Origin: Clostridiales bacterium
Lineage (GTDB): Bacteria > Bacillota > Clostridia > Christensenellales > Aristaeellaceae
Assembly: GCA_012729115.1 (NCBI GenBank)
Contig: JAAYDR010000079.1
Location: forward strand, 1 to 45,673
Direction: 5' to 3'
Length of the DNA: 45,673 bases
Positions within the stretch are counted from its first letter, which is position 1, and every line of letters starts with the position of its first letter. The translations under genes were made by a program, and so were the position numbers. Below are positions 1-45,673 of the stretch, piece by piece. Below the pieces are notes generated by a model. That model was not told the DNA's origin. It saw nothing but the letters and a program-made list of their open reading frames with translations, and did not search any database.

Positions 1-780
1 AACGCCGGGCTTAACCAGGGTTACAGTGATTCGCCCCCCTTCGGGCTGGTATTTCAAAGCGTTGGTGAGTACTTGCTCCAGCACCAGGCCCAGCCACTTG
101 CTGTCGGACAATACCGCGCAGTCAAAGGGATCCATGTCCAGTCGGATACGGCGATAGGTGAACAGGGGCCTTAACCGCTTCACTACCTGGCAGCATAGGG
201 GATATAAGGCAACGGAGGCCAGCTCCAGATCCGAGGATAGGCTGGCCAGGCGTTGAAAGCTTAGCGCTGCATCGGCATATTGTTCAATTTTATATACTTC
301 CTGGCGTAAAAGCTCCCTATCGACAGGCTTCTCACTTTGGGCAATGAGGTTCAGAGCTGCAATGGGGGTCTTGATCTGATGAACCCACAGGGTGTAGTAA
401 TCGGTCCGCTGGGCCTCCAGCTGCCGGGCCTGGTCAGCCTGTTTGCGAAATTGTTCGCCATAAGCCAGAGCCAGATTCCGGAAGCCCTCCTCCAGGGGGG
501 TTTGCGCCTCGGGCATGGCCTGTGGTTCCGGGGGCAGGTGTGTGAGGGCCTGCCACAAAAGGAGCTGCCGCCGGGCATAACGCCGGAAAGAAACAAGCAG
601 CGCCACTGCCAGACTCACACCGGTCAGCATCAGGGAATAGGAAAGCTCCCGTAGGGTCCCTCCAGCCAAATGGTTAAGCAAAATGAAGAGACTGAGAATC
701 CATAGCGTCAGCCCAAAGCTTCGCCAGTATAGTCGGCCATAACCCTTCAGGAGCCGAAAAAAGGTGAGCGGCTTCTTCAT
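1..780 (-). CDS. Sensor histidine kinase, BceS/GraS-like, 3' part beyond window
   Basis: N-terminal 260 residues of a membrane histidine kinase; the rest lies outside the left edge. Two hydrophobic segments (about residues 21-38 and 48-65) are joined by a very short loop, so there is almost no extracellular sensor domain. This layout is known for intramembrane-sensing kinases of the BceS/GraS type, which work with peptide-antibiotic ABC exporters. The H-box reads WVHQIKTPIAAL with the phospho-acceptor His at residue 134, and an N-box (residues near VLTNALKYQPEGG) is just reached. The ATG at 780 overlaps the TGA of the response regulator (ATGA), so the two are translationally coupled. No BceAB transporter is visible here; it may lie to the left. 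The peptide-sensing role is inferred from topology. Confidence 0.88.
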   Translation of the reverse strand, partial: MKKPLTFFRLLKGYGRLYWRSFGLTLWILSLFILLNHLAGGTLRELSYSLMLTGVSLAVALLVSFRRYARRQLLLWQALTHLPPEPQAMPEAQTPLEEGFRNLALAYGEQFRKQADQARQLEAQRTDYYTLWVHQIKTPIAALNLIAQSEKPVDRELLRQEVYKIEQYADAALSFQRLASLSSDLELASVALYPLCCQVVKRLRPLFTYRRIRLDMDPFDCAVLSDSKWLGLVLEQVLTNALKYQPEGGRITVTLVKPGV

Positions 781-1454
781 GACTGGTCCACCCGGTATCC
801 CTGTCCCCGTTGAGTCCGGATAAAATCGGTAAGGCCCAGGTCTTCCAGCTTTTTACGCAGGCGGGTGACGTTGACGGTGAGGGTGTTGTCATCCACAAAA
901 CAGTCGCTGTCCCACAGACGGTTCATGAGGGCATCCCGGCTGACGGTGTTGCCTTTGCGCTCCATGAGAAGCTGGAGGATGCGGTTTTCATTCTTGGTAA
1001 GTTCCAGGCGGCTGTCGCCATAGACCAGCATGCTTCGGCCGATGTCCAGTACAGCTCCACGGTGCTCCATTGTGGTTTGAGTCCCTGTAAAATCATAGGA
1101 ACGGCGCAAAAGCGCTCCGATCTTTGCCAAGGCTACTTCCAGATCAAAAGGCTTGGTGATGTAATCATCGCCCCCCATGCTCATGGCCATCACCTGATCC
1201 ATACCTGCGTTGCGGGAGGAGAGGAAGAGGATGGGCACCGTCGAGAGTTGGCGGATCTTGGCGCACCAGTGGTAACCATTAAAAAAGGGCAGGGCGATGT
1301 CCAGGATCACCAGTTGGGGAGATGTGCGGACAAACTCCCCCAGAACATCCTCCAGGCGGGCGCAACAATATGCTTCGTAACCCCAGCGGCAAAGGTGGTC
1401 CGCAAGCAGGGCGGCAATGGTCTGGTCATCCTCTACGATCATAATTTTGAACAC
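777..1454 (-). CDS. OmpR/PhoB-family response regulator
   Basis: 225-residue DNA-binding response regulator, partner of the kinase that follows it. The receiver domain (about 1-115) has the acidic pair in IMIVEDDQ, a phospho-acceptor Asp in LVILDIALP (residue 52) and the conserved Lys in DYITKPFD. The C-terminal winged helix (about 130-225) ends in RTQRGQGYRV, the usual OmpR/PhoB wing. I place the start at GTG 1454: it gives MFKIMIVEDD, the common N-terminus in this subfamily, and a GAGG lies 10 bases upstream. The longer reading from TTG 1463 puts the same Shine-Dalgarno too close. A promoter lies at 1508-1536. Target genes are not shown by the sequence. Confidence 0.9.
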   Translation of the reverse strand: MFKIMIVEDDQTIAALLADHLCRWGYEAYCCARLEDVLGEFVRTSPQLVILDIALPFFNGYHWCAKIRQLSTVPILFLSSRNAGMDQVMAMSMGGDDYITKPFDLEVALAKIGALLRRSYDFTGTQTTMEHRGAVLDIGRSMLVYGDSRLELTKNENRILQLLMERKGNTVSRDALMNRLWDSDCFVDDNTLTVNVTRLRKKLEDLGLTDFIRTQRGQGYRVDQS

Positions 1455-1507
1455 GATATGCAAGCCTCATTTCCACGATTAGCGCATGCGTTTCAATAAG
1501 CCTTTTT

Positions 1508-1536
1508 ATTATATCGGTATCAGCCCGTATCGGCAA
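1508..1536 (-). promoter_or_regulatory. Promoter of the two-component operon
   Basis: Reading the minus strand, TTGCCG (1536-1531) and a perfect TATAAT (1513-1508) are separated by 17 bases, about 50 bases upstream of the regulator start. Confidence 0.6.
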
Positions 1537-1635
1537 GGAGGGATAGGATGCATGTCATCTCCCCTTGCGGCTTTCTCCCTGCATCACAGTGCCTGTGGTA
1601 ACTGTAGCTTGGTCACAACGGACTGTCTGTATGAC

Positions 1636-1663
1636 TTGTAAACGTCGAAATTGCTGATATAAT
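1636..1663 (+). promoter_or_regulatory. Promoter of mscL
   Basis: TTGTAA (1636-1641) and TATAAT (1658-1663) with a 16-base spacer, 40 bases before the mscL start. It is divergent from the two-component promoter. Confidence 0.6.
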
Positions 1664-1703
1664 AAAGCCAGATCTACTACAACGATAATACGGAGGAGGA
1701 CAT

Positions 1704-2141
1704 ATGAAAAAGTTTTTCAAGGATTTTAAGAGTTTCGTTCTGCGCGGGAATATCCTGGATCTGGCCGTTGGTGTGATGATTGGCGGGGCCTTTGGATCCA
1801 TCGTCACGTCTCTGGTCAACGATATCCTGATGCCTGTGATCGGTCTGATCACAGGAGGTGTGAATCTGACCGGACTGTTTCTGGCACTGGATCTGCAAGC
1901 CTATCCTACTATCGACGCAGCCAAGGCAGCTGGAGTAGGTACCTTGAATTATGGCATTTTCCTCCAGGCAGTCATTAGCTTCCTCATTATGGCTTTCTGT
2001 GTGTTCCTGATCGTAAGGCTGATGGCCAAGATGATGCCCAAGAAGGTGGAGCCCAAGAAGGAGGAGCGCAAATGTCGCTTCTGTCGGATGACGATTGACG
2101 AGGAGGCCACCCGGTGTCCGCATTGCACAAGTGAACTGTAG
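1704..2141 (+). CDS. mscL: Large-conductance mechanosensitive channel with C-terminal zinc ribbon
   Basis: 145-residue MscL, the pentameric inner-membrane channel that opens on membrane tension to release solutes after osmotic downshock. The N-terminus (FKDFKSFVLRGNILDLAVGV) is the family signature, followed by the pore helix TM1 (about 17-42) and TM2 (about 83-105). The last 28 residues are not typical of characterised MscL proteins: they carry CRFC and CPHC separated by 11 residues, a zinc-ribbon pattern, on a Lys/Glu-rich linker. The start ATG has GGAGGA 5 bases upstream. It is monocistronic, with its own promoter and a strong terminator at 2235-2282. Confidence 0.95.
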   Translation: MKKFFKDFKSFVLRGNILDLAVGVMIGGAFGSIVTSLVNDILMPVIGLITGGVNLTGLFLALDLQAYPTIDAAKAAGVGTLNYGIFLQAVISFLIMAFCVFLIVRLMAKMMPKKVEPKKEERKCRFCRMTIDEEATRCPHCTSEL

Positions 2142-2234
2142 GCCTGGGAAACCAATCCCCAAGAATACAGCCGGGAAGGAAATCCCTGGGTTTTTGACCG
2201 TCGAAGCTGCGTGATGACAGGGTTTACTATCATA

Positions 2235-2282
2235 CATCAAGGGACAATGGCATTGAGCGCATTGTCCCTTGATGTTTTTTTT
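2235..2282 (+). terminator. Rho-independent terminator after mscL
   Basis: Perfect 15-base-pair stem (2235-2249 with 2260-2274), 10-base loop, then eight T. It lies between convergent mscL and the end of the opp operon. Confidence 0.92.
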
Positions 2283-2304
2283 CTGGTGATGCCGAAGGAT
2301 TCTC

Positions 2305-2751
2305 CTATGGTTGTTCCTTCTCCGTAAGCCCCGTAGTCCGGCACACCCAATCGTACATGGCGTAGCCGGAGAGGGAGTACCAACGCTTGGAACCGCTCAG
2401 GTCCTTCTCCAGAACGACCGTTTCCTTCTCTGTGGGTAGAGCGTACAGGCAGAGGGTCATGTCGCCCAAGTAAAGGGTGATCTTTGCATAGAAGTCCTGA
2501 GGCGGTTGAAAGAGACGCTTGCGGTCGGATTGCCCTCTGGAGAGGGCGCGGAGCAAGCCGTCCCCGGAGGGGAGGGAGATGGAAACGTCGTCCTGCTCTA
2601 CCCTCAGGGTTCCAGCCTGCGTGGCTTGAGCCAGATGGCGGGCCAGTTCCGTGCGGAAGCTGATGTTGTCGCCGTAGAGAAGGACGTTATAGAGGAATAG
2701 ACCAAGAAAGGCCGCGATCACCAGGGTCACGATCAGGATGATTCTCTTCAT
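2305..2751 (-). CDS. Membrane-anchored protein of unknown function
   Basis: 148 residues, not recognised. One hydrophobic segment at residues 4-25 (IILIVTLVIAAFLGLFLYNV) could be an uncleaved signal anchor, leaving about 120 residues outside the membrane. No catalytic motif is visible. The ATG has GAGGGAAACC just upstream. It is the last gene of the minus-strand run from oppA, 30 bases after the 83-residue gene, so co-transcription with the transporter is likely; a functional tie is only inferred from position. Confidence 0.6.
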   Translation of the reverse strand: MKRIILIVTLVIAAFLGLFLYNVLLYGDNISFRTELARHLAQATQAGTLRVEQDDVSISLPSGDGLLRALSRGQSDRKRLFQPPQDFYAKITLYLGDMTLCLYALPTEKETVVLEKDLSGSKRWYSLSGYAMYDWVCRTTGLTEKEQP

Positions 2752-2781
2752 GGTTTCCCTCGCAACAGTGTCGGGTGATTG

Positions 2782-3033
2782 TCAACGAAACCAAAGATGA
2801 ATGCAAAACCAGATGAAGGCAGCCCCGGCCAGACCAAAGAGGATGACGATGAGCAGCCCAGCTCCCACAGCGCTGAAAGCATACCGCCAGAGGTTTTTAC
2901 CGGTCAGGGGTTCTGCCTCCGGGTTGCGCGGTACGGATTCCCCGGGAGAATACCAAGGCATGCCCTCCACATTCATGGGAGCTACGACGCGGTCTTCCTC
3001 CTGGGGTGGTTGCCGATTGGCGTTGTTGTCCAT
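2782..3033 (-). CDS. Small single-pass membrane protein of unknown function
   Basis: 83 residues. The N-terminal 45 are polar and proline-rich (PPQEEDRVVAPM...), followed by one long hydrophobic helix at about 53-80 ending near the C-terminus. There is no signal cleavage site, so a tail-anchored protein with a cytoplasmic N-terminus is plausible. The ATG at 3033 has GGGAGG 4 bases upstream. It begins 13 bases after the oppF stop, which makes it part of the opp operon. Function unknown. Confidence 0.6.
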   Translation of the reverse strand: MDNNANRQPPQEEDRVVAPMNVEGMPWYSPGESVPRNPEAEPLTGKNLWRYAFSAVGAGLLIVILFGLAGAAFIWFCIHLWFR

Positions 3034-3046
3034 GGGTCCTCCCTGG

Positions 3047-4030
3047 TTATGGGTTGTAAAGATGGCAGACCACGTGATGGCCTTTTTCCACCTCGCACTG
3101 GACGGGCTCCTCGGTGGTGCAACGGGGCATGCACCGATTGCACCGGGTATGGAACTTGCAGCCTTTGGGGGGATTGGCGGGGGAGGGGATACTGCCCTCC
3201 AGGATGGTTCGGTTCATCTTGGCATCGGGGTCAGGCATGGGGATGGCACTGAACAGGGCCTGGGTGTAGGGATGGAGGGGGTTGCTGAAGATACTGGCCT
3301 TGGGGCCGTACTCCACCAGGTTGCCCAGGTACATGACGCCGATGGTGTCGCTGATATGTTCCACAACGCTCAGATCATGGGAAATAAACAGATAGGTGAG
3401 GCCGTATTCCTGCTGGAGGTCCTTCAATAGGTTGATGATCTGAGCCTGGATGGACACATCCAGCGCGGAAACCGGTTCATCGCAGACCACGAAATCCGGG
3501 TTAAGGGCCAGGGCGCGGGCGATGCAGATGCGCTGGCGCTGGCCGCCGGAAAACTCGTGAGGGTAGCGGTCTTTGTGGTAGGTCATGAGGCCGCAGGAGG
3601 CCATGATCTTGTCCAGATAGGCATCGTACTCTTTCTCCGGGACAATGTGATGCTCACGGACTGCCTCGCCGATGATCTCGCCCACAGGAAGTCGGGGAGA
3701 CAGGCTGGAGTAGGGGTCCTGGAAGATGATTTGCATCTTGGGCCGGAGATGACGCAGGGCATCCCGATTCAAGGCATAGATATCCTGACCGCCAAAGCGC
3801 ACTTCGCCGCTGGTCTTTTCAGTGAGCCGAAGGATTGTCCGGCCCACGGTGGTTTTGCCACAGCCGCTTTCACCCACCAGGCCCATGGTGGTGCCGCGCT
3901 TGATGGAAAAGGTAACGCCGTCCACAGCCTTCACATAGGACGTGGCACGTTGGAGCATGCCGCCCTTGATAGGAAAGTAGGTTTTCAGGTCTTTCACCTG
4001 AAGAAGGATATCATCGCGCACTTCAGACAT
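3047..4030 (-). CDS. oppF: Oligopeptide ABC transporter ATP-binding protein OppF
   Basis: 327-residue ABC ATPase of the peptide/nickel class, one of the two ATPases that drive substrate import. Walker A is [12 protein letters not shown] (about residue 50), the signature is [15 protein letters not shown] and Walker B is [12 protein letters not shown]. The C-terminal oligo_HPY extension carries [14 protein letters not shown], the four-Cys pattern seen in OppD/OppF-type proteins that bind an iron-sulfur cluster. I start it at ATG 4030 because AGGAGG sits 9 bases upstream; an earlier in-frame start at 4060 lacks this. The start overlaps the end of oppD by 8 bases, indicating coupled translation. 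Confidence 0.93.
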
Positions 4031-5183
4031 GATCGGCAGCCTCCTTTCCTTGGTCTGCATAGCGGTAGCAGCTCACCGTATGGGTGGGGGACAGTTGGAT
4101 GTCCGGGGGATAAGCACCGGCGCAGGGAGCGACGCATAACTCGCACCGGTCACGGAAATAGCAGTAGTCCGGCATATTGATGGGATTGGGAACCTTGCCG
4201 GGAATGGAATACAGCCGCTCCACCTGACGATTCACAACAGGCTTGGAATTTAAAAGGCCGATGGTGTAAGGATGGGAGGGTGTTTTGAACACCTCCTGCA
4301 CTGTGCCTTTCTCTACCACCCGTCCGGAGTACATCACCACCACGTAGTCCGCCATCTCCGCAATGACCCCCAGGTCATGGGTGATGAGCATGATGGAGGA
4401 ATTGATCTTGTCCTTTAAATGGCGAAGCAAGTCCAGAATCTGGGCCTGGATGGTGACATCAAGCGCAGTGGTGGGCTCGTCGGCAATAATCAGGCGGGGA
4501 GAAAGGGCCAGGGCCATGGCGATCATGACCCTCTGGCGCATGCCGCCCGAAAGTTCGTGGGGGTACATCCGATAGACCCCCTCACAGTTGGCAATACCCA
4601 CCATCTCAAGCATGGATATGGTACGGGCCTTTACCTGGGCCGGAGTCAATGTTGAGTCGTGGAGAGCGATGACCTCGTCCACCTGCATGCCCACACGGAA
4701 CACAGGGTTCAGGCTGGTCATGGGTTCCTGGAAGATCATGGAGATCTGCTTGCCACGGATGTTCTGCATCGCCTGGGTTGGGGTCTTGGCGATATCGTAC
4801 ACGCCGTCCTCGCCATTGAAGCGAATGCTGCCTTTGACAATTTGTCCCTGAGGCCGCTGCACCAGTTGCATGAGGCTAAGACTGGTAACGGACTTGCCGC
4901 ATCCGCTTTCACCTACTACCCCCACGGTTTTGCCTCTGGGGATGTCAAAGGATACACCGTCCACAGCCTTCACCGTACCGATATCTGTGAAAAAATAGGT
5001 ATGCAGATTATCAAACTCCACCACATTGGCGGAATCCCTCATAGTGGCAGAATACTCGGAGGGGTCCACGTTCTTGCGGTTTCGCTGCTTTTCAATAGCG
5101 CTGGTGATCTTACGGTTTTTCTTGCTGATTCGCCTGGACTCGCGTGCGGAGATATATCCGCTTTTTTTCTTGGCGTTTGTCAA
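4023..5183 (-). CDS. oppD: Oligopeptide ABC transporter ATP-binding protein OppD
   Basis: 386-residue ABC ATPase, partner of OppF. Walker [13 protein letters not shown], signature [15 protein letters not shown], Walker [13 protein letters not shown], and a C-terminal segment with [14 protein letters not shown] (Cys-rich oligo_HPY region). The first 55 residues are an unusual very basic extension ([20 protein letters not shown]...) ahead of the normal OppD start near [11 protein letters not shown]. The start is TTG at 5183, supported by GGAGG 8 bases upstream in the 13-base gap after oppC. The basic tail may contact the membrane or nucleic acid; that is speculation. Confidence 0.92.
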
Positions 5184-5196
5184 GGGAAATACCTCC

Positions 5197-6960
5197 TTAG
5201 CGTTTCATTTTGGGGTCAAAGGCATCCCGGAGGCCGTCTCCGATGAAGTTGAAACCCAGCACTGTGAGCAAGATCAGAAGACCTGCGGGAATCCATACGA
5301 ACAGATAGTTGGTCATCACGAACACATTTGAAACCGCATTGATGATGCTGCCCCATGAAGCCAGAGGATACTTGACCCCCAGCCCCAGGAAGGAAAGAGT
5401 GGCTTCAATCAGGATGATGTTGCCCAGACTCATGGTGCCCATTACGATCAGCTGAGGGATCACGTTGGGAATCAGGTGACGGAAGATGCGGCGGCTCACG
5501 GAGATGCCCGTTGCCTCCGTAGCGGTCATAAATTCCTGTTCCCGCAGGCTCAGGATTTGGCCACGTACCACCCGGGCGATGCTGGGCCAGCCCAGAATGC
5601 CCAGCGCAATCATCAGGTAGAAAATACGGCGGGTGGGGTCCACCTTCTCCGCATCCATGATGGCACCAATGATGATGTAGATGGGATAGCCCGGGATGCA
5701 GTTGATGATGTCCACCAAACGCATAATGAGGTTGTCCACCCACTTGCCGAAATACCCGGCTACGCCGCCCAGGATCACGCCTAAAACGGTTTCGAGCAAT
5801 ACCACCACAAAGCCGATCATCAGGGAAATCCGTCCCCCGTACATCAGGCGGGTCATAACGTCCATACCGTTGGCGTCCGTGCCCAGCCAGTGCTCCTGGG
5901 AAGGGGGATAGTACACCATGATTTTATAGGTGGGTTTTTGGGTGCGGACCATGTATTGCAGATTGGAACGCTCAACAGTGAAGAGCTGCTCCTGTCCATC
6001 CGCCGCGAGGAGGGTGAAGCTGGCGCTGCCCTCGCTGATGGCCTGCTGCACAGCAGAGGCAAAGCCTTCCGGATAGACGGTACCCACTTCGGACTCCTTG
6101 AAAATCCAACGGGACACATGGGCAATCTCATCACCGGCGGTGTCGGTGAGGGTAGCGCTGCCGTCTTCATGCCGGGTTATGGCATAGGCCTGGCCATTTA
6201 TGGTAAATCCTGCTTGGGTGAGATCCGCCAGGGCCCGTTCAGCGGCCAAATGGAAAGAAAAGTCGTTCTCCAGCCTGCCCACAAACACGTTCTTGGAGGC
6301 AATGGCGATCTCCCTGACCTGGGACACAGTGGCCTGTACCTTGGAGGTCTGCAGCAGGAAGCTCTGCCCGTCGGCTGTTTCAAATGATTTCTCTCCGGCT
6401 GCAATGGCCGCCTCAAAACGGGCTGTGAAATCGCCTGGCAAGGTCACGCCGTCGGCGGGATTCAAGGTAAACTTGTTTTTGATGCCCTTGCCCTGGGCTA
6501 CCACGCTCAGGGAGCCCACAACGTAGAGGTCCTCACCTTCCTTGGTTAATGTGTAGCTGACGCCGCTGCTTTCAAAAGTGTCGGCGTTCTTGGTGATGGC
6601 CAAAATCATTCGGCTCTGGGCAATTGTGTCAAATTTCTGCCCGGGAGCAACGGTATACAGCAGGCTGTCGTTTCGGGTGACGGCAGCATAGTTTTTCACC
6701 ATTATCTCGTAACCCTTGAAAACCTGACTCTCACCATAGGGCATCAAGGCTCCGCCTACAAAGCTGAACAGGAACATGGCGATGATAATGATGCTGCCGG
6801 CGATGGCCAGCTTGTTGCGCACAAAGCGCTTGAACACCAGCATCCCTGGGGAGAGCACCTTGATTCGCCGTTCGTCATCCAGTGCGATGGGAGGCTGCCC
6901 GCCAGGCTCCAGGGGAGACAATCCATTGTCTTCCACTACACAATTTGCCTTTTCGTTCAT
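5197..6960 (-). CDS. oppC: Oligopeptide ABC transporter permease OppC with large extracellular insert
   Basis: 587-residue permease; ordinary OppC/DppC proteins are about 280-320. The usual parts are present: a cytoplasmic N-terminus, TM1 (about 49-70), the HWLGTDANGMDVMTRLMYG motif that normally follows TM1 closely, then the BPD_transp_1 membrane domain with an EAA loop (EATGISVSRRIFRHLIPN). Between TM1 and HWLGTD about 280 extra residues are inserted (about 72-352), with no hydrophobic helix, so they should sit outside the cell. The insert seems to hold two related stretches, each with a G-x-x-Y-x-(I/L)-T core followed by acidic residues. ATG 6960 is chosen because GGAGG lies 8 bases upstream; an in-frame GTG at 6969 overlaps the Shine-Dalgarno. 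Confidence 0.9.
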   Translation of the reverse strand: MNEKANCVVEDNGLSPLEPGGQPPIALDDERRIKVLSPGMLVFKRFVRNKLAIAGSIIIIAMFLFSFVGGALMPYGESQVFKGYEIMVKNYAAVTRNDSLLYTVAPGQKFDTIAQSRMILAITKNADTFESSGVSYTLTKEGEDLYVVGSLSVVAQGKGIKNKFTLNPADGVTLPGDFTARFEAAIAAGEKSFETADGQSFLLQTSKVQATVSQVREIAIASKNVFVGRLENDFSFHLAAERALADLTQAGFTINGQAYAITRHEDGSATLTDTAGDEIAHVSRWIFKESEVGTVYPEGFASAVQQAISEGSASFTLLAADGQEQLFTVERSNLQYMVRTQKPTYKIMVYYPPSQEHWLGTDANGMDVMTRLMYGGRISLMIGFVVVLLETVLGVILGGVAGYFGKWVDNLIMRLVDIINCIPGYPIYIIIGAIMDAEKVDPTRRIFYLMIALGILGWPSIARVVRGQILSLREQEFMTATEATGISVSRRIFRHLIPNVIPQLIVMGTMSLGNIILIEATLSFLGLGVKYPLASWGSIINAVSNVFVMTNYLFVWIPAGLLILLTVLGFNFIGDGLRDAFDPKMKR

Positions 6961-6973
6961 GCCTTCCACCTCC

Positions 6974-7960
6974 TTAGCTAATGCGCACGCGTGGATCGAC
7001 CACCGCGTACAGGATGTCTGCGAGCAGCGTTCCGCCCAGGGTCAATAATGCCATAAACAGCATATAGAACATCGTAAAGGGGATATCCCCAGAAACCATG
7101 GCTTGATACGATATATATCCAATGCCGGGAATTTGAAACAGGGTCTCTGTAATAAGCGCGCCGCCAAAGAGGCCGGGCAGGGTATTGCCCAAAATGGTGA
7201 CGATGGGGATCAAGGTGTTGCGGAATGCATGCTTGTTGATGACCACCCGTTCCGATAGGCCCTTGGCCCGGGCGGTTCGGATGAAATCGCTGTTTAGGAC
7301 CTCAAGCATGTTGGTGCGGGTATAACGCATCAAGTCCCCTATATTGACCAAAGTCAGCGTAAGGACAGGCATAATGTAGTGCTTGGCAATATCCAGAAAC
7401 TGGCCAAAGGGTGAAAGCTGGTTGTAAAAGCGTCCCACCTTGCCATAAAGATCCAGCCAGCCCAGCTGGATGGAGAAGACCAACTTCAGCACCGTTGCAA
7501 AGAAGAAGGTAGGCAGGGAGATGCCAATCAGGGCAAACACCGTCACCGCATAATCGGTTTTGCTGTATTGTTTGCGCGCAGAAAGGATCCCCAAGGGGAT
7601 AGAGATTGCTACCCGCAGGATCAGGGTGATGAAGGCAAGGATGAAGGAATCCCAGATGACCTCTTTGAACTTTGCCACTACCGGCACGTTGTATTGCCAG
7701 GATTCGCCAAAGTCCCCTGTAATGGCAGTGCCAATCCAGGAGAAAAAGCCCTCAAACACGTTGGTGTCCATTTTATAGATCTGGTTGAGCTGTGCCAGCC
7801 ACTCGGTATAGCTCTTGCCGCCGGGCAGGCTGGCCTTTTCCCGGGCCATTTTTTCCACATAGGATGTGGGTATACAGCGCATAATGCCATAAATTACCAT
7901 CGCCACAAAAAACAGAAGGACGATGCTGATGAGAATGCGCTTCAGGATGTACTTCTTCAC
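6974..7960 (-). CDS. oppB: Oligopeptide ABC transporter permease OppB
   Basis: 328-residue inner-membrane permease that pairs with OppC. TM1 lies at about 8-27 and the BPD_transp_1 domain covers about 100-328. The EAA loop reads RTARAKGLSERVVINKHAFRN and ends near the usual LIPIVT. The C-terminus ends DILYAVVDPRVRIS, the standard OppB/DppB ending. I take GTG 7960 as start since AGG lies 8 bases upstream and it gives MKKYILKRIL; GTG 7969 is too near the Shine-Dalgarno. Length is normal, in contrast to OppC. A stable hairpin sits in the 200-base gap before it. Confidence 0.93.
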   Translation of the reverse strand: MKKYILKRILISIVLLFFVAMVIYGIMRCIPTSYVEKMAREKASLPGGKSYTEWLAQLNQIYKMDTNVFEGFFSWIGTAITGDFGESWQYNVPVVAKFKEVIWDSFILAFITLILRVAISIPLGILSARKQYSKTDYAVTVFALIGISLPTFFFATVLKLVFSIQLGWLDLYGKVGRFYNQLSPFGQFLDIAKHYIMPVLTLTLVNIGDLMRYTRTNMLEVLNSDFIRTARAKGLSERVVINKHAFRNTLIPIVTILGNTLPGLFGGALITETLFQIPGIGYISYQAMVSGDIPFTMFYMLFMALLTLGGTLLADILYAVVDPRVRIS

Positions 7961-8083
7961 ATCGCACACCTCTCTTTCTATCAGTTCTCAATACGAGTTC
8001 GGCCCAATCGCATCAGCGTTCGCCGAGGTATTAGGGGATGAATCTATGATGAAAAAGCCTGGGCTTTAACACGCAAAGTGAAA

Positions 8084-8121
8084 GCGGATTCCGGACCCGC
8101 CGATGCGGATCCGGAATCCGC
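8084..8121 (-). other. Stable hairpin between oppA and oppB
   Basis: A perfect 12-base-pair inverted repeat (8084-8095 with 8110-8121) with a 14-base loop. On the minus strand it is followed by CTTTCACTTT, only a weak U tract. It most likely acts as a processing and stability stem or partial terminator that keeps binding-protein mRNA above permease mRNA. Confidence 0.6.
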
Positions 8122-8172
8122 GCATTCTTTAGGGCAAACTCTTACCAGCGTGACCCAAAGAGCGCTTTAGGA

Positions 8173-10593
8173 TCACTTCATTTCTACGGTCTCAACTTCC
8201 TTGAGCCAATCATAGAAGGTGGTGATGTCCTGGACAACGGTGTCCATGTTAACACGGGCAGGGCTGAAGATGTAGCAGTTCTGGCGTTGATAGGTGGGCA
8301 GTTCCACGGCCCATTCGATGATCTTGTCCAACGCAGCCTTGTAGGTGGCTTTGCGGAAGGCCTGGTCGTCGCTTTGGCGGGCATCCAGGATCAGTTGGTC
8401 CAGATCGGCATCGGCAATGTGGTAGTGGTTGGAATCGCTTCCACCCAGTCCCACAATGTTGGAGGAATGATAGATCTGGTACATATCAGGATCGATGGTG
8501 GCCTGCCAGGCAGCGGCCCAGAAGTTTTGGGTGCCGGCGTCCAGTTTGTCCCACAGGACATTGGAGTCGGAGGGATCGTTGATGGTCAGGGTGATGCCGA
8601 TGGTTTCAAAGGCAGCCTTGGCGTCTGTGAGGATACCGAATGCGGGGTGGTCGCCTACGCCGTCTGCGGGGATGATGGCTTCATACTCCAGAGAAGCGCC
8701 CTCGGGAGCGGCGGTGAATTTGCCTGTCGCCTCATCCCAGGTATAGCCGGCGGCCTTCAGATACTCAACGCAAGCCTTGAGGGCAGCAGCATACTTCTCG
8801 TCTGCATTCATCTCGGCTGTGTAGATGGGATTGCCGTTGATGTCGGTGGAGAAGGCAACCTTGTAGTCAGGATCAGTGGGTTGGGGGGCAGCCCAGGAGG
8901 TGTTGGAGATGGGGTAGTTGATGACCGCTGCGCGCTCGCCGTAATAGCTGTCGATGACCACATCCCGGTATACGGCAAAGACGGTCATCAGACCCGTGCG
9001 CAGGTACTTGGACTCCTGAGAGTCGGATGCATCGCCTACGCGGACAGTGTCGGCATTGGCGCCCAGATAACCGTAGCCCAGGTTGTCCACCGTATTGACG
9101 ACAACAACATCGCCCGACAGTTCGCCGTTGGAGTTGGCAGCCTTAATCTCGGCAATACCATTATTGTTAAAGATAGGATCGGTAATATCAATGGTTCCGG
9201 TGACGACACCGGTGATCTTGTCGGCGTCAGCGCCTTCCTTCCACTGCATGGTCCTGGTCTTGGGAACGCCCCGGAAGAAATACTCGTTGGCTTCGAAATA
9301 GATGACCTTGTTTTCGTAGTTCACAAACTTGTAGGGTCCCCATCCCATGGGAGCAGTGGTCTTCGCCTGTACAATGGAGAGGTCCCCAAAGGGATGGCCA
9401 AACTTGTTGTTCTCGTAATCATACTGGGCAGGATCGCCATAGTAGTGCAGAGGCGCGGCGGTAATGCCCGCAATGCTGTATACGGCAGGAGCCTCGTAGC
9501 CGCTGGTCACCACCTGGACGGTCTGGCCATCCAGTTTGGTAATGCCGCTGATGTTGGGGATGCCGCCCTGCATGCCCTCGTCTTTCGCGCCTTCCTCGGA
9601 GATGAATTTGAGCAGCGCGGTGGCGGTGGTGGAGGGCGCGGAGCTATCCGCGGCCTCAACGCCGTAGAAGGCGTCGGGATCGCCGTTATAGCCTGCCTTC
9701 GCTTCGGCCACATAATCGTTGATGGTGGGGTACACACCCTCGGCCAGGTTCCAGGTGGAACCGGTCTTGGCTCCGGTGAGCACACCGTCGGCGAAGTCGG
9801 CGAACCCCCACATCATCATGCCAAAAGCCACCTGCTTGCCTGCATCCGCGGTGATCTCCTCAGGGGTGGCACCGATGCCTGCAGCATAGTCAGCGTTGTT
9901 GTAGTTGTTGACCACATAATTAACGATATCCTGGCAGTCATCGGCCCAGGCAGCGTCAATCAGCGCCCAGTAGGCATCCTGCTGCTCCTTGGACCAGGAG
10001 TCGCCCTCGGTCCACTCATGAGCGGCACCGGCGGCCAGAATCTCGCCCGCCAGGGACTCATACTTGGCATAGATATCGCTGGTGGTCTGGGTCTGGTAGT
10101 CCTTGACACCCAGGATATTGTAGCTGCCCAGCGTGGTAGATCCCACATAGGAAGGATCCAGGTATACATAGTAGGTGAAAATCAGATCGTCGGCAGTTAC
10201 AGGTTTGCCATCGCTGAATTTCAGGTCGTCGCGAATTTTGATGGTATAGGTGGTCTGGTTCGCAGCTTCGTCGTAGTTCACGCTTACATCGGCGGGGCCG
10301 GTGTAGGTGTAATCAACGCCGTTGTAAGGACGGGTCTCACCCGCGATGGCGTTATACACGATAGCGCCCTGACGGTCGGTGGTCAGCAGCGCCTCGCCGC
10401 ATACAACGGCTGTAACGTCCACATCATAGGCTGTGTCTGCAAAGAATGGACTGAACTTCTGGCTAAAATAGGAATAACCAACTACCAGCGGGGTTTCTCC
10501 TTCCGCAGCGGTTTCGGCGAGGCTTGCGCTCATCATGCCGCATAGCATGACAAGAACCAGCAACGCGGACAGGAGCTTTTTCGTGGTTGCCAT
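8173..10593 (-). CDS. oppA: Extracellular oligopeptide-binding protein, family 5 (OppA-like), enlarged
   Basis: 806 residues, against roughly 520-600 for most family 5 binding proteins. The signal peptide is MATTKKLLSALLVLVMLCGM with a likely signal peptidase I site at ASLA-ET (residues 24-27). The one Cys (residue 18) is not in a proper lipobox. Family 5 marks include TYTIKIRDDLKFSDGKPVTADD near 105-135 and the C-terminal domain with YHSSNIVGLGGSDSNHYH. The extra length lies mainly between about residues 160 and 330, inside domain I. It is the first gene of the opp operon. The ATG has GGGGGA upstream. How it stays at the cell surface without a lipid anchor is unclear. Ligand is presumably a peptide; not shown by the sequence. 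Confidence 0.9.
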   Translation of the reverse strand: MATTKKLLSALLVLVMLCGMMSASLAETAAEGETPLVVGYSYFSQKFSPFFADTAYDVDVTAVVCGEALLTTDRQGAIVYNAIAGETRPYNGVDYTYTGPADVSVNYDEAANQTTYTIKIRDDLKFSDGKPVTADDLIFTYYVYLDPSYVGSTTLGSYNILGVKDYQTQTTSDIYAKYESLAGEILAAGAAHEWTEGDSWSKEQQDAYWALIDAAWADDCQDIVNYVVNNYNNADYAAGIGATPEEITADAGKQVAFGMMMWGFADFADGVLTGAKTGSTWNLAEGVYPTINDYVAEAKAGYNGDPDAFYGVEAADSSAPSTTATALLKFISEEGAKDEGMQGGIPNISGITKLDGQTVQVVTSGYEAPAVYSIAGITAAPLHYYGDPAQYDYENNKFGHPFGDLSIVQAKTTAPMGWGPYKFVNYENKVIYFEANEYFFRGVPKTRTMQWKEGADADKITGVVTGTIDITDPIFNNNGIAEIKAANSNGELSGDVVVVNTVDNLGYGYLGANADTVRVGDASDSQESKYLRTGLMTVFAVYRDVVIDSYYGERAAVINYPISNTSWAAPQPTDPDYKVAFSTDINGNPIYTAEMNADEKYAAALKACVEYLKAAGYTWDEATGKFTAAPEGASLEYEAIIPADGVGDHPAFGILTDAKAAFETIGITLTINDPSDSNVLWDKLDAGTQNFWAAAWQATIDPDMYQIYHSSNIVGLGGSDSNHYHIADADLDQLILDARQSDDQAFRKATYKAALDKIIEWAVELPTYQRQNCYIFSPARVNMDTVVQDITTFYDWLKEVETVEMK

Positions 10594-10619
10594 TTAGTGT
10601 TCCCCCTTAACATAATGAT

Positions 10620-10648
10620 TTATTGCTGCGCGGTTTACCGCGTTACAA
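10620..10648 (-). promoter_or_regulatory. Possible oppA promoter with a palindromic operator
   Basis: On the minus strand TTGTAA (10648-10643) and CAATAA (10625-10620) are 17 bases apart. The spacer contains an inverted repeat, CGCGG-TAAA-CCGCG (10642-10629), placed where a repressor would block polymerase. The -10 match is only moderate. Confidence 0.42.
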
Positions 10649-10674
10649 CCAAGGGATGATCCTGGATCGTGAGA

Positions 10675-11136
10675 TCATGGAGCGGAAGCCGGTTCGGGCT
10701 GCTTCCCTTGAAGCTGAGGCTTCAGCGGCATCAGGACCCGATGGGTATATAGCGCGCAAAAACCCAACATGAAAACGGCGCCCAGGGACTGGAGTTCCGG
10801 AATCAACCTGCTCCCGGCTCCGCCCTGTAACGTGAAAACAGCCTCTCCTACCGTGTGGAGTCCGCCAAGTATTGCCGCGCCTAAGGTGCTTTCATGGATG
10901 CGGTTATACCCCTCATCCTTGTCTATCTCGTTGAAGCGCGGGGGGGAACGCCAAAGCTTGATGATGCCCATCATCCAGTAAAATAGGGGGAAGGGCAAAA
11001 ACAGGTAAAAGGGCAGAACATAAAAACTCCGGCTGCCATTGGCATTGGAGAGGCCGCTCATGGCAAATCCTGCCAGGGCCAGGGTCCATAACGCCAGCAT
11101 GATCAAGCACTCTCGGCTCTTGCGGGCTTCATCCAC
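10675..11136 (-). CDS. Conserved membrane protein of unknown function (true start probably upstream)
   Basis: From the first standard start (GTG 11136) the product has 153 residues, with hydrophobic segments near residues 12-30, 39-60, 85-105 and 115-135 and a Pro-rich tail. Function not recognised. This GTG has no Shine-Dalgarno. The same frame stays open for 37 more codons to an ATC at 11247, giving a coherent N-terminus (LFETRTTINPATGKEK...YVGPWYVLSV). That ATC has GGAGG (11257-11261) 9 bases upstream, and a promoter at 11282-11309 would start the mRNA just before it. I think the 190-residue form is the real one; see findings. It lies 81 bases upstream of oppA, same strand. Confidence 0.65.
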   Translation of the reverse strand: MDEARKSRECLIMLALWTLALAGFAMSGLSNANGSRSFYVLPFYLFLPFPLFYWMMGIIKLWRSPPRFNEIDKDEGYNRIHESTLGAAILGGLHTVGEAVFTLQGGAGSRLIPELQSLGAVFMLGFCALYTHRVLMPLKPQLQGKQPEPASAP

Positions 11137-11281
11137 GGATAGAACGTACCAGGGTCCAACATATACAGAGGTGTGTTTTTCCTTCCCTGTAGCGGGGTTG
11201 ATGGTCGTTCTGGTTTCAAAAAGAGCCAGATGTTGCCGACGCTTGATCTTCTATCGCCTCCACCCAGATATGCACCTATTT

Positions 11282-11309
11282 ATCTTAATACATATTTCTG
11301 GTTTGTCAA
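11282..11309 (-). promoter_or_regulatory. Promoter of the small membrane protein gene
   Basis: On the minus strand a perfect TTGACA (11309-11304) and TAAGAT (11287-11282) with a 16-base spacer. Transcription would begin near 11275, just upstream of the GGAGG at 11257-11261. Confidence 0.55.
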
Positions 11310-11343
11310 TTGATCGGGGGATATATGGGAAGAAAACACATCG

Positions 11344-11375
11344 AAAAGCGGGATCAGCATGGGATGCTGCCCCGC
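11344..11375 (-). terminator. Terminator of the DUF362-uvrA-flavoprotein operon
   Basis: Stem GCGGG/CCCGC (11348-11352 with 11371-11375), a small internal loop, inner stem CAGCAT/ATGCTG and a 3-base loop, followed on the minus strand by TTTT (11347-11344). Confidence 0.65.
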
Positions 11376-11409
11376 CCAATAATGGTTTTTTGTGCCGGCA
11401 AAATAGGGG

Positions 11410-11916
11410 CTATTTTCCTTCTTCTTCTGCTTCTCGTTTGGGAAGGTTCTGCTTGGCCTCAAAACGTTCCACCTCCAGCACGTACACGGCTGTGACTGCC
11501 AGGGTGCCGTCGGAAACATGGCAGGGCTTCTTGGTCAGGCAGGCCATGAGAATTTCCAGGCCGCGACGCTTTTCCTCTGTTTCAACAAGCTGCCGGACGA
11601 TCCCCTCGCCAATGAGGCTACGGTAGACGTATGTGGTGTGCTGACTTTCCCTCCCCAGCACCAGCTCATGCCCACAGTCGAGGGCAAAGCCCGCAGAATG
11701 AGGGCCGTTCTTCAACAGGTCATATTTTCGGCCTGCAAGCGCCCCATGAAAAAACAGGCGCAGCGTTGATCCCTCCAGTTCGTAGCCAAAATTCAGGGGA
11801 ATCACATAGGGGGCTGGGCTGGCCGGGTCCAGGATGGCCAGATGGAACACCTGTGCACTGTCCAGGATATTCCGAATGGTAGCGGGGTCACTGACCTTTC
11901 GGTCCTGTCTGCGCAT
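11410..11916 (-). CDS. Pyridoxamine 5'-phosphate oxidase-fold flavoprotein (NimA-like)
   Basis: 168 residues with the split-barrel flavin-binding fold of the PNPOx-like family. Recognisable features are the MRRQDRKV start, [10 protein letters not shown], a middle segment [15 protein letters not shown] followed by VCFALD-like strands, and the [13 protein letters not shown] strand that resembles the NimA/nitroimidazole-resistance and YhbP groups. These proteins usually bind FMN or F420, and many have no known substrate. Its start overlaps the end of uvrA by 29 bases, so it is translated from the uvrA mRNA. A repair role is not implied; no drug-resistance claim is made. Confidence 0.85.
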
Positions 11917-14776
11917 GGGCTTTCCTCCTTTGGTTGACCTGGTCCTTTGAGCGTTGCAACAATCGATTTAAATATTGTCCTGTAAAGCTTTCTTTTACCT
12001 GAGCCACTTCTTCGGGAGTGCCCTGGCAGACCAGGCTGCCGCCGCCGTCGCCTCCCTCAGGACCCAGATCGATCACGTAATCGGCCGTCTTAATGATGTC
12101 CAGGTTGTGCTCGATTACCAGCACGGTGTTGCCTGCGTCCACTAGCCGCTGAAGCACGCTGATCAGCCGTTCCACATCCGCAATGTGAAGGCCTGTGGTA
12201 GGCTCGTCCAGCAGGTAAAGGGTTCGGCCCGTGTCCCGGCGGCTCAGCTCCGTGGCAAGCTTGATGCGCTGAGCCTCGCCTCCGGAAAGCTGGGTACTGG
12301 GCTGGCCCAGTTTGGTATAGTCCAGACCTACATCATAAAGTGTCTGAATCTTGCGGAGGATCTTCGGGTGGTTTTCAAAAAAGCCCAGAGCTTCCTCTAC
12401 AGTCATGTCCAGCACTTCGTAGATGTTCTTGCCATTGTAGTGCACGTCCAGGGTCTCCCGATTGTAGCGCATCCCTTTGCACACATCGCAAGGCACATAG
12501 ATATCCGGCAGGAAGTGCATTTCGATTTTCAGAAGCCCGTCACCGGAGCATGCCTCACAGCGTCCGCCCTTCACGTTGAAGGAGAAGCGGTTCTCCTTAT
12601 AGCCACGAGCCTTGGCCTCTGGGGTCATAGCAAAGACCTTGCGGATAAGATCAAAAACGCCTGTGTAGGTGGCAGGGTTGCTGCGGGGGGTACGCCCGAT
12701 GGGACTCTGATCAATGTTAATGATCTTGTCCAGCTGTTCCAGACCCTCCATGGAGCCAAATTTTCCCGGATGGGTCTTAGCCCGGTTCAGGACTTTGGCC
12801 AGGTGCTTGTAGAGAATTTCGTTTACCAGGCTGCTCTTGCCCGAGCCGCTGACCCCTGTGACGCAGCAGAACACCCCCAAAGGAAAGCGTACGTCGATGC
12901 CACGCAGGTTGTTTTCTGCCGCGCCCCGTACGGTAAGAAAACCCGTGGGCTGACGCCTCTTGGCGGGGATGGGGATGAAGCGCTTGCCGGACAGGTACTG
13001 GCCGGTTAAGGAGTTCTCATTGTTCATGATATCCTCAACTGTGCCCTGGGCGGTGATGTATCCGCCGTGGATGCCCGCTCCGGGACCTACATCCACAATG
13101 TGGTCGGCTGCAAACATGGTGTCCTCGTCATGCTCAACCACAATCAGGGTGTTGCCCAGATCCCGCAAGCGCTTGAGAGTCGACAACAGCTTGTCGTTGT
13201 CCCGCTGATGCAGGCCGATGGAAGGCTCATCCAGGATATAGAGCACTCCCATGAGGCTGGAGCCAATCTGGGTGGCCAGGCGGATGCGTTGGGCCTCACC
13301 GCCGGAGAGGGTGGCTGCCGCACGGGACAGGGTGAGGTAACTAAGGCCCACGCTATCCAAAAAGCCCAGCCGGGCGTCAATCTCTTTGCGGATCTGGACG
13401 GCAATCATCTGCTCCTTTTCCGTGAGCTGAAGACCCTGAAAGAAGGTCCGGCATTGGATGATGTTCAGATCACAAACCTGGCTGATATTCTGCCCCCCCA
13501 CGGTGACGGCAAGGGCTTCAGGCTTTAATCGCCGTCCATGGCAGGCCTCACAGTCATCGTTGACCATGTATTCTTCGTATATCAGTTTCATGCTGTCGCT
13601 GGTGGTCTCCCTGTAACGGCGGTTCAGGGAGGTGATGACGCCCTCAAAGGTGGTGGTGAAATGTCCTGCCCCGTGGGCCCCTTCATATGTGACGGTGATC
13701 TTCTCCGTACCTGTGCCGTAAAGCAGCAGGTCAACATGCTTGGGACTTAAATCCTTGACGGGGATATCCATGCTGAAACCATATTTCTTGGCCAGGGCCT
13801 TAAAGTAGGTGTTTGCGATGCTGGTGGGGTCTGCCACGTTCCAGCCGGGGGCCTGAATCGCTCCTTCATTGATGCTTTTGGATGAATCAGGGATGACGCT
13901 GTCCCGGCTGATGCGCATGATGGCCCCCAGACCGCTGCAGGCAGGGCAAGCGCCAAAGGGACTGTTGAAGCTGAACATCCGGGGGCTCAGTTCTTCGATG
14001 GAGATGCCGCAGTCCGGGCAGGCGTAGTTCTGGGAAAAGAGAAGGCTGCCCTGGTCAAATAAATCCACCAGCACCAATCCGCCTCCCTCATGGGCAGCGG
14101 TCTCCATGCTGTCCGCCAGGCGTTTGCGAAAATCGCTTCCGCTTTTTAAAACCAGGCGATCAATCACCAACTCGATGGAGTGCTTTTTCTTTTTGTCCAG
14201 GCTGGGCAGTTCGTCCAGCTCATACATTTTCCCATCGATGCGCACGCGCACATATCCTCGCTTGGCGGCGTCTTCCATGAGTTTGGTGTGCTCGCCTTTG
14301 CGCTCCCGCACGATGGGGGAGAGCACTTGGAGCCGGGTGCCCTCGGGAAGAGTGGTGACTTGATCCACCATCTGATCGATGGTCTGCTGCTTGATCTCCT
14401 TGCCGCATTGGGGGCAATGGGGGATTCCGATGCGGGCGTAGAGCAAGCGCAGGTAGTCGTATACCTCTGTCACGGTGCCCACAGTGGAACGGGGATTACG
14501 GGTGGTGGTTCGCTGGTCAATGGAAATGGCCGGAGACAGACCTTCAATGGAGTCGATGTCCGGCTTTTCCATCTGTCCCAGAAACTGGCGGGCGTAGGAA
14601 CTCAGAGATTCAACATAGCGACGCTGGCCTTCGGCATAGATGGTGTCAAAGGCCAGGCTGGTTTTTCCGGAGCCGCTGAGGCCGGTGAATACCACCAGCT
14701 TGTTGCGTGGAATTTCAAGGGTGATGTTCTTCAGATTATGTTCCCGTGCTCCGCGGACAATGAGTTTATCGTGCAA
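11888..14776 (-). CDS. uvrA: Excinuclease ABC subunit UvrA
   Basis: 962-residue UvrA, the damage-sensing ATPase of nucleotide excision repair that loads UvrB onto lesions. It has both ABC modules: Walker [14 protein letters not shown] (about 31) and [13 protein letters not shown] (about 640), signatures [12 protein letters not shown] and [12 protein letters not shown], and Walker B sites [12 protein letters not shown] and [12 protein letters not shown]. Zinc-binding Cys pairs are present ([12 protein letters not shown] with [16 protein letters not shown] with CDVCKGMR). The start is TTG 14776 with GAGGTG upstream, 5 bases after the DUF362 gene. Length is normal. I found no LexA-like box in the promoter region of this operon, unlike the recA operon. 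Confidence 0.97.
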
Positions 14777-14781
14777 AAGGG

Positions 14782-15894
14782 TTACACCTCGATCAATTCG
14801 TATGCGGTGGTGCCCAAGCCGATCTTTTCGGCATGCTGGACTCCTATCCGCCAGTCAGTGGTGGGATGGGTATCGTGGAACAAGTCTCCGGTATGGGGGC
14901 GGCCGTCCAAACAGGTGCCTGGCAGACGCTCCATCTTGTTGCAGGCATCGGCGCAGGCCTGATCCAAGGCTACGGGGTCAAACCCGGCAAAGATGCCCAC
15001 ATCTGCAATCAGAGGGGCATCGTTCTCCGGGTGGCAGTCGCAGTAAGGGGACAGGTCCATCACAAAGGAGATGTGGAAATGCGGACGGTTCTGAACAACC
15101 GCCAGAGCGTACTCGGAGATCTTCTTGTTCAGAGCGTCAAAGGAGCTTCCCGGGCCGCCAATAGCAGCCATGTCCCTGCAAACTCCTACGCAGCGGCCGC
15201 AGCCCACACATTTTTCATGGTCGATAAAAGCCTTGCGGCGCTTCTTTTCACCATGAAAGGAGATGGCTCCGTGAGCGCATTGAGAGGCGCACTTGCCGCA
15301 GCCGATGCAGGCATCCTCATTTACGGCAGGTTTGCCGTCGTTGTGCATGACGCGCTTGCCTGCCGTAGAGCCACAGCCCATTCCCAGGTTTTTCAGCACA
15401 CCGCCGATGCCGGTGCATTCATGTGCCTTGAAGTGCGTCATGGAGATGACAGCCTCCGCGTCCATAATAGCCCGGCCGATTAGTGCCTCCTGAAGCAGTT
15501 CCCCCTCAATGGGCACGGCTACGTGGTCGTTTCCCACCAGGCCGTCGCCGATGATGACGTGGCAACCGGTCTGCAGAGGGGAAAAGCCGTTGAGATATGC
15601 CGTTTCCAGATGCTCCAGGGCATTGCGGCGGGTACCCACATACAGGGTGTTGCAGTCCGTGAGAAAGGGCATCGCACCCATTTCCTTCAGAGCGTCCACC
15701 ACCACTTTGGCATAATTGGGTCGCAGGTAAGCCAAATTGCCCAGCTCCCCAAAGTGGATCTTCACGGCAGTAAATTTGCCCTGTAGATCCATATCCATCA
15801 TGCCCGCCCTTTCCAGAAGCTTGCAAAGCTTCTGCGGCAGGCTTCTGTCACCGGTGGCTCTGAGATTGGTAAAATAAATCTTTGCCTTTTCCAT
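14782..15894 (-). CDS. DUF362 protein with two 4Fe-4S ferredoxin motifs
   Basis: 370 residues. The N-terminal DUF362 region (about 1-185) includes [15 protein letters not shown] and [22 protein letters not shown]. It is followed by a bacterial ferredoxin module with [11 protein letters not shown] and [11 protein letters not shown], then a second DUF362 part. Such proteins are thought to be redox or electron-carrier proteins of anaerobes; the reaction is unknown. The ATG at 15894 has GGAGG 7 bases upstream, which excludes the longer reading from 15954. It is the first gene of an operon with uvrA and the flavoprotein. A redox-repair link is suggested only by this linkage. Confidence 0.9.
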
Positions 15895-15987
15895 AGGGAT
15901 TCCTCCTGGATTGCCAGGGGAACCGATTTTGCTGGCGTCATGCGCCTCGTGCATTGGGTTCCCGGCTTACTTGTGGCATTCCTTCTT

Positions 15988-16016
15988 ATCATAGCATAGC
16001 ATATGGGCCCTTACAA
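15988..16016 (-). promoter_or_regulatory. Promoter of the DUF362-uvrA operon
   Basis: On the minus strand TTGTAA (16016-16011) and TATGAT (15993-15988) with a 17-base spacer. About 95 bases lie between it and the DUF362 start. Confidence 0.6.
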
Positions 16017-16093
16017 GATCGGGATACATGTGCCGATTGAGCGGTACATATCCTAGAGGCGTGGCATGTTGCCGATGGAAAAGGAGGAGGGAC

Positions 16094-17125
16094 ATGGGGG
16101 GATTGCGATATTTTGCCGGGGGGAATACGGCGGAGGGATTTCACTCCTGCTTCGGGCATATTTTGCCGGAGCCTGAGCAAAAGCGGATGTTTTACGTCAA
16201 GGGAGGGCCAGGCGTAGGCAAGAGTAGCCTGATGAAGCGGGTGGCCGCCGCCCTGGAGGAGGCGGGGCATGAGGTGGAGTATTTTCATTGCGCCTCCGAT
16301 GCGGAAAGCCTTGACGGGATCAGCGCTCCCGCCCTGGGGGCAGCCATGGTGGACGGTACTGCGCCCCATGTGTACGATCCGGTAATTCCCGGTGCCAGAG
16401 ACACCCTGCTGTCGTTGGGAGACTTTTTGGATGAAAAGGCGCTTAAGCCCAAGTTGGGGGAAATACGGGCACTGCAGCAGGAGATATCAGGCAAGTTTAC
16501 CCGCAGTTTCCACTATTTGGGGGCGGCCGCCGGCGTGCGCCGGGCTGCGCGAAGGGGAGGAGATGGGCTCGGGAAGATCGCGCATCTGTGCAAGGAGCTG
16601 ACGGATCAGTACCTGCCCCTGAGGGGAGGCAGGGGGAAACTGAGGCTCCTGTTCACCGCTGCTTTTACCCCAAAGGGCCCCATCAGCTTTCTGCCCACCT
16701 GGGCGGCGGATACGGCCGTGGTCATTGAATGCCCCTTTGGGCAGATCGCGGACGGGCTGTTACGCGCTTTGGGGGAGAGCGCCATGAATCGAGGTTTGGA
16801 TCTGGTGGCCTTGCTGGACCCCCTGGAGCCAGGTTACTGGCAGCACCTCTACCTTCCGGCCCACTCGCTTCTTTTTACCACAGGGGAACGGCTGGGAGCC
16901 GCTCAAACCATTTCATCTGACAGGTACCTGGAGCTCAAGGAGATTCCTGAAAGGGAACAGAACTTTGATCGAAATGCCTATGAGCTGCTGATCCAGCGGG
17001 CTGTGGAACAGTTGAAAGCTGCCAAGGCCATGCATGACGAGTTGGAAAGCTACTACATTCCCCAGATGGACTTCCTCAAGTGGGAGGAACTGCTGGCGCG
17101 GGTAAAAATGGAAATGGGATTATAG
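16094..17125 (+). CDS. PRK06851-like ATPase of unknown function
   Basis: 343 residues. Walker A is KGGPGVGKSSLMKR (about residue 37), with a following segment EVEYFHCASDAESLDGI that fits the PRK06851 group of clostridial P-loop proteins. In that family, as I recall it, a second P-loop lies in the C-terminal half after a TPKG motif. Here the FTPKGPISFLPTW motif is present, but the place of the second P-loop reads ECPFGQIADGLL and lacks the Gly-Lys-Ser/Thr core. The ATG at 16094 has GGAGGAGGGAC directly upstream; a longer reading from 16028 has none. It is divergent from the DUF362-uvrA operon. Cellular role unknown. Confidence 0.82.
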   Translation: MGGLRYFAGGNTAEGFHSCFGHILPEPEQKRMFYVKGGPGVGKSSLMKRVAAALEEAGHEVEYFHCASDAESLDGISAPALGAAMVDGTAPHVYDPVIPGARDTLLSLGDFLDEKALKPKLGEIRALQQEISGKFTRSFHYLGAAAGVRRAARRGGDGLGKIAHLCKELTDQYLPLRGGRGKLRLLFTAAFTPKGPISFLPTWAADTAVVIECPFGQIADGLLRALGESAMNRGLDLVALLDPLEPGYWQHLYLPAHSLLFTTGERLGAAQTISSDRYLELKEIPEREQNFDRNAYELLIQRAVEQLKAAKAMHDELESYYIPQMDFLKWEELLARVKMEMGL

Positions 17126-17157
17126 GCGGTAGTGGGTTCAGGGGTGAAACTCCCGGA

Positions 17158-18021
17158 TTATTGCTTAATAAAGCGTTCCAGTTCTGATGGCAGTGGACTT
17201 TCCAGTCTGACGGTTTCGCCGGTTATGGGGTGAGTAAGTTCCAGACGGTGACTGTGCAGTGCAAAGCGCCCGGGGAGTGCCGCATCCTCCTGGCCGTACA
17301 GGAAATCCCCCAGGACGGGGCAGCCCAACCAGGAGAGGTGGACGCGAATCTGATGGGTGCGGCCTGTGGAGAGCCGAAGCAGCAGAAGGCTCCGGCCATG
17401 GGCAGTCTTTAGCAGCCGGTAGTGAGTCAGGGCAGGTTTGCCGCTGCCTGATACCATTCGGCGTACGGTAGCTCCGTCGGCCTTGGCAATGGGCTCACAG
17501 ATTTCACCTCTCTCCTGGGGAGGAACGCCTTGGCATACAGCCAGGTATTCCCGCAGGAAGCCTCCGGTATGCAACATCCCCTGGAGACGTTGCTGTACAT
17601 GGGGGTTGAGGGCCACTGCCATCAGTCCGCTTGTGCCCTTGTCCAGACGATTTACCGGATGGTACACAAAACCAGGCGGGCGGCCCAGGTAGCTAAAGAG
17701 GGCGTTCTCAAGCGTGCGGCCCTCCCCCTGACGAGAGGCCACAGAAGGCAGGGGTGCGGGTTTGTCCACAATCAGCAGGCCTTCCCGATGGTAAGGCACA
17801 AGGAGAGGCAGTTCATAGGGAAGAATGGGCTGGGTTTGAATTTCCGGTATCCGGATCACCAAGGTCTGCCCCGTCCGTACCCTTGCGTCCGCATGGACTG
17901 CAAACCCGTCCAGCAACAGTTCTCCCTGGAACTTGGCCCGCTTGAACTGGCTGTAGCTCATGGCCAGGGGACCCAGGGCAAGTTTCCGCAGAAGATATCC
18001 GTCCCAGGAGGGCTGGACCAC
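17158..18021 (-). CDS. RluA-family pseudouridine synthase
   Basis: 287 residues from the first standard start. It converts uridine to pseudouridine in rRNA or tRNA; the exact site cannot be told. The catalytic motif is VNRLDKGTSGL with the essential Asp, and LSTGRTHQIRVH is the RluA-group C-terminal motif. The N-terminal S4-like segment runs from about 1-60. GTG 18021 has no Shine-Dalgarno at usable distance. Six codons upstream an ATC (18039) would give ITELSLVVQPSWDGY, the expected RluA N-terminus, with GGGAGG 8 bases before it; an in-frame stop lies just beyond. The real start is therefore probably the ATC; see findings. Confidence 0.9.
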   Translation of the reverse strand: MVQPSWDGYLLRKLALGPLAMSYSQFKRAKFQGELLLDGFAVHADARVRTGQTLVIRIPEIQTQPILPYELPLLVPYHREGLLIVDKPAPLPSVASRQGEGRTLENALFSYLGRPPGFVYHPVNRLDKGTSGLMAVALNPHVQQRLQGMLHTGGFLREYLAVCQGVPPQERGEICEPIAKADGATVRRMVSGSGKPALTHYRLLKTAHGRSLLLLRLSTGRTHQIRVHLSWLGCPVLGDFLYGQEDAALPGRFALHSHRLELTHPITGETVRLESPLPSELERFIKQ

Positions 18022-18076
18022 CAGTGATAGTTCCGTGATGCCCCCTCCCTCCCAGTCAGCGAATTACAGCGGGTTT

Positions 18077-18105
18077 ATGATAGCACATATGTTCCCCTAT
18101 TGCAA
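18077..18105 (-). promoter_or_regulatory. Promoter of the pseudouridine synthase gene
   Basis: On the minus strand TTGCAA (18105-18100) and TATCAT (18082-18077) with a 17-base spacer, putting the mRNA start near 18070. Confidence 0.55.
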
Positions 18106-18125
18106 GGGCGATTTTAAGCCGGCGG

Positions 18126-18154
18126 TTTACAAACGGCCGGCTCCATGCTATCAT
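18126..18154 (+). promoter_or_regulatory. Promoter of the ECF-kinase-Mrp operon, overlapped by an inverted repeat
   Basis: TTTACA (18126-18131) and TATCAT (18149-18154), 17-base spacer. A near-perfect inverted repeat (AGCCGGCGGTTT/AAACGGCCGGCT, 18117-18142, one mismatch) covers the -35 and could be an operator. Confidence 0.55.
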
Positions 18155-18160
18155 AGGGCC

Positions 18161-18253
18161 ATCGCAGCCTTTGGTGGATGTCATGAAGGCATCTTCCCCT
18201 TATGAAAAGGGGCGGAGGGCGCAAAATGACACCCATGAAAGGAAGATAGAAAT
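18161..18253 (+). promoter_or_regulatory. Structured 5' leader of the ECF S-component gene, type unknown
   Basis: About 93 bases between the predicted mRNA start and the ATG. It can form CCCCTT/AAGGGG (near 18196-18213) inside a longer-range pairing of TGTCAT with ATGACA. I compared it by eye with TPP, THF, preQ1 and fluoride riboswitches and it matches none, so it is only a candidate. Confidence 0.3.
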
Positions 18254-18811
18254 ATGAAAAAAGCGGATACGCTCCGCCTGACCCTGGCCGCATTGTTTGT
18301 GGCCTTGGGCTTGGTATTGCCCTTTTTAACCGGGCAAATCCCCGAAATTGGCAGTATGCTGCTGCCCATGCATCTGCCTGCACTGCTGTGCGGCTTTGTA
18401 TGTGGATGGCCCTGCGGTCTGGCGGTGGGCTTTGTGATGCCGCTGCTGCGCAGTTTGATCTTTGGCATGCCACCTTTGATGCCCACGGCCATTGCCATGG
18501 CTTTTGAGCTGGGGGCCTATGGAGCGTTGGCTGGTTTTCTGTACGAAAGGCTGCCAAAGAAGCAGACCCGTGTGTTTATGTCTCTGATTGGGGCCATGGT
18601 GGTGGGCCGCATCATATGGGGCCTGGTGAGTTGGGCTTTGGCAGCCTTGTTCCTGCCCAATGCCTTTACCTTGCCAATGTTTTTTGCCGGTGCTTTCGTG
18701 AAAGCCTGGCCGGGAATCGCGGCTCAAATCATTGCAGTGCCTCTGATTGTGATGGCTCTGGAGAAGGCAAGGCTGATTCCCCTGAACGTATGCAAAAGTA
18801 CCAATGGGTAA
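18254..18811 (+). CDS. ECF transporter S component (substrate-binding membrane subunit)
   Basis: 185 residues, about six hydrophobic helices, resembling the PF12822-type S components that bind a vitamin or similar small molecule and dock onto a shared EcfT-EcfA module. Typical features are a basic N-terminus followed by LTLAALFVALGLVLP, the loop MLLPMHLPALLCGFVCGWPCG and a conserved FELGAYG segment. No EcfA or EcfT gene is in the window, as expected for a group II system. Substrate cannot be read from the sequence; the kinase immediately downstream hints that the import is followed by phosphorylation. The ATG has GGAAG about 9 bases upstream. First gene of a five-gene operon. Confidence 0.87.
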   Translation: MKKADTLRLTLAALFVALGLVLPFLTGQIPEIGSMLLPMHLPALLCGFVCGWPCGLAVGFVMPLLRSLIFGMPPLMPTAIAMAFELGAYGALAGFLYERLPKKQTRVFMSLIGAMVVGRIIWGLVSWALAALFLPNAFTLPMFFAGAFVKAWPGIAAQIIAVPLIVMALEKARLIPLNVCKSTNG

Positions 18812-18814
18812 AGA

Positions 18815-19915
18815 GTGAAGATGTACCGTACGATACTGAAAACTCTTTTGGGGGAGACCCCATGCATGGAGCCTGTTGACGCAGTCAAACTCGTATACCA
18901 AAGTGAGTTTGGCTGCGGCCATTTGCTTGCCTTGGAGGAGGACTGCATAGCACGGATTGAAGCAGAGCTAAAGGAGAGCACATCCCAAGAAGAGGAACGT
19001 CCTTTCACAGAGATCGGGAGTGGATTGTGCCGCCTGAACCTGAGATGCCCACGGGTACGAAACCTGTCACCCAGGCTGATTGCCCGCATGATGATCCATA
19101 CTGCCCAAGAAACCCAAGGCAACCTTGCATCTTTCCTAAAGAAGCTGGACCTGCTTCGGGCCCTGTGTGAGGAGGGAACGCTGCCCTTTTCTCCTGACCA
19201 GTTGGAGAGCTATCTGTGTGATTACGCTGGGAGGGGCTACCCTCCCGTGAGTCATAGCCCTCGGTACCGGGCGGCCTATGCCCCCGCCTACCGGGTGATA
19301 TGCCGTCTGTATGGCATCAGCCTGCAGGTTGCCGAGGCTGTGGAGCAAAGGCTTCTTCAGAAGGGACGTGTTTTGCTGGTCCTGGACGGGGATTGCGGGG
19401 CTGGAAAATCCACCCTTGCCAAAGCGCTGGCCCCCCTCTGGGATGCCTCCATCATTGCCATGGATGATTTCTTTCTGCCACCGGCGCGTAAAACCTCCGA
19501 GCGTTTGGCAACTCCCGGGGGCAATGTCGATCACGAGCGCTTCAGGGCCGATGTTCTGGAGGGGCTTCTGGCCTGGCAGGAAGGGCTATCCCATGAGCCT
19601 TATACCTATCAGGCCATGGATTGGCATAAGGGCGTCTGCTTCTCCCGGGAAGTTCGGCCTTCTTCCGTTGTGTTGATTGAGGGAAGCTACAGCCAACATC
19701 CCGTCTTTGAGGACGCTTATGATAGACTCCGGCCTGTGAAAGTATTCCTTTCCGTAAGCCGCCAAGAGCAACTGCGACGCCTTAAGGCCCGAAACCCCGC
19801 TCTGTTCTCCCGCTTTCAGACGGAATGGATTCCCCTTGAAAAAGACTACTTTCGGGCATATGATATACCTGAAAAGTCAGACATCACCCTTTCTACAGAG
19901 GAGGCATGGCAATGA
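18815..19915 (+). CDS. P-loop kinase of the uridine kinase/phosphoribulokinase class with an N-terminal extra domain
   Basis: 366 residues in two parts. The N-terminal about 170 residues (KLVYQSEFGCGHLL ... HSPRYRAAYAPAYRVI) are a conserved-looking helical domain I cannot name. The C-terminal part is a kinase: Walker A DGDCGAGKSTLAKAL (about 188-200), then IIAMDDFFLPP, a metal-binding/substrate segment common to uridine kinases and type I pantothenate kinases, GGNVDHERF and VLIEGSYSQHP. It should transfer phosphate from ATP to a nucleoside, vitamin or similar alcohol. The start is GTG 18815 or ATG 18821, only 3 or 9 bases after the S-component stop. Its stop overlaps the next gene (ATGA). Confidence 0.8.
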   Translation: MKMYRTILKTLLGETPCMEPVDAVKLVYQSEFGCGHLLALEEDCIARIEAELKESTSQEEERPFTEIGSGLCRLNLRCPRVRNLSPRLIARMMIHTAQETQGNLASFLKKLDLLRALCEEGTLPFSPDQLESYLCDYAGRGYPPVSHSPRYRAAYAPAYRVICRLYGISLQVAEAVEQRLLQKGRVLLVLDGDCGAGKSTLAKALAPLWDASIIAMDDFFLPPARKTSERLATPGGNVDHERFRADVLEGLLAWQEGLSHEPYTYQAMDWHKGVCFSREVRPSSVVLIEGSYSQHPVFEDAYDRLRPVKVFLSVSRQEQLRRLKARNPALFSRFQTEWIPLEKDYFRAYDIPEKSDITLSTEEAWQ

Positions 19916-20328
19916 GGGTAGTTGTCATTGACGGCCAGGGAGGCGGCGTGGGCAAATGCCTTGTGCAGGCCTTGAAGGCTGCCTTGCCCCGGCAGGAGGT
20001 GCTGGCTTTGGGAACCAACGCGGCGGCCACTGCTGCCATGCTCAAGGCCGGGGCAGATATGGGGGCCACAGGGGAGAATGCCATCTGCTACCAATGCCAG
20101 AGAGCGGATATTATCCTGGGGGTCGTAGGTATATTGCAGGCGCATTCCATGCTGGGAGAAATCTCCCCGGCCATGGCGGCGGCGGTCAGTGCCAGCCCTG
20201 CAGAAAAGGTGCTCCTGCCCATGGAACGCTGCGGGTTGCATGTGGTTGGCGTAGGGAAGCAGACCTTGGATCAAGCCATCCAGGGAGCCGTGGTGAAGGC
20301 CCGGGAGTTGATTGAGGCCGGGAGTTGA
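19912..20328 (+). CDS. DUF3842 family protein
   Basis: 138 residues. The N-terminus MRVVVIDGQGGGVGKCLVQAL is a glycine-rich nucleotide-binding-like loop typical of DUF3842. A middle ENAICYQCQRADIILGVVGI segment and C-terminal MERCGLHVVGV follow. The two Cys of CYQC could bind metal. Function unknown. I choose ATG 19912: AGAGGAGG is 7 bases upstream and the start overlaps the kinase stop as ATGA. The ATG at 19906 sits on the Shine-Dalgarno. It lies directly before the Mrp ATPase gene. Confidence 0.85.
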   Translation: MRVVVIDGQGGGVGKCLVQALKAALPRQEVLALGTNAAATAAMLKAGADMGATGENAICYQCQRADIILGVVGILQAHSMLGEISPAMAAAVSASPAEKVLLPMERCGLHVVGVGKQTLDQAIQGAVVKARELIEAGS

Positions 20329-20365
20329 GGACCGGATCAGGATCGATTTGGAAAGGAAGAGAACC

Positions 20366-21211
20366 ATGAGCGAATGTACCCATGATTGCTCCAGTTGCGG
20401 GCAGAGCTGCGAATCCCGGACGGAGCCCCACAGCCTGCTGGAAAGGCCTCATGAGCAAAGCAGTGTTCGCAAGGTGATCGGTGTATGCAGCGGTAAGGGG
20501 GGCGTGGGTAAAAGCCTGGTCACTTCCCTGCTGGCGGTGCTGGCTCAGCGGCAGGGGGTGAAGGTGGGCATTCTGGACGCAGACATCACCGGCCCCTCCG
20601 TCCCCAGGATCTTTGGTCTTGGGGAAAGGGCAAGCGGAACCGAAACCGGCATCCTGCCCGTGAAAAGTAAAACAGGCATCGATATCATGAGCCTGAACCT
20701 GCTGCTGGATCATGACACGGATCCTGTCATCTGGAGAGGACCTGTGCTTGCGGGGGTGGTCAAGCAGTTTTGGACGGATGTTATCTGGGGCAACAAGGAT
20801 ATCCTGTTCATCGACATGCCCCCGGGTACAGGGGATGTGGTGCTCACAGCCTTTCAGAGCATCCCTGTGGACGGCATCGTACTGGTGACCACCCCCCAGG
20901 AGTTGGTGGGTATGGTAGTGGAGAAGGCCTTCAAAATGGCGGAGATGATGAATATCCCCGTCTTGGGCTTGGTGGAGAACATGAGCTATGCCCTTTGTCC
21001 GGACTGCGGGACAAAGGTGGAGTTGTTCGGGCCCAGCCGCCTTGCCGAAACCGCCCGGGCCTATGGCGTGAAGACCGCCGCCCGGCTGCCCATTGACCCC
21101 AAGTTGGCTGCTGCTTGTGACCGTGGCATGCTCGAGCTGTTTGAGGGGGATTGGCTGGACGTCCTGGCAGATGATATTGTGGACCTGCCCGCCAGGGAGG
21201 GGAAAGAATGA
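20366..21211 (+). CDS. Mrp/NBP35-family ATP-binding protein (iron-sulfur carrier)
   Basis: 281 residues of the MinD-like ParA superfamily. Deviant Walker A GKGGVGKSLVTSLLA (about 44), switch DADITGPSVPRIFGL, and LFIDMPPGTGDVVLT. The N-terminus has CTHDCSSCGQSC, and a CPDCG motif near residue 217 forms the shared metal site between subunits. Such proteins assemble and transfer Fe-S clusters as dimers in the cytoplasm. ATG 20366 follows GGAAAGGAAGAGAACC; an upstream reading from 20312 overlaps the previous gene without a site. The next gene starts on its stop codon (ATGA). Confidence 0.93.
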   Translation: MSECTHDCSSCGQSCESRTEPHSLLERPHEQSSVRKVIGVCSGKGGVGKSLVTSLLAVLAQRQGVKVGILDADITGPSVPRIFGLGERASGTETGILPVKSKTGIDIMSLNLLLDHDTDPVIWRGPVLAGVVKQFWTDVIWGNKDILFIDMPPGTGDVVLTAFQSIPVDGIVLVTTPQELVGMVVEKAFKMAEMMNIPVLGLVENMSYALCPDCGTKVELFGPSRLAETARAYGVKTAARLPIDPKLAAACDRGMLELFEGDWLDVLADDIVDLPAREGKE

Positions 21212-21702
21212 GCCAAGAAGTTAAATCCATAAGCCCTCAGGATAAAGCAAATCTGGCCCGCGCTTATTTTGAGCGGGGCTATAATTGTGCTCAGTCGGTG
21301 GCGGCTGCCTTTTCTCAGGAGATGGGGATGGAGGAAGATACCGTCCTTGGGCTGGCCAGCTCCTTTGGGGGTGGTATGGCTGGGCTTAGGCAAATGTGCG
21401 GGGCTGTCAGCGGTATGTTTCTGGTGATGGGTCACCTAAGGGGCCACTATCCCCCCGATGACCGCAAGGCCAAACAAGCCCATTATGCGATGCTCCGGGA
21501 TATAGCCAGCCAACTGGAGACCCAATATGGTTCCCTCATCTGTGCCGAGCTCCTGCAGCGGAATGACATTCAGCCCAAGCCCGATCCATCCGAACGTAAT
21601 GATGTTTACTACGCAAAGCGTCCCTGCTCCCGCTATGTGGAAGCATGCGCGAGAATCATCGCACAGGAGCTGCAGGGCATGGATAACGTGGACGGGCCAT
21701 GA
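21208..21702 (+). CDS. C_GCAxxG_C_C family protein
   Basis: 164 residues matching the C-GCAxxG-C-C family named for its conserved cysteines: GYNCAQSV (residue 27), LRQMCGAVSGMF (residue 62), LICAELLQ (residue 111) and RPCSRYVEAC (residue 137). The glycines of the SFGGGMAG segment are also present. The cysteines suggest a metal or redox centre, and members are common near electron-transfer genes in anaerobes; function is not established. It is coupled to the Mrp gene by a 4-base overlap and is the last gene of the operon. Confidence 0.9.
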   Translation: MSQEVKSISPQDKANLARAYFERGYNCAQSVAAAFSQEMGMEEDTVLGLASSFGGGMAGLRQMCGAVSGMFLVMGHLRGHYPPDDRKAKQAHYAMLRDIASQLETQYGSLICAELLQRNDIQPKPDPSERNDVYYAKRPCSRYVEACARIIAQELQGMDNVDGP

Positions 21703-21743
21703 GCTGGGGATATCGGGCTTGACGCCTTCCATTTCCGCCTTGT

Positions 21744-22325
21744 TTACTCCATCTCCATGTGGCCGTGCTTGGGCTCGCCAAGGGTGCCGCTGGCCCAGTG
21801 CCTGCGGCAGAGGCTGACGTAGCTTTCGCTGCCCCCAAGGACGATCTGCTCACCGGTTTTTACCACTTTGCCATCCACCACACGGGCGTTGCATAAAGCT
21901 TTCTTACCGCACCAGCAGATGGTTTTGACTTCTTCAATGGTGTCGGCCCAGGCCATGAGCCAAAGGCTGCCTTCAAAAAAGTTGTTCCGGAAATCAGCGC
22001 GCAGGCCGTAAGCGATGACGGGCACATTATCCTCGTCCACAATGCGCACCAAGTCCGCTACCTGGGACTTGGTGAGAAACTGGGCCTCGTCTACGATAAC
22101 GCAGTCATAATCCCGTACATTGAATGAGGCCAGGTCCTCAATGAAGTCGCACTCACAGGACAGACCGCTACGGGAGGCGATGGTGCGGTTCCCATCCCGC
22201 TGGTCCAGCCGTGGTTTGAGCATCAGCACCCGCTGGCCCCGTTCCAGATAGTTGTGCCGTACCATGATGGCATTGGCGGTTTTGCTGGAGCCCATGGCTC
22301 CGTACCGGTAGTAGAGTTTTGCCAA
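21744..22325 (-). CDS. tdk: Thymidine kinase
   Basis: 193 residues, cytoplasmic salvage enzyme that phosphorylates thymidine to dTMP. Features: P-loop YRYGAMGSSKTANAIM near the N-terminus, VIVDEAQFLT (Walker B and catalytic region), the lasso segment, and zinc ligands CWCGKKALCNARV with a later CRRH. The start is TTG 22325 with GGAGG 8 bases upstream, giving the normal MAKLYYRYG N-terminus; the open frame continues 30 codons upstream but that part has no homology-like features. Promoter at 22359-22387. Confidence 0.95.
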   Translation of the reverse strand: MAKLYYRYGAMGSSKTANAIMVRHNYLERGQRVLMLKPRLDQRDGNRTIASRSGLSCECDFIEDLASFNVRDYDCVIVDEAQFLTKSQVADLVRIVDEDNVPVIAYGLRADFRNNFFEGSLWLMAWADTIEEVKTICWCGKKALCNARVVDGKVVKTGEQIVLGGSESYVSLCRRHWASGTLGEPKHGHMEME

Positions 22326-22358
22326 TGAGTTCGCCTCCGGCTTGCTTGGTTTGATGGG

Positions 22359-22387
22359 AGCATAGCACAGGCGCTTGAAATTGTAAA
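22359..22387 (-). promoter_or_regulatory. Promoter of tdk
   Basis: On the minus strand TTTACA (22387-22382) and TATGCT (22364-22359), 17-base spacer, about 30 bases before the TTG start. Confidence 0.55.
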
Positions 22388-22489
22388 GCAGGGTAGCTTT
22401 TTGTCGAAAAAGCAAAAAACGGAGGGATCGCCGAGCCGAGGTTTGGCCAGTCCTTCTGCCATCCCTATCAGCAGGGCGACCCCTATGAA

Positions 22490-22530
22490 ACCGGAAAAGC
22501 GCGGCTTTGCATAGCGCGCGCTTTTCCGGT
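22490..22530 (-). terminator. Hairpin terminator after the peptidoglycan-binding gene
   Basis: Perfect 14-base-pair stem (22490-22503 with 22517-22530), 13-base loop, directly after the stop codon. The minus-strand tail is TTTCAT, a weak U tract. Confidence 0.6.
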
Positions 22531-22538
22531 GGGGGGTA

Positions 22539-23342
22539 CTACTTTCCAAGAATCAAAGTGTTGTAGTCCGCTTCTTTAACGGTGCCGGTCATAGCTCTGC
22601 CGGTGGCTTCCTGCCAGCCTAGAACCATCTCCTTGGTAGACTGACCGAAGTAGCCCTTTTTATCCTTGGTTCCCGTAATAAATACATCGAATCCTTTGTT
22701 GATCAGCTTGGCTTGAAGCGCTTTGACCTCCTCGCCTCGACTGCCTATGGCCAGCACGAAGGCGCTGCCCACCCGGACTTTGTTCTGGGCTTTGTTCAGG
22801 CTGGCCAGAGTCTTGCGCCCTACGATGCCATCCGCATGGAGGCCGCGTTTGGCTTGGAACTTTCGGACCGCCAACTCCGTCATGTCTCCGTACTTGCCGT
22901 CCGCGGTTCCCTTGAAATAGCCCGCTGCAGCCAGAGCTCGCTGCAGATTGACTACCCGCGGGCCGGTGCAGCCATAGTAAAGGCTCCTGGGATCCTTTGG
23001 CACAAAGGCGTTCTTTTCAGAATTGTTCGTGGTGTTGATGGCTTTGCTGCCACCCTCCAGGAGGGCTGTTAGCGTCCGATCCCCAGGTTTGCCGTCTGCC
23101 TTCAGGCCGATGGAGTTCTGGTAGCGGGATACGGCCTTTTTGGTTTCGGCGCCAAACTTGCCATCCACAGAGCCTTTGTAATATCCCTTTTGCTTTAGCG
23201 CGGTTTGCATCTGACGGACACGGTTGCTCTGCTCTCCAAAGGGGATCGTTTCGTATTTTGCAAAAGCACTTATTGCAACACTTAGAACCAGCAGCATCAT
23301 GACCATAAAACTAAGAATCCGAAGTCGTTTTTGGCGTTCCAT
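22539..23342 (-). CDS. Secreted peptidoglycan-binding repeat protein
   Basis: 267 residues with an N-terminal signal peptide (basic MERQKRLRI, hydrophobic to about residue 28, possible cut at AISAFA). Two clear PG_binding_1 repeats follow at about 33-95 and 112-172 (VRQMQTALKQKGYYKGSVDG; VVNLQRALAAAGYFKGTADG) and a third, diverged copy at about 190-265. There is no catalytic hydrolase, amidase or SpoIID domain. These repeats bind cell-wall peptidoglycan, so this is probably a wall-attached or spore-cortex-associated protein. ATG 23342 has GGAGG 8 bases upstream; the open frame extends further but without a signal. Confidence 0.88.
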   Translation of the reverse strand: MERQKRLRILSFMVMMLLVLSVAISAFAKYETIPFGEQSNRVRQMQTALKQKGYYKGSVDGKFGAETKKAVSRYQNSIGLKADGKPGDRTLTALLEGGSKAINTTNNSEKNAFVPKDPRSLYYGCTGPRVVNLQRALAAAGYFKGTADGKYGDMTELAVRKFQAKRGLHADGIVGRKTLASLNKAQNKVRVGSAFVLAIGSRGEEVKALQAKLINKGFDVFITGTKDKKGYFGQSTKEMVLGWQEATGRAMTGTVKEADYNTLILGK

Positions 23343-23630
23343 CCAGCTCGCCTCCTGCCAAGTTGATGATATGCAGTGGAATCCTGCTAATACAATAACG
23401 GTTATTTTATGGCAAATCTTCCCAAGGGTGTATTGTCTAGTATACAGAAAAACCTTGCGCTGTAAAGGTTTTTTGCTATGTGTAAGAGTTTTGTTAGGAT
23501 AATGATTGAATTTGTCATAGAAATGTTTAGAAATTGATGCAAAGTGAAACATCGTCGACCATGAAACTGGGATCAAGAAACATGGGGCTTAGTGGCAGGT
23601 GAAAAACCCGGGTTTACCACGAAGAGTGGG
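23343..23630. other. Intergenic region between the wall-binding gene and tRNA-Arg
   Basis: AT-rich, no supported gene. Holds a minus-strand promoter (TTTACA 23466-23461, TATACT 23444-23439, 16-base spacer) and a short AT-rich inverted repeat (AAAACCTT/AAGGTTTT near 23452-23474) just upstream of it. Confidence 0.5.
23439..23466 (-). promoter_or_regulatory. Promoter of the peptidoglycan-binding gene
   Basis: TTTACA and TATACT on the minus strand, 16-base spacer, about 95 bases before the start. A weaker alternative (TTGCCA/TATTAG) lies closer. Confidence 0.42.
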
Positions 23631-23659
23631 TTGAAATGGGAGAGAAGCCGTGCTATACT
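23631..23659 (+). promoter_or_regulatory. Promoter of tRNA-Arg
   Basis: TTGAAA (23631-23636) and TATACT (23654-23659), 17-base spacer, ending 16 bases before the tRNA. Confidence 0.7.
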
Positions 23660-23675
23660 GGATAGGTTCCGTTGG

Positions 23676-23750
23676 GCCTCCTTAGTTAAATGGATATAAC
23701 AGACCCCTCCTAAGGGTCAGTTGTGAGTTCGATTCTCGCAGGGGGTACCA
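23676..23750 (+). tRNA. tRNA-Arg(CCT)
   Basis: 75 bases including encoded CCA. Acceptor stem GCCTCCT/AGGGGGT, D stem GTTA/TAAC, anticodon stem GACCC/GGGTC with loop CTCCTAA (anticodon CCT, reads AGG), T loop TTCGATT. All stems pair, with G-T wobbles at the acceptor end and in the T stem. Confidence 0.96.
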
Positions 23751-23783
23751 AAACAGTAAGGTGAATGTGCCACAATCGCCGCA

Positions 23784-23819
23784 AGCAAAAGTCCCTTGAT
23801 CCGGGGACTTTTGCTTTTA
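23784..23819 (+). terminator. Terminator after tRNA-Arg
   Basis: 12-base-pair stem AGCAAAAGTCCC/GGGACTTTTGCT (23784-23795 with 23804-23815), 8-base loop, then TTTAT. Confidence 0.8.
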
Positions 23820-23912
23820 TAAGTCGCGTCATAACAGTACTCCTTCCATCATGGGATGCTCTATGATGGCATGCCTTGGTTTGGATCATCATGGTGCAGT
23901 CATAAAAAGAAC

Positions 23913-23941
23913 TTGTCATCCCCTGGATGGTTTTGTATAAT
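23913..23941 (+). promoter_or_regulatory. Promoter of the PiT phosphate transporter operon
   Basis: TTGTCA (23913-23918) and TATAAT (23936-23941), 17-base spacer, about 80 bases before the TTG start. Confidence 0.7.
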
Positions 23942-24021
23942 TATCATTGTAAACTGGGTTTGAATGCGCATATGCAGGAGAGCCCCTTTGTGATGATAAA
24001 TGGGAGAAAGAGGGGGCGGCT

Positions 24022-25071
24022 TTGGACTTTGGACTTTCGTCCTTTATGGCGCAGGTATGGGGTAATCCGGTTCTGATGATCACGGTGATCCTGACCCTTG
24101 GGGTGGTGTTTGTCAACGGTTGGACCGATGCGCCCAACGCCATTGCTACAGTGGTGGCAACGCGAGCCATGACGCCAAGGTCAGCGGTGCTGATGTCCGC
24201 GGTGTTCAACTTCTTTGGGGTGTTGGTAATGACGCTTCTCAACGCTACCGTGGCCATGACCGTGAAAAATATGGTGAACTTCAGCGGCAGCGGGGAGGCG
24301 CTCATCGCTCTTTGCGCTGCTCTTTTTGCCATTATCATTTGGGCGGTGGCGGCCTGGTACTTTGGGATCCCCACCAGCGAGAGCCACGCGCTGATCGCAG
24401 GCCTCACCGGTGCAGCCATGGCTCTGCATGGAGGACTAAGAGGCGTCAACGGTGCAGAATGGGTGAAGGTATTTTACGGCCTGGGACTGTCTACTTTATT
24501 GGGTTTTTGCCTTGGGTTTCTCACCACCAAGCTGATCCAGTTTCTGTTTGGCAGGGTGGATCGGCGGAAGACCACCGGGTTCTTTCAAAAAGGTCAAATC
24601 TTTGGCGGCATGGCCATGTCCTTTATGCACGGCGCTCAGGATGGGCAGAAGTTTATGGCGGTGCTGATGTTGGGCCTGTTTCTCAGCAATGGGCAGGATA
24701 CTACCGGCAATGTGGTCCCTCCCCTGTGGATGATGGTTCTCTGTTCTGTGGTGATGGCCGTGGGTACCTCCATAGGCGGTTATAAAATCATCAAGGCCGT
24801 GGGCATGGATCTGGTGAAGCTGGAGAAATACCAAGGTTTCTCGGCGGACCTGGCCGCGGCGGGCTGCCTGTTGCTTTCTTCGGTGCTTGGCATTCCCGTC
24901 AGCACAACCCATACAAAAACCACAGCCATCATGGGCGTTGGAGCCACCAAACGGCTTTCTGCCATCAATCTGTCTGTGGTCAAGGACATGGTCCTCACCT
25001 GGATCCTGACCTTTCCAGGCTGTGGGCTCATAGGGTTCTTGATGACGAAGCTGTTCATGGTTATTTTTTAG
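24022..25071 (+). CDS. pit: PiT-family inorganic phosphate transporter
   Basis: 349 residues, about ten membrane helices in two homologous halves, each with the PiT signature region: NGWTDAPNAIATVVATRAM near the N-terminus and SVLGIPVSTTHTKTTAIMG in the C-terminal half. These proteins carry phosphate, often as metal-phosphate, with protons or sodium. The start is TTG 24022 with GAGGGGG upstream. Gene order with a DUF47/PhoU-like gene 21 bases downstream is the usual arrangement for low-affinity PiT systems and supports the call. Confidence 0.94.
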   Translation: MDFGLSSFMAQVWGNPVLMITVILTLGVVFVNGWTDAPNAIATVVATRAMTPRSAVLMSAVFNFFGVLVMTLLNATVAMTVKNMVNFSGSGEALIALCAALFAIIIWAVAAWYFGIPTSESHALIAGLTGAAMALHGGLRGVNGAEWVKVFYGLGLSTLLGFCLGFLTTKLIQFLFGRVDRRKTTGFFQKGQIFGGMAMSFMHGAQDGQKFMAVLMLGLFLSNGQDTTGNVVPPLWMMVLCSVVMAVGTSIGGYKIIKAVGMDLVKLEKYQGFSADLAAAGCLLLSSVLGIPVSTTHTKTTAIMGVGATKRLSAINLSVVKDMVLTWILTFPGCGLIGFLMTKLFMVIF

Positions 25072-25092
25072 AAAAGCGGGAGGCATAACGCA

Positions 25093-25710
25093 ATGAAGAA
25101 GGATATGATCTATTTTGAGAACTACGCAGCTTGCGCGGCCATGTCTGTGGACATGGCCAAAGCAGTGAACGCGTTCTTTGAAAACTTTGACCCGAAGATG
25201 TTGGACGAGCAGATGAAGCTCATCCATGGGATGGAGCACGCGGCGGATGAGAAGAAGCACGAATTGTTTTCTGCATTGGTGAAGGCTTTTGTGACCCCCA
25301 TTGATCGGGACGATCTGATGAACATCAGCCAATCCATCGATGACGTGATGGATGCCATGGACGATATTATCATTGAGATGAACATCACCCAGGTGAAGTC
25401 CGTGAAGCCGGAGAGCCTGGACTTTGGCAAGCTGATTATCCGTTGCTGCAGTGCCATGGCCCAGCTGATGGAGGAATTCAAGGATTTCAGGAAATCCACG
25501 AAAATCAAGGATTTTATCATTGAGATCAACCGCTTGGAGGAGGAGGGAGACCGTCTGTATATTTCCGCCATGAAGAACCTATACGCCACTTGCTCGGATC
25601 CACTGGAGGTCATGTCCTGGCGGGAGATTTACTCGGCCTTTGAAACAGTCTGCGACAAATGTGAGGACGTAGCGGACATCGTGGAGAGCATCATCATCGG
25701 AAATCTGTAA
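25093..25710 (+). CDS. DUF47 (PhoU-like, TIGR00153) accessory protein of the PiT transporter
   Basis: 205 residues, almost wholly helical and charged, with ISQSIDDVMDAMDDI and EINRLEEEGDRLY, the acidic metal-binding repeats typical of DUF47/PhoU-like proteins. It probably gates or regulates the adjacent PiT transporter; this is known of family members in several bacteria and inferred here. GGAGG lies 10 bases before the ATG. Same operon as the transporter. Confidence 0.92.
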   Translation: MKKDMIYFENYAACAAMSVDMAKAVNAFFENFDPKMLDEQMKLIHGMEHAADEKKHELFSALVKAFVTPIDRDDLMNISQSIDDVMDAMDDIIIEMNITQVKSVKPESLDFGKLIIRCCSAMAQLMEEFKDFRKSTKIKDFIIEINRLEEEGDRLYISAMKNLYATCSDPLEVMSWREIYSAFETVCDKCEDVADIVESIIIGNL

Positions 25711-25742
25711 CAAAACACGGAAGCAAGCTTGAGGTGGACAGC

Positions 25743-26135
25743 ATGAGCTTTTGGTGCAGGGTGCTGGGGCATCGCTGGGAGGGCTGTATCTGCCGGCGTT
25801 GTAGTCAAATAAGGGATAAGAAACACAATTATGAGCCGGTGGAGGGAAAATGCGAGCAGCGATGCACCTTGTGCGGCAAGACAGAGGTTTTGCCCTGTGA
25901 TTGGCATGGCTGTGCCTGCAGGCGCTGCGGGGCCGTTCGGGACCAGAAACATGATTGGATCAGCACCAATGAATGTGAACAGGTCTGCCGCATCTGCGGC
26001 AAGGAGCGGGAGCATCACCGCTGGCAGCCTGTGGACCGGGGCGTAGACAAATGCAAGTATTGTGGCAAGATTCATAAACTCACCCCAGATGAGATCATGA
26101 AGCGGGATGAGGAATGGAGCAACGGGTTCATGTAG
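25743..26135 (+). CDS. Cysteine-rich zinc-ribbon repeat protein, function unknown
   Basis: 130 residues with 19 or so Cys in a tandem pattern. The repeat unit reads roughly GC-x-CRRC-x3-RD-x-KH-(N/D)-(Y/W), about 15 residues, then C-(E)-Q-x-C-x-x-CGK. Copies run at about residues 14-46 and 55-88, with a half copy CKYCGK near 112. The CxxC pairs are spaced as in zinc ribbons. No enzyme domain accompanies them. ATG 25743 has GAGG 8 bases upstream; GTG 25734 is closer to it. It lies 32 bases after the DUF47 gene, same strand, so it may be co-transcribed. The conserved His and Trp suggest a folded domain, not random low complexity. Confidence 0.72.
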   Translation: MSFWCRVLGHRWEGCICRRCSQIRDKKHNYEPVEGKCEQRCTLCGKTEVLPCDWHGCACRRCGAVRDQKHDWISTNECEQVCRICGKEREHHRWQPVDRGVDKCKYCGKIHKLTPDEIMKRDEEWSNGFM

Positions 26136-26227
26136 GGATTTGATGTCGGAGGAATGTAGGACGGGATGAATATAGGACGGAGATTGGTCAGCGAATAAAA
26201 GCCCAGTGCAAGAATCTTGGGAGGAAT

Positions 26228-26253
26228 GAGCGACTTTCCTGAGCGACTTTCCT
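26228..26253 (+). repeat. 13-base tandem direct repeat
   Basis: GAGCGACTTTCCT occurs twice head to tail (26228-26240, 26241-26253) in the gap between the Cys-rich gene and the tRNA-Leu promoter. Confidence 0.8.
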
Positions 26254-26274
26254 TGAATTTTTTCTGCTGAATGC

Positions 26275-26304
26275 TTGTCATGGGTCGGGATGCTATGGTA
26301 TACT
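26275..26304 (+). promoter_or_regulatory. Promoter of tRNA-Leu
   Basis: TTGTCA (26275-26280) and TATACT (26299-26304), 18-base spacer, 15 bases before the tRNA. Confidence 0.7.
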
Positions 26305-26319
26305 AATTTTCGCTGGTGC

Positions 26320-26405
26320 GCCGAAGTGATGGAATGGCAGACGTGACGGACTCAAAATCCGTTGGTGGCGACACCGTGTGGGTTCAAGTCCCACCTTCGG
26401 CACCA
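26320..26405 (+). tRNA. tRNA-Leu(CAA)
   Basis: 86 bases including encoded CCA. Acceptor GCCGAAG/CTTCGGC, anticodon stem ACGGA/TCCGT with loop CTCAAAA (anticodon CAA, reads TTG), a long class II variable arm (TGGTGGCGACACCGTG region) and T arm GTGGG/CCCAC with TTCAAGT. All diagnostic of leucine tRNA. Confidence 0.97.
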
Positions 26406-26410
26406 CAAGA

Positions 26411-26445
26411 AAAGCCTTGTAAGATAACACTTACAGGGCTTTTTT
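26411..26445 (+). terminator. Terminator after tRNA-Leu
   Basis: 13-base-pair stem with one G-T pair (26411-26423 with 26430-26442), 6-base loop, and a six-T run. Confidence 0.85.
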
Positions 26446-26940
26446 ATGCCATTCCTCCACCAGTATGAAGACGGAGAACATGGATGGAGACGGTCATCAT
26501 AATATCCTGTTACAGGAGAACTTTCCTCATACGAGACAGGGAATTGCATCTCCATCATTTTTGATTTTCTCTTTGTTGGAGCAAATATCAAAGCATATTG
26601 GTTACCCTGGCCCAGTTTAAATGAGAAAACCATGAAGTTGGTGCTCTCCGACATGGCTGTGGCATATGTCTGCGCATAAGGGACGCTGATGGTGGGACCG
26701 ATGATCGCATCGTTTTATATGATGTTTTTGAATAGGCTTTGAAAGGAGAAAAGGAGTATAATTGGGAATGTAATATTTGGTGACTCGGGTATCGAAGGTG
26801 CCGAACTGGCGCTGGATACCATTTGCATCAGCAGCCGCTTGGATGATATGGCTTGGGAAGCTGGCATGGATAGGCACATGAAAACGGGCGGGTCTTTTAT
26901 AAATACCGCCAAAAACGATGCCTGAATGGTGGAGATGATC
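26446..26940. other. 495-base region with degenerate reading frames, no intact gene
   Basis: No complete gene is supported. On the plus strand one frame is open from 26503 to a TAA at 26677, continues in the same frame to TGA 26740, and a different frame is open from about 26743 to TGA 26923, ending 15 bases before the dehydrogenase remnant. The translations look protein-like (for example GDSGIEGAELALDTI), suggesting one or two decayed genes of the same former operon. I cannot name them. A minus-strand frame (26352-26654) overlaps tRNA-Leu and is rejected. Confidence 0.4.
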
Positions 26941-27347
26941 ATGAAGGCTAAGTTTATCGGCCTTGGAATGATGGACAAGCATATGGCGAACAATTTATTA
27001 ATAGACGGGTATTTCCTGCTGGTCCATGATGTGGATTTGGATGCGGCTCAGAAACTTAAGAGCCCAGCGCTGTCCCCGCTGTATCTGCCGAGAAAGCACC
27101 ACCCATGTTGGCACGGAGCTTTCAGCCCGGTGGAAAGATCTCCATCAATCTCAAGGACATAAACAATGTGATGGACACAGCCCACGTGGTGGATACTCCC
27201 CTTCCCCTGACGGCGGAGTTGTTGGAAATCATGACCGCGCTAAAAGCTTGGGGTCACTCGGAGGAAGATCATTGTGCCCTGGTGCGGTATTATGAAAAGC
27301 TGGCAGGGGTGGAAGTGGGCGGAAAGGGAGCACAAAAGGATGTGTGA
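26941..27347 (+). pseudogene. Remnant of a 3-hydroxyisobutyrate dehydrogenase-family enzyme (LtnD/GarR-like)
   Basis: The 5' part (26941 to about 27066) encodes an NAD-binding start, KAKFIGLGMMDKHMANNLL, where the family normally has GLGxMG. The 3' part is in another frame (about 27069-27347) and encodes the family C-terminus, with SFQPGGKISINLKDINNVMD, PLPLTAELLEIMTAL and EDHCALVRYYEKLAG. The catalytic middle, roughly 150 residues including the catalytic Lys, is missing. So the gene has an internal deletion and a frameshift. Its stop TGA overlaps the start of the following kinase gene, showing the two were once a coupled pair, as in L-threonate and related C4 sugar-acid pathways (LtnD with OtnK). 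Confidence 0.8.
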
Positions 27348-28770
27348 AATCGTAGGAATCGATGCGATGGAGTTGCTGCCTCGTACCAACACTGCCCAAG
27401 CGGACGCATTGCTTCAAAGCGCGCTGTCTCGCCAAAACCATAAAATCGTTGTTTTGGACGACGATCCCACTGGGGTACAGACAGTGCATGGGGTGAATGT
27501 GTATACGGACTGGACGCATCACAGCATTGAGGAAGGCTTTGCGGAAGAGAGCACTCTGTTTTTTATCCTCACCAATACACGGAGCATGGGGCGTGAGGAA
27601 GCGCGCGAAGTCAATCAGGAGATCGCTCTGAGGATTTTGGACGCTTCTATAAAATATCATAAACCGTTTGTGCTGGTGAGCCGCAGTGATTCCACCCTGA
27701 GGGGGCATTATCCGCTGGAGACGGAGACCCTCCGGGATACCATTGAGCATAACAGTGAAATCCGGTATGACGGGGAGATCATCTGCCCCTTTTTCCGTGA
27801 GGGTGGGCGTCTTACACTCAAAAACGTTCATTATGTCCGTGAAGGAAAAATGCTAGTTCCTGCGGCCATGACAGAGTTTGCCAAGGACAAAACCTTCGGG
27901 TACCATCATTCCCATTTGGGAAAATGGTGTGAAGAGAAGACTGCAAGCGCTTATCAGGCCAAAGATATGGCATATGTTTCGTTGGAATGCTTACGGTCGG
28001 GAGACTCGAAGGCTGTTACAGAGCTATTGATGGGTGTGCATGGCTTTCAAAAGGTGATCGTAAACGCCGCAGAGTATGCGGATGTACAAGTGTTTTTGGC
28101 CGGATATCTTGGCGCACTGGATAAAGGAAAGCAGTTTATTTTCCGCTCGGCAGCGGCGATTCCCAAACTGTTGGGCGGCATTAGCGACCGGCCTTTGCTG
28201 CGGCGGGCAGATATCGTACAGCCGGATTTGAAAAGTGGGGGCATTATTCTGGTAGGCTCCCATGTGCAAAAAACAACGCTTCAACTAAAGCTTTTGCAAC
28301 AAGCAATGCCGGAGTTGATTGGTTTGGAGTTTGACGTGTGTCAAGCACTGGTTCCCGGTGGGTTGCTTGCACAGGCCCAAAGGGTAGCCCACTTGGCTGA
28401 AGATGCCGTCGCCATGGGAAAAACCGCACGGGTGTATACATCGCGAAAAAGGCTGGATTTGGCGGGCGCAGATGAGGAAGAACAACTCCGCGTGTCGGTG
28501 CGGATATCTGACGCTGTCACCAGTGTAATAGCAAAGCTGAAAACGCAACCTGCTTTTATCATCGCCAAGGGTGGCATTACCTCCAGCGATGTGGGAACCA
28601 AAGCGTTGCGAGTGCGCCGTGCGCTGGTCATGGGACAGGTTGCGCCGGGTGTACCGGTTTGGAAGACCGATGAACAAAGCAAATTTGCAGGCATGCCTTA
28701 TGTCATTTTCCCGGGGAATGTGGGGGAAACTCGCACGCTGTTGGATGTGGTGAAGGAATTGTGTGGGTAG
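27340..28770 (+). CDS. Four-carbon acid sugar kinase family protein (DUF1537)
   Basis: 476 residues. The N-terminal domain begins KIVVLDDDPTGVQTVHGVNV, the DUF1537 substrate-binding signature with the acidic DDDPTG. TNTRSM and VSRSDSTLRGHYPLE follow, also family-typical. The C-terminal nucleotide-binding domain (from about 250) has LVGSHVQKT and FIIAKGGITSSDVG near the end, and GMPYVIFPGNVGE. Known members phosphorylate 3-oxo-tetronates or D-threonate/D-erythronate; which substrate applies here cannot be told. ATG 27340 overlaps the stop of the broken dehydrogenase; GGGAG and AAAGG lie upstream. The kinase looks intact although its neighbour is dead, so the pathway may now be incomplete or supplied from elsewhere. 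Confidence 0.9.
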   Translation: MCEIVGIDAMELLPRTNTAQADALLQSALSRQNHKIVVLDDDPTGVQTVHGVNVYTDWTHHSIEEGFAEESTLFFILTNTRSMGREEAREVNQEIALRILDASIKYHKPFVLVSRSDSTLRGHYPLETETLRDTIEHNSEIRYDGEIICPFFREGGRLTLKNVHYVREGKMLVPAAMTEFAKDKTFGYHHSHLGKWCEEKTASAYQAKDMAYVSLECLRSGDSKAVTELLMGVHGFQKVIVNAAEYADVQVFLAGYLGALDKGKQFIFRSAAAIPKLLGGISDRPLLRRADIVQPDLKSGGIILVGSHVQKTTLQLKLLQQAMPELIGLEFDVCQALVPGGLLAQAQRVAHLAEDAVAMGKTARVYTSRKRLDLAGADEEEQLRVSVRISDAVTSVIAKLKTQPAFIIAKGGITSSDVGTKALRVRRALVMGQVAPGVPVWKTDEQSKFAGMPYVIFPGNVGETRTLLDVVKELCG

Positions 28771-29064
28771 GCTAGCTCAATTTCAAAGCCTACGTTCATT
28801 TTGACTTCGTCTTTTGTGGTGATTTGCTTTTCACTACTGTCCGGTATAGCCTGTACCCCATGTTTCCGGCAGGAAGTAGAAGAAGGTTACCTCATCCCAG
28901 CGAGGAGCGTCGTAGTCCCTGGACAGGCCGTAGGTTCCATCACCCAGATCTTTCTCCTGGTCGCGTAAGATCGCCGGATGGAATCGCCCATACTTTATGC
29001 GAAACGCGAAAGGTGCTGACAAAGAGGTCCAGTTATTGGATTGGTAAGTCCTGTTAAGATGTAA
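28771..29064. other. Gap after the DUF1537 gene with an unidentified minus-strand frame fragment
   Basis: On the minus strand a frame is open from about 29064 to a TAG at 28834 and encodes a protein-like stretch (TSLSAPFAFRIKYGRFHP, later YDAPRWDEVTFFYFLPETWG). The only standard start is a TTG at 29022 without a convincing Shine-Dalgarno, and the frame begins inside or just after the recA terminator hairpin. It is probably a 3' remnant of a lost gene; I do not recognise the family. Nothing else is seen in this stretch. Confidence 0.35.
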
Positions 29065-29101
29065 GAGGACGGGGCTGACCCTCAGGCTTAGCCCCGTCCT
29101 C
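29065..29101 (-). terminator. Hairpin terminator after recA
   Basis: Perfect 12-base-pair GC-rich stem GAGGACGGGGCT/AGCCCCGTCCTC (29065-29076 with 29090-29101), 13-base loop, 12 bases after the recA stop. The minus-strand tail (TTACATCTTAA) is only moderately U-rich. Confidence 0.7.
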
Positions 29102-29113
29102 GGCTCTTTTTAC

Positions 29114-30283
29114 TTATTCGTCCTCGAGCAGTGCCAGATCCGGGTCTTCCTCCAGTTCTTCCACGTCGTCGTCCTCGCTTGGGCTTATGGGCCGAACCGG
29201 GAGGGTGTCCCCGGCCTTTTTGGCTGCCATCGCCGCCAGGGCTTCGTCACGGATGATCTTGTCAATCTTTGCGGCTATCTCCGGATTGTCCTTGAGAAAC
29301 TGTCGGGCATTTTCCCGTCCCTGGCCGATGCGCTGATCCTCATAGCTGAACCATGCGCCGCTCTTGTGAATGATATCCCGGTCAACGGCCATGTCCAGCA
29401 ACGTTCCCATCTTGCTGATGCCCTCGCCGTATATGATGTCAAACTCACTCACTCTGAAGGGGGGAGCTACCTTGTTTTTAACAACCTTCACTTTGGTGCG
29501 GTTGCCAATTACTTCGGCGCCGTTTTTGAGCTGCTCTCCCCTGCGTACATCAAGCCGCACGGAGGCATAGAACTTCAGGGCCCGGCCGCCGGGTGTGGTC
29601 TCAGGGCTGCCGTACATCACGCCCACCTTCTCCCGAAGCTGGTTGATGAAAATCGCCACAGCGTTGGTTTTACTGATGACCCCCGCAAGCTTCCGCAGGG
29701 CTTGGCTCATCAGCCGGGCCTGTAGGCCAACAAAGCTGTCACCCATTTCTCCCTCAATCTCCGCTCTGGGTACAAGTGCCGCCACGGAATCGATAACCAC
29801 CATGTCCACAGCGCCGCTGCGCACCAGAGCTTCGCAGATCTCCAAAGCCTGCTCACCGGTGTCTGGCTGAGAGATATACAACTCGTCAATATTCACACCC
29901 AGTTTACGTGCATAGACGGGATCCAGGGCGTGCTCCGCGTCGATGAAGGCTGCTACGCCGCCCAAGCGCTGGGTCTCGGCAACGGCATGAAGGGCTACGG
30001 TGGTTTTACCGCTGCTCTCCGGTCCAAAAATCTCTATCACGCGGCCACGGGGGAATCCGCCCACCCCCAAGGCAATGTCCAGATCCAGGCAGCCTGTGGA
30101 GATAACCTGGAGGTTGCTATCAGCGGCGGCATCACTGAACTTCATCACCGCGCCTTTTCCATAGGTCTTGTTGAGCTGTGCCAGGGCGCTTTCCAGGGCC
30201 CTCATCTTCTCCTCGCGTATTTGGCTTTGATCTGTTCCGACTTTTTGGACAGTCTCCTTCTTGGTGGCTTCCTTCTTGGCCAT
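29114..30283 (-). CDS. recA: Recombinase RecA
   Basis: 389-residue RecA, the ATP-dependent strand-exchange protein and co-protease for LexA cleavage. Walker [14 protein letters not shown], Walker [15 protein letters not shown]-like loop L1 ([24 protein letters not shown]), L2 [30 protein letters not shown]. It has about 20 extra basic N-terminal residues and a strongly acidic tail ([13 protein letters not shown]), which in other RecA proteins tunes DNA access. The ATG has GGAAAGG upstream. It follows cinA by 31 bases in an operon with rimO, pgsA and cinA, and no separate promoter is obvious. Confidence 0.97.
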
Positions 30284-30314
30284 GGTATTTCCGCCTTTCC
30301 TTTGTAAGACTTTT

Positions 30315-30803
30315 CTATCGTTGCATCAATTCTTCCAGAAGCATATGAAGGGCTTTGAGGGTAGCAGCCTTGCGCACCTCTTGCCGGTTGCCGGAAAAAT
30401 GGAGTTCTTCCACCCTGGAACTGCCCTGTCCGCAAACACATATAAACACCGTGCCCACGGGGATTTCGGGGGTTCCACCGCCGGGACCCGCCAGCCCCGT
30501 GGCACTGACAGCCAGGTCCACCCCGAGTTTCTCCCGGGCACCCAGAGCCATCTGCAACGCGCAGGGTGCGCTTACCACCCCGGGATGATCAATGATCTCC
30601 TGGGATACCCCCAGCAGTTCGCGCTTGATGCGCGGATCATAGCTGACGATACCGCCCATGAGAACCTGGGAGGCACCAGACACTGCGGCCAGGCTTGAAG
30701 CAATCATGCCCCCTGTGAGGCTTTCCGCCGTGCCCAGCGTCTGACCCTTCCTGGCAGCCAGGTTAACGACCTCCCGGCACAGGGGCATAAGAGCGGACGT
30801 CAT
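30315..30803 (-). CDS. pncC: CinA C-terminal domain protein (nicotinamide-nucleotide amidohydrolase, PncC)
   Basis: 162 residues, only the C-terminal domain of CinA (full-length CinA is about 410). Family marks: [21 protein letters not shown] and [19 protein letters not shown]. Known enzymes deamidate nicotinamide mononucleotide to nicotinic acid mononucleotide, recycling pyridine nucleotide released by DNA ligase. The ATG overlaps the pgsA stop as ATGA. Lying directly upstream of recA is the conserved place of cinA in Firmicutes. Confidence 0.93.
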
Positions 30804-31348
30804 AGCGCTTTCTCCTCAGACCCTGCCAATACGGCTCGATTGCGGACAAAGTAATCCACACCGGATATCAAGGTCATCATCATGGTAATGACCAGCAGGA
30901 CCTGGTCCATGGGGAAGGGGGAAAAGGGCCGGTTCTTCATCAGAAACACCACCAAAGTAACCAGTTGCAGGGTAGTTTTTATTTTTCCCAGTGGCCCAGC
31001 GGCAATCACATGGCCCTGTTGGATGGCCACCAGCCGCAACCCGTCCACAGCCAGATCCCGGAAGAGCACGATTACACAGGCCCAGGCGGGGAATCGGCCC
31101 AAGCCGCAAAGGGCAATCATCACGGAGAGGACCAGCATCTTGTCCGCTACCGGATCCAGGAACTTGCCAAAACTGGTCACCAGATGATACCGCCGGGCCA
31201 GATATCCGTCCAGCCAGTCGGTCATGGCGGCCAGTATCAGCACGATCAGCGCCAGGAGTTGGCATAGGTCGGTTTCGATGGAGAGCAACACCAGGCAGAC
31301 CGGAATCAGCAAAACCCGCAGCAGGGTGAGGCGGTTGGGCCAGTTCAT
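30800..31348 (-). CDS. pgsA: CDP-diacylglycerol-glycerol-3-phosphate 3-phosphatidyltransferase
   Basis: 182 residues, integral membrane enzyme making phosphatidylglycerol phosphate. The CDP-alcohol phosphatidyltransferase motif D-x2-D-G-x2-A-R-x8-G-x3-D-x3-D is complete: DWLDGYLARRYHLVTSFGKF followed by LDPVADK. Four to five hydrophobic helices. Its ATG overlaps the rimO stop and its own stop overlaps the cinA start, so three genes are tightly coupled. Length is normal for Firmicute PgsA. Confidence 0.95.
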   Translation of the reverse strand: MNWPNRLTLLRVLLIPVCLVLLSIETDLCQLLALIVLILAAMTDWLDGYLARRYHLVTSFGKFLDPVADKMLVLSVMIALCGLGRFPAWACVIVLFRDLAVDGLRLVAIQQGHVIAAGPLGKIKTTLQLVTLVVFLMKNRPFSPFPMDQVLLVITMMMTLISGVDYFVRNRAVLAGSEEKAL

Positions 31349-32655
31349 ACCATCACTCCTATAAGATCGTAGGGCTTTGCATCAATGATATCCGCAGTGA
31401 TGAACTCTCCCAGGGCTGCGTTTGTTGCACCGGTCACCTCTACCAGGCCATCGGTCTCGGGAGCCTCGGCTGCAGTGCGGCCAATGGCCCTGCCTCCCTG
31501 ACGAAGCTCTTCCACCAGTACACGCTCCCGGGTGCCTATTCTCAGGCGGTTTCGCTCCAGGGAGATGGTCTGCTGGGTCTGCATCAAGGTATCGAACCGC
31601 TGCTTTGCTACCTCCTCAGGCACCTGAGAGGGCATGGCAGCGGCGGCAGTATCCTCCTCGGGAGAGAAGGCAAAAGCTCCCAGCCGGTCAAAGCGGATCT
31701 CCCGCACAAAATCCATGAGTGTTTCAAACTGCTCCTGGGTTTCGCCGGGGAAGCCTGTGATGAAGGTCGTGCGAAGGGTGAAGCCCATTTCCCGGGCTTC
31801 CTTCAGTAGACGACGAACGGAGGCCATGTCGCCCCGGCGGTTCATTCTCCGCAGCAGTTCCGGATCTGCATGCTGCAGGGGCAGATCCAGATATTTGCAG
31901 ATGTTGGGCTTGGCGGCCATCGCATCCAGCAGCCGCCTGTCCACCTCGTCGGGATAGCAGTACAGCACCCGCAGCCAGTCCACACCGGGAATATCGGCGG
32001 CTTGGGTCACAAGATCCGGCAGAAGGGAACGGCCTGCCCAATCTATGCCAAAGCGGGATGTATCCTGGGCGACCAGCACATGCTCCTTGACCCCGGCTTC
32101 TGCCAGAGAACGAATTTCATTCAAAACGCTGTCCATGGAGCGGGAGCGGAAACCACCCCGGATCAGGGGGATGGCACAGTAGGCGCAGCGGTTGTCGCAA
32201 CCGTCAGCGATGCGAATATAGGCGGTGTAGGGCGCGGTGGTCAGCACCCGTGCGCCGGAAAGCACTCCGCCATCCCTGGCGCAATAAGAGGCGCGTTTGC
32301 CCTTGAGAGCCTCTGCGATGGCTTGCGGTAGCAGGGGATACTGGTTGACCCCCAGCAGCAGGTCAACCTCCGGAAGATCCTGCATCAGGGCCTGTTCATA
32401 GCGCTGGGCCAGACAGCCCGTAGCCACCAGAAGTTTGAGCTTTCCCTTCTTCTTGTATTCAGCCAGGGAGAGCAGGGTATCCACGGATTCCTGCTTGGCA
32501 GGCTCGATAAACCCGCAGGTATTGACAATCAGGATATCGGCATCCGCCTCATCGGTGACCACCCGATAACCGTTTTCACTGAGGATGCTGAGCATCAGCT
32601 CGGTATCCACCCTGTTTTTGCTGCAGCCTAGGGACACCACGCCCACGTTCATCAT
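31345..32655 (-). CDS. rimO: Ribosomal protein uS12 methylthiotransferase RimO
   Basis: 436-residue radical SAM enzyme that adds a methylthio group to an Asp of ribosomal protein S12. N-terminal UPF0004 domain with Cys ligands (SLGCSKNRVD; NTCGFIE; TGCLAQR), radical SAM motif DGCDNRCAYCAIP, and the C-terminal TRAM domain ending near the membrane-gene start. The SLGC-K start and the RGGFRSR segment favour RimO over MiaB. ATG 32655 has GGAGGG 9 bases upstream. First gene of the rimO-pgsA-cinA-recA operon, downstream of a LexA-like box. Confidence 0.96.
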   Translation of the reverse strand: MMNVGVVSLGCSKNRVDTELMLSILSENGYRVVTDEADADILIVNTCGFIEPAKQESVDTLLSLAEYKKKGKLKLLVATGCLAQRYEQALMQDLPEVDLLLGVNQYPLLPQAIAEALKGKRASYCARDGGVLSGARVLTTAPYTAYIRIADGCDNRCAYCAIPLIRGGFRSRSMDSVLNEIRSLAEAGVKEHVLVAQDTSRFGIDWAGRSLLPDLVTQAADIPGVDWLRVLYCYPDEVDRRLLDAMAAKPNICKYLDLPLQHADPELLRRMNRRGDMASVRRLLKEAREMGFTLRTTFITGFPGETQEQFETLMDFVREIRFDRLGAFAFSPEEDTAAAAMPSQVPEEVAKQRFDTLMQTQQTISLERNRLRIGTRERVLVEELRQGGRAIGRTAAEAPETDGLVEVTGATNAALGEFITADIIDAKPYDLIGVMV

Positions 32656-32734
32656 CCAATCGTTCCCTCCAAATACCTTCCATAAGAACGGGTGAATTGC
32701 CGGGAGGTAAACACCCTTCGTGTGATTGTATCAT

Positions 32735-32773
32735 ATTTTATTGCTTGTGGAAAGAGGGTGAAACAGGTGTTCG
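32735..32773 (-). promoter_or_regulatory. Promoter with a LexA (SOS) box for the rimO-pgsA-cinA-recA operon
   Basis: On the minus strand the box CGAAC-ACCT-GTTTC (32773-32760) matches 13 of 14 positions of the Bacillus LexA consensus CGAACRNRYGTTYC. Its right end overlaps a -35 TTTCAC (32763-32758); 17 bases on is -10 TAAAAT (32740-32735). An alternative pair TTCCAC/TACAAT (32752-32747, 32730-32725) lies just inside. Either way LexA bound here would hinder polymerase. Confidence 0.6.
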
Positions 32774-32891
32774 CCAAACACAAGCAAGGCGGTAGACAAA
32801 GAGGGCACCCCCTTGCCATGGCCAGTTTTTTTTGCTATGCTGGGGTCACTGGAGGGAGCCCATTGAGCCCTCCGTCAGGGAGGGACGGCCT

Positions 32892-34298
32892 TTGGAACGG
32901 CCCATGTTCCGGATGTTGCGGCGGGGAGCCAGGCGCGTTTCCCTTCATATGCCTGCCACAGGGGGGCGCGCTCCTTTTAAGCGTTTTGATCCCTACGGGC
33001 TGGACACCACGGAGCTGGCCGTAACAGACGACTTGTTCCGGTCCAGGGGAGCCATCGCCCATGCACAGGCATTGGCTGCAAGAAGTGCCGGTGCCGCCCG
33101 TTCTTTTATGCTTCATGGAGGAAGTACCTCTGGCATTCACGCCATGCTGCTCTATGCCGCCAGGCGGGGGGAGGAGGTTATCCTTCCCAGAAATTGCCAT
33201 ATCAGTGCCCTGAACCTATGCGCTTTGGCAGGTTTTGAGCCTGTCTTTGCCGATGTTGCCTATACCGTCCAGGGAAGGCCATATACATCCATGGAGGCTT
33301 ATGAGAGGGCCATGGATGCTCACCCCCGAGCCAAAGCTGTTTTTGCCGTCCGCCCGGATTACTATGGACTGATGCCGGATCTTCGGCCTTTGGCAAAAGC
33401 GGTCCATGCCCGCCATATGCTCTTGCTGTGTGACGAGGCCCACGGGGCCACTTTCAACTGGCGGCATGATATACAAAATGCCCTTGCCCAGGGGGCGGAT
33501 TTGGTTGCCCAGAGCGCGCACAAGACATTGCCCGCTCTGACCCCGGGGGCTTGGCTCCATGCTGCCGGGCCCATTGACATGCACCGGCTTCTCAGTCTGC
33601 TGCCCATGGTGCAGACGAGCAGCCCCTCTTTTCTGAACCTGCTGTCCCTGGATGAGGCCAGAGCCTGGATGGATCGATATGGGGCGCCGGCCTGCCGGGA
33701 ACTGGGAGAGGCATTGTCCCGTTTCTATCGGAAGGCCAGGCATTTGGGTTATGTTCGAGCACAGGAGGACGCGCCGCCCGGATTTGCCTATGACCCGTTA
33801 AGGCTGGTATTGGCAGGGCCTCAGGGTGGATATGCTTTGGGACAGACGTTGGAGAATGCGGGCATTGACATGGAAATGTGCGATGAATGCTGTGTGGTGG
33901 GGATCTTGCCTTTGAGAGGTTATCAGAGGCCCCTGAAAAGACTTCTGGCGGAACTGCAAAGAAATGCGGAGGGTCTTCCTTTGTCGGCGCGAAGCGCGAG
34001 TGCAGATGAGCCCAAGAGCTGGATACCTGGCAAGAGTATGCGGGTCCTCCCCTTGGCGGAGGCGACATTTGCCTCCAGGGAATTGCTGGCCGTAGGGAAG
34101 GCTGTGGGGCGGGTAAGCGCTGTAACATGCGGTTTGTATCCCCCAGGGATTGCCCTTGTTACAGCAGGTGAGGTTGTGAGCGAGGAAATGGCGGAGTTTC
34201 TGAGCAGGCAGGATTTGGGCAGGCTGTTTGGCTTGACGGAGGAAGGGCTTCTTCCCTGTGTGGCCGGAATGCCATTGATGAAGGAGATAGAGGCGTGA
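32892..34298 (+). CDS. Orn/Lys/Arg decarboxylase-family PLP enzyme
   Basis: 468-residue fold-type I PLP protein of the YaaO/SpeA-like group. MLHGGSTSGIHAML is the phosphate-binding region. CDEAHGATF contains the Asp that contacts the PLP nitrogen. QSAHKTLPAL has the Lys that binds PLP. The start is TTG 32892 with GGGAGG 8 bases upstream, giving MERPMFRMLRRGARRVSLHMP, which fits the family N-terminus; an earlier TTG 32832 lacks a site. Substrate could be arginine, lysine or ornithine; in Firmicutes this gene often precedes tmk, as it does here. The N-terminal wing domain of biodegradative decarboxylases is absent. Confidence 0.9.
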   Translation: MERPMFRMLRRGARRVSLHMPATGGRAPFKRFDPYGLDTTELAVTDDLFRSRGAIAHAQALAARSAGAARSFMLHGGSTSGIHAMLLYAARRGEEVILPRNCHISALNLCALAGFEPVFADVAYTVQGRPYTSMEAYERAMDAHPRAKAVFAVRPDYYGLMPDLRPLAKAVHARHMLLLCDEAHGATFNWRHDIQNALAQGADLVAQSAHKTLPALTPGAWLHAAGPIDMHRLLSLLPMVQTSSPSFLNLLSLDEARAWMDRYGAPACRELGEALSRFYRKARHLGYVRAQEDAPPGFAYDPLRLVLAGPQGGYALGQTLENAGIDMEMCDECCVVGILPLRGYQRPLKRLLAELQRNAEGLPLSARSASADEPKSWIPGKSMRVLPLAEATFASRELLAVGKAVGRVSAVTCGLYPPGIALVTAGEVVSEEMAEFLSRQDLGRLFGLTEEGLLPCVAGMPLMKEIEA

Positions 34299-35581
34299 AT
34301 CAACTTCCATACGACACGGTGATCTTTGATCTGGACGGTACCCTATGCAACGCGGAACAGGGCATTGTTTCCTCAGCGATGTATGCCCTGGAGGAACTGG
34401 GCTATCAACTGCCGGAGGGGGTTGATCCCCGGGAGATGATCGGGCCGCCGCTGGTTCATGGTTTTGAGCAGGTGCTTGGGCTCCCGCCGGAACAGACGGC
34501 CAGGGCGATGGAACTGTATAGCCGTTATTTTGACCGGGAGGGAATGTACAAATACACTGTTTATCCACACATCAGGTCGATCCTGCGGGCCCTGCGGGCT
34601 GCGGGGGCATACCTGGCCGTTGCCACCAGCAAGTCGGAGAAGCCTTGCAGAGCGGTTTTGGAGCACTTTGCCCTGACCCGCTATTTTGACAAGATTGTAA
34701 CAGCGGACAGCAGCCATAGCATTGCCGGGAAAGCAGAGCTCATCCGCCGGGCGTTGCCGGAGCGTTATCATCGTGCGGCCATGGTGGGGGACCGTCGCTA
34801 TGATATGGAGGGGGCCAAAGCCAACGGTATCGACGGCATCGGGGCGGGCTACGGCTATGGCAGTGATCAGGAGTTGCGGGACGCCGGAGCGGAGCACATT
34901 GTGCCGGACACAGAGGCGCTGCGGGCTCTTCTGTGCCAGGGTGTAGACATCCCCAGGGGCTTCTTCCTGACCGTGGAGGGCCCGGATGGAAGCGGCAAGA
35001 CTACCCAGGTCAATCTGTTGGAAAAGAGCTTGCGGGAGTACGGATTCAGCGTACTGCGTACCCGTGAGCCCGGTGGCTGTCCCATTAGCGAGGACATCCG
35101 TCAGATCATCCTGGACACAAAGAATATGGAGATGTCCCCTGCCTGTGAAGCGTTGCTCTACGCGGCGGCCAGGGCCCAACATGTGGTTCAGGTGATCCGT
35201 CCGGCGGTGGAAACGGGGATGCTTGTTCTTTGCGACCGGTTTGTGGACAGCTCCATTGCCTACCAAGGCGGAGGGCGGGAACTTGGCATGGAAACCGTTC
35301 AACAGATGAACGCCCCCGCCGTGGGGGACATGATGCCTGACGCCACGCTCTATTTGGACATCGACTATCGCCTGGCCCTCCAGCGTCGCATGGGTGCCAG
35401 CGCACCGGACCGGCTGGAACTGGAGGCTTTTGACTTTCATGAGCGGGTGCAAAAGACTTATGAGCGGCTTGTGCATGATTCCCGCAAACGCTTCATGACG
35501 GTCAACGCCGACCGGGATCCCATGGCGGTTGCCAAGGACGCGCTGGCGATGGTGTTGGCCCGGTTGGAACAGGAGGAGTAA
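34295..35581 (+). CDS. tmk: HAD phosphatase-thymidylate kinase fusion
   Basis: 428 residues in two enzymes. Residues 1-215: HAD phosphatase of the PGP-like subgroup, with motif I FDLDGTLC, motif II VATSK, a Lys in motif III and motif IV VGDRRYDMEGAKANG. Residues 222-428: thymidylate kinase, with P-loop EGPDGSGKTTQ (about 227), REPGG, the DR motif in CDRFVDSSIAYQG and the lid helix RMGASAPDRLE. The usual Tmk is about 205 residues, so a complete copy is fused to a complete phosphatase. Start GTG 34295 overlaps the decarboxylase stop (GTGA). Tmk makes dTDP from dTMP; the phosphatase substrate is unknown, possibly a nucleotide. The fusion was read directly from one frame with no stop. Confidence 0.92.
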   Translation: MNQLPYDTVIFDLDGTLCNAEQGIVSSAMYALEELGYQLPEGVDPREMIGPPLVHGFEQVLGLPPEQTARAMELYSRYFDREGMYKYTVYPHIRSILRALRAAGAYLAVATSKSEKPCRAVLEHFALTRYFDKIVTADSSHSIAGKAELIRRALPERYHRAAMVGDRRYDMEGAKANGIDGIGAGYGYGSDQELRDAGAEHIVPDTEALRALLCQGVDIPRGFFLTVEGPDGSGKTTQVNLLEKSLREYGFSVLRTREPGGCPISEDIRQIILDTKNMEMSPACEALLYAAARAQHVVQVIRPAVETGMLVLCDRFVDSSIAYQGGGRELGMETVQQMNAPAVGDMMPDATLYLDIDYRLALQRRMGASAPDRLELEAFDFHERVQKTYERLVHDSRKRFMTVNADRDPMAVAKDALAMVLARLEQEE

Positions 35582-35582
35582 G

Positions 35583-36713
35583 GTGGAGCGGATTGTGGTG
35601 GGCATGTCCGGGGGGGTGGACTCCTCTGTCGCGGCGTTGCTTCTGAAACGTCAGGGCTACGATGTAGTAGGCGTATTCATGAAAAACTGGGACGAGCAGA
35701 ACGACAACGGGGAGTGTACAGCAGCCCAGGACTGGCGGGATGTGGAAGAGGTTTGCGGCCTGCTGGACATCCCCTGCTACGCAGTGAACTTTGAAAAGGA
35801 ATACCGGGAGCGCGTGTTTGCGCAGTTTCTCGCTGAGTATAAGCGGGGCCGCACCCCCAACCCGGATGTGCTGTGCAACCGGGAAATTAAGTTCAAGGCC
35901 TTTTTGGAGTTTGCCATGAAGCTGGGTGCCGAAAAAATGGCCACCGGCCATTTTGTGCGCATAGGGGAATCAGAGGGGCGTCCATTGCTGCTGCGAGGCA
36001 GGGACCTGGGCAAGGACCAGAGCTATTTCCTGTATATGCTCAGGGAGGCCCAGCTTCACAAAGCCCATTTTCCCGTTGGGGAAGTAACCAAGGCCCAGGT
36101 GCGGGAGATTGCCCGGGAGGCTGGTCTGCCGGTGAGCCAGAAGAAGGATTCCACCGGAATCTGCTTTATCGGTGAGAGAAACTTTCGCAAGTTTCTGCAA
36201 GGGTATCTGCCCTTGCAGGGAGGGGAGATGCAGACCCCCCAAGGTCAGGTCGTAGGCAGGCATATGGGTCTGGCTTACTACACGCTGGGCCAGCGGCGGG
36301 GCTTGGGCATCGGCGGCGGTGGGGATGGCCGGAGCTGGTTTGTGATCGGCAAGGATTTGGAACGAAATGTGCTGCTGGTGGCTCAGGGTGAGAATCACCC
36401 TGCACTATTCAGCCGATACGTGCGGGTCTCCCAACTGACCTGGATCGGGGACCCCCCTGCCAGGGAAGGGGAGCCCTTCCGTTGCACCGCCAAATTCCGG
36501 TATCGTCAGAATGATCAGGCAGTATGGGCTCTTCTTTGCGGGAAGGATCTGTTTTTGCGGTCTGTAGACTTCCAGCGGGCGGTGACCCCCGGACAAAGTG
36601 CTGTGCTCTACCAGGGGGAGGTCTGCCTGGGTGGCGGCATCATTGAGGAAGCAGGGCGGACACCCATGGCGGATTTGGATCTGCTGATCCCAGATGCCCA
36701 TAACTGCATATAA
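35583..36713 (+). CDS. mnmA: tRNA-specific 2-thiouridylase MnmA
   Basis: 376 residues. Installs sulfur at U34 of Lys, Glu and Gln tRNAs, using ATP and a persulfide. PP-loop VGMSGGVDSSVAALL at the N-terminus, the first catalytic Cys in NPDVLCNREIKF, and the second, persulfide-carrying Cys in STGICFIGERNF. C-terminal beta-barrel domain follows. GTG 35583 has AGGAGG 6 bases upstream and lies 1 base after the tmk stop, so both are coupled. The longer frame from 35529 overlaps tmk and is not used. Length is normal. Confidence 0.96.
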   Translation: MERIVVGMSGGVDSSVAALLLKRQGYDVVGVFMKNWDEQNDNGECTAAQDWRDVEEVCGLLDIPCYAVNFEKEYRERVFAQFLAEYKRGRTPNPDVLCNREIKFKAFLEFAMKLGAEKMATGHFVRIGESEGRPLLLRGRDLGKDQSYFLYMLREAQLHKAHFPVGEVTKAQVREIAREAGLPVSQKKDSTGICFIGERNFRKFLQGYLPLQGGEMQTPQGQVVGRHMGLAYYTLGQRRGLGIGGGGDGRSWFVIGKDLERNVLLVAQGENHPALFSRYVRVSQLTWIGDPPAREGEPFRCTAKFRYRQNDQAVWALLCGKDLFLRSVDFQRAVTPGQSAVLYQGEVCLGGGIIEEAGRTPMADLDLLIPDAHNCI

Positions 36714-36753
36714 ATACAGTGGAAATACAATCTATCGCCCGTAAAACCGATAA

Positions 36754-36802
36754 AAATGCTTGCCTTGGGCAGAGACATGCCGATATAATGGGTCAAGCAT
36801 TT
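36754..36802 (+). promoter_or_regulatory. livJ promoter flanked by a 9-base inverted repeat
   Basis: TTGCCT (36760-36765) and perfect TATAAT (36784-36789), 18-base spacer. AAATGCTTG (36754-36762) and CAAGCATTT (36794-36802) form a perfect inverted repeat that brackets the promoter, a plausible repressor site for amino acid-responsive control. Confidence 0.55.
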
Positions 36803-36854
36803 CTGTATGCATCACGCAGAAACGGAAGCGCGAAAAAGAAGGAGGATGGGATGA

Positions 36855-37991
36855 ATGAAAACAAACAAATTTATCGCTGCAATGCTGGTTCTGGTGATGG
36901 CGGTTGGCCTTCTGATTCCCGCGCTTGCGGAGGATACGATTAAAATTGGCGGCATCGGCTGCCTCACCGGCGCCTATGCCATGTACGGCGAAGGCGTGCG
37001 CAACGGCATCGACCTGTACATCCAGGAGCTCAACGCTGCCGGAGGCATCGACGGCAAGCAGGTTGAAGTGATCTGGGAAGACGACGAGGGCGATCCTGCC
37101 AAGGCCACCAACGCTTTTAACAAACTCGTGCAAAACGACGGCGTTGTTGCCATCCTGGGCTCTGTGCTCACGGCCGCCACGGACAGCGTTGCGGAGTTTG
37201 CTGCGGAAGAGGGCATCCCCATGATTACGGCTTCCGCCACCGCTTACCACATCACCACCGATCGGCCTAATGTGTTCCGCACCTGTTTCCTGGATCCCTT
37301 CCAGGGAGTCTCCATGGCTAACTTCGCCAAGGAAGAGTTCGGCGCTACCAAGTTGGCCGTCCTTTATGAAAACGGCAACGAATACTCCACCGGTTTGAAG
37401 GATACATTTGTCGCCCAGGCGGAGAAGAACGGCCAGACAATCGTCGGTTTGGAAGCCACCGTCAAGGACGAGATGGACTTCAAAGCCCAGCTCACCAAAA
37501 TCAAAGACGCTGCTCCCGAAGTGGTGTTCCTACCTTACTATGGCCGCGAGGCGGCTCTGATCCTCACCCAGGCCAAAGAGTTGGGTTTGGACGTGAAGTT
37601 CATCGGTGGCGATGGGATTTCCGACATCGTAGGTGCCATTGGTGACAAGAGTCTGCTCACCAACATGTATTACTCCGACCATTTCACCAACAGTGCGGAC
37701 AGCGAAATGGTGAAAGCCTTCCTGTCCGGATACCAGGCCAAGTATGGCGAGATGCCCAAGATTTCCTTCTCGGCCACCGGATATGATGCCGCCCTGGTGC
37801 TCACCAACGCGATTAAATCCGCTGGAACCACCGACTATGCCGCTGTGGTGGATGCCATTAAGTCCAGCCAGGTGGAGGGTGTGTCCGGTGTGATCACCTT
37901 TGACGATCACAACGACCCCATCAAGAGCGCCTTCATCCTCACTTTTGATGAGACCGGCTCTCAGGTATTCGTCAAGCAACAGAACCCGTAA
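36855..37991 (+). CDS. livJ: Branched-chain amino acid ABC transporter substrate-binding protein LivJ
   Basis: 378 residues of the type 1 periplasmic-binding fold (Leu/Ile/Val-binding group). Signal peptide MKTNKFIAAMLVLVMAVGLL with a likely signal peptidase I site at PALA-ED (residues 23-26); there is no lipobox Cys. Mature start DTIKIGGIGCLTGAYAMYGE and FNKLVQNDGVVAILGSVLTA are typical. The ligand can be leucine, isoleucine, valine or another amino acid; not decidable. ATG 36855 has GGAGG 9 bases upstream. First gene of livJHMGF; a hairpin follows it at 38084-38117. Confidence 0.95.
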   Translation: MKTNKFIAAMLVLVMAVGLLIPALAEDTIKIGGIGCLTGAYAMYGEGVRNGIDLYIQELNAAGGIDGKQVEVIWEDDEGDPAKATNAFNKLVQNDGVVAILGSVLTAATDSVAEFAAEEGIPMITASATAYHITTDRPNVFRTCFLDPFQGVSMANFAKEEFGATKLAVLYENGNEYSTGLKDTFVAQAEKNGQTIVGLEATVKDEMDFKAQLTKIKDAAPEVVFLPYYGREAALILTQAKELGLDVKFIGGDGISDIVGAIGDKSLLTNMYYSDHFTNSADSEMVKAFLSGYQAKYGEMPKISFSATGYDAALVLTNAIKSAGTTDYAAVVDAIKSSQVEGVSGVITFDDHNDPIKSAFILTFDETGSQVFVKQQNP

Positions 37992-38083
37992 CCGGTGATC
38001 GCGTTTCATGTGATCATGGGGGAGCATACGGTGTTTGGCGCAAACGCAGCATAGTAGGCCCTTGTGTTCACCTTGTCAATGTT

Positions 38084-38117
38084 TGAAAGAGGAAGGGGCT
38101 TTCCCCTCCCTCTTTCA
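38084..38117 (+). other. Stable hairpin between livJ and livH
   Basis: 15-base-pair stem with one A-C mismatch (38084-38098 with 38103-38117) and 4-base loop CTTT. No U tract follows, so it more likely protects livJ mRNA or gives partial termination. Confidence 0.65.
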
Positions 38118-38189
38118 GCCTTTCAATCCATTGTGAAACAGGGAGTTCAATCCGCACCTCCGCCGGGGAGGTGAAGCCAACGAGAAGGG

Positions 38190-39080
38190 GTGAAAGCGTT
38201 GCTGCTCTTGCTGGTGAACCAGATCATCAACGGCTTGGGCACAGGGGCGATTTATGCCTTGATCGCCCTGGGCTATACCATGGTTTATGGCATTGTGCGA
38301 CTGATCAACTTTGCCCATGGGGATATCCTGATGGTGGGTTCCTACACGTCAGTGCTGCTGATGGTGAACCTTGGAGTACCCTTTCCGGTCGCTTTGGTAG
38401 CCTCCATGCTGGTGTGCGTCGTCTTCGGTGTGGTCATCGAGCGGGTAGCCTACAAGCCCCTGCGAGGAGCGCCGCGCATCTGCTCCCTCATCACGGCCAT
38501 TGGTGTGAGCTACCTGCTTCAAAACAGCGCCCAGCTCATCTATAGCGCCAATCCCCGTCCCGTCCCCACTGTGTTTCAAGTGGCCCCTCTGGCCATCGGC
38601 AAGTTAAATATTAGCTTTGTAACGCTGATCACCGTGGCCGTAGCCATTACGCTGATGATTCTGCTGACGCTGTTTGTCCAGAAGAGCCGCATGGGGAAGG
38701 CCATGCGGGCGGTCAGCGAGGATCAGGGCGCAGCCCAGCTGATGGGCATCAATGTAAACGTTACCATCTCTGTTACCTTCGCAATTGGGTGCGCCTTGGC
38801 CGGAGTGGGAGCATTCCTGTACAGTATGGCATATCCCCTGGTTTTTCCCACCATGGGATCCATGCCGGGGCTAAAGGCCTTCATAGCCGCGGTGCTGGGT
38901 GGTATCGGCGTGATGCCCGGGGCTATGCTGGGCGGCTTCATCATGGGTGTGGCCGAAAGCCTAACCAAGGGTTTTATATCCACCCAGCTTTCCGACGCTG
39001 TGGTTTACGGTATTTTAATCGTGGTGCTGCTGGTAAAGCCTTCTGGGCTTTTGGGCAGTGCTGTGGGCGAGAAAGTGTGA
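38190..39080 (+). CDS. livH: Branched-chain amino acid ABC transporter permease LivH
   Basis: 296 residues, about eight membrane helices. Family marks: NGLGTGAIYALIALGYTMVYGIVRLINFAHGD at the N-terminus (first 20 shown in part) and the C-terminal cytoplasmic loop AVSEDQGAAQLMGINVN that docks the ATPases. Starts: GTG 38190 gives 296 residues, but AAGGGG is then only 2-3 bases away; TTG 38199 is 8 bases from it and may be the true start. Length is normal. Confidence 0.94.
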   Translation: MKALLLLLVNQIINGLGTGAIYALIALGYTMVYGIVRLINFAHGDILMVGSYTSVLLMVNLGVPFPVALVASMLVCVVFGVVIERVAYKPLRGAPRICSLITAIGVSYLLQNSAQLIYSANPRPVPTVFQVAPLAIGKLNISFVTLITVAVAITLMILLTLFVQKSRMGKAMRAVSEDQGAAQLMGINVNVTISVTFAIGCALAGVGAFLYSMAYPLVFPTMGSMPGLKAFIAAVLGGIGVMPGAMLGGFIMGVAESLTKGFISTQLSDAVVYGILIVVLLVKPSGLLGSAVGEKV

Positions 39081-39090
39081 GGTGGTGGGG

Positions 39091-40908
39091 ATGACCAGGA
39101 AATTCAAGTCCTACGTGCTCAACTTATCTGCCATTGTACTTATTTTTCTGATTCTCTCTGCACTGATGAACGCCAACGTCATCAACAAATATTATACCGG
39201 CGTCCTGATCCTGGTGGGCATTAATGTCATTATGACTGTTAGCTTGAATCTCACCACAGGGTTTTTGGGCGAGCTGGCATTGGGCCACGCGGGCTTTATG
39301 AGCGTGGGCGCGTTTACCGCCGGCATCATCACCAAAGCCATTGTGGCCAACTGGGGCTGGGAGAGCACCGCCGCACTGCCTTTGGCTCTGTTGGCCGGTG
39401 GCTTTCTGGCAGCAGTGATGGGTCTTCTTATCGGTATTCCCGCCCTTCGCTTGAAGGGCGATTACCTGGCTATTATTACCCTGGGCTTTGGGGAGATCAT
39501 CCGCGTGATGATACAAAACCTGGAAATAACCGGCGGTGCGTCGGGTATCAGCCGCATTCCCCGCGTGAACACCTTTCCTGTCACCTATTTCATCATGGTG
39601 GCCATCGTCATCGTCATGTTCACCTTGGGCCGCTCCCGTCATGGCCGGGCCATCCTCTCCATCCGGGAGAACGCTGTGGCCGCTGAGGCTACGGGCATTT
39701 CCACCACATATTACAAGATCTTCGCCTTCACTTTGGCGGCTTTCTTTGCCGGAATCGCGGGAGGGCTGTATGCCCACTATGTCAGCCGCCTTTCCGCAGC
39801 CGCCTTTGACTTTAACAAATCCATCGAGTACCTGGTAATGGTGGTGCTGGGCGGTATGGGCTCCATCACCGGCAGCATCATCTCCGCCACTGTGCTCACC
39901 CTGTTGCCGGAGCTTTTGCGCGAATTTGCTGATTACCGGTTGCTGCTTTACAGTGTCCTGCTGATTCTGATGATGCTTTTCCGGCCGGCGGGCCTCATGG
40001 GCACAGGAGAGTTCTCGCTGGTAGCGCTCTGGGATGCCATTGTCAAAAAGATCGGTTTCAAGAAGAAAGAAAAGCTGCCTCTTTTACCCAACATTCCCCG
40101 TTACGATGTCAACGAGGATGCCCCTGTGCTGGAAACCCAAGGCCTGGGCATCCGCTTTGGCGGACTGACTGCTGCCCAGGATGTGAATATCACCCTGCGG
40201 GACAATGAAATCGTGGGCCTCATTGGTCCCAATGGTGCCGGCAAAACCACGATCTTTAATCTGCTTACCGGGGTCTATCAGCCTACCTGGGGCCAGATCG
40301 AACTGCTGGGGCAATCCATCGGGGGCAAAAAGACCTACGAGATTGTCACTGCAGGCATTGCCCGTACCTTTCAGAATATTCGGTTGTTCAAATCCATGAC
40401 CGTACTGGAGAACATCAAGGTGGCCTTCCACAGCCGTATGCGCTATTCAGCCGCCAGCGGCATCTTCCGCCTGCCCGGATATGCACGGGAGGAGCGGGGT
40501 ATTGAAATTCGCGCCAGGGAGTTGCTTCGGGTTTTCCACATGGAGGATACCGCAGACCTGCCCGCCGACGGCCTGCCCTACGGTCAGCAGCGCAAGCTGG
40601 AAATCTGCCGTGCCTTGGCCACCAACCCAAAGGTTCTGCTGTTGGATGAGCCTGCGGCGGGTATGAATCCTATTGAAACCAAAGAGCTCATGGAGACCAT
40701 CCGCCTGATCCGCGATCAGTTTTCTGTAGCCGTGCTGCTGATTGAACATGATATGAAGCTGGTCATGGGCATTTGTGAGCGCATCTATGTGCTCAATTAC
40801 GGCAGCATCATTGCCGAAGGCACTCCGGCTCAGATCGGCAAGAATCCAAAGGTAATCGCGGCCTATCTGGGCAAGAGCCAGGAAAAGGAGGCAGATGCCA
40901 ATGCTTGA
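39091..40908 (+). CDS. livMG: LivM permease fused to LivG ATP-binding protein
   Basis: 605 residues in one frame. Residues about 8-320: LivM permease, with TM segments and the docking loop SIRENAVAAEATGIS. Residues about 345-600: LivG ATPase, with Walker A GPNGAGKTTIFNLL (379), signature YGQQRKLEICRAL, Walker B VLLLDEPAAGMNP, and the LivG/LivF-specific LLIEHDMKLVMGI. Usually these are separate genes of about 320 and 255 residues. A short basic linker (KKIGFKKKEKLPLLPNIPR) joins them. ATG 39091 has GAGG 8 bases upstream; the earlier frame start overlaps livH. The next gene overlaps its stop by 8 bases. Confidence 0.95.
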   Translation: MTRKFKSYVLNLSAIVLIFLILSALMNANVINKYYTGVLILVGINVIMTVSLNLTTGFLGELALGHAGFMSVGAFTAGIITKAIVANWGWESTAALPLALLAGGFLAAVMGLLIGIPALRLKGDYLAIITLGFGEIIRVMIQNLEITGGASGISRIPRVNTFPVTYFIMVAIVIVMFTLGRSRHGRAILSIRENAVAAEATGISTTYYKIFAFTLAAFFAGIAGGLYAHYVSRLSAAAFDFNKSIEYLVMVVLGGMGSITGSIISATVLTLLPELLREFADYRLLLYSVLLILMMLFRPAGLMGTGEFSLVALWDAIVKKIGFKKKEKLPLLPNIPRYDVNEDAPVLETQGLGIRFGGLTAAQDVNITLRDNEIVGLIGPNGAGKTTIFNLLTGVYQPTWGQIELLGQSIGGKKTYEIVTAGIARTFQNIRLFKSMTVLENIKVAFHSRMRYSAASGIFRLPGYAREERGIEIRARELLRVFHMEDTADLPADGLPYGQQRKLEICRALATNPKVLLLDEPAAGMNPIETKELMETIRLIRDQFSVAVLLIEHDMKLVMGICERIYVLNYGSIIAEGTPAQIGKNPKVIAAYLGKSQEKEADANA

Positions 40909-41605
40909 GGTACAGGACCTGAATTTGTTTTACGGCTCCATTCACGCATTGTTTGACATCAGCTTTTCCGTGCAAAAGGGAGAGATCGTAACTTTAATCG
41001 GTGCCAATGGAGCAGGAAAGACCAGCGTCCTCAATGCCATCTCCCGCATGCTCCCCCTGAAAAGCGGAACGATCGTCTTTGACGGTAAGGATATCACCCG
41101 AACCGAAGCCTTCCACCTGCCTGCCATGGGCCTTTCTCAAGTGCCGGAGGGTCGTCGGGTGTTTTCCCGCATGAGCGTGCTGGAAAACCTGGAAATGGGG
41201 GCCTACACCCGCCGCAGCAAGGGGGAGATCCAGGCCGATCTCCAGATGGTTTTCGACCACTTCCCCCGGCTTAAGGAACGAATTCGTCAGGTAGCGGGTA
41301 CCCTTTCGGGCGGTGAGCAGCAGATGCTGGCCACCGCGCGGGCCCTTATGAGCCACCCCACGCTCCTCATGATGGATGAGCCATCCATGGGTCTCTCGCC
41401 CATGTTGGTGGAGGAAATTTTCGGCATTATCCACGACATCAACCGTAATGGCACCACCATTCTGCTTGTAGAACAAAATGCTCATATGGCCTTGAGTATT
41501 GCCAACCGGGCTTACGTCCTGGAAACCGGGCACATTGTCATGGAAGGCAATGCCAAGGAGTTGCTCGACAATGAAAAGGTACGGGAGGCGTACCTGGGGA
41601 CGTAA
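40901..41605 (+). CDS. livF: Branched-chain amino acid ABC transporter ATP-binding protein LivF
   Basis: 234 residues. MLEVQDLNLFYGSIHALFDI is the LivF start. Walker A GANGAGKTSVLNAI, signature LSGGEQQMLATARAL, Walker B LLMMDEPSMGLSP. With LivG it powers the transporter. ATG 40901 has AGGAGG 9 bases upstream; ATG 40895 is too close. Last gene of the operon, with a terminator at 41628-41666. Confidence 0.96.
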   Translation: MLEVQDLNLFYGSIHALFDISFSVQKGEIVTLIGANGAGKTSVLNAISRMLPLKSGTIVFDGKDITRTEAFHLPAMGLSQVPEGRRVFSRMSVLENLEMGAYTRRSKGEIQADLQMVFDHFPRLKERIRQVAGTLSGGEQQMLATARALMSHPTLLMMDEPSMGLSPMLVEEIFGIIHDINRNGTTILLVEQNAHMALSIANRAYVLETGHIVMEGNAKELLDNEKVREAYLGT

Positions 41606-41627
41606 AACAGATCAAACCCACTCGTAT

Positions 41628-41666
41628 GAAGGCTGCTGCGTCAAAGGCGTGGCAGCCTTCTTTCTT
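41628..41666 (+). terminator. Terminator of the liv operon
   Basis: Stem GAAGGCTGC/GCAGCCTTC (41628-41636 with 41652-41660), then TTTCTT. A second small hairpin AGCCCC/GGGGCT with TTTT follows at 41705-41729. Confidence 0.7.
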
Positions 41667-41788
41667 CAGCGCTCACCTATTTCCTTTGGAATCACGAGTT
41701 CTTCAGCCCCGCCAGACGGAGGGGCTTTTCCGGTTCTCAGACGCATATGCTGTGCTGATCTTCAAAACACGCGCCAGGAGGGACAAAA

Positions 41789-43069
41789 ATGTCCACGCAG
41801 CCCATGAAACGACAGTATATCATGCTAAAGCCAATGGTGTTAGGGGCTAACGGGTTTGCCCGCTTGGAAATGGAGGGCGGCGGGTTGCTTCTGCAATTGA
41901 CAGGGAAGAACCTGACCGGCCATGCCCGGGGCCTTCGGGTATTTTTGTATGCAGGGGAGGGAGCCGTCCAGGAGTTGGGCGGAACCAGGGTCAATCCCCA
42001 GGGGCAGGCCACTCTGCTGGCGGAAATCGGTCCTCGCCAGGGGGGCTTCTCTCCCACCCGGCTTCAGGCTGTATTGGTGACCACAGATGACCCAAAACCG
42101 GAACCCCTTTTCATCGGGCTATGTGTGCCCCAAAGTTCGGGAAGCCTCCTGGATGCAAAAAATGCACTGCTGGCACTCTGCACTAAGCTAAAGGAAAGCC
42201 GCGCCAGGGAGGCAGCAGCCCGGAAACGGGAAGAAACAGAGGCAAAAACGGAGCAAGATTTGGGGCAAAGGATAGGCTTAAGGGAAGATATGGGCCAAGA
42301 TCCATCCATAAAATATTCCGTAGAAGATACAGCAGAAAAAACGGGAGAGCAAAACGGGGAGGATGCAAAAAGCCAAGGTGTTACACCCTCTGCCGCCAAG
42401 GCTCACTTTGCCCTCAGGGCTTCTACCGCGATGCCCAGGGAGTTCCCGCCCAAGGAGGTGTTTCTCTCCGCCATTGATCCTTCCGTTTATGTGGAAGCGG
42501 ATGTATATGCCACTCGAACACCGAAAAGAAGCGTACGAGCACAGGAAGCTGGGGACAAGATCCTGGAATCGGACGCTGTGGTGAACCTACGGAGAGTGGA
42601 CCCGCCATCCCCCAGGGAGGGGGAGGATACTGGCTTTCAGGGCGATATCGGAGACAACCACTTCCAGCCGCAAACGCATGGGGCAGGCCTGGGAGAGGTT
42701 TCCCCCCAGAATGATGCTTTCTTTCATAGGCCCCGCACCCCAGGAGCGGCACCTGTAGACCGGCTCAGGCCTGTCCGATGGCCTGCTCAGTGGCGGGAAC
42801 TCAGCCATTACTTTGACGAGTATCCTTCCTTTGCGCCCTTTGACATGCCCGGATGGCGCTTTGTGCGGGTACCCATGAAAAGGAGTGGCAGCTTTGTATT
42901 GGGTCGCATGTGTCTGGATGGCAAGGTTCAGCGGGTGATCTATGCCGTGCCGGGCCGGCGCAACCAGCCGCCCCCTAAGGAGTTTGCCCGCTATCGATGG
43001 CAGCAGGGGCGGGATGGGCAAGGCTACTGGACCCTTTGGCAGCAGGTGAAAGGCGCTGCGGGGAGTTAA
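41789..43069 (+). CDS. Clostridial protein of unknown function with charged linker
   Basis: 426 residues. The N-terminal about 110 residues form a beta-rich domain (FARLEMEGGGLLLQLTG ... LRVFLYAGEGAVQELG) of the type seen in many clostridial proteins often linked to sporulation or envelope. A long polar, Glu/Lys/Arg-rich linker follows (about 130-320). The C-terminal about 80 residues (YFDEYPSFAPFDMPGWRFVR ... RVIYAVPGR) form a second compact domain. No signal peptide or enzyme motif. ATG 41789 has GGAGG 7 bases upstream. Its last 95 bases overlap the convergent DUF4130 gene. The comparison with sporulation-linked proteins is from memory and weak. Confidence 0.68.
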   Translation: MSTQPMKRQYIMLKPMVLGANGFARLEMEGGGLLLQLTGKNLTGHARGLRVFLYAGEGAVQELGGTRVNPQGQATLLAEIGPRQGGFSPTRLQAVLVTTDDPKPEPLFIGLCVPQSSGSLLDAKNALLALCTKLKESRAREAAARKREETEAKTEQDLGQRIGLREDMGQDPSIKYSVEDTAEKTGEQNGEDAKSQGVTPSAAKAHFALRASTAMPREFPPKEVFLSAIDPSVYVEADVYATRTPKRSVRAQEAGDKILESDAVVNLRRVDPPSPREGEDTGFQGDIGDNHFQPQTHGAGLGEVSPQNDAFFHRPRTPGAAPVDRLRPVRWPAQWRELSHYFDEYPSFAPFDMPGWRFVRVPMKRSGSFVLGRMCLDGKVQRVIYAVPGRRNQPPPKEFARYRWQQGRDGQGYWTLWQQVKGAAGS

Positions 43070-43838
43070 GGGAATCCCGCATTTCCACCATGTTTTCCCA
43101 ATAACGCATGGGCAGGAGGTTTCTTCGGCAGATGGGGTTTTCCCGTTCCCGGATGGCAATGGTCTGATAAAACCGGCTCCAAAGTGCCTGGTAGAAAAGC
43201 TCTTCCTGGGAATATTGCGGTAGGTCGATGGTCTCGCAGGCCAGCAGCTCCCAGCGGCTCTGCGTGCAAAGAAGGACCACCCGATGGGTGCGATCATAAA
43301 TCAGCAAGGTTTCCTGGGAATAACGATCCATGAAATGGGGGGCCAGCCGGGGCAGGACGAAGTTCTTGGGACTGATCGTGGCCAGGAGTGTTCCTTCATG
43401 GTCGGCAAAGCGGATAAAGCCACACAGCAGATGGGCCTCCCTCAGCAGATACTTTTCCGCTTTTAGCAGCGGTGACACCAGGGGGTCCGCATAGGATTCG
43501 GCGATCTGTGGTCCCTGAGCGAAGCTCAGACGCAAAAACTGGAGCAGTGCCAGCTCTTTTTTCTCCATACAGGATAGAAATACATGTTCGCAAAGCTCCA
43601 ACGCTCTGGGGCAGACTTCCCGTATGATCGCCTCCCGGACACGCAGAGCCTGATCGCGGTTTGTAGGAATGCGGCGTGATGGCAGCAGACTCTGCTGTGC
43701 TTCCTCTTGAGGCTGAATGGCTGTGGGCATGGCATGATCATAGACGCAGGTATGGACGCAACAATAGAAGCCGGCCAGGGAGCCATCATACAGGTACACC
43801 TCGTCCCGTGGTTCCATCACAAGTTTGAAACCAGGCAT
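42975..43838 (-). CDS. TIGR03915-family DUF4130 probable DNA metabolism protein
   Basis: 287 residues. The N-terminus EVYLYDGSLAGFYCCVHTCV is the family signature. A middle section reads FLRLSFAQGPQIAESYADP, and the C-terminal half has LLCGFIRFADHEGTLLATISPKNFVLP, PHFMDRYSQETLLIYDRTH. In this family, members are always paired with a TIGR03916 radical SAM protein, and some are fused to a uracil-DNA-glycosylase-like domain (TIGR03914); here no glycosylase domain is attached. Enzyme activity is not established. The ATG at 43838 has GGAGG 7 bases upstream and overlaps the radical SAM gene by 22 bases. Its 3' end overlaps the convergent 41789 gene. Confidence 0.88.
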   Translation of the reverse strand: MPGFKLVMEPRDEVYLYDGSLAGFYCCVHTCVYDHAMPTAIQPQEEAQQSLLPSRRIPTNRDQALRVREAIIREVCPRALELCEHVFLSCMEKKELALLQFLRLSFAQGPQIAESYADPLVSPLLKAEKYLLREAHLLCGFIRFADHEGTLLATISPKNFVLPRLAPHFMDRYSQETLLIYDRTHRVVLLCTQSRWELLACETIDLPQYSQEELFYQALWSRFYQTIAIRERENPICRRNLLPMRYWENMVEMRDSLNSPQRLSPAAKGSSSLAHPAPAAIDSGQTP

Positions 43839-45142
43839 GACACCGCCTCCTCCAGTGCTTGTTCCAGCGGGGTTCCAGCTTCGATGGCCGGGATAGAAGG
43901 AGCAGGTGAAAACAGGCTAAGCTGTTCCATACCAAATTGAATGGCTTTTGGGTCCACCAAGGCACGGACCACTCTCTCCCGGCCCATAGGGGACAGGCCC
44001 GTGCTGCCGCGTACAGTAATGAAATACTGTGCCCGTTTGAGTACCACGCCCAGGCGCTTGAGCCCTTCCAGGGTGAGGGCGCAGGAGCGCCTTGCCGTAA
44101 TGATCCGCCTGGCGCTGATTGGACCGATCCCCGGCACTCTCAGCAGGACTTCGAGGGGGGCCTTGTTTACGTCCACAGGAAAAAAATCCATGTGGTTGAC
44201 AGCCCAGTTGCACTTGGGGTCCAGAAAGGGATTGAAGTTGGGTGTGTCCTTGCTGAGAATTTCCTCAGCCTGGAACTGATATTGACGCATCAAGAAGTCC
44301 GCTTGGTAAAGCCGATGTTCCCTCAGCAGCGGCGGCTTGGTGTCCAGAGCGGGCAGCAGGGTATCACTGGCGGTGGGAATATAGGCCGAGAAAAAGACCC
44401 GCTTTAAGCTGTACTTGCGGTACAGGCTCGAGGCCAAGCGCAGGATCTGGTAATCCGTCTCCGGGGAGGCACCGATGATCATTTGGGTGGACTGGCCTGC
44501 CGGAACAAAGCGTGGTGCATGGCGGTAGAGGGTCAGGGCACGCTGGTTTTCGACCATCCCCTTGGCCACCTGGTCCATGGGGGACAGGATGGCCTCCTTG
44601 GTTTTATTGGGCGCAAGTCTCATCAGGCTATCTTCACTGGGAAGTTCAATGTTGATACTCATCCGGTCTGCCAGCAGCCCCAGTTTTTCCACCAAGGCGG
44701 GAGATGCGCCGGGGATCGCCTTTGCATGGATGTAGCCGTTGAATTGGTGCTGATGGCGGAGAATCTCCAAAGCGCGGATCATTAACTCCATGGTGTGGTC
44801 CGGGGAGCCCAGCACGCCGCTGGAGAGGAACAGGCCCTCGATGTAATTGCGACGATAAAATTGGAGTGTGATTTCCGCGAGTTCCTGGGGGGTGAAGGCC
44901 GCCCTGGGCACGTCGTTGGAAACCCTGTTCACGCAATAGCGGCAGTTGTAGATGCATTGGTTGGATAACAACACCTTCAGCAAAGAGATGCATCGCCCGT
45001 CTGCAGCAAAGCTGTGACAGATGCCTGCGGCCACTGCATTTCCCAAGCCTTTGCCACCGGGTCGATCCACTCCGGAGGAGGTGCAGGCCACGTCATATTT
45101 GGCGCTATCCGCAAGCAGGGTGAGCTTTTCCATCAGATCCAC
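43817..45142 (-). CDS. TIGR03916-family radical SAM protein, putative DNA modification/repair
   Basis: 441 residues. Radical SAM cluster motif CIYNCRYC near residue 63, flanked by LLKVLLSNQ and the family-typical DVACTSSG near the N-terminus. The C-terminal region has a helix-hairpin-helix (LEVLLRVPGIGPISARRII), a DNA-binding element that fits a role on DNA. GTG 45142 has GGAGG 7 bases upstream. It precedes and overlaps the DUF4130 gene. A strong promoter with a LexA-like box lies at 45162-45209, so the pair is probably SOS-controlled. The reaction is unknown; a DNA repair or modification role is inferred by the family, the domain and the regulation. Confidence 0.92.
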   Translation of the reverse strand: MDLMEKLTLLADSAKYDVACTSSGVDRPGGKGLGNAVAAGICHSFAADGRCISLLKVLLSNQCIYNCRYCVNRVSNDVPRAAFTPQELAEITLQFYRRNYIEGLFLSSGVLGSPDHTMELMIRALEILRHQHQFNGYIHAKAIPGASPALVEKLGLLADRMSINIELPSEDSLMRLAPNKTKEAILSPMDQVAKGMVENQRALTLYRHAPRFVPAGQSTQMIIGASPETDYQILRLASSLYRKYSLKRVFFSAYIPTASDTLLPALDTKPPLLREHRLYQADFLMRQYQFQAEEILSKDTPNFNPFLDPKCNWAVNHMDFFPVDVNKAPLEVLLRVPGIGPISARRIITARRSCALTLEGLKRLGVVLKRAQYFITVRGSTGLSPMGRERVVRALVDPKAIQFGMEQLSLFSPAPSIPAIEAGTPLEQALEEAVSCLVSNL

Positions 45143-45161
45143 AGGGATACCTCCAGACGAT

Positions 45162-45209
45162 AGAACGTGTGTTCCCGTTCATTATACAGGATCTACGTTG
45201 TGATGTAAA
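45162..45209 (-). promoter_or_regulatory. SOS-type promoter of the radical SAM/DUF4130 operon
   Basis: On the minus strand TTTACA (45209-45204), 17-base spacer, perfect TATAAT (45186-45181). A palindrome over the expected start, AGAAC-GTGT-GTTCC on the plus strand (45162-45175), matches 13 of 14 positions of CGAACRNRYGTTYC, the Bacillus LexA box. Confidence 0.7.
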
Positions 45210-45268
45210 GGGCCTGTATAGGTCCGAGTTGGTGGAATGCAATTTTCAGGGAGAGATGATGCGAATAA

Positions 45269-45297
45269 GGGCTGCCACGCAGGAAGCGTGGCAGCCC
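45269..45297 (-). terminator. Hairpin after the right-edge gene
   Basis: Perfect 12-base-pair stem GGGCTGCCACGC/GCGTGGCAGCCC (45269-45280 with 45286-45297), 5-base loop. The minus-strand tail TTATTC is weakly U-rich. It probably ends the gene entering from the right. Confidence 0.6.
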
Positions 45298-45401
45298 AGT
45301 ACAGATGACAGGATGACCGATAAGCCTCAGTGCGTCTCCCACAGCCCATCCCCAGCCTCCTCCGGGAGTGCATCCGCAGGCAACCGGGAGATTCCTGTAG
45401 A

Positions 45402-45673
45402 CTAATTCCCGAAGGTATCAAAGTCCTGGGGCGTTTCTTCAAGAGAAGAATCCTGGTGCTGCCAGGCCAGGTTCCGATTCCACAGAGCCAACTGCCATTG
45501 CAAATCCTGCTGACCAAGGTCGTAACTAAATGGGACCAGTTCGCCGGAATCAAAGTTCAGCGTCATGGGCACATACAAAAGCACGGTATCTGCGCCGGAA
45601 ATATCGATGGACTGGCCTACGCCGTAAGCAGGCTCTCCAATTCTCCTTGGATCGGCTGTGGTCAGGGAACCTA
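45402..45673 (-). CDS. C-terminal 89 residues of an unidentified protein (cut by right edge)
   Basis: Open on the minus strand from the right edge to a TAG at 45402. The translation has alternating polar and hydrophobic residues (TVLLYVPMTLNFDSGELVPF) with an acidic, polar C-terminus (DSSLEETPQDFDTFGN). The fragment shows no motif that I recognise, and the start lies outside the window. Confidence 0.6.
   Translation of the reverse strand, partial: GSLTTADPRRIGEPAYGVGQSIDISGADTVLLYVPMTLNFDSGELVPFSYDLGQQDLQWQLALWNRNLAWQHQDSSLEETPQDFDTFGN

Follow-up and report, generated by a model that had tools for sequence, protein, structure and literature searches.

The TIGR03916 radical SAM gene and its TIGR03915/DUF4130 partner in this Clostridiales bacterium are, we predict with considerable confidence, controlled by LexA. 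A LexA-type box was computed over the expected transcription start of the pair, the genome carries lexA, and the same type of box is present at many orthologous promoters, all of which supports an initial annotation that placed the pair in the SOS regulon here. The probable explanation of the whole is a damage-induced, LexA-controlled, clamp-recruited module for DNA repair or DNA editing. SOS control of the pair is strongly supported by these comparisons but is not new in kind, because a COG1573-COG4277 operon, apparently the same pair, is already reported under LexA-type control in the available text of PMC8565304; our finding extends this known theme. The window is the whole stretch of DNA analyzed, 45,673 nt long, and corresponds to contig C60 of a 3.15 Mb genome in 124 contigs (95.89% complete). 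Its relevant features are as follows.

45204..45209, minus strand: -35 hexamer TTTACA of the pair's promoter (promoter search)
45181..45186, minus strand: -10 hexamer TATAAT, with a spacer of 17 bases (promoter search)
45162..45175, no strand assigned: LexA-type box with a GAAC-N4-GTTC core over the expected transcription start (consensus match, similar placing in orthologues)
43817..45142, minus strand: TIGR03916 radical SAM protein, 441 aa, GTG start (636.7 bits, cut-off 343.5)
44933..44956, minus strand: CX3CX2C radical SAM cluster motif, codons 63-70 (alignment; coordinates by arithmetic)
44087..44176, minus strand: helix-hairpin-helix, residues 323-352 (Pfam HHH_3, 25 bits, curated cut-off 27; coordinates by arithmetic)
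43910..43924, minus strand: QLSLF in the radical SAM tail, residues 407-411 of 441 (motif match)
42975..43838, minus strand: TIGR03915/DUF4130 partner of 287 aa, whose gene shares 22 bases with the radical SAM gene (208.3 bits, cut-off 112.25)
32760..32773, minus strand: box CGAACACCTGTTTC preceding rimO, which heads an apparent rimO-pgsA-cinA-recA operon (box match)
29114..30283, minus strand: recA, last gene of that operon (ORF inspection)

Gene products and the clamp-type tail

The TIGR03916 family is currently annotated merely as a putative DNA modification/repair protein, and we know of no reaction established for the TIGR03916/TIGR03915 pair. In an alignment of 27 rows, the radical SAM protein has invariant Cys residues at the cluster positions 63, 67, and 70. 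Cys 20, 42, 51, and 311 are also invariant, which suggests a second metal site. A fold search with the radical SAM core (model pLDDT 79.8, residues 14-53 unreliable) matched HydE, biotin synthase, lipoyl synthase, and viperin-like enzymes, without singling out a DNA enzyme.

The partner in the window consists of DUF4130 alone, with no UDG or UdgX domain found by Pfam or NCBIfam. A sequence search of the PDB with DUF4130 returned nothing credible (best E 1.9). Its predicted fold (pLDDT 86.9) gave weak but repeated matches to DHH-family phosphoesterases, including PAP phosphatase, RecJ, and Cdc45, with a best E of 0.001 against DHH/RecJ-like folds and a TM of at most 0.36 among the DHH-type matches; we retain this resemblance as a lead. 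The alphaproteobacterial partners differ in their domains. There, DUF4130 is fused to a UDG domain in all three proteins scanned, the one partner submitted to NCBIfam scored above the cut-off for UdgX, a family of uracil-DNA-binding proteins, and the gene beside the radical SAM gene is annotated as UdgX family in 8/8 annotated records fetched, whereas the window partner has no UDG domain. DUF4130 has previously been named a predicted mutagenesis-related enzyme (PMC3765255). The two genes had been described as always adjacent; this was the case at 55 of 57 loci, with DUF4130 located by tblastn, and failed at the other two. In L072 and L064, orthologues with a box or near-box, the downstream DUF4130 partner was not found by tblastn.

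Beyond the helix-hairpin-helix, the tail of the radical SAM protein is variable apart from QLSLF. The window tail fits the canonical beta-clamp motif QL[S/D]LF (PMC13254535) in a flexible tail, and QLSLF is termed a full consensus clamp motif (PMC4549789). Model confidence is low around this motif, with block means of 56 and 48. We aligned the tails of 56 orthologues that were not selected on the motif (L097, with a broken frame, was left out); this alignment replaced a conservation table built from motif-chosen tails, which was rejected as circular. The five motif columns hold Gln in 56, Leu in 47, Ser in 53, Leu in 42, and Phe in 52 of the 56 sequences, while the remaining columns from 385 to 429 reach 39/56 at most. 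Exact QLSLF occurs in 34/56 tails and the looser published consensus Q-aliphatic-x-[LM]-[FL] in 38/56; a pattern that also admits QMSLF and QLSFF, and is therefore wider than the published consensus, occurs in 51/57. As background, 638 long segments from six-frame translation of the orthologue loci contained 48 matches to QL[ST][LF]F, radical SAM copies counted. In alphaproteobacteria, 10/10 copies have the motif at the C-terminus or one residue off, as QLSLF, QLALF, QLTLF, or QLQLL. Based on this conservation, the radical SAM tail likely docks on the beta sliding clamp as a putative clamp-binding motif. No report of a clamp-type motif in the radical SAM tail of the pair was found in the literature searched, and "radical SAM" together with "clamp-binding" gave no match there, which does not prove that none is in print.

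These features also bear on whether an SOS-induced pair might serve something other than repair, such as modified-nucleotide synthesis, phage defense, or RNA metabolism. The lack of an established reaction, fold matches of the radical SAM core that do not single out a DNA enzyme, and the weak resemblance of DUF4130 to DHH-family phosphoesterases would all suit such a role. However, the helix-hairpin-helix, the clamp-type motif, the UDG fusion, and the polymerase genes that neighbor the pair in relatives point to DNA, and we consider a non-repair function unlikely.

The box and the SOS genes of the source genome

The minus-strand promoter TTTACA-17-TATAAT has 11/12 consensus letters and is the sole promoter found in 45000-45500 (shuffles mean 0.3). 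Read on the minus strand, the box is GGAACACACGTTCT (45175-45162). It starts 5 bases downstream of the -10 hexamer and therefore overlies the expected start site. Against CGAACRNRYGTTYC, the box matches at 13/14 positions on the plus strand and 12/14 on the minus strand. We thus recovered both the arrangement first described, TTTACA-17-TATAAT with GAAC-N4-GTTC at 45162-45175 over the start, and the claimed 13/14 match to the Bacillus LexA consensus, the same figure being obtained with CGAACRNRYGTTYC on the plus strand.

The letters of the box carry less weight than its position. The pattern GAACNNNNGTTC occurs once in the 45,673-nt window against 0.55 expected, and at least once in 42 of 100 shuffled windows. 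On a matrix made from the lexA promoters of relatives the box scores 7.9 bits, below the training-site minimum of 13.0, and shuffled windows average 3.35 sites that reach 7.9 bits. The matrix was trained on hand-picked lexA-promoter sites that already matched RAAC-N4-GTTY, and lexA loci without such a site were dropped. Neither the shuffles nor the relatives' matrix gave significance, which ruled out the letters by themselves as proof. The place of the box over a near-consensus promoter is harder to attribute to coincidence: across the whole genome, GAACNNNNGTTC is found at 24 places, compared with 55 for the pattern read backwards. By arithmetic from this genome-wide count, the chance of a match in a given 60 bp is about 0.0005, a figure uncorrected for the many promoters inspected. 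The case rests on the position of the box and on its conservation; the letters alone are weak evidence.

A canonical lexA is present on contig C6 (TIGR00498, 224.7 bits, cut-off 110.95), so the SOS reading is not refuted by absence of the repressor gene. The promoter of this lexA has CAAACTCCTGTTCG between its -35 and -10 hexamers. On the relatives' matrix this site scores 9.3 bits and the recA-operon box CGAACACCTGTTTC scores 10.0 bits, both closer to the 7.9 of the pair's box than to the training minimum. Within the recA operon, rimO was identified by NCBIfam, and pgsA, cinA, and recA were named from ORF inspection. A Y-family polymerase gene in the same genome has GAACATATGTTC right behind TATACT, 164 bases upstream of the gene start. 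The uvrB locus was searched for RAAC-N4-GTTY and none was found. The picture at the genome's SOS genes is mixed, with a box of this form at lexA, rimO-recA, and one Y-family polymerase gene but none at uvrB. A matrix built from the genome's own lexA, recA, and uvrB promoters had been suggested as a check; boxes were available at lexA and rimO-recA, but with uvrB boxless the remaining sites were too few.

Perfect GAAC-N4-GTTC boxes also stand before other genes of this genome. Three of these, at L019 2449-2460, L031 2526-2537, and L032 2494-2505 (contigs C61, C27, and C37), may at a guess belong to mobile elements, putatively under LexA; the L019 and L031 products begin alike, and L032 has a sigma-70-region-4-like gene. 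At L027 2486-2497 (C118), a perfect box precedes an mraZ-like gene by 153 bp, and a gene for a penicillin-binding protein follows at a greater distance, a possible case of damage control of cell division. Another at L036 2512-2523 (C56) is near a recombinase gene and a 204-aa ORF with no family match. At L037 2535-2546 (C57), GAACAAGTGTTC lies within a longer palindrome before genes for a heavy-metal-associated protein and a metal P-type ATPase. This site is perhaps the operator of another repressor, which is a caution about the core motif. The genome also encodes a second S24-domain protein (L003, C116:7064-7423), with 74.6 bits on the lexA model, below its cut-off.

Wiring and probable transfer of the pair among relatives

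We compared 57 upstream regions, comprising the window, 6 of the 7 other carrier genomes, and 50 of 52 further loci; L045 and L093 (no 5' end) and L065 (a near-copy of L064) were left out. RAAC-N4-GTTY occurs within 150 bp upstream of 22/57 orthologues and the reversed pattern upstream of 1/57, while 300 shuffles of these regions gave a mean of 0.78 boxes and a maximum of 4. Two more orthologues, L040 and L064, have a one-mismatch box outside this count. Several orthologues repeat the window layout, with a -10-like hexamer followed by the box. Among control genes in the same loci, 14/188 have a box within 150 bp and 1/188 the reversed pattern; by our reading, 10 of those 14 are the pair's shared intergenic box or belong to polymerase or recA-operon promoters.

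In 12/57 loci the pair follows a gene for a Y-family polymerase (10/10 scanned have Pfam IMS, the other two were identified by tblastn), and in 10 of these 12 a box is found upstream of the polymerase gene, in several cases between a TTGAC-like -35 and TATAAT. The exceptions are L078, with a one-mismatch variant, and L091, with no box. A short ORF separates the polymerase gene from the pair in L073 and L074, as does 0.7 kb in L086. The type of box that had been singled out at the window promoter is found directly at 22 of the 57 promoters and at 10 more loci upstream of the linked polymerase gene. A similarly placed box stands before the pair in L039, the sole other carrier among 19 same-family genomes. 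The 16 same-genus genomes are without the gene and so allow no box comparison within the genus.

The box also follows the presence of the repressor. Counted either directly before the pair or ahead of the polymerase gene linked to it, the strict box is found in 27/31 lexA-positive versus 1/19 lexA-negative genomes (50 searched, 31 over the cut-off; Fisher p = 7e-9, indicative since the genomes are related and not independent). L046, L055, L064, and L078 have lexA without a strict box, L046 and L055 having an S24 gene, and L081 has a box with no lexA match found.

A third arrangement places an XRE-S24 LexA-like repressor gene beside the pair. It occurs in 15/57 loci, 13 with the gene upstream (Pfam confirmed 9/13, the rest from tblastn) and two with it divergent (L059 and L060). 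These copies are mostly in lexA-less Oscillospiraceae, 13 of the 15 being in genomes without canonical lexA. The S24-wired orthologues are boxless, and LexA control of the pair is not universal. An alignment of 14 of these S24 proteins (the 13 upstream plus L059) shows the Ala-Gly cleavage site intact, together with the Ser and Lys residues found in self-cleaving repressors. A phosphatase gene lies between the S24 gene and the pair in L049, L051, L052, and L085, and in some relatives the S24 gene is 1.1-1.7 kb upstream of the pair. Exact TACAAC-N5-GTTGTA is present in 8/13 upstream S24 promoters, the Gemmiger-type ones being without the exact form. In all five genomes searched this exact operator is present, with a single copy in three of them, two copies in another, and four in the last, and the reversed pattern had no match; we rejected it as the site of a global regulator, as the exact pattern is too scarce and looks local. 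The core ACAAC-N5-GTTGT has one copy in the source genome, on contig C76, and is absent from the window. No S24 gene was found in the 531 bases between the start codon of the pair and the contig end, and one may lie beyond that end. S24 wiring of the radical SAM/DUF4130 pair was not found reported in the literature searched. None of the three kinds of wiring was seen in 6/57 loci (L043, L044, L054, L075, L084, and L097), of which L084 has just 156 bases upstream.

The radical SAM gene is absent from 16/16 other same-genus genomes and present in 1/19 others of the family. In the tree, from which L097 was left out, the window protein belongs to an 18-member clade (support 100/99) made up of 13 S24-wired, 3 box, and 2 unassigned members. 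Its clade-mates L072 and L080 have a similarly placed box, and the family relative L039 is elsewhere in the tree, away from this clade. Wiring labels require 8 changes on the tree compared with 27.5 when shuffled, with L040 and L064 labelled as box on their one-mismatch sites. The pair was probably acquired horizontally in the source genome. Given the placement of L039 and the sparseness of the gene in genus and family, the window pair and the L039 pair were probably acquired separately, both ending under LexA-type boxes. The neighbor gene at 41789-43069 is matched in each of the 17 genus genomes, the window's own included, and no radical SAM protein was detected by tblastn in the stretches around it from 10 relatives. 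A clean empty site could not be defined because the other neighbors differ among these relatives. At L047 3352-3948, an S24 gene with the radical SAM pair was observed in the spirochaete Brucepastera parasyntrophica, within an otherwise Bacillota clade; judged by the tree, this placement is a transfer across phyla.

Beyond Clostridia, we read 14 copies of the 158 matching plasmid records, in a sample spread over genera. All 10 alphaproteobacterial plasmid copies have GAACN7GAAC or GTTCN7GTTC within 50 bp upstream, and the reversed patterns are found in 0/10; the LexA motif of Alphaproteobacteria is given as GTTC-N7-GTTC (PMC8565304). The Cupriavidus copy, the sole betaproteobacterium, has CTGTN8ACAG upstream, and the E. 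coli LexA motif is given as CTGT-N8-ACAG (PMC4234289). The Lachnospira copy has two clostridial boxes and the Subdoligranulum copy one AAACACGTGTTT, and none of the motifs tried was found upstream of the Gemmatirosa copy. In a phage collection, the radical SAM gene was seen in 10/50,697 records; two of them, each of 240 kb, bear the name Acinetobacter phage MD-2021a.

We weighed these results against a chance palindrome, with the pair on an ordinary promoter here and SOS control confined to other lineages. The presence of GAACNNNNGTTC in 42/100 shuffled windows, the low score of 7.9 bits on the relatives' matrix, a probable horizontal acquisition (0/16 same-genus carriers), and a place in a clade of the protein tree where 13 of 18 members are S24-wired all lean that way. 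Against it, the box overlies the start site, a similar box is found both elsewhere in the tree (L039) and in the clade (L072 and L080), the genome's own lexA and recA-operon boxes score likewise low on the same matrix, and perfect sites are fewer across the genome than matches to the reversed pattern (24 versus 55). Coincidence is an unlikely account, and LexA control of the pair is the reading we retain. That the palindrome instead serves a different repressor of ArsR/CadC or XRE type is very improbable: operators of ArsR/CadC can resemble the GAAC-N4-GTTC palindrome, GAACAAGTGTTC before the L037 metal-transport genes indicates that this core is not confined to LexA sites, the pair in clade-mates is wired to an XRE-S24 repressor, and the genome has its own second S24-domain protein, but the S24 operator is a different palindrome whose core copy is on C76 and not in the window, the C116 protein is just 26-31% identical to the pair-linked S24 group, the longer flanking symmetry of L037 is missing at the pair's box, and the strict box tracks canonical lexA across genomes.

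Known systems and a proposed role

We take COG4277 to be the TIGR03916 family, which appears to fit the helix-hairpin-helix and the UDG-fused partner. The COG1573-COG4277 pair is described as an operon putatively for base excision repair that LexA-type repression governs in Bacteroidetes, and Verrucomicrobia and Alphaproteobacteria are also cited for its SOS control (PMC8565304). The window pair resembles the Bacteroidetes operon as a two-gene damage-response operon, which there comprises a UDG-family protein and COG4277. It differs in its partner, a DUF4130 protein that lacks a UDG domain, and in its box, which is of Firmicutes type. The available text of PMC8565304 on COG1573-COG4277 makes no mention of a clamp motif or of a repressor private to the pair.

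The LexA boxes of Firmicutes are given as GAAC-N4-GTTC in B. subtilis and mostly GAAC-N4-GTTT in C. difficile (PMC4234289). The pair's box is like those of the Firmicutes LexA regulon in form and in its placing over or near a promoter. In the available main text on the C. difficile regulon (PMC4234289), the pair is not named and the word "radical" has no match. HdiR-type and non-canonical S24 SOS repressors are described in PMC8565304. The relatives' repressors are similar in their XRE helix-turn-helix, self-cleaving S24 domain, and mostly lexA-less genomes; unlike the HdiR type, the S24 gene adjoins the radical SAM pair and the exact operator occurs just once in 3/5 genomes. Spore photoproduct lyase, SplB, is likewise a radical SAM protein tied to SOS and DNA (PMC3765255, PMC8565304). 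SplB is, however, COG1533 in the available text of PMC8565304, and the window radical SAM protein returned no SplB family from Pfam or NCBIfam.

We infer the following course of events. In undamaged cells, LexA bound over the start site would block transcription. RecA filaments on damaged DNA would trigger LexA self-cleavage, and both overlapping genes would then be transcribed together. The radical SAM protein would bind DNA via its helix-hairpin-helix, and its QLSLF tail on the beta sliding clamp would bring it to damaged or newly copied DNA. There its radical reaction may be directed at a damaged base, in all likelihood a pyrimidine, with DUF4130 recognizing or holding the substrate or product.

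A broader and more tentative possibility, which we hold at less than even confidence, is that the pair is a clamp-tethered radical SAM DNA-repair system of its own kind, portable and adopting the damage switch of its host. An oxygen-sensitive, clamp-delivered enzyme would then reverse or rewrite a pyrimidine lesion and pass it on to DUF4130/UdgX, and the switch adopted would be LexA, the operon of a polymerase, or an S24 repressor private to the pair. If borne out, the S24 wiring would add to the cases in which damage control has evolved anew without LexA. The different damage switches per lineage, together with the clamp-type tail, sharpen a vague annotation into questions of whether the tail binds DnaN and which lesion is acted on. 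If a lesion chemistry is found, it would be a repair chemistry suited to anaerobes, including many gut bacteria.
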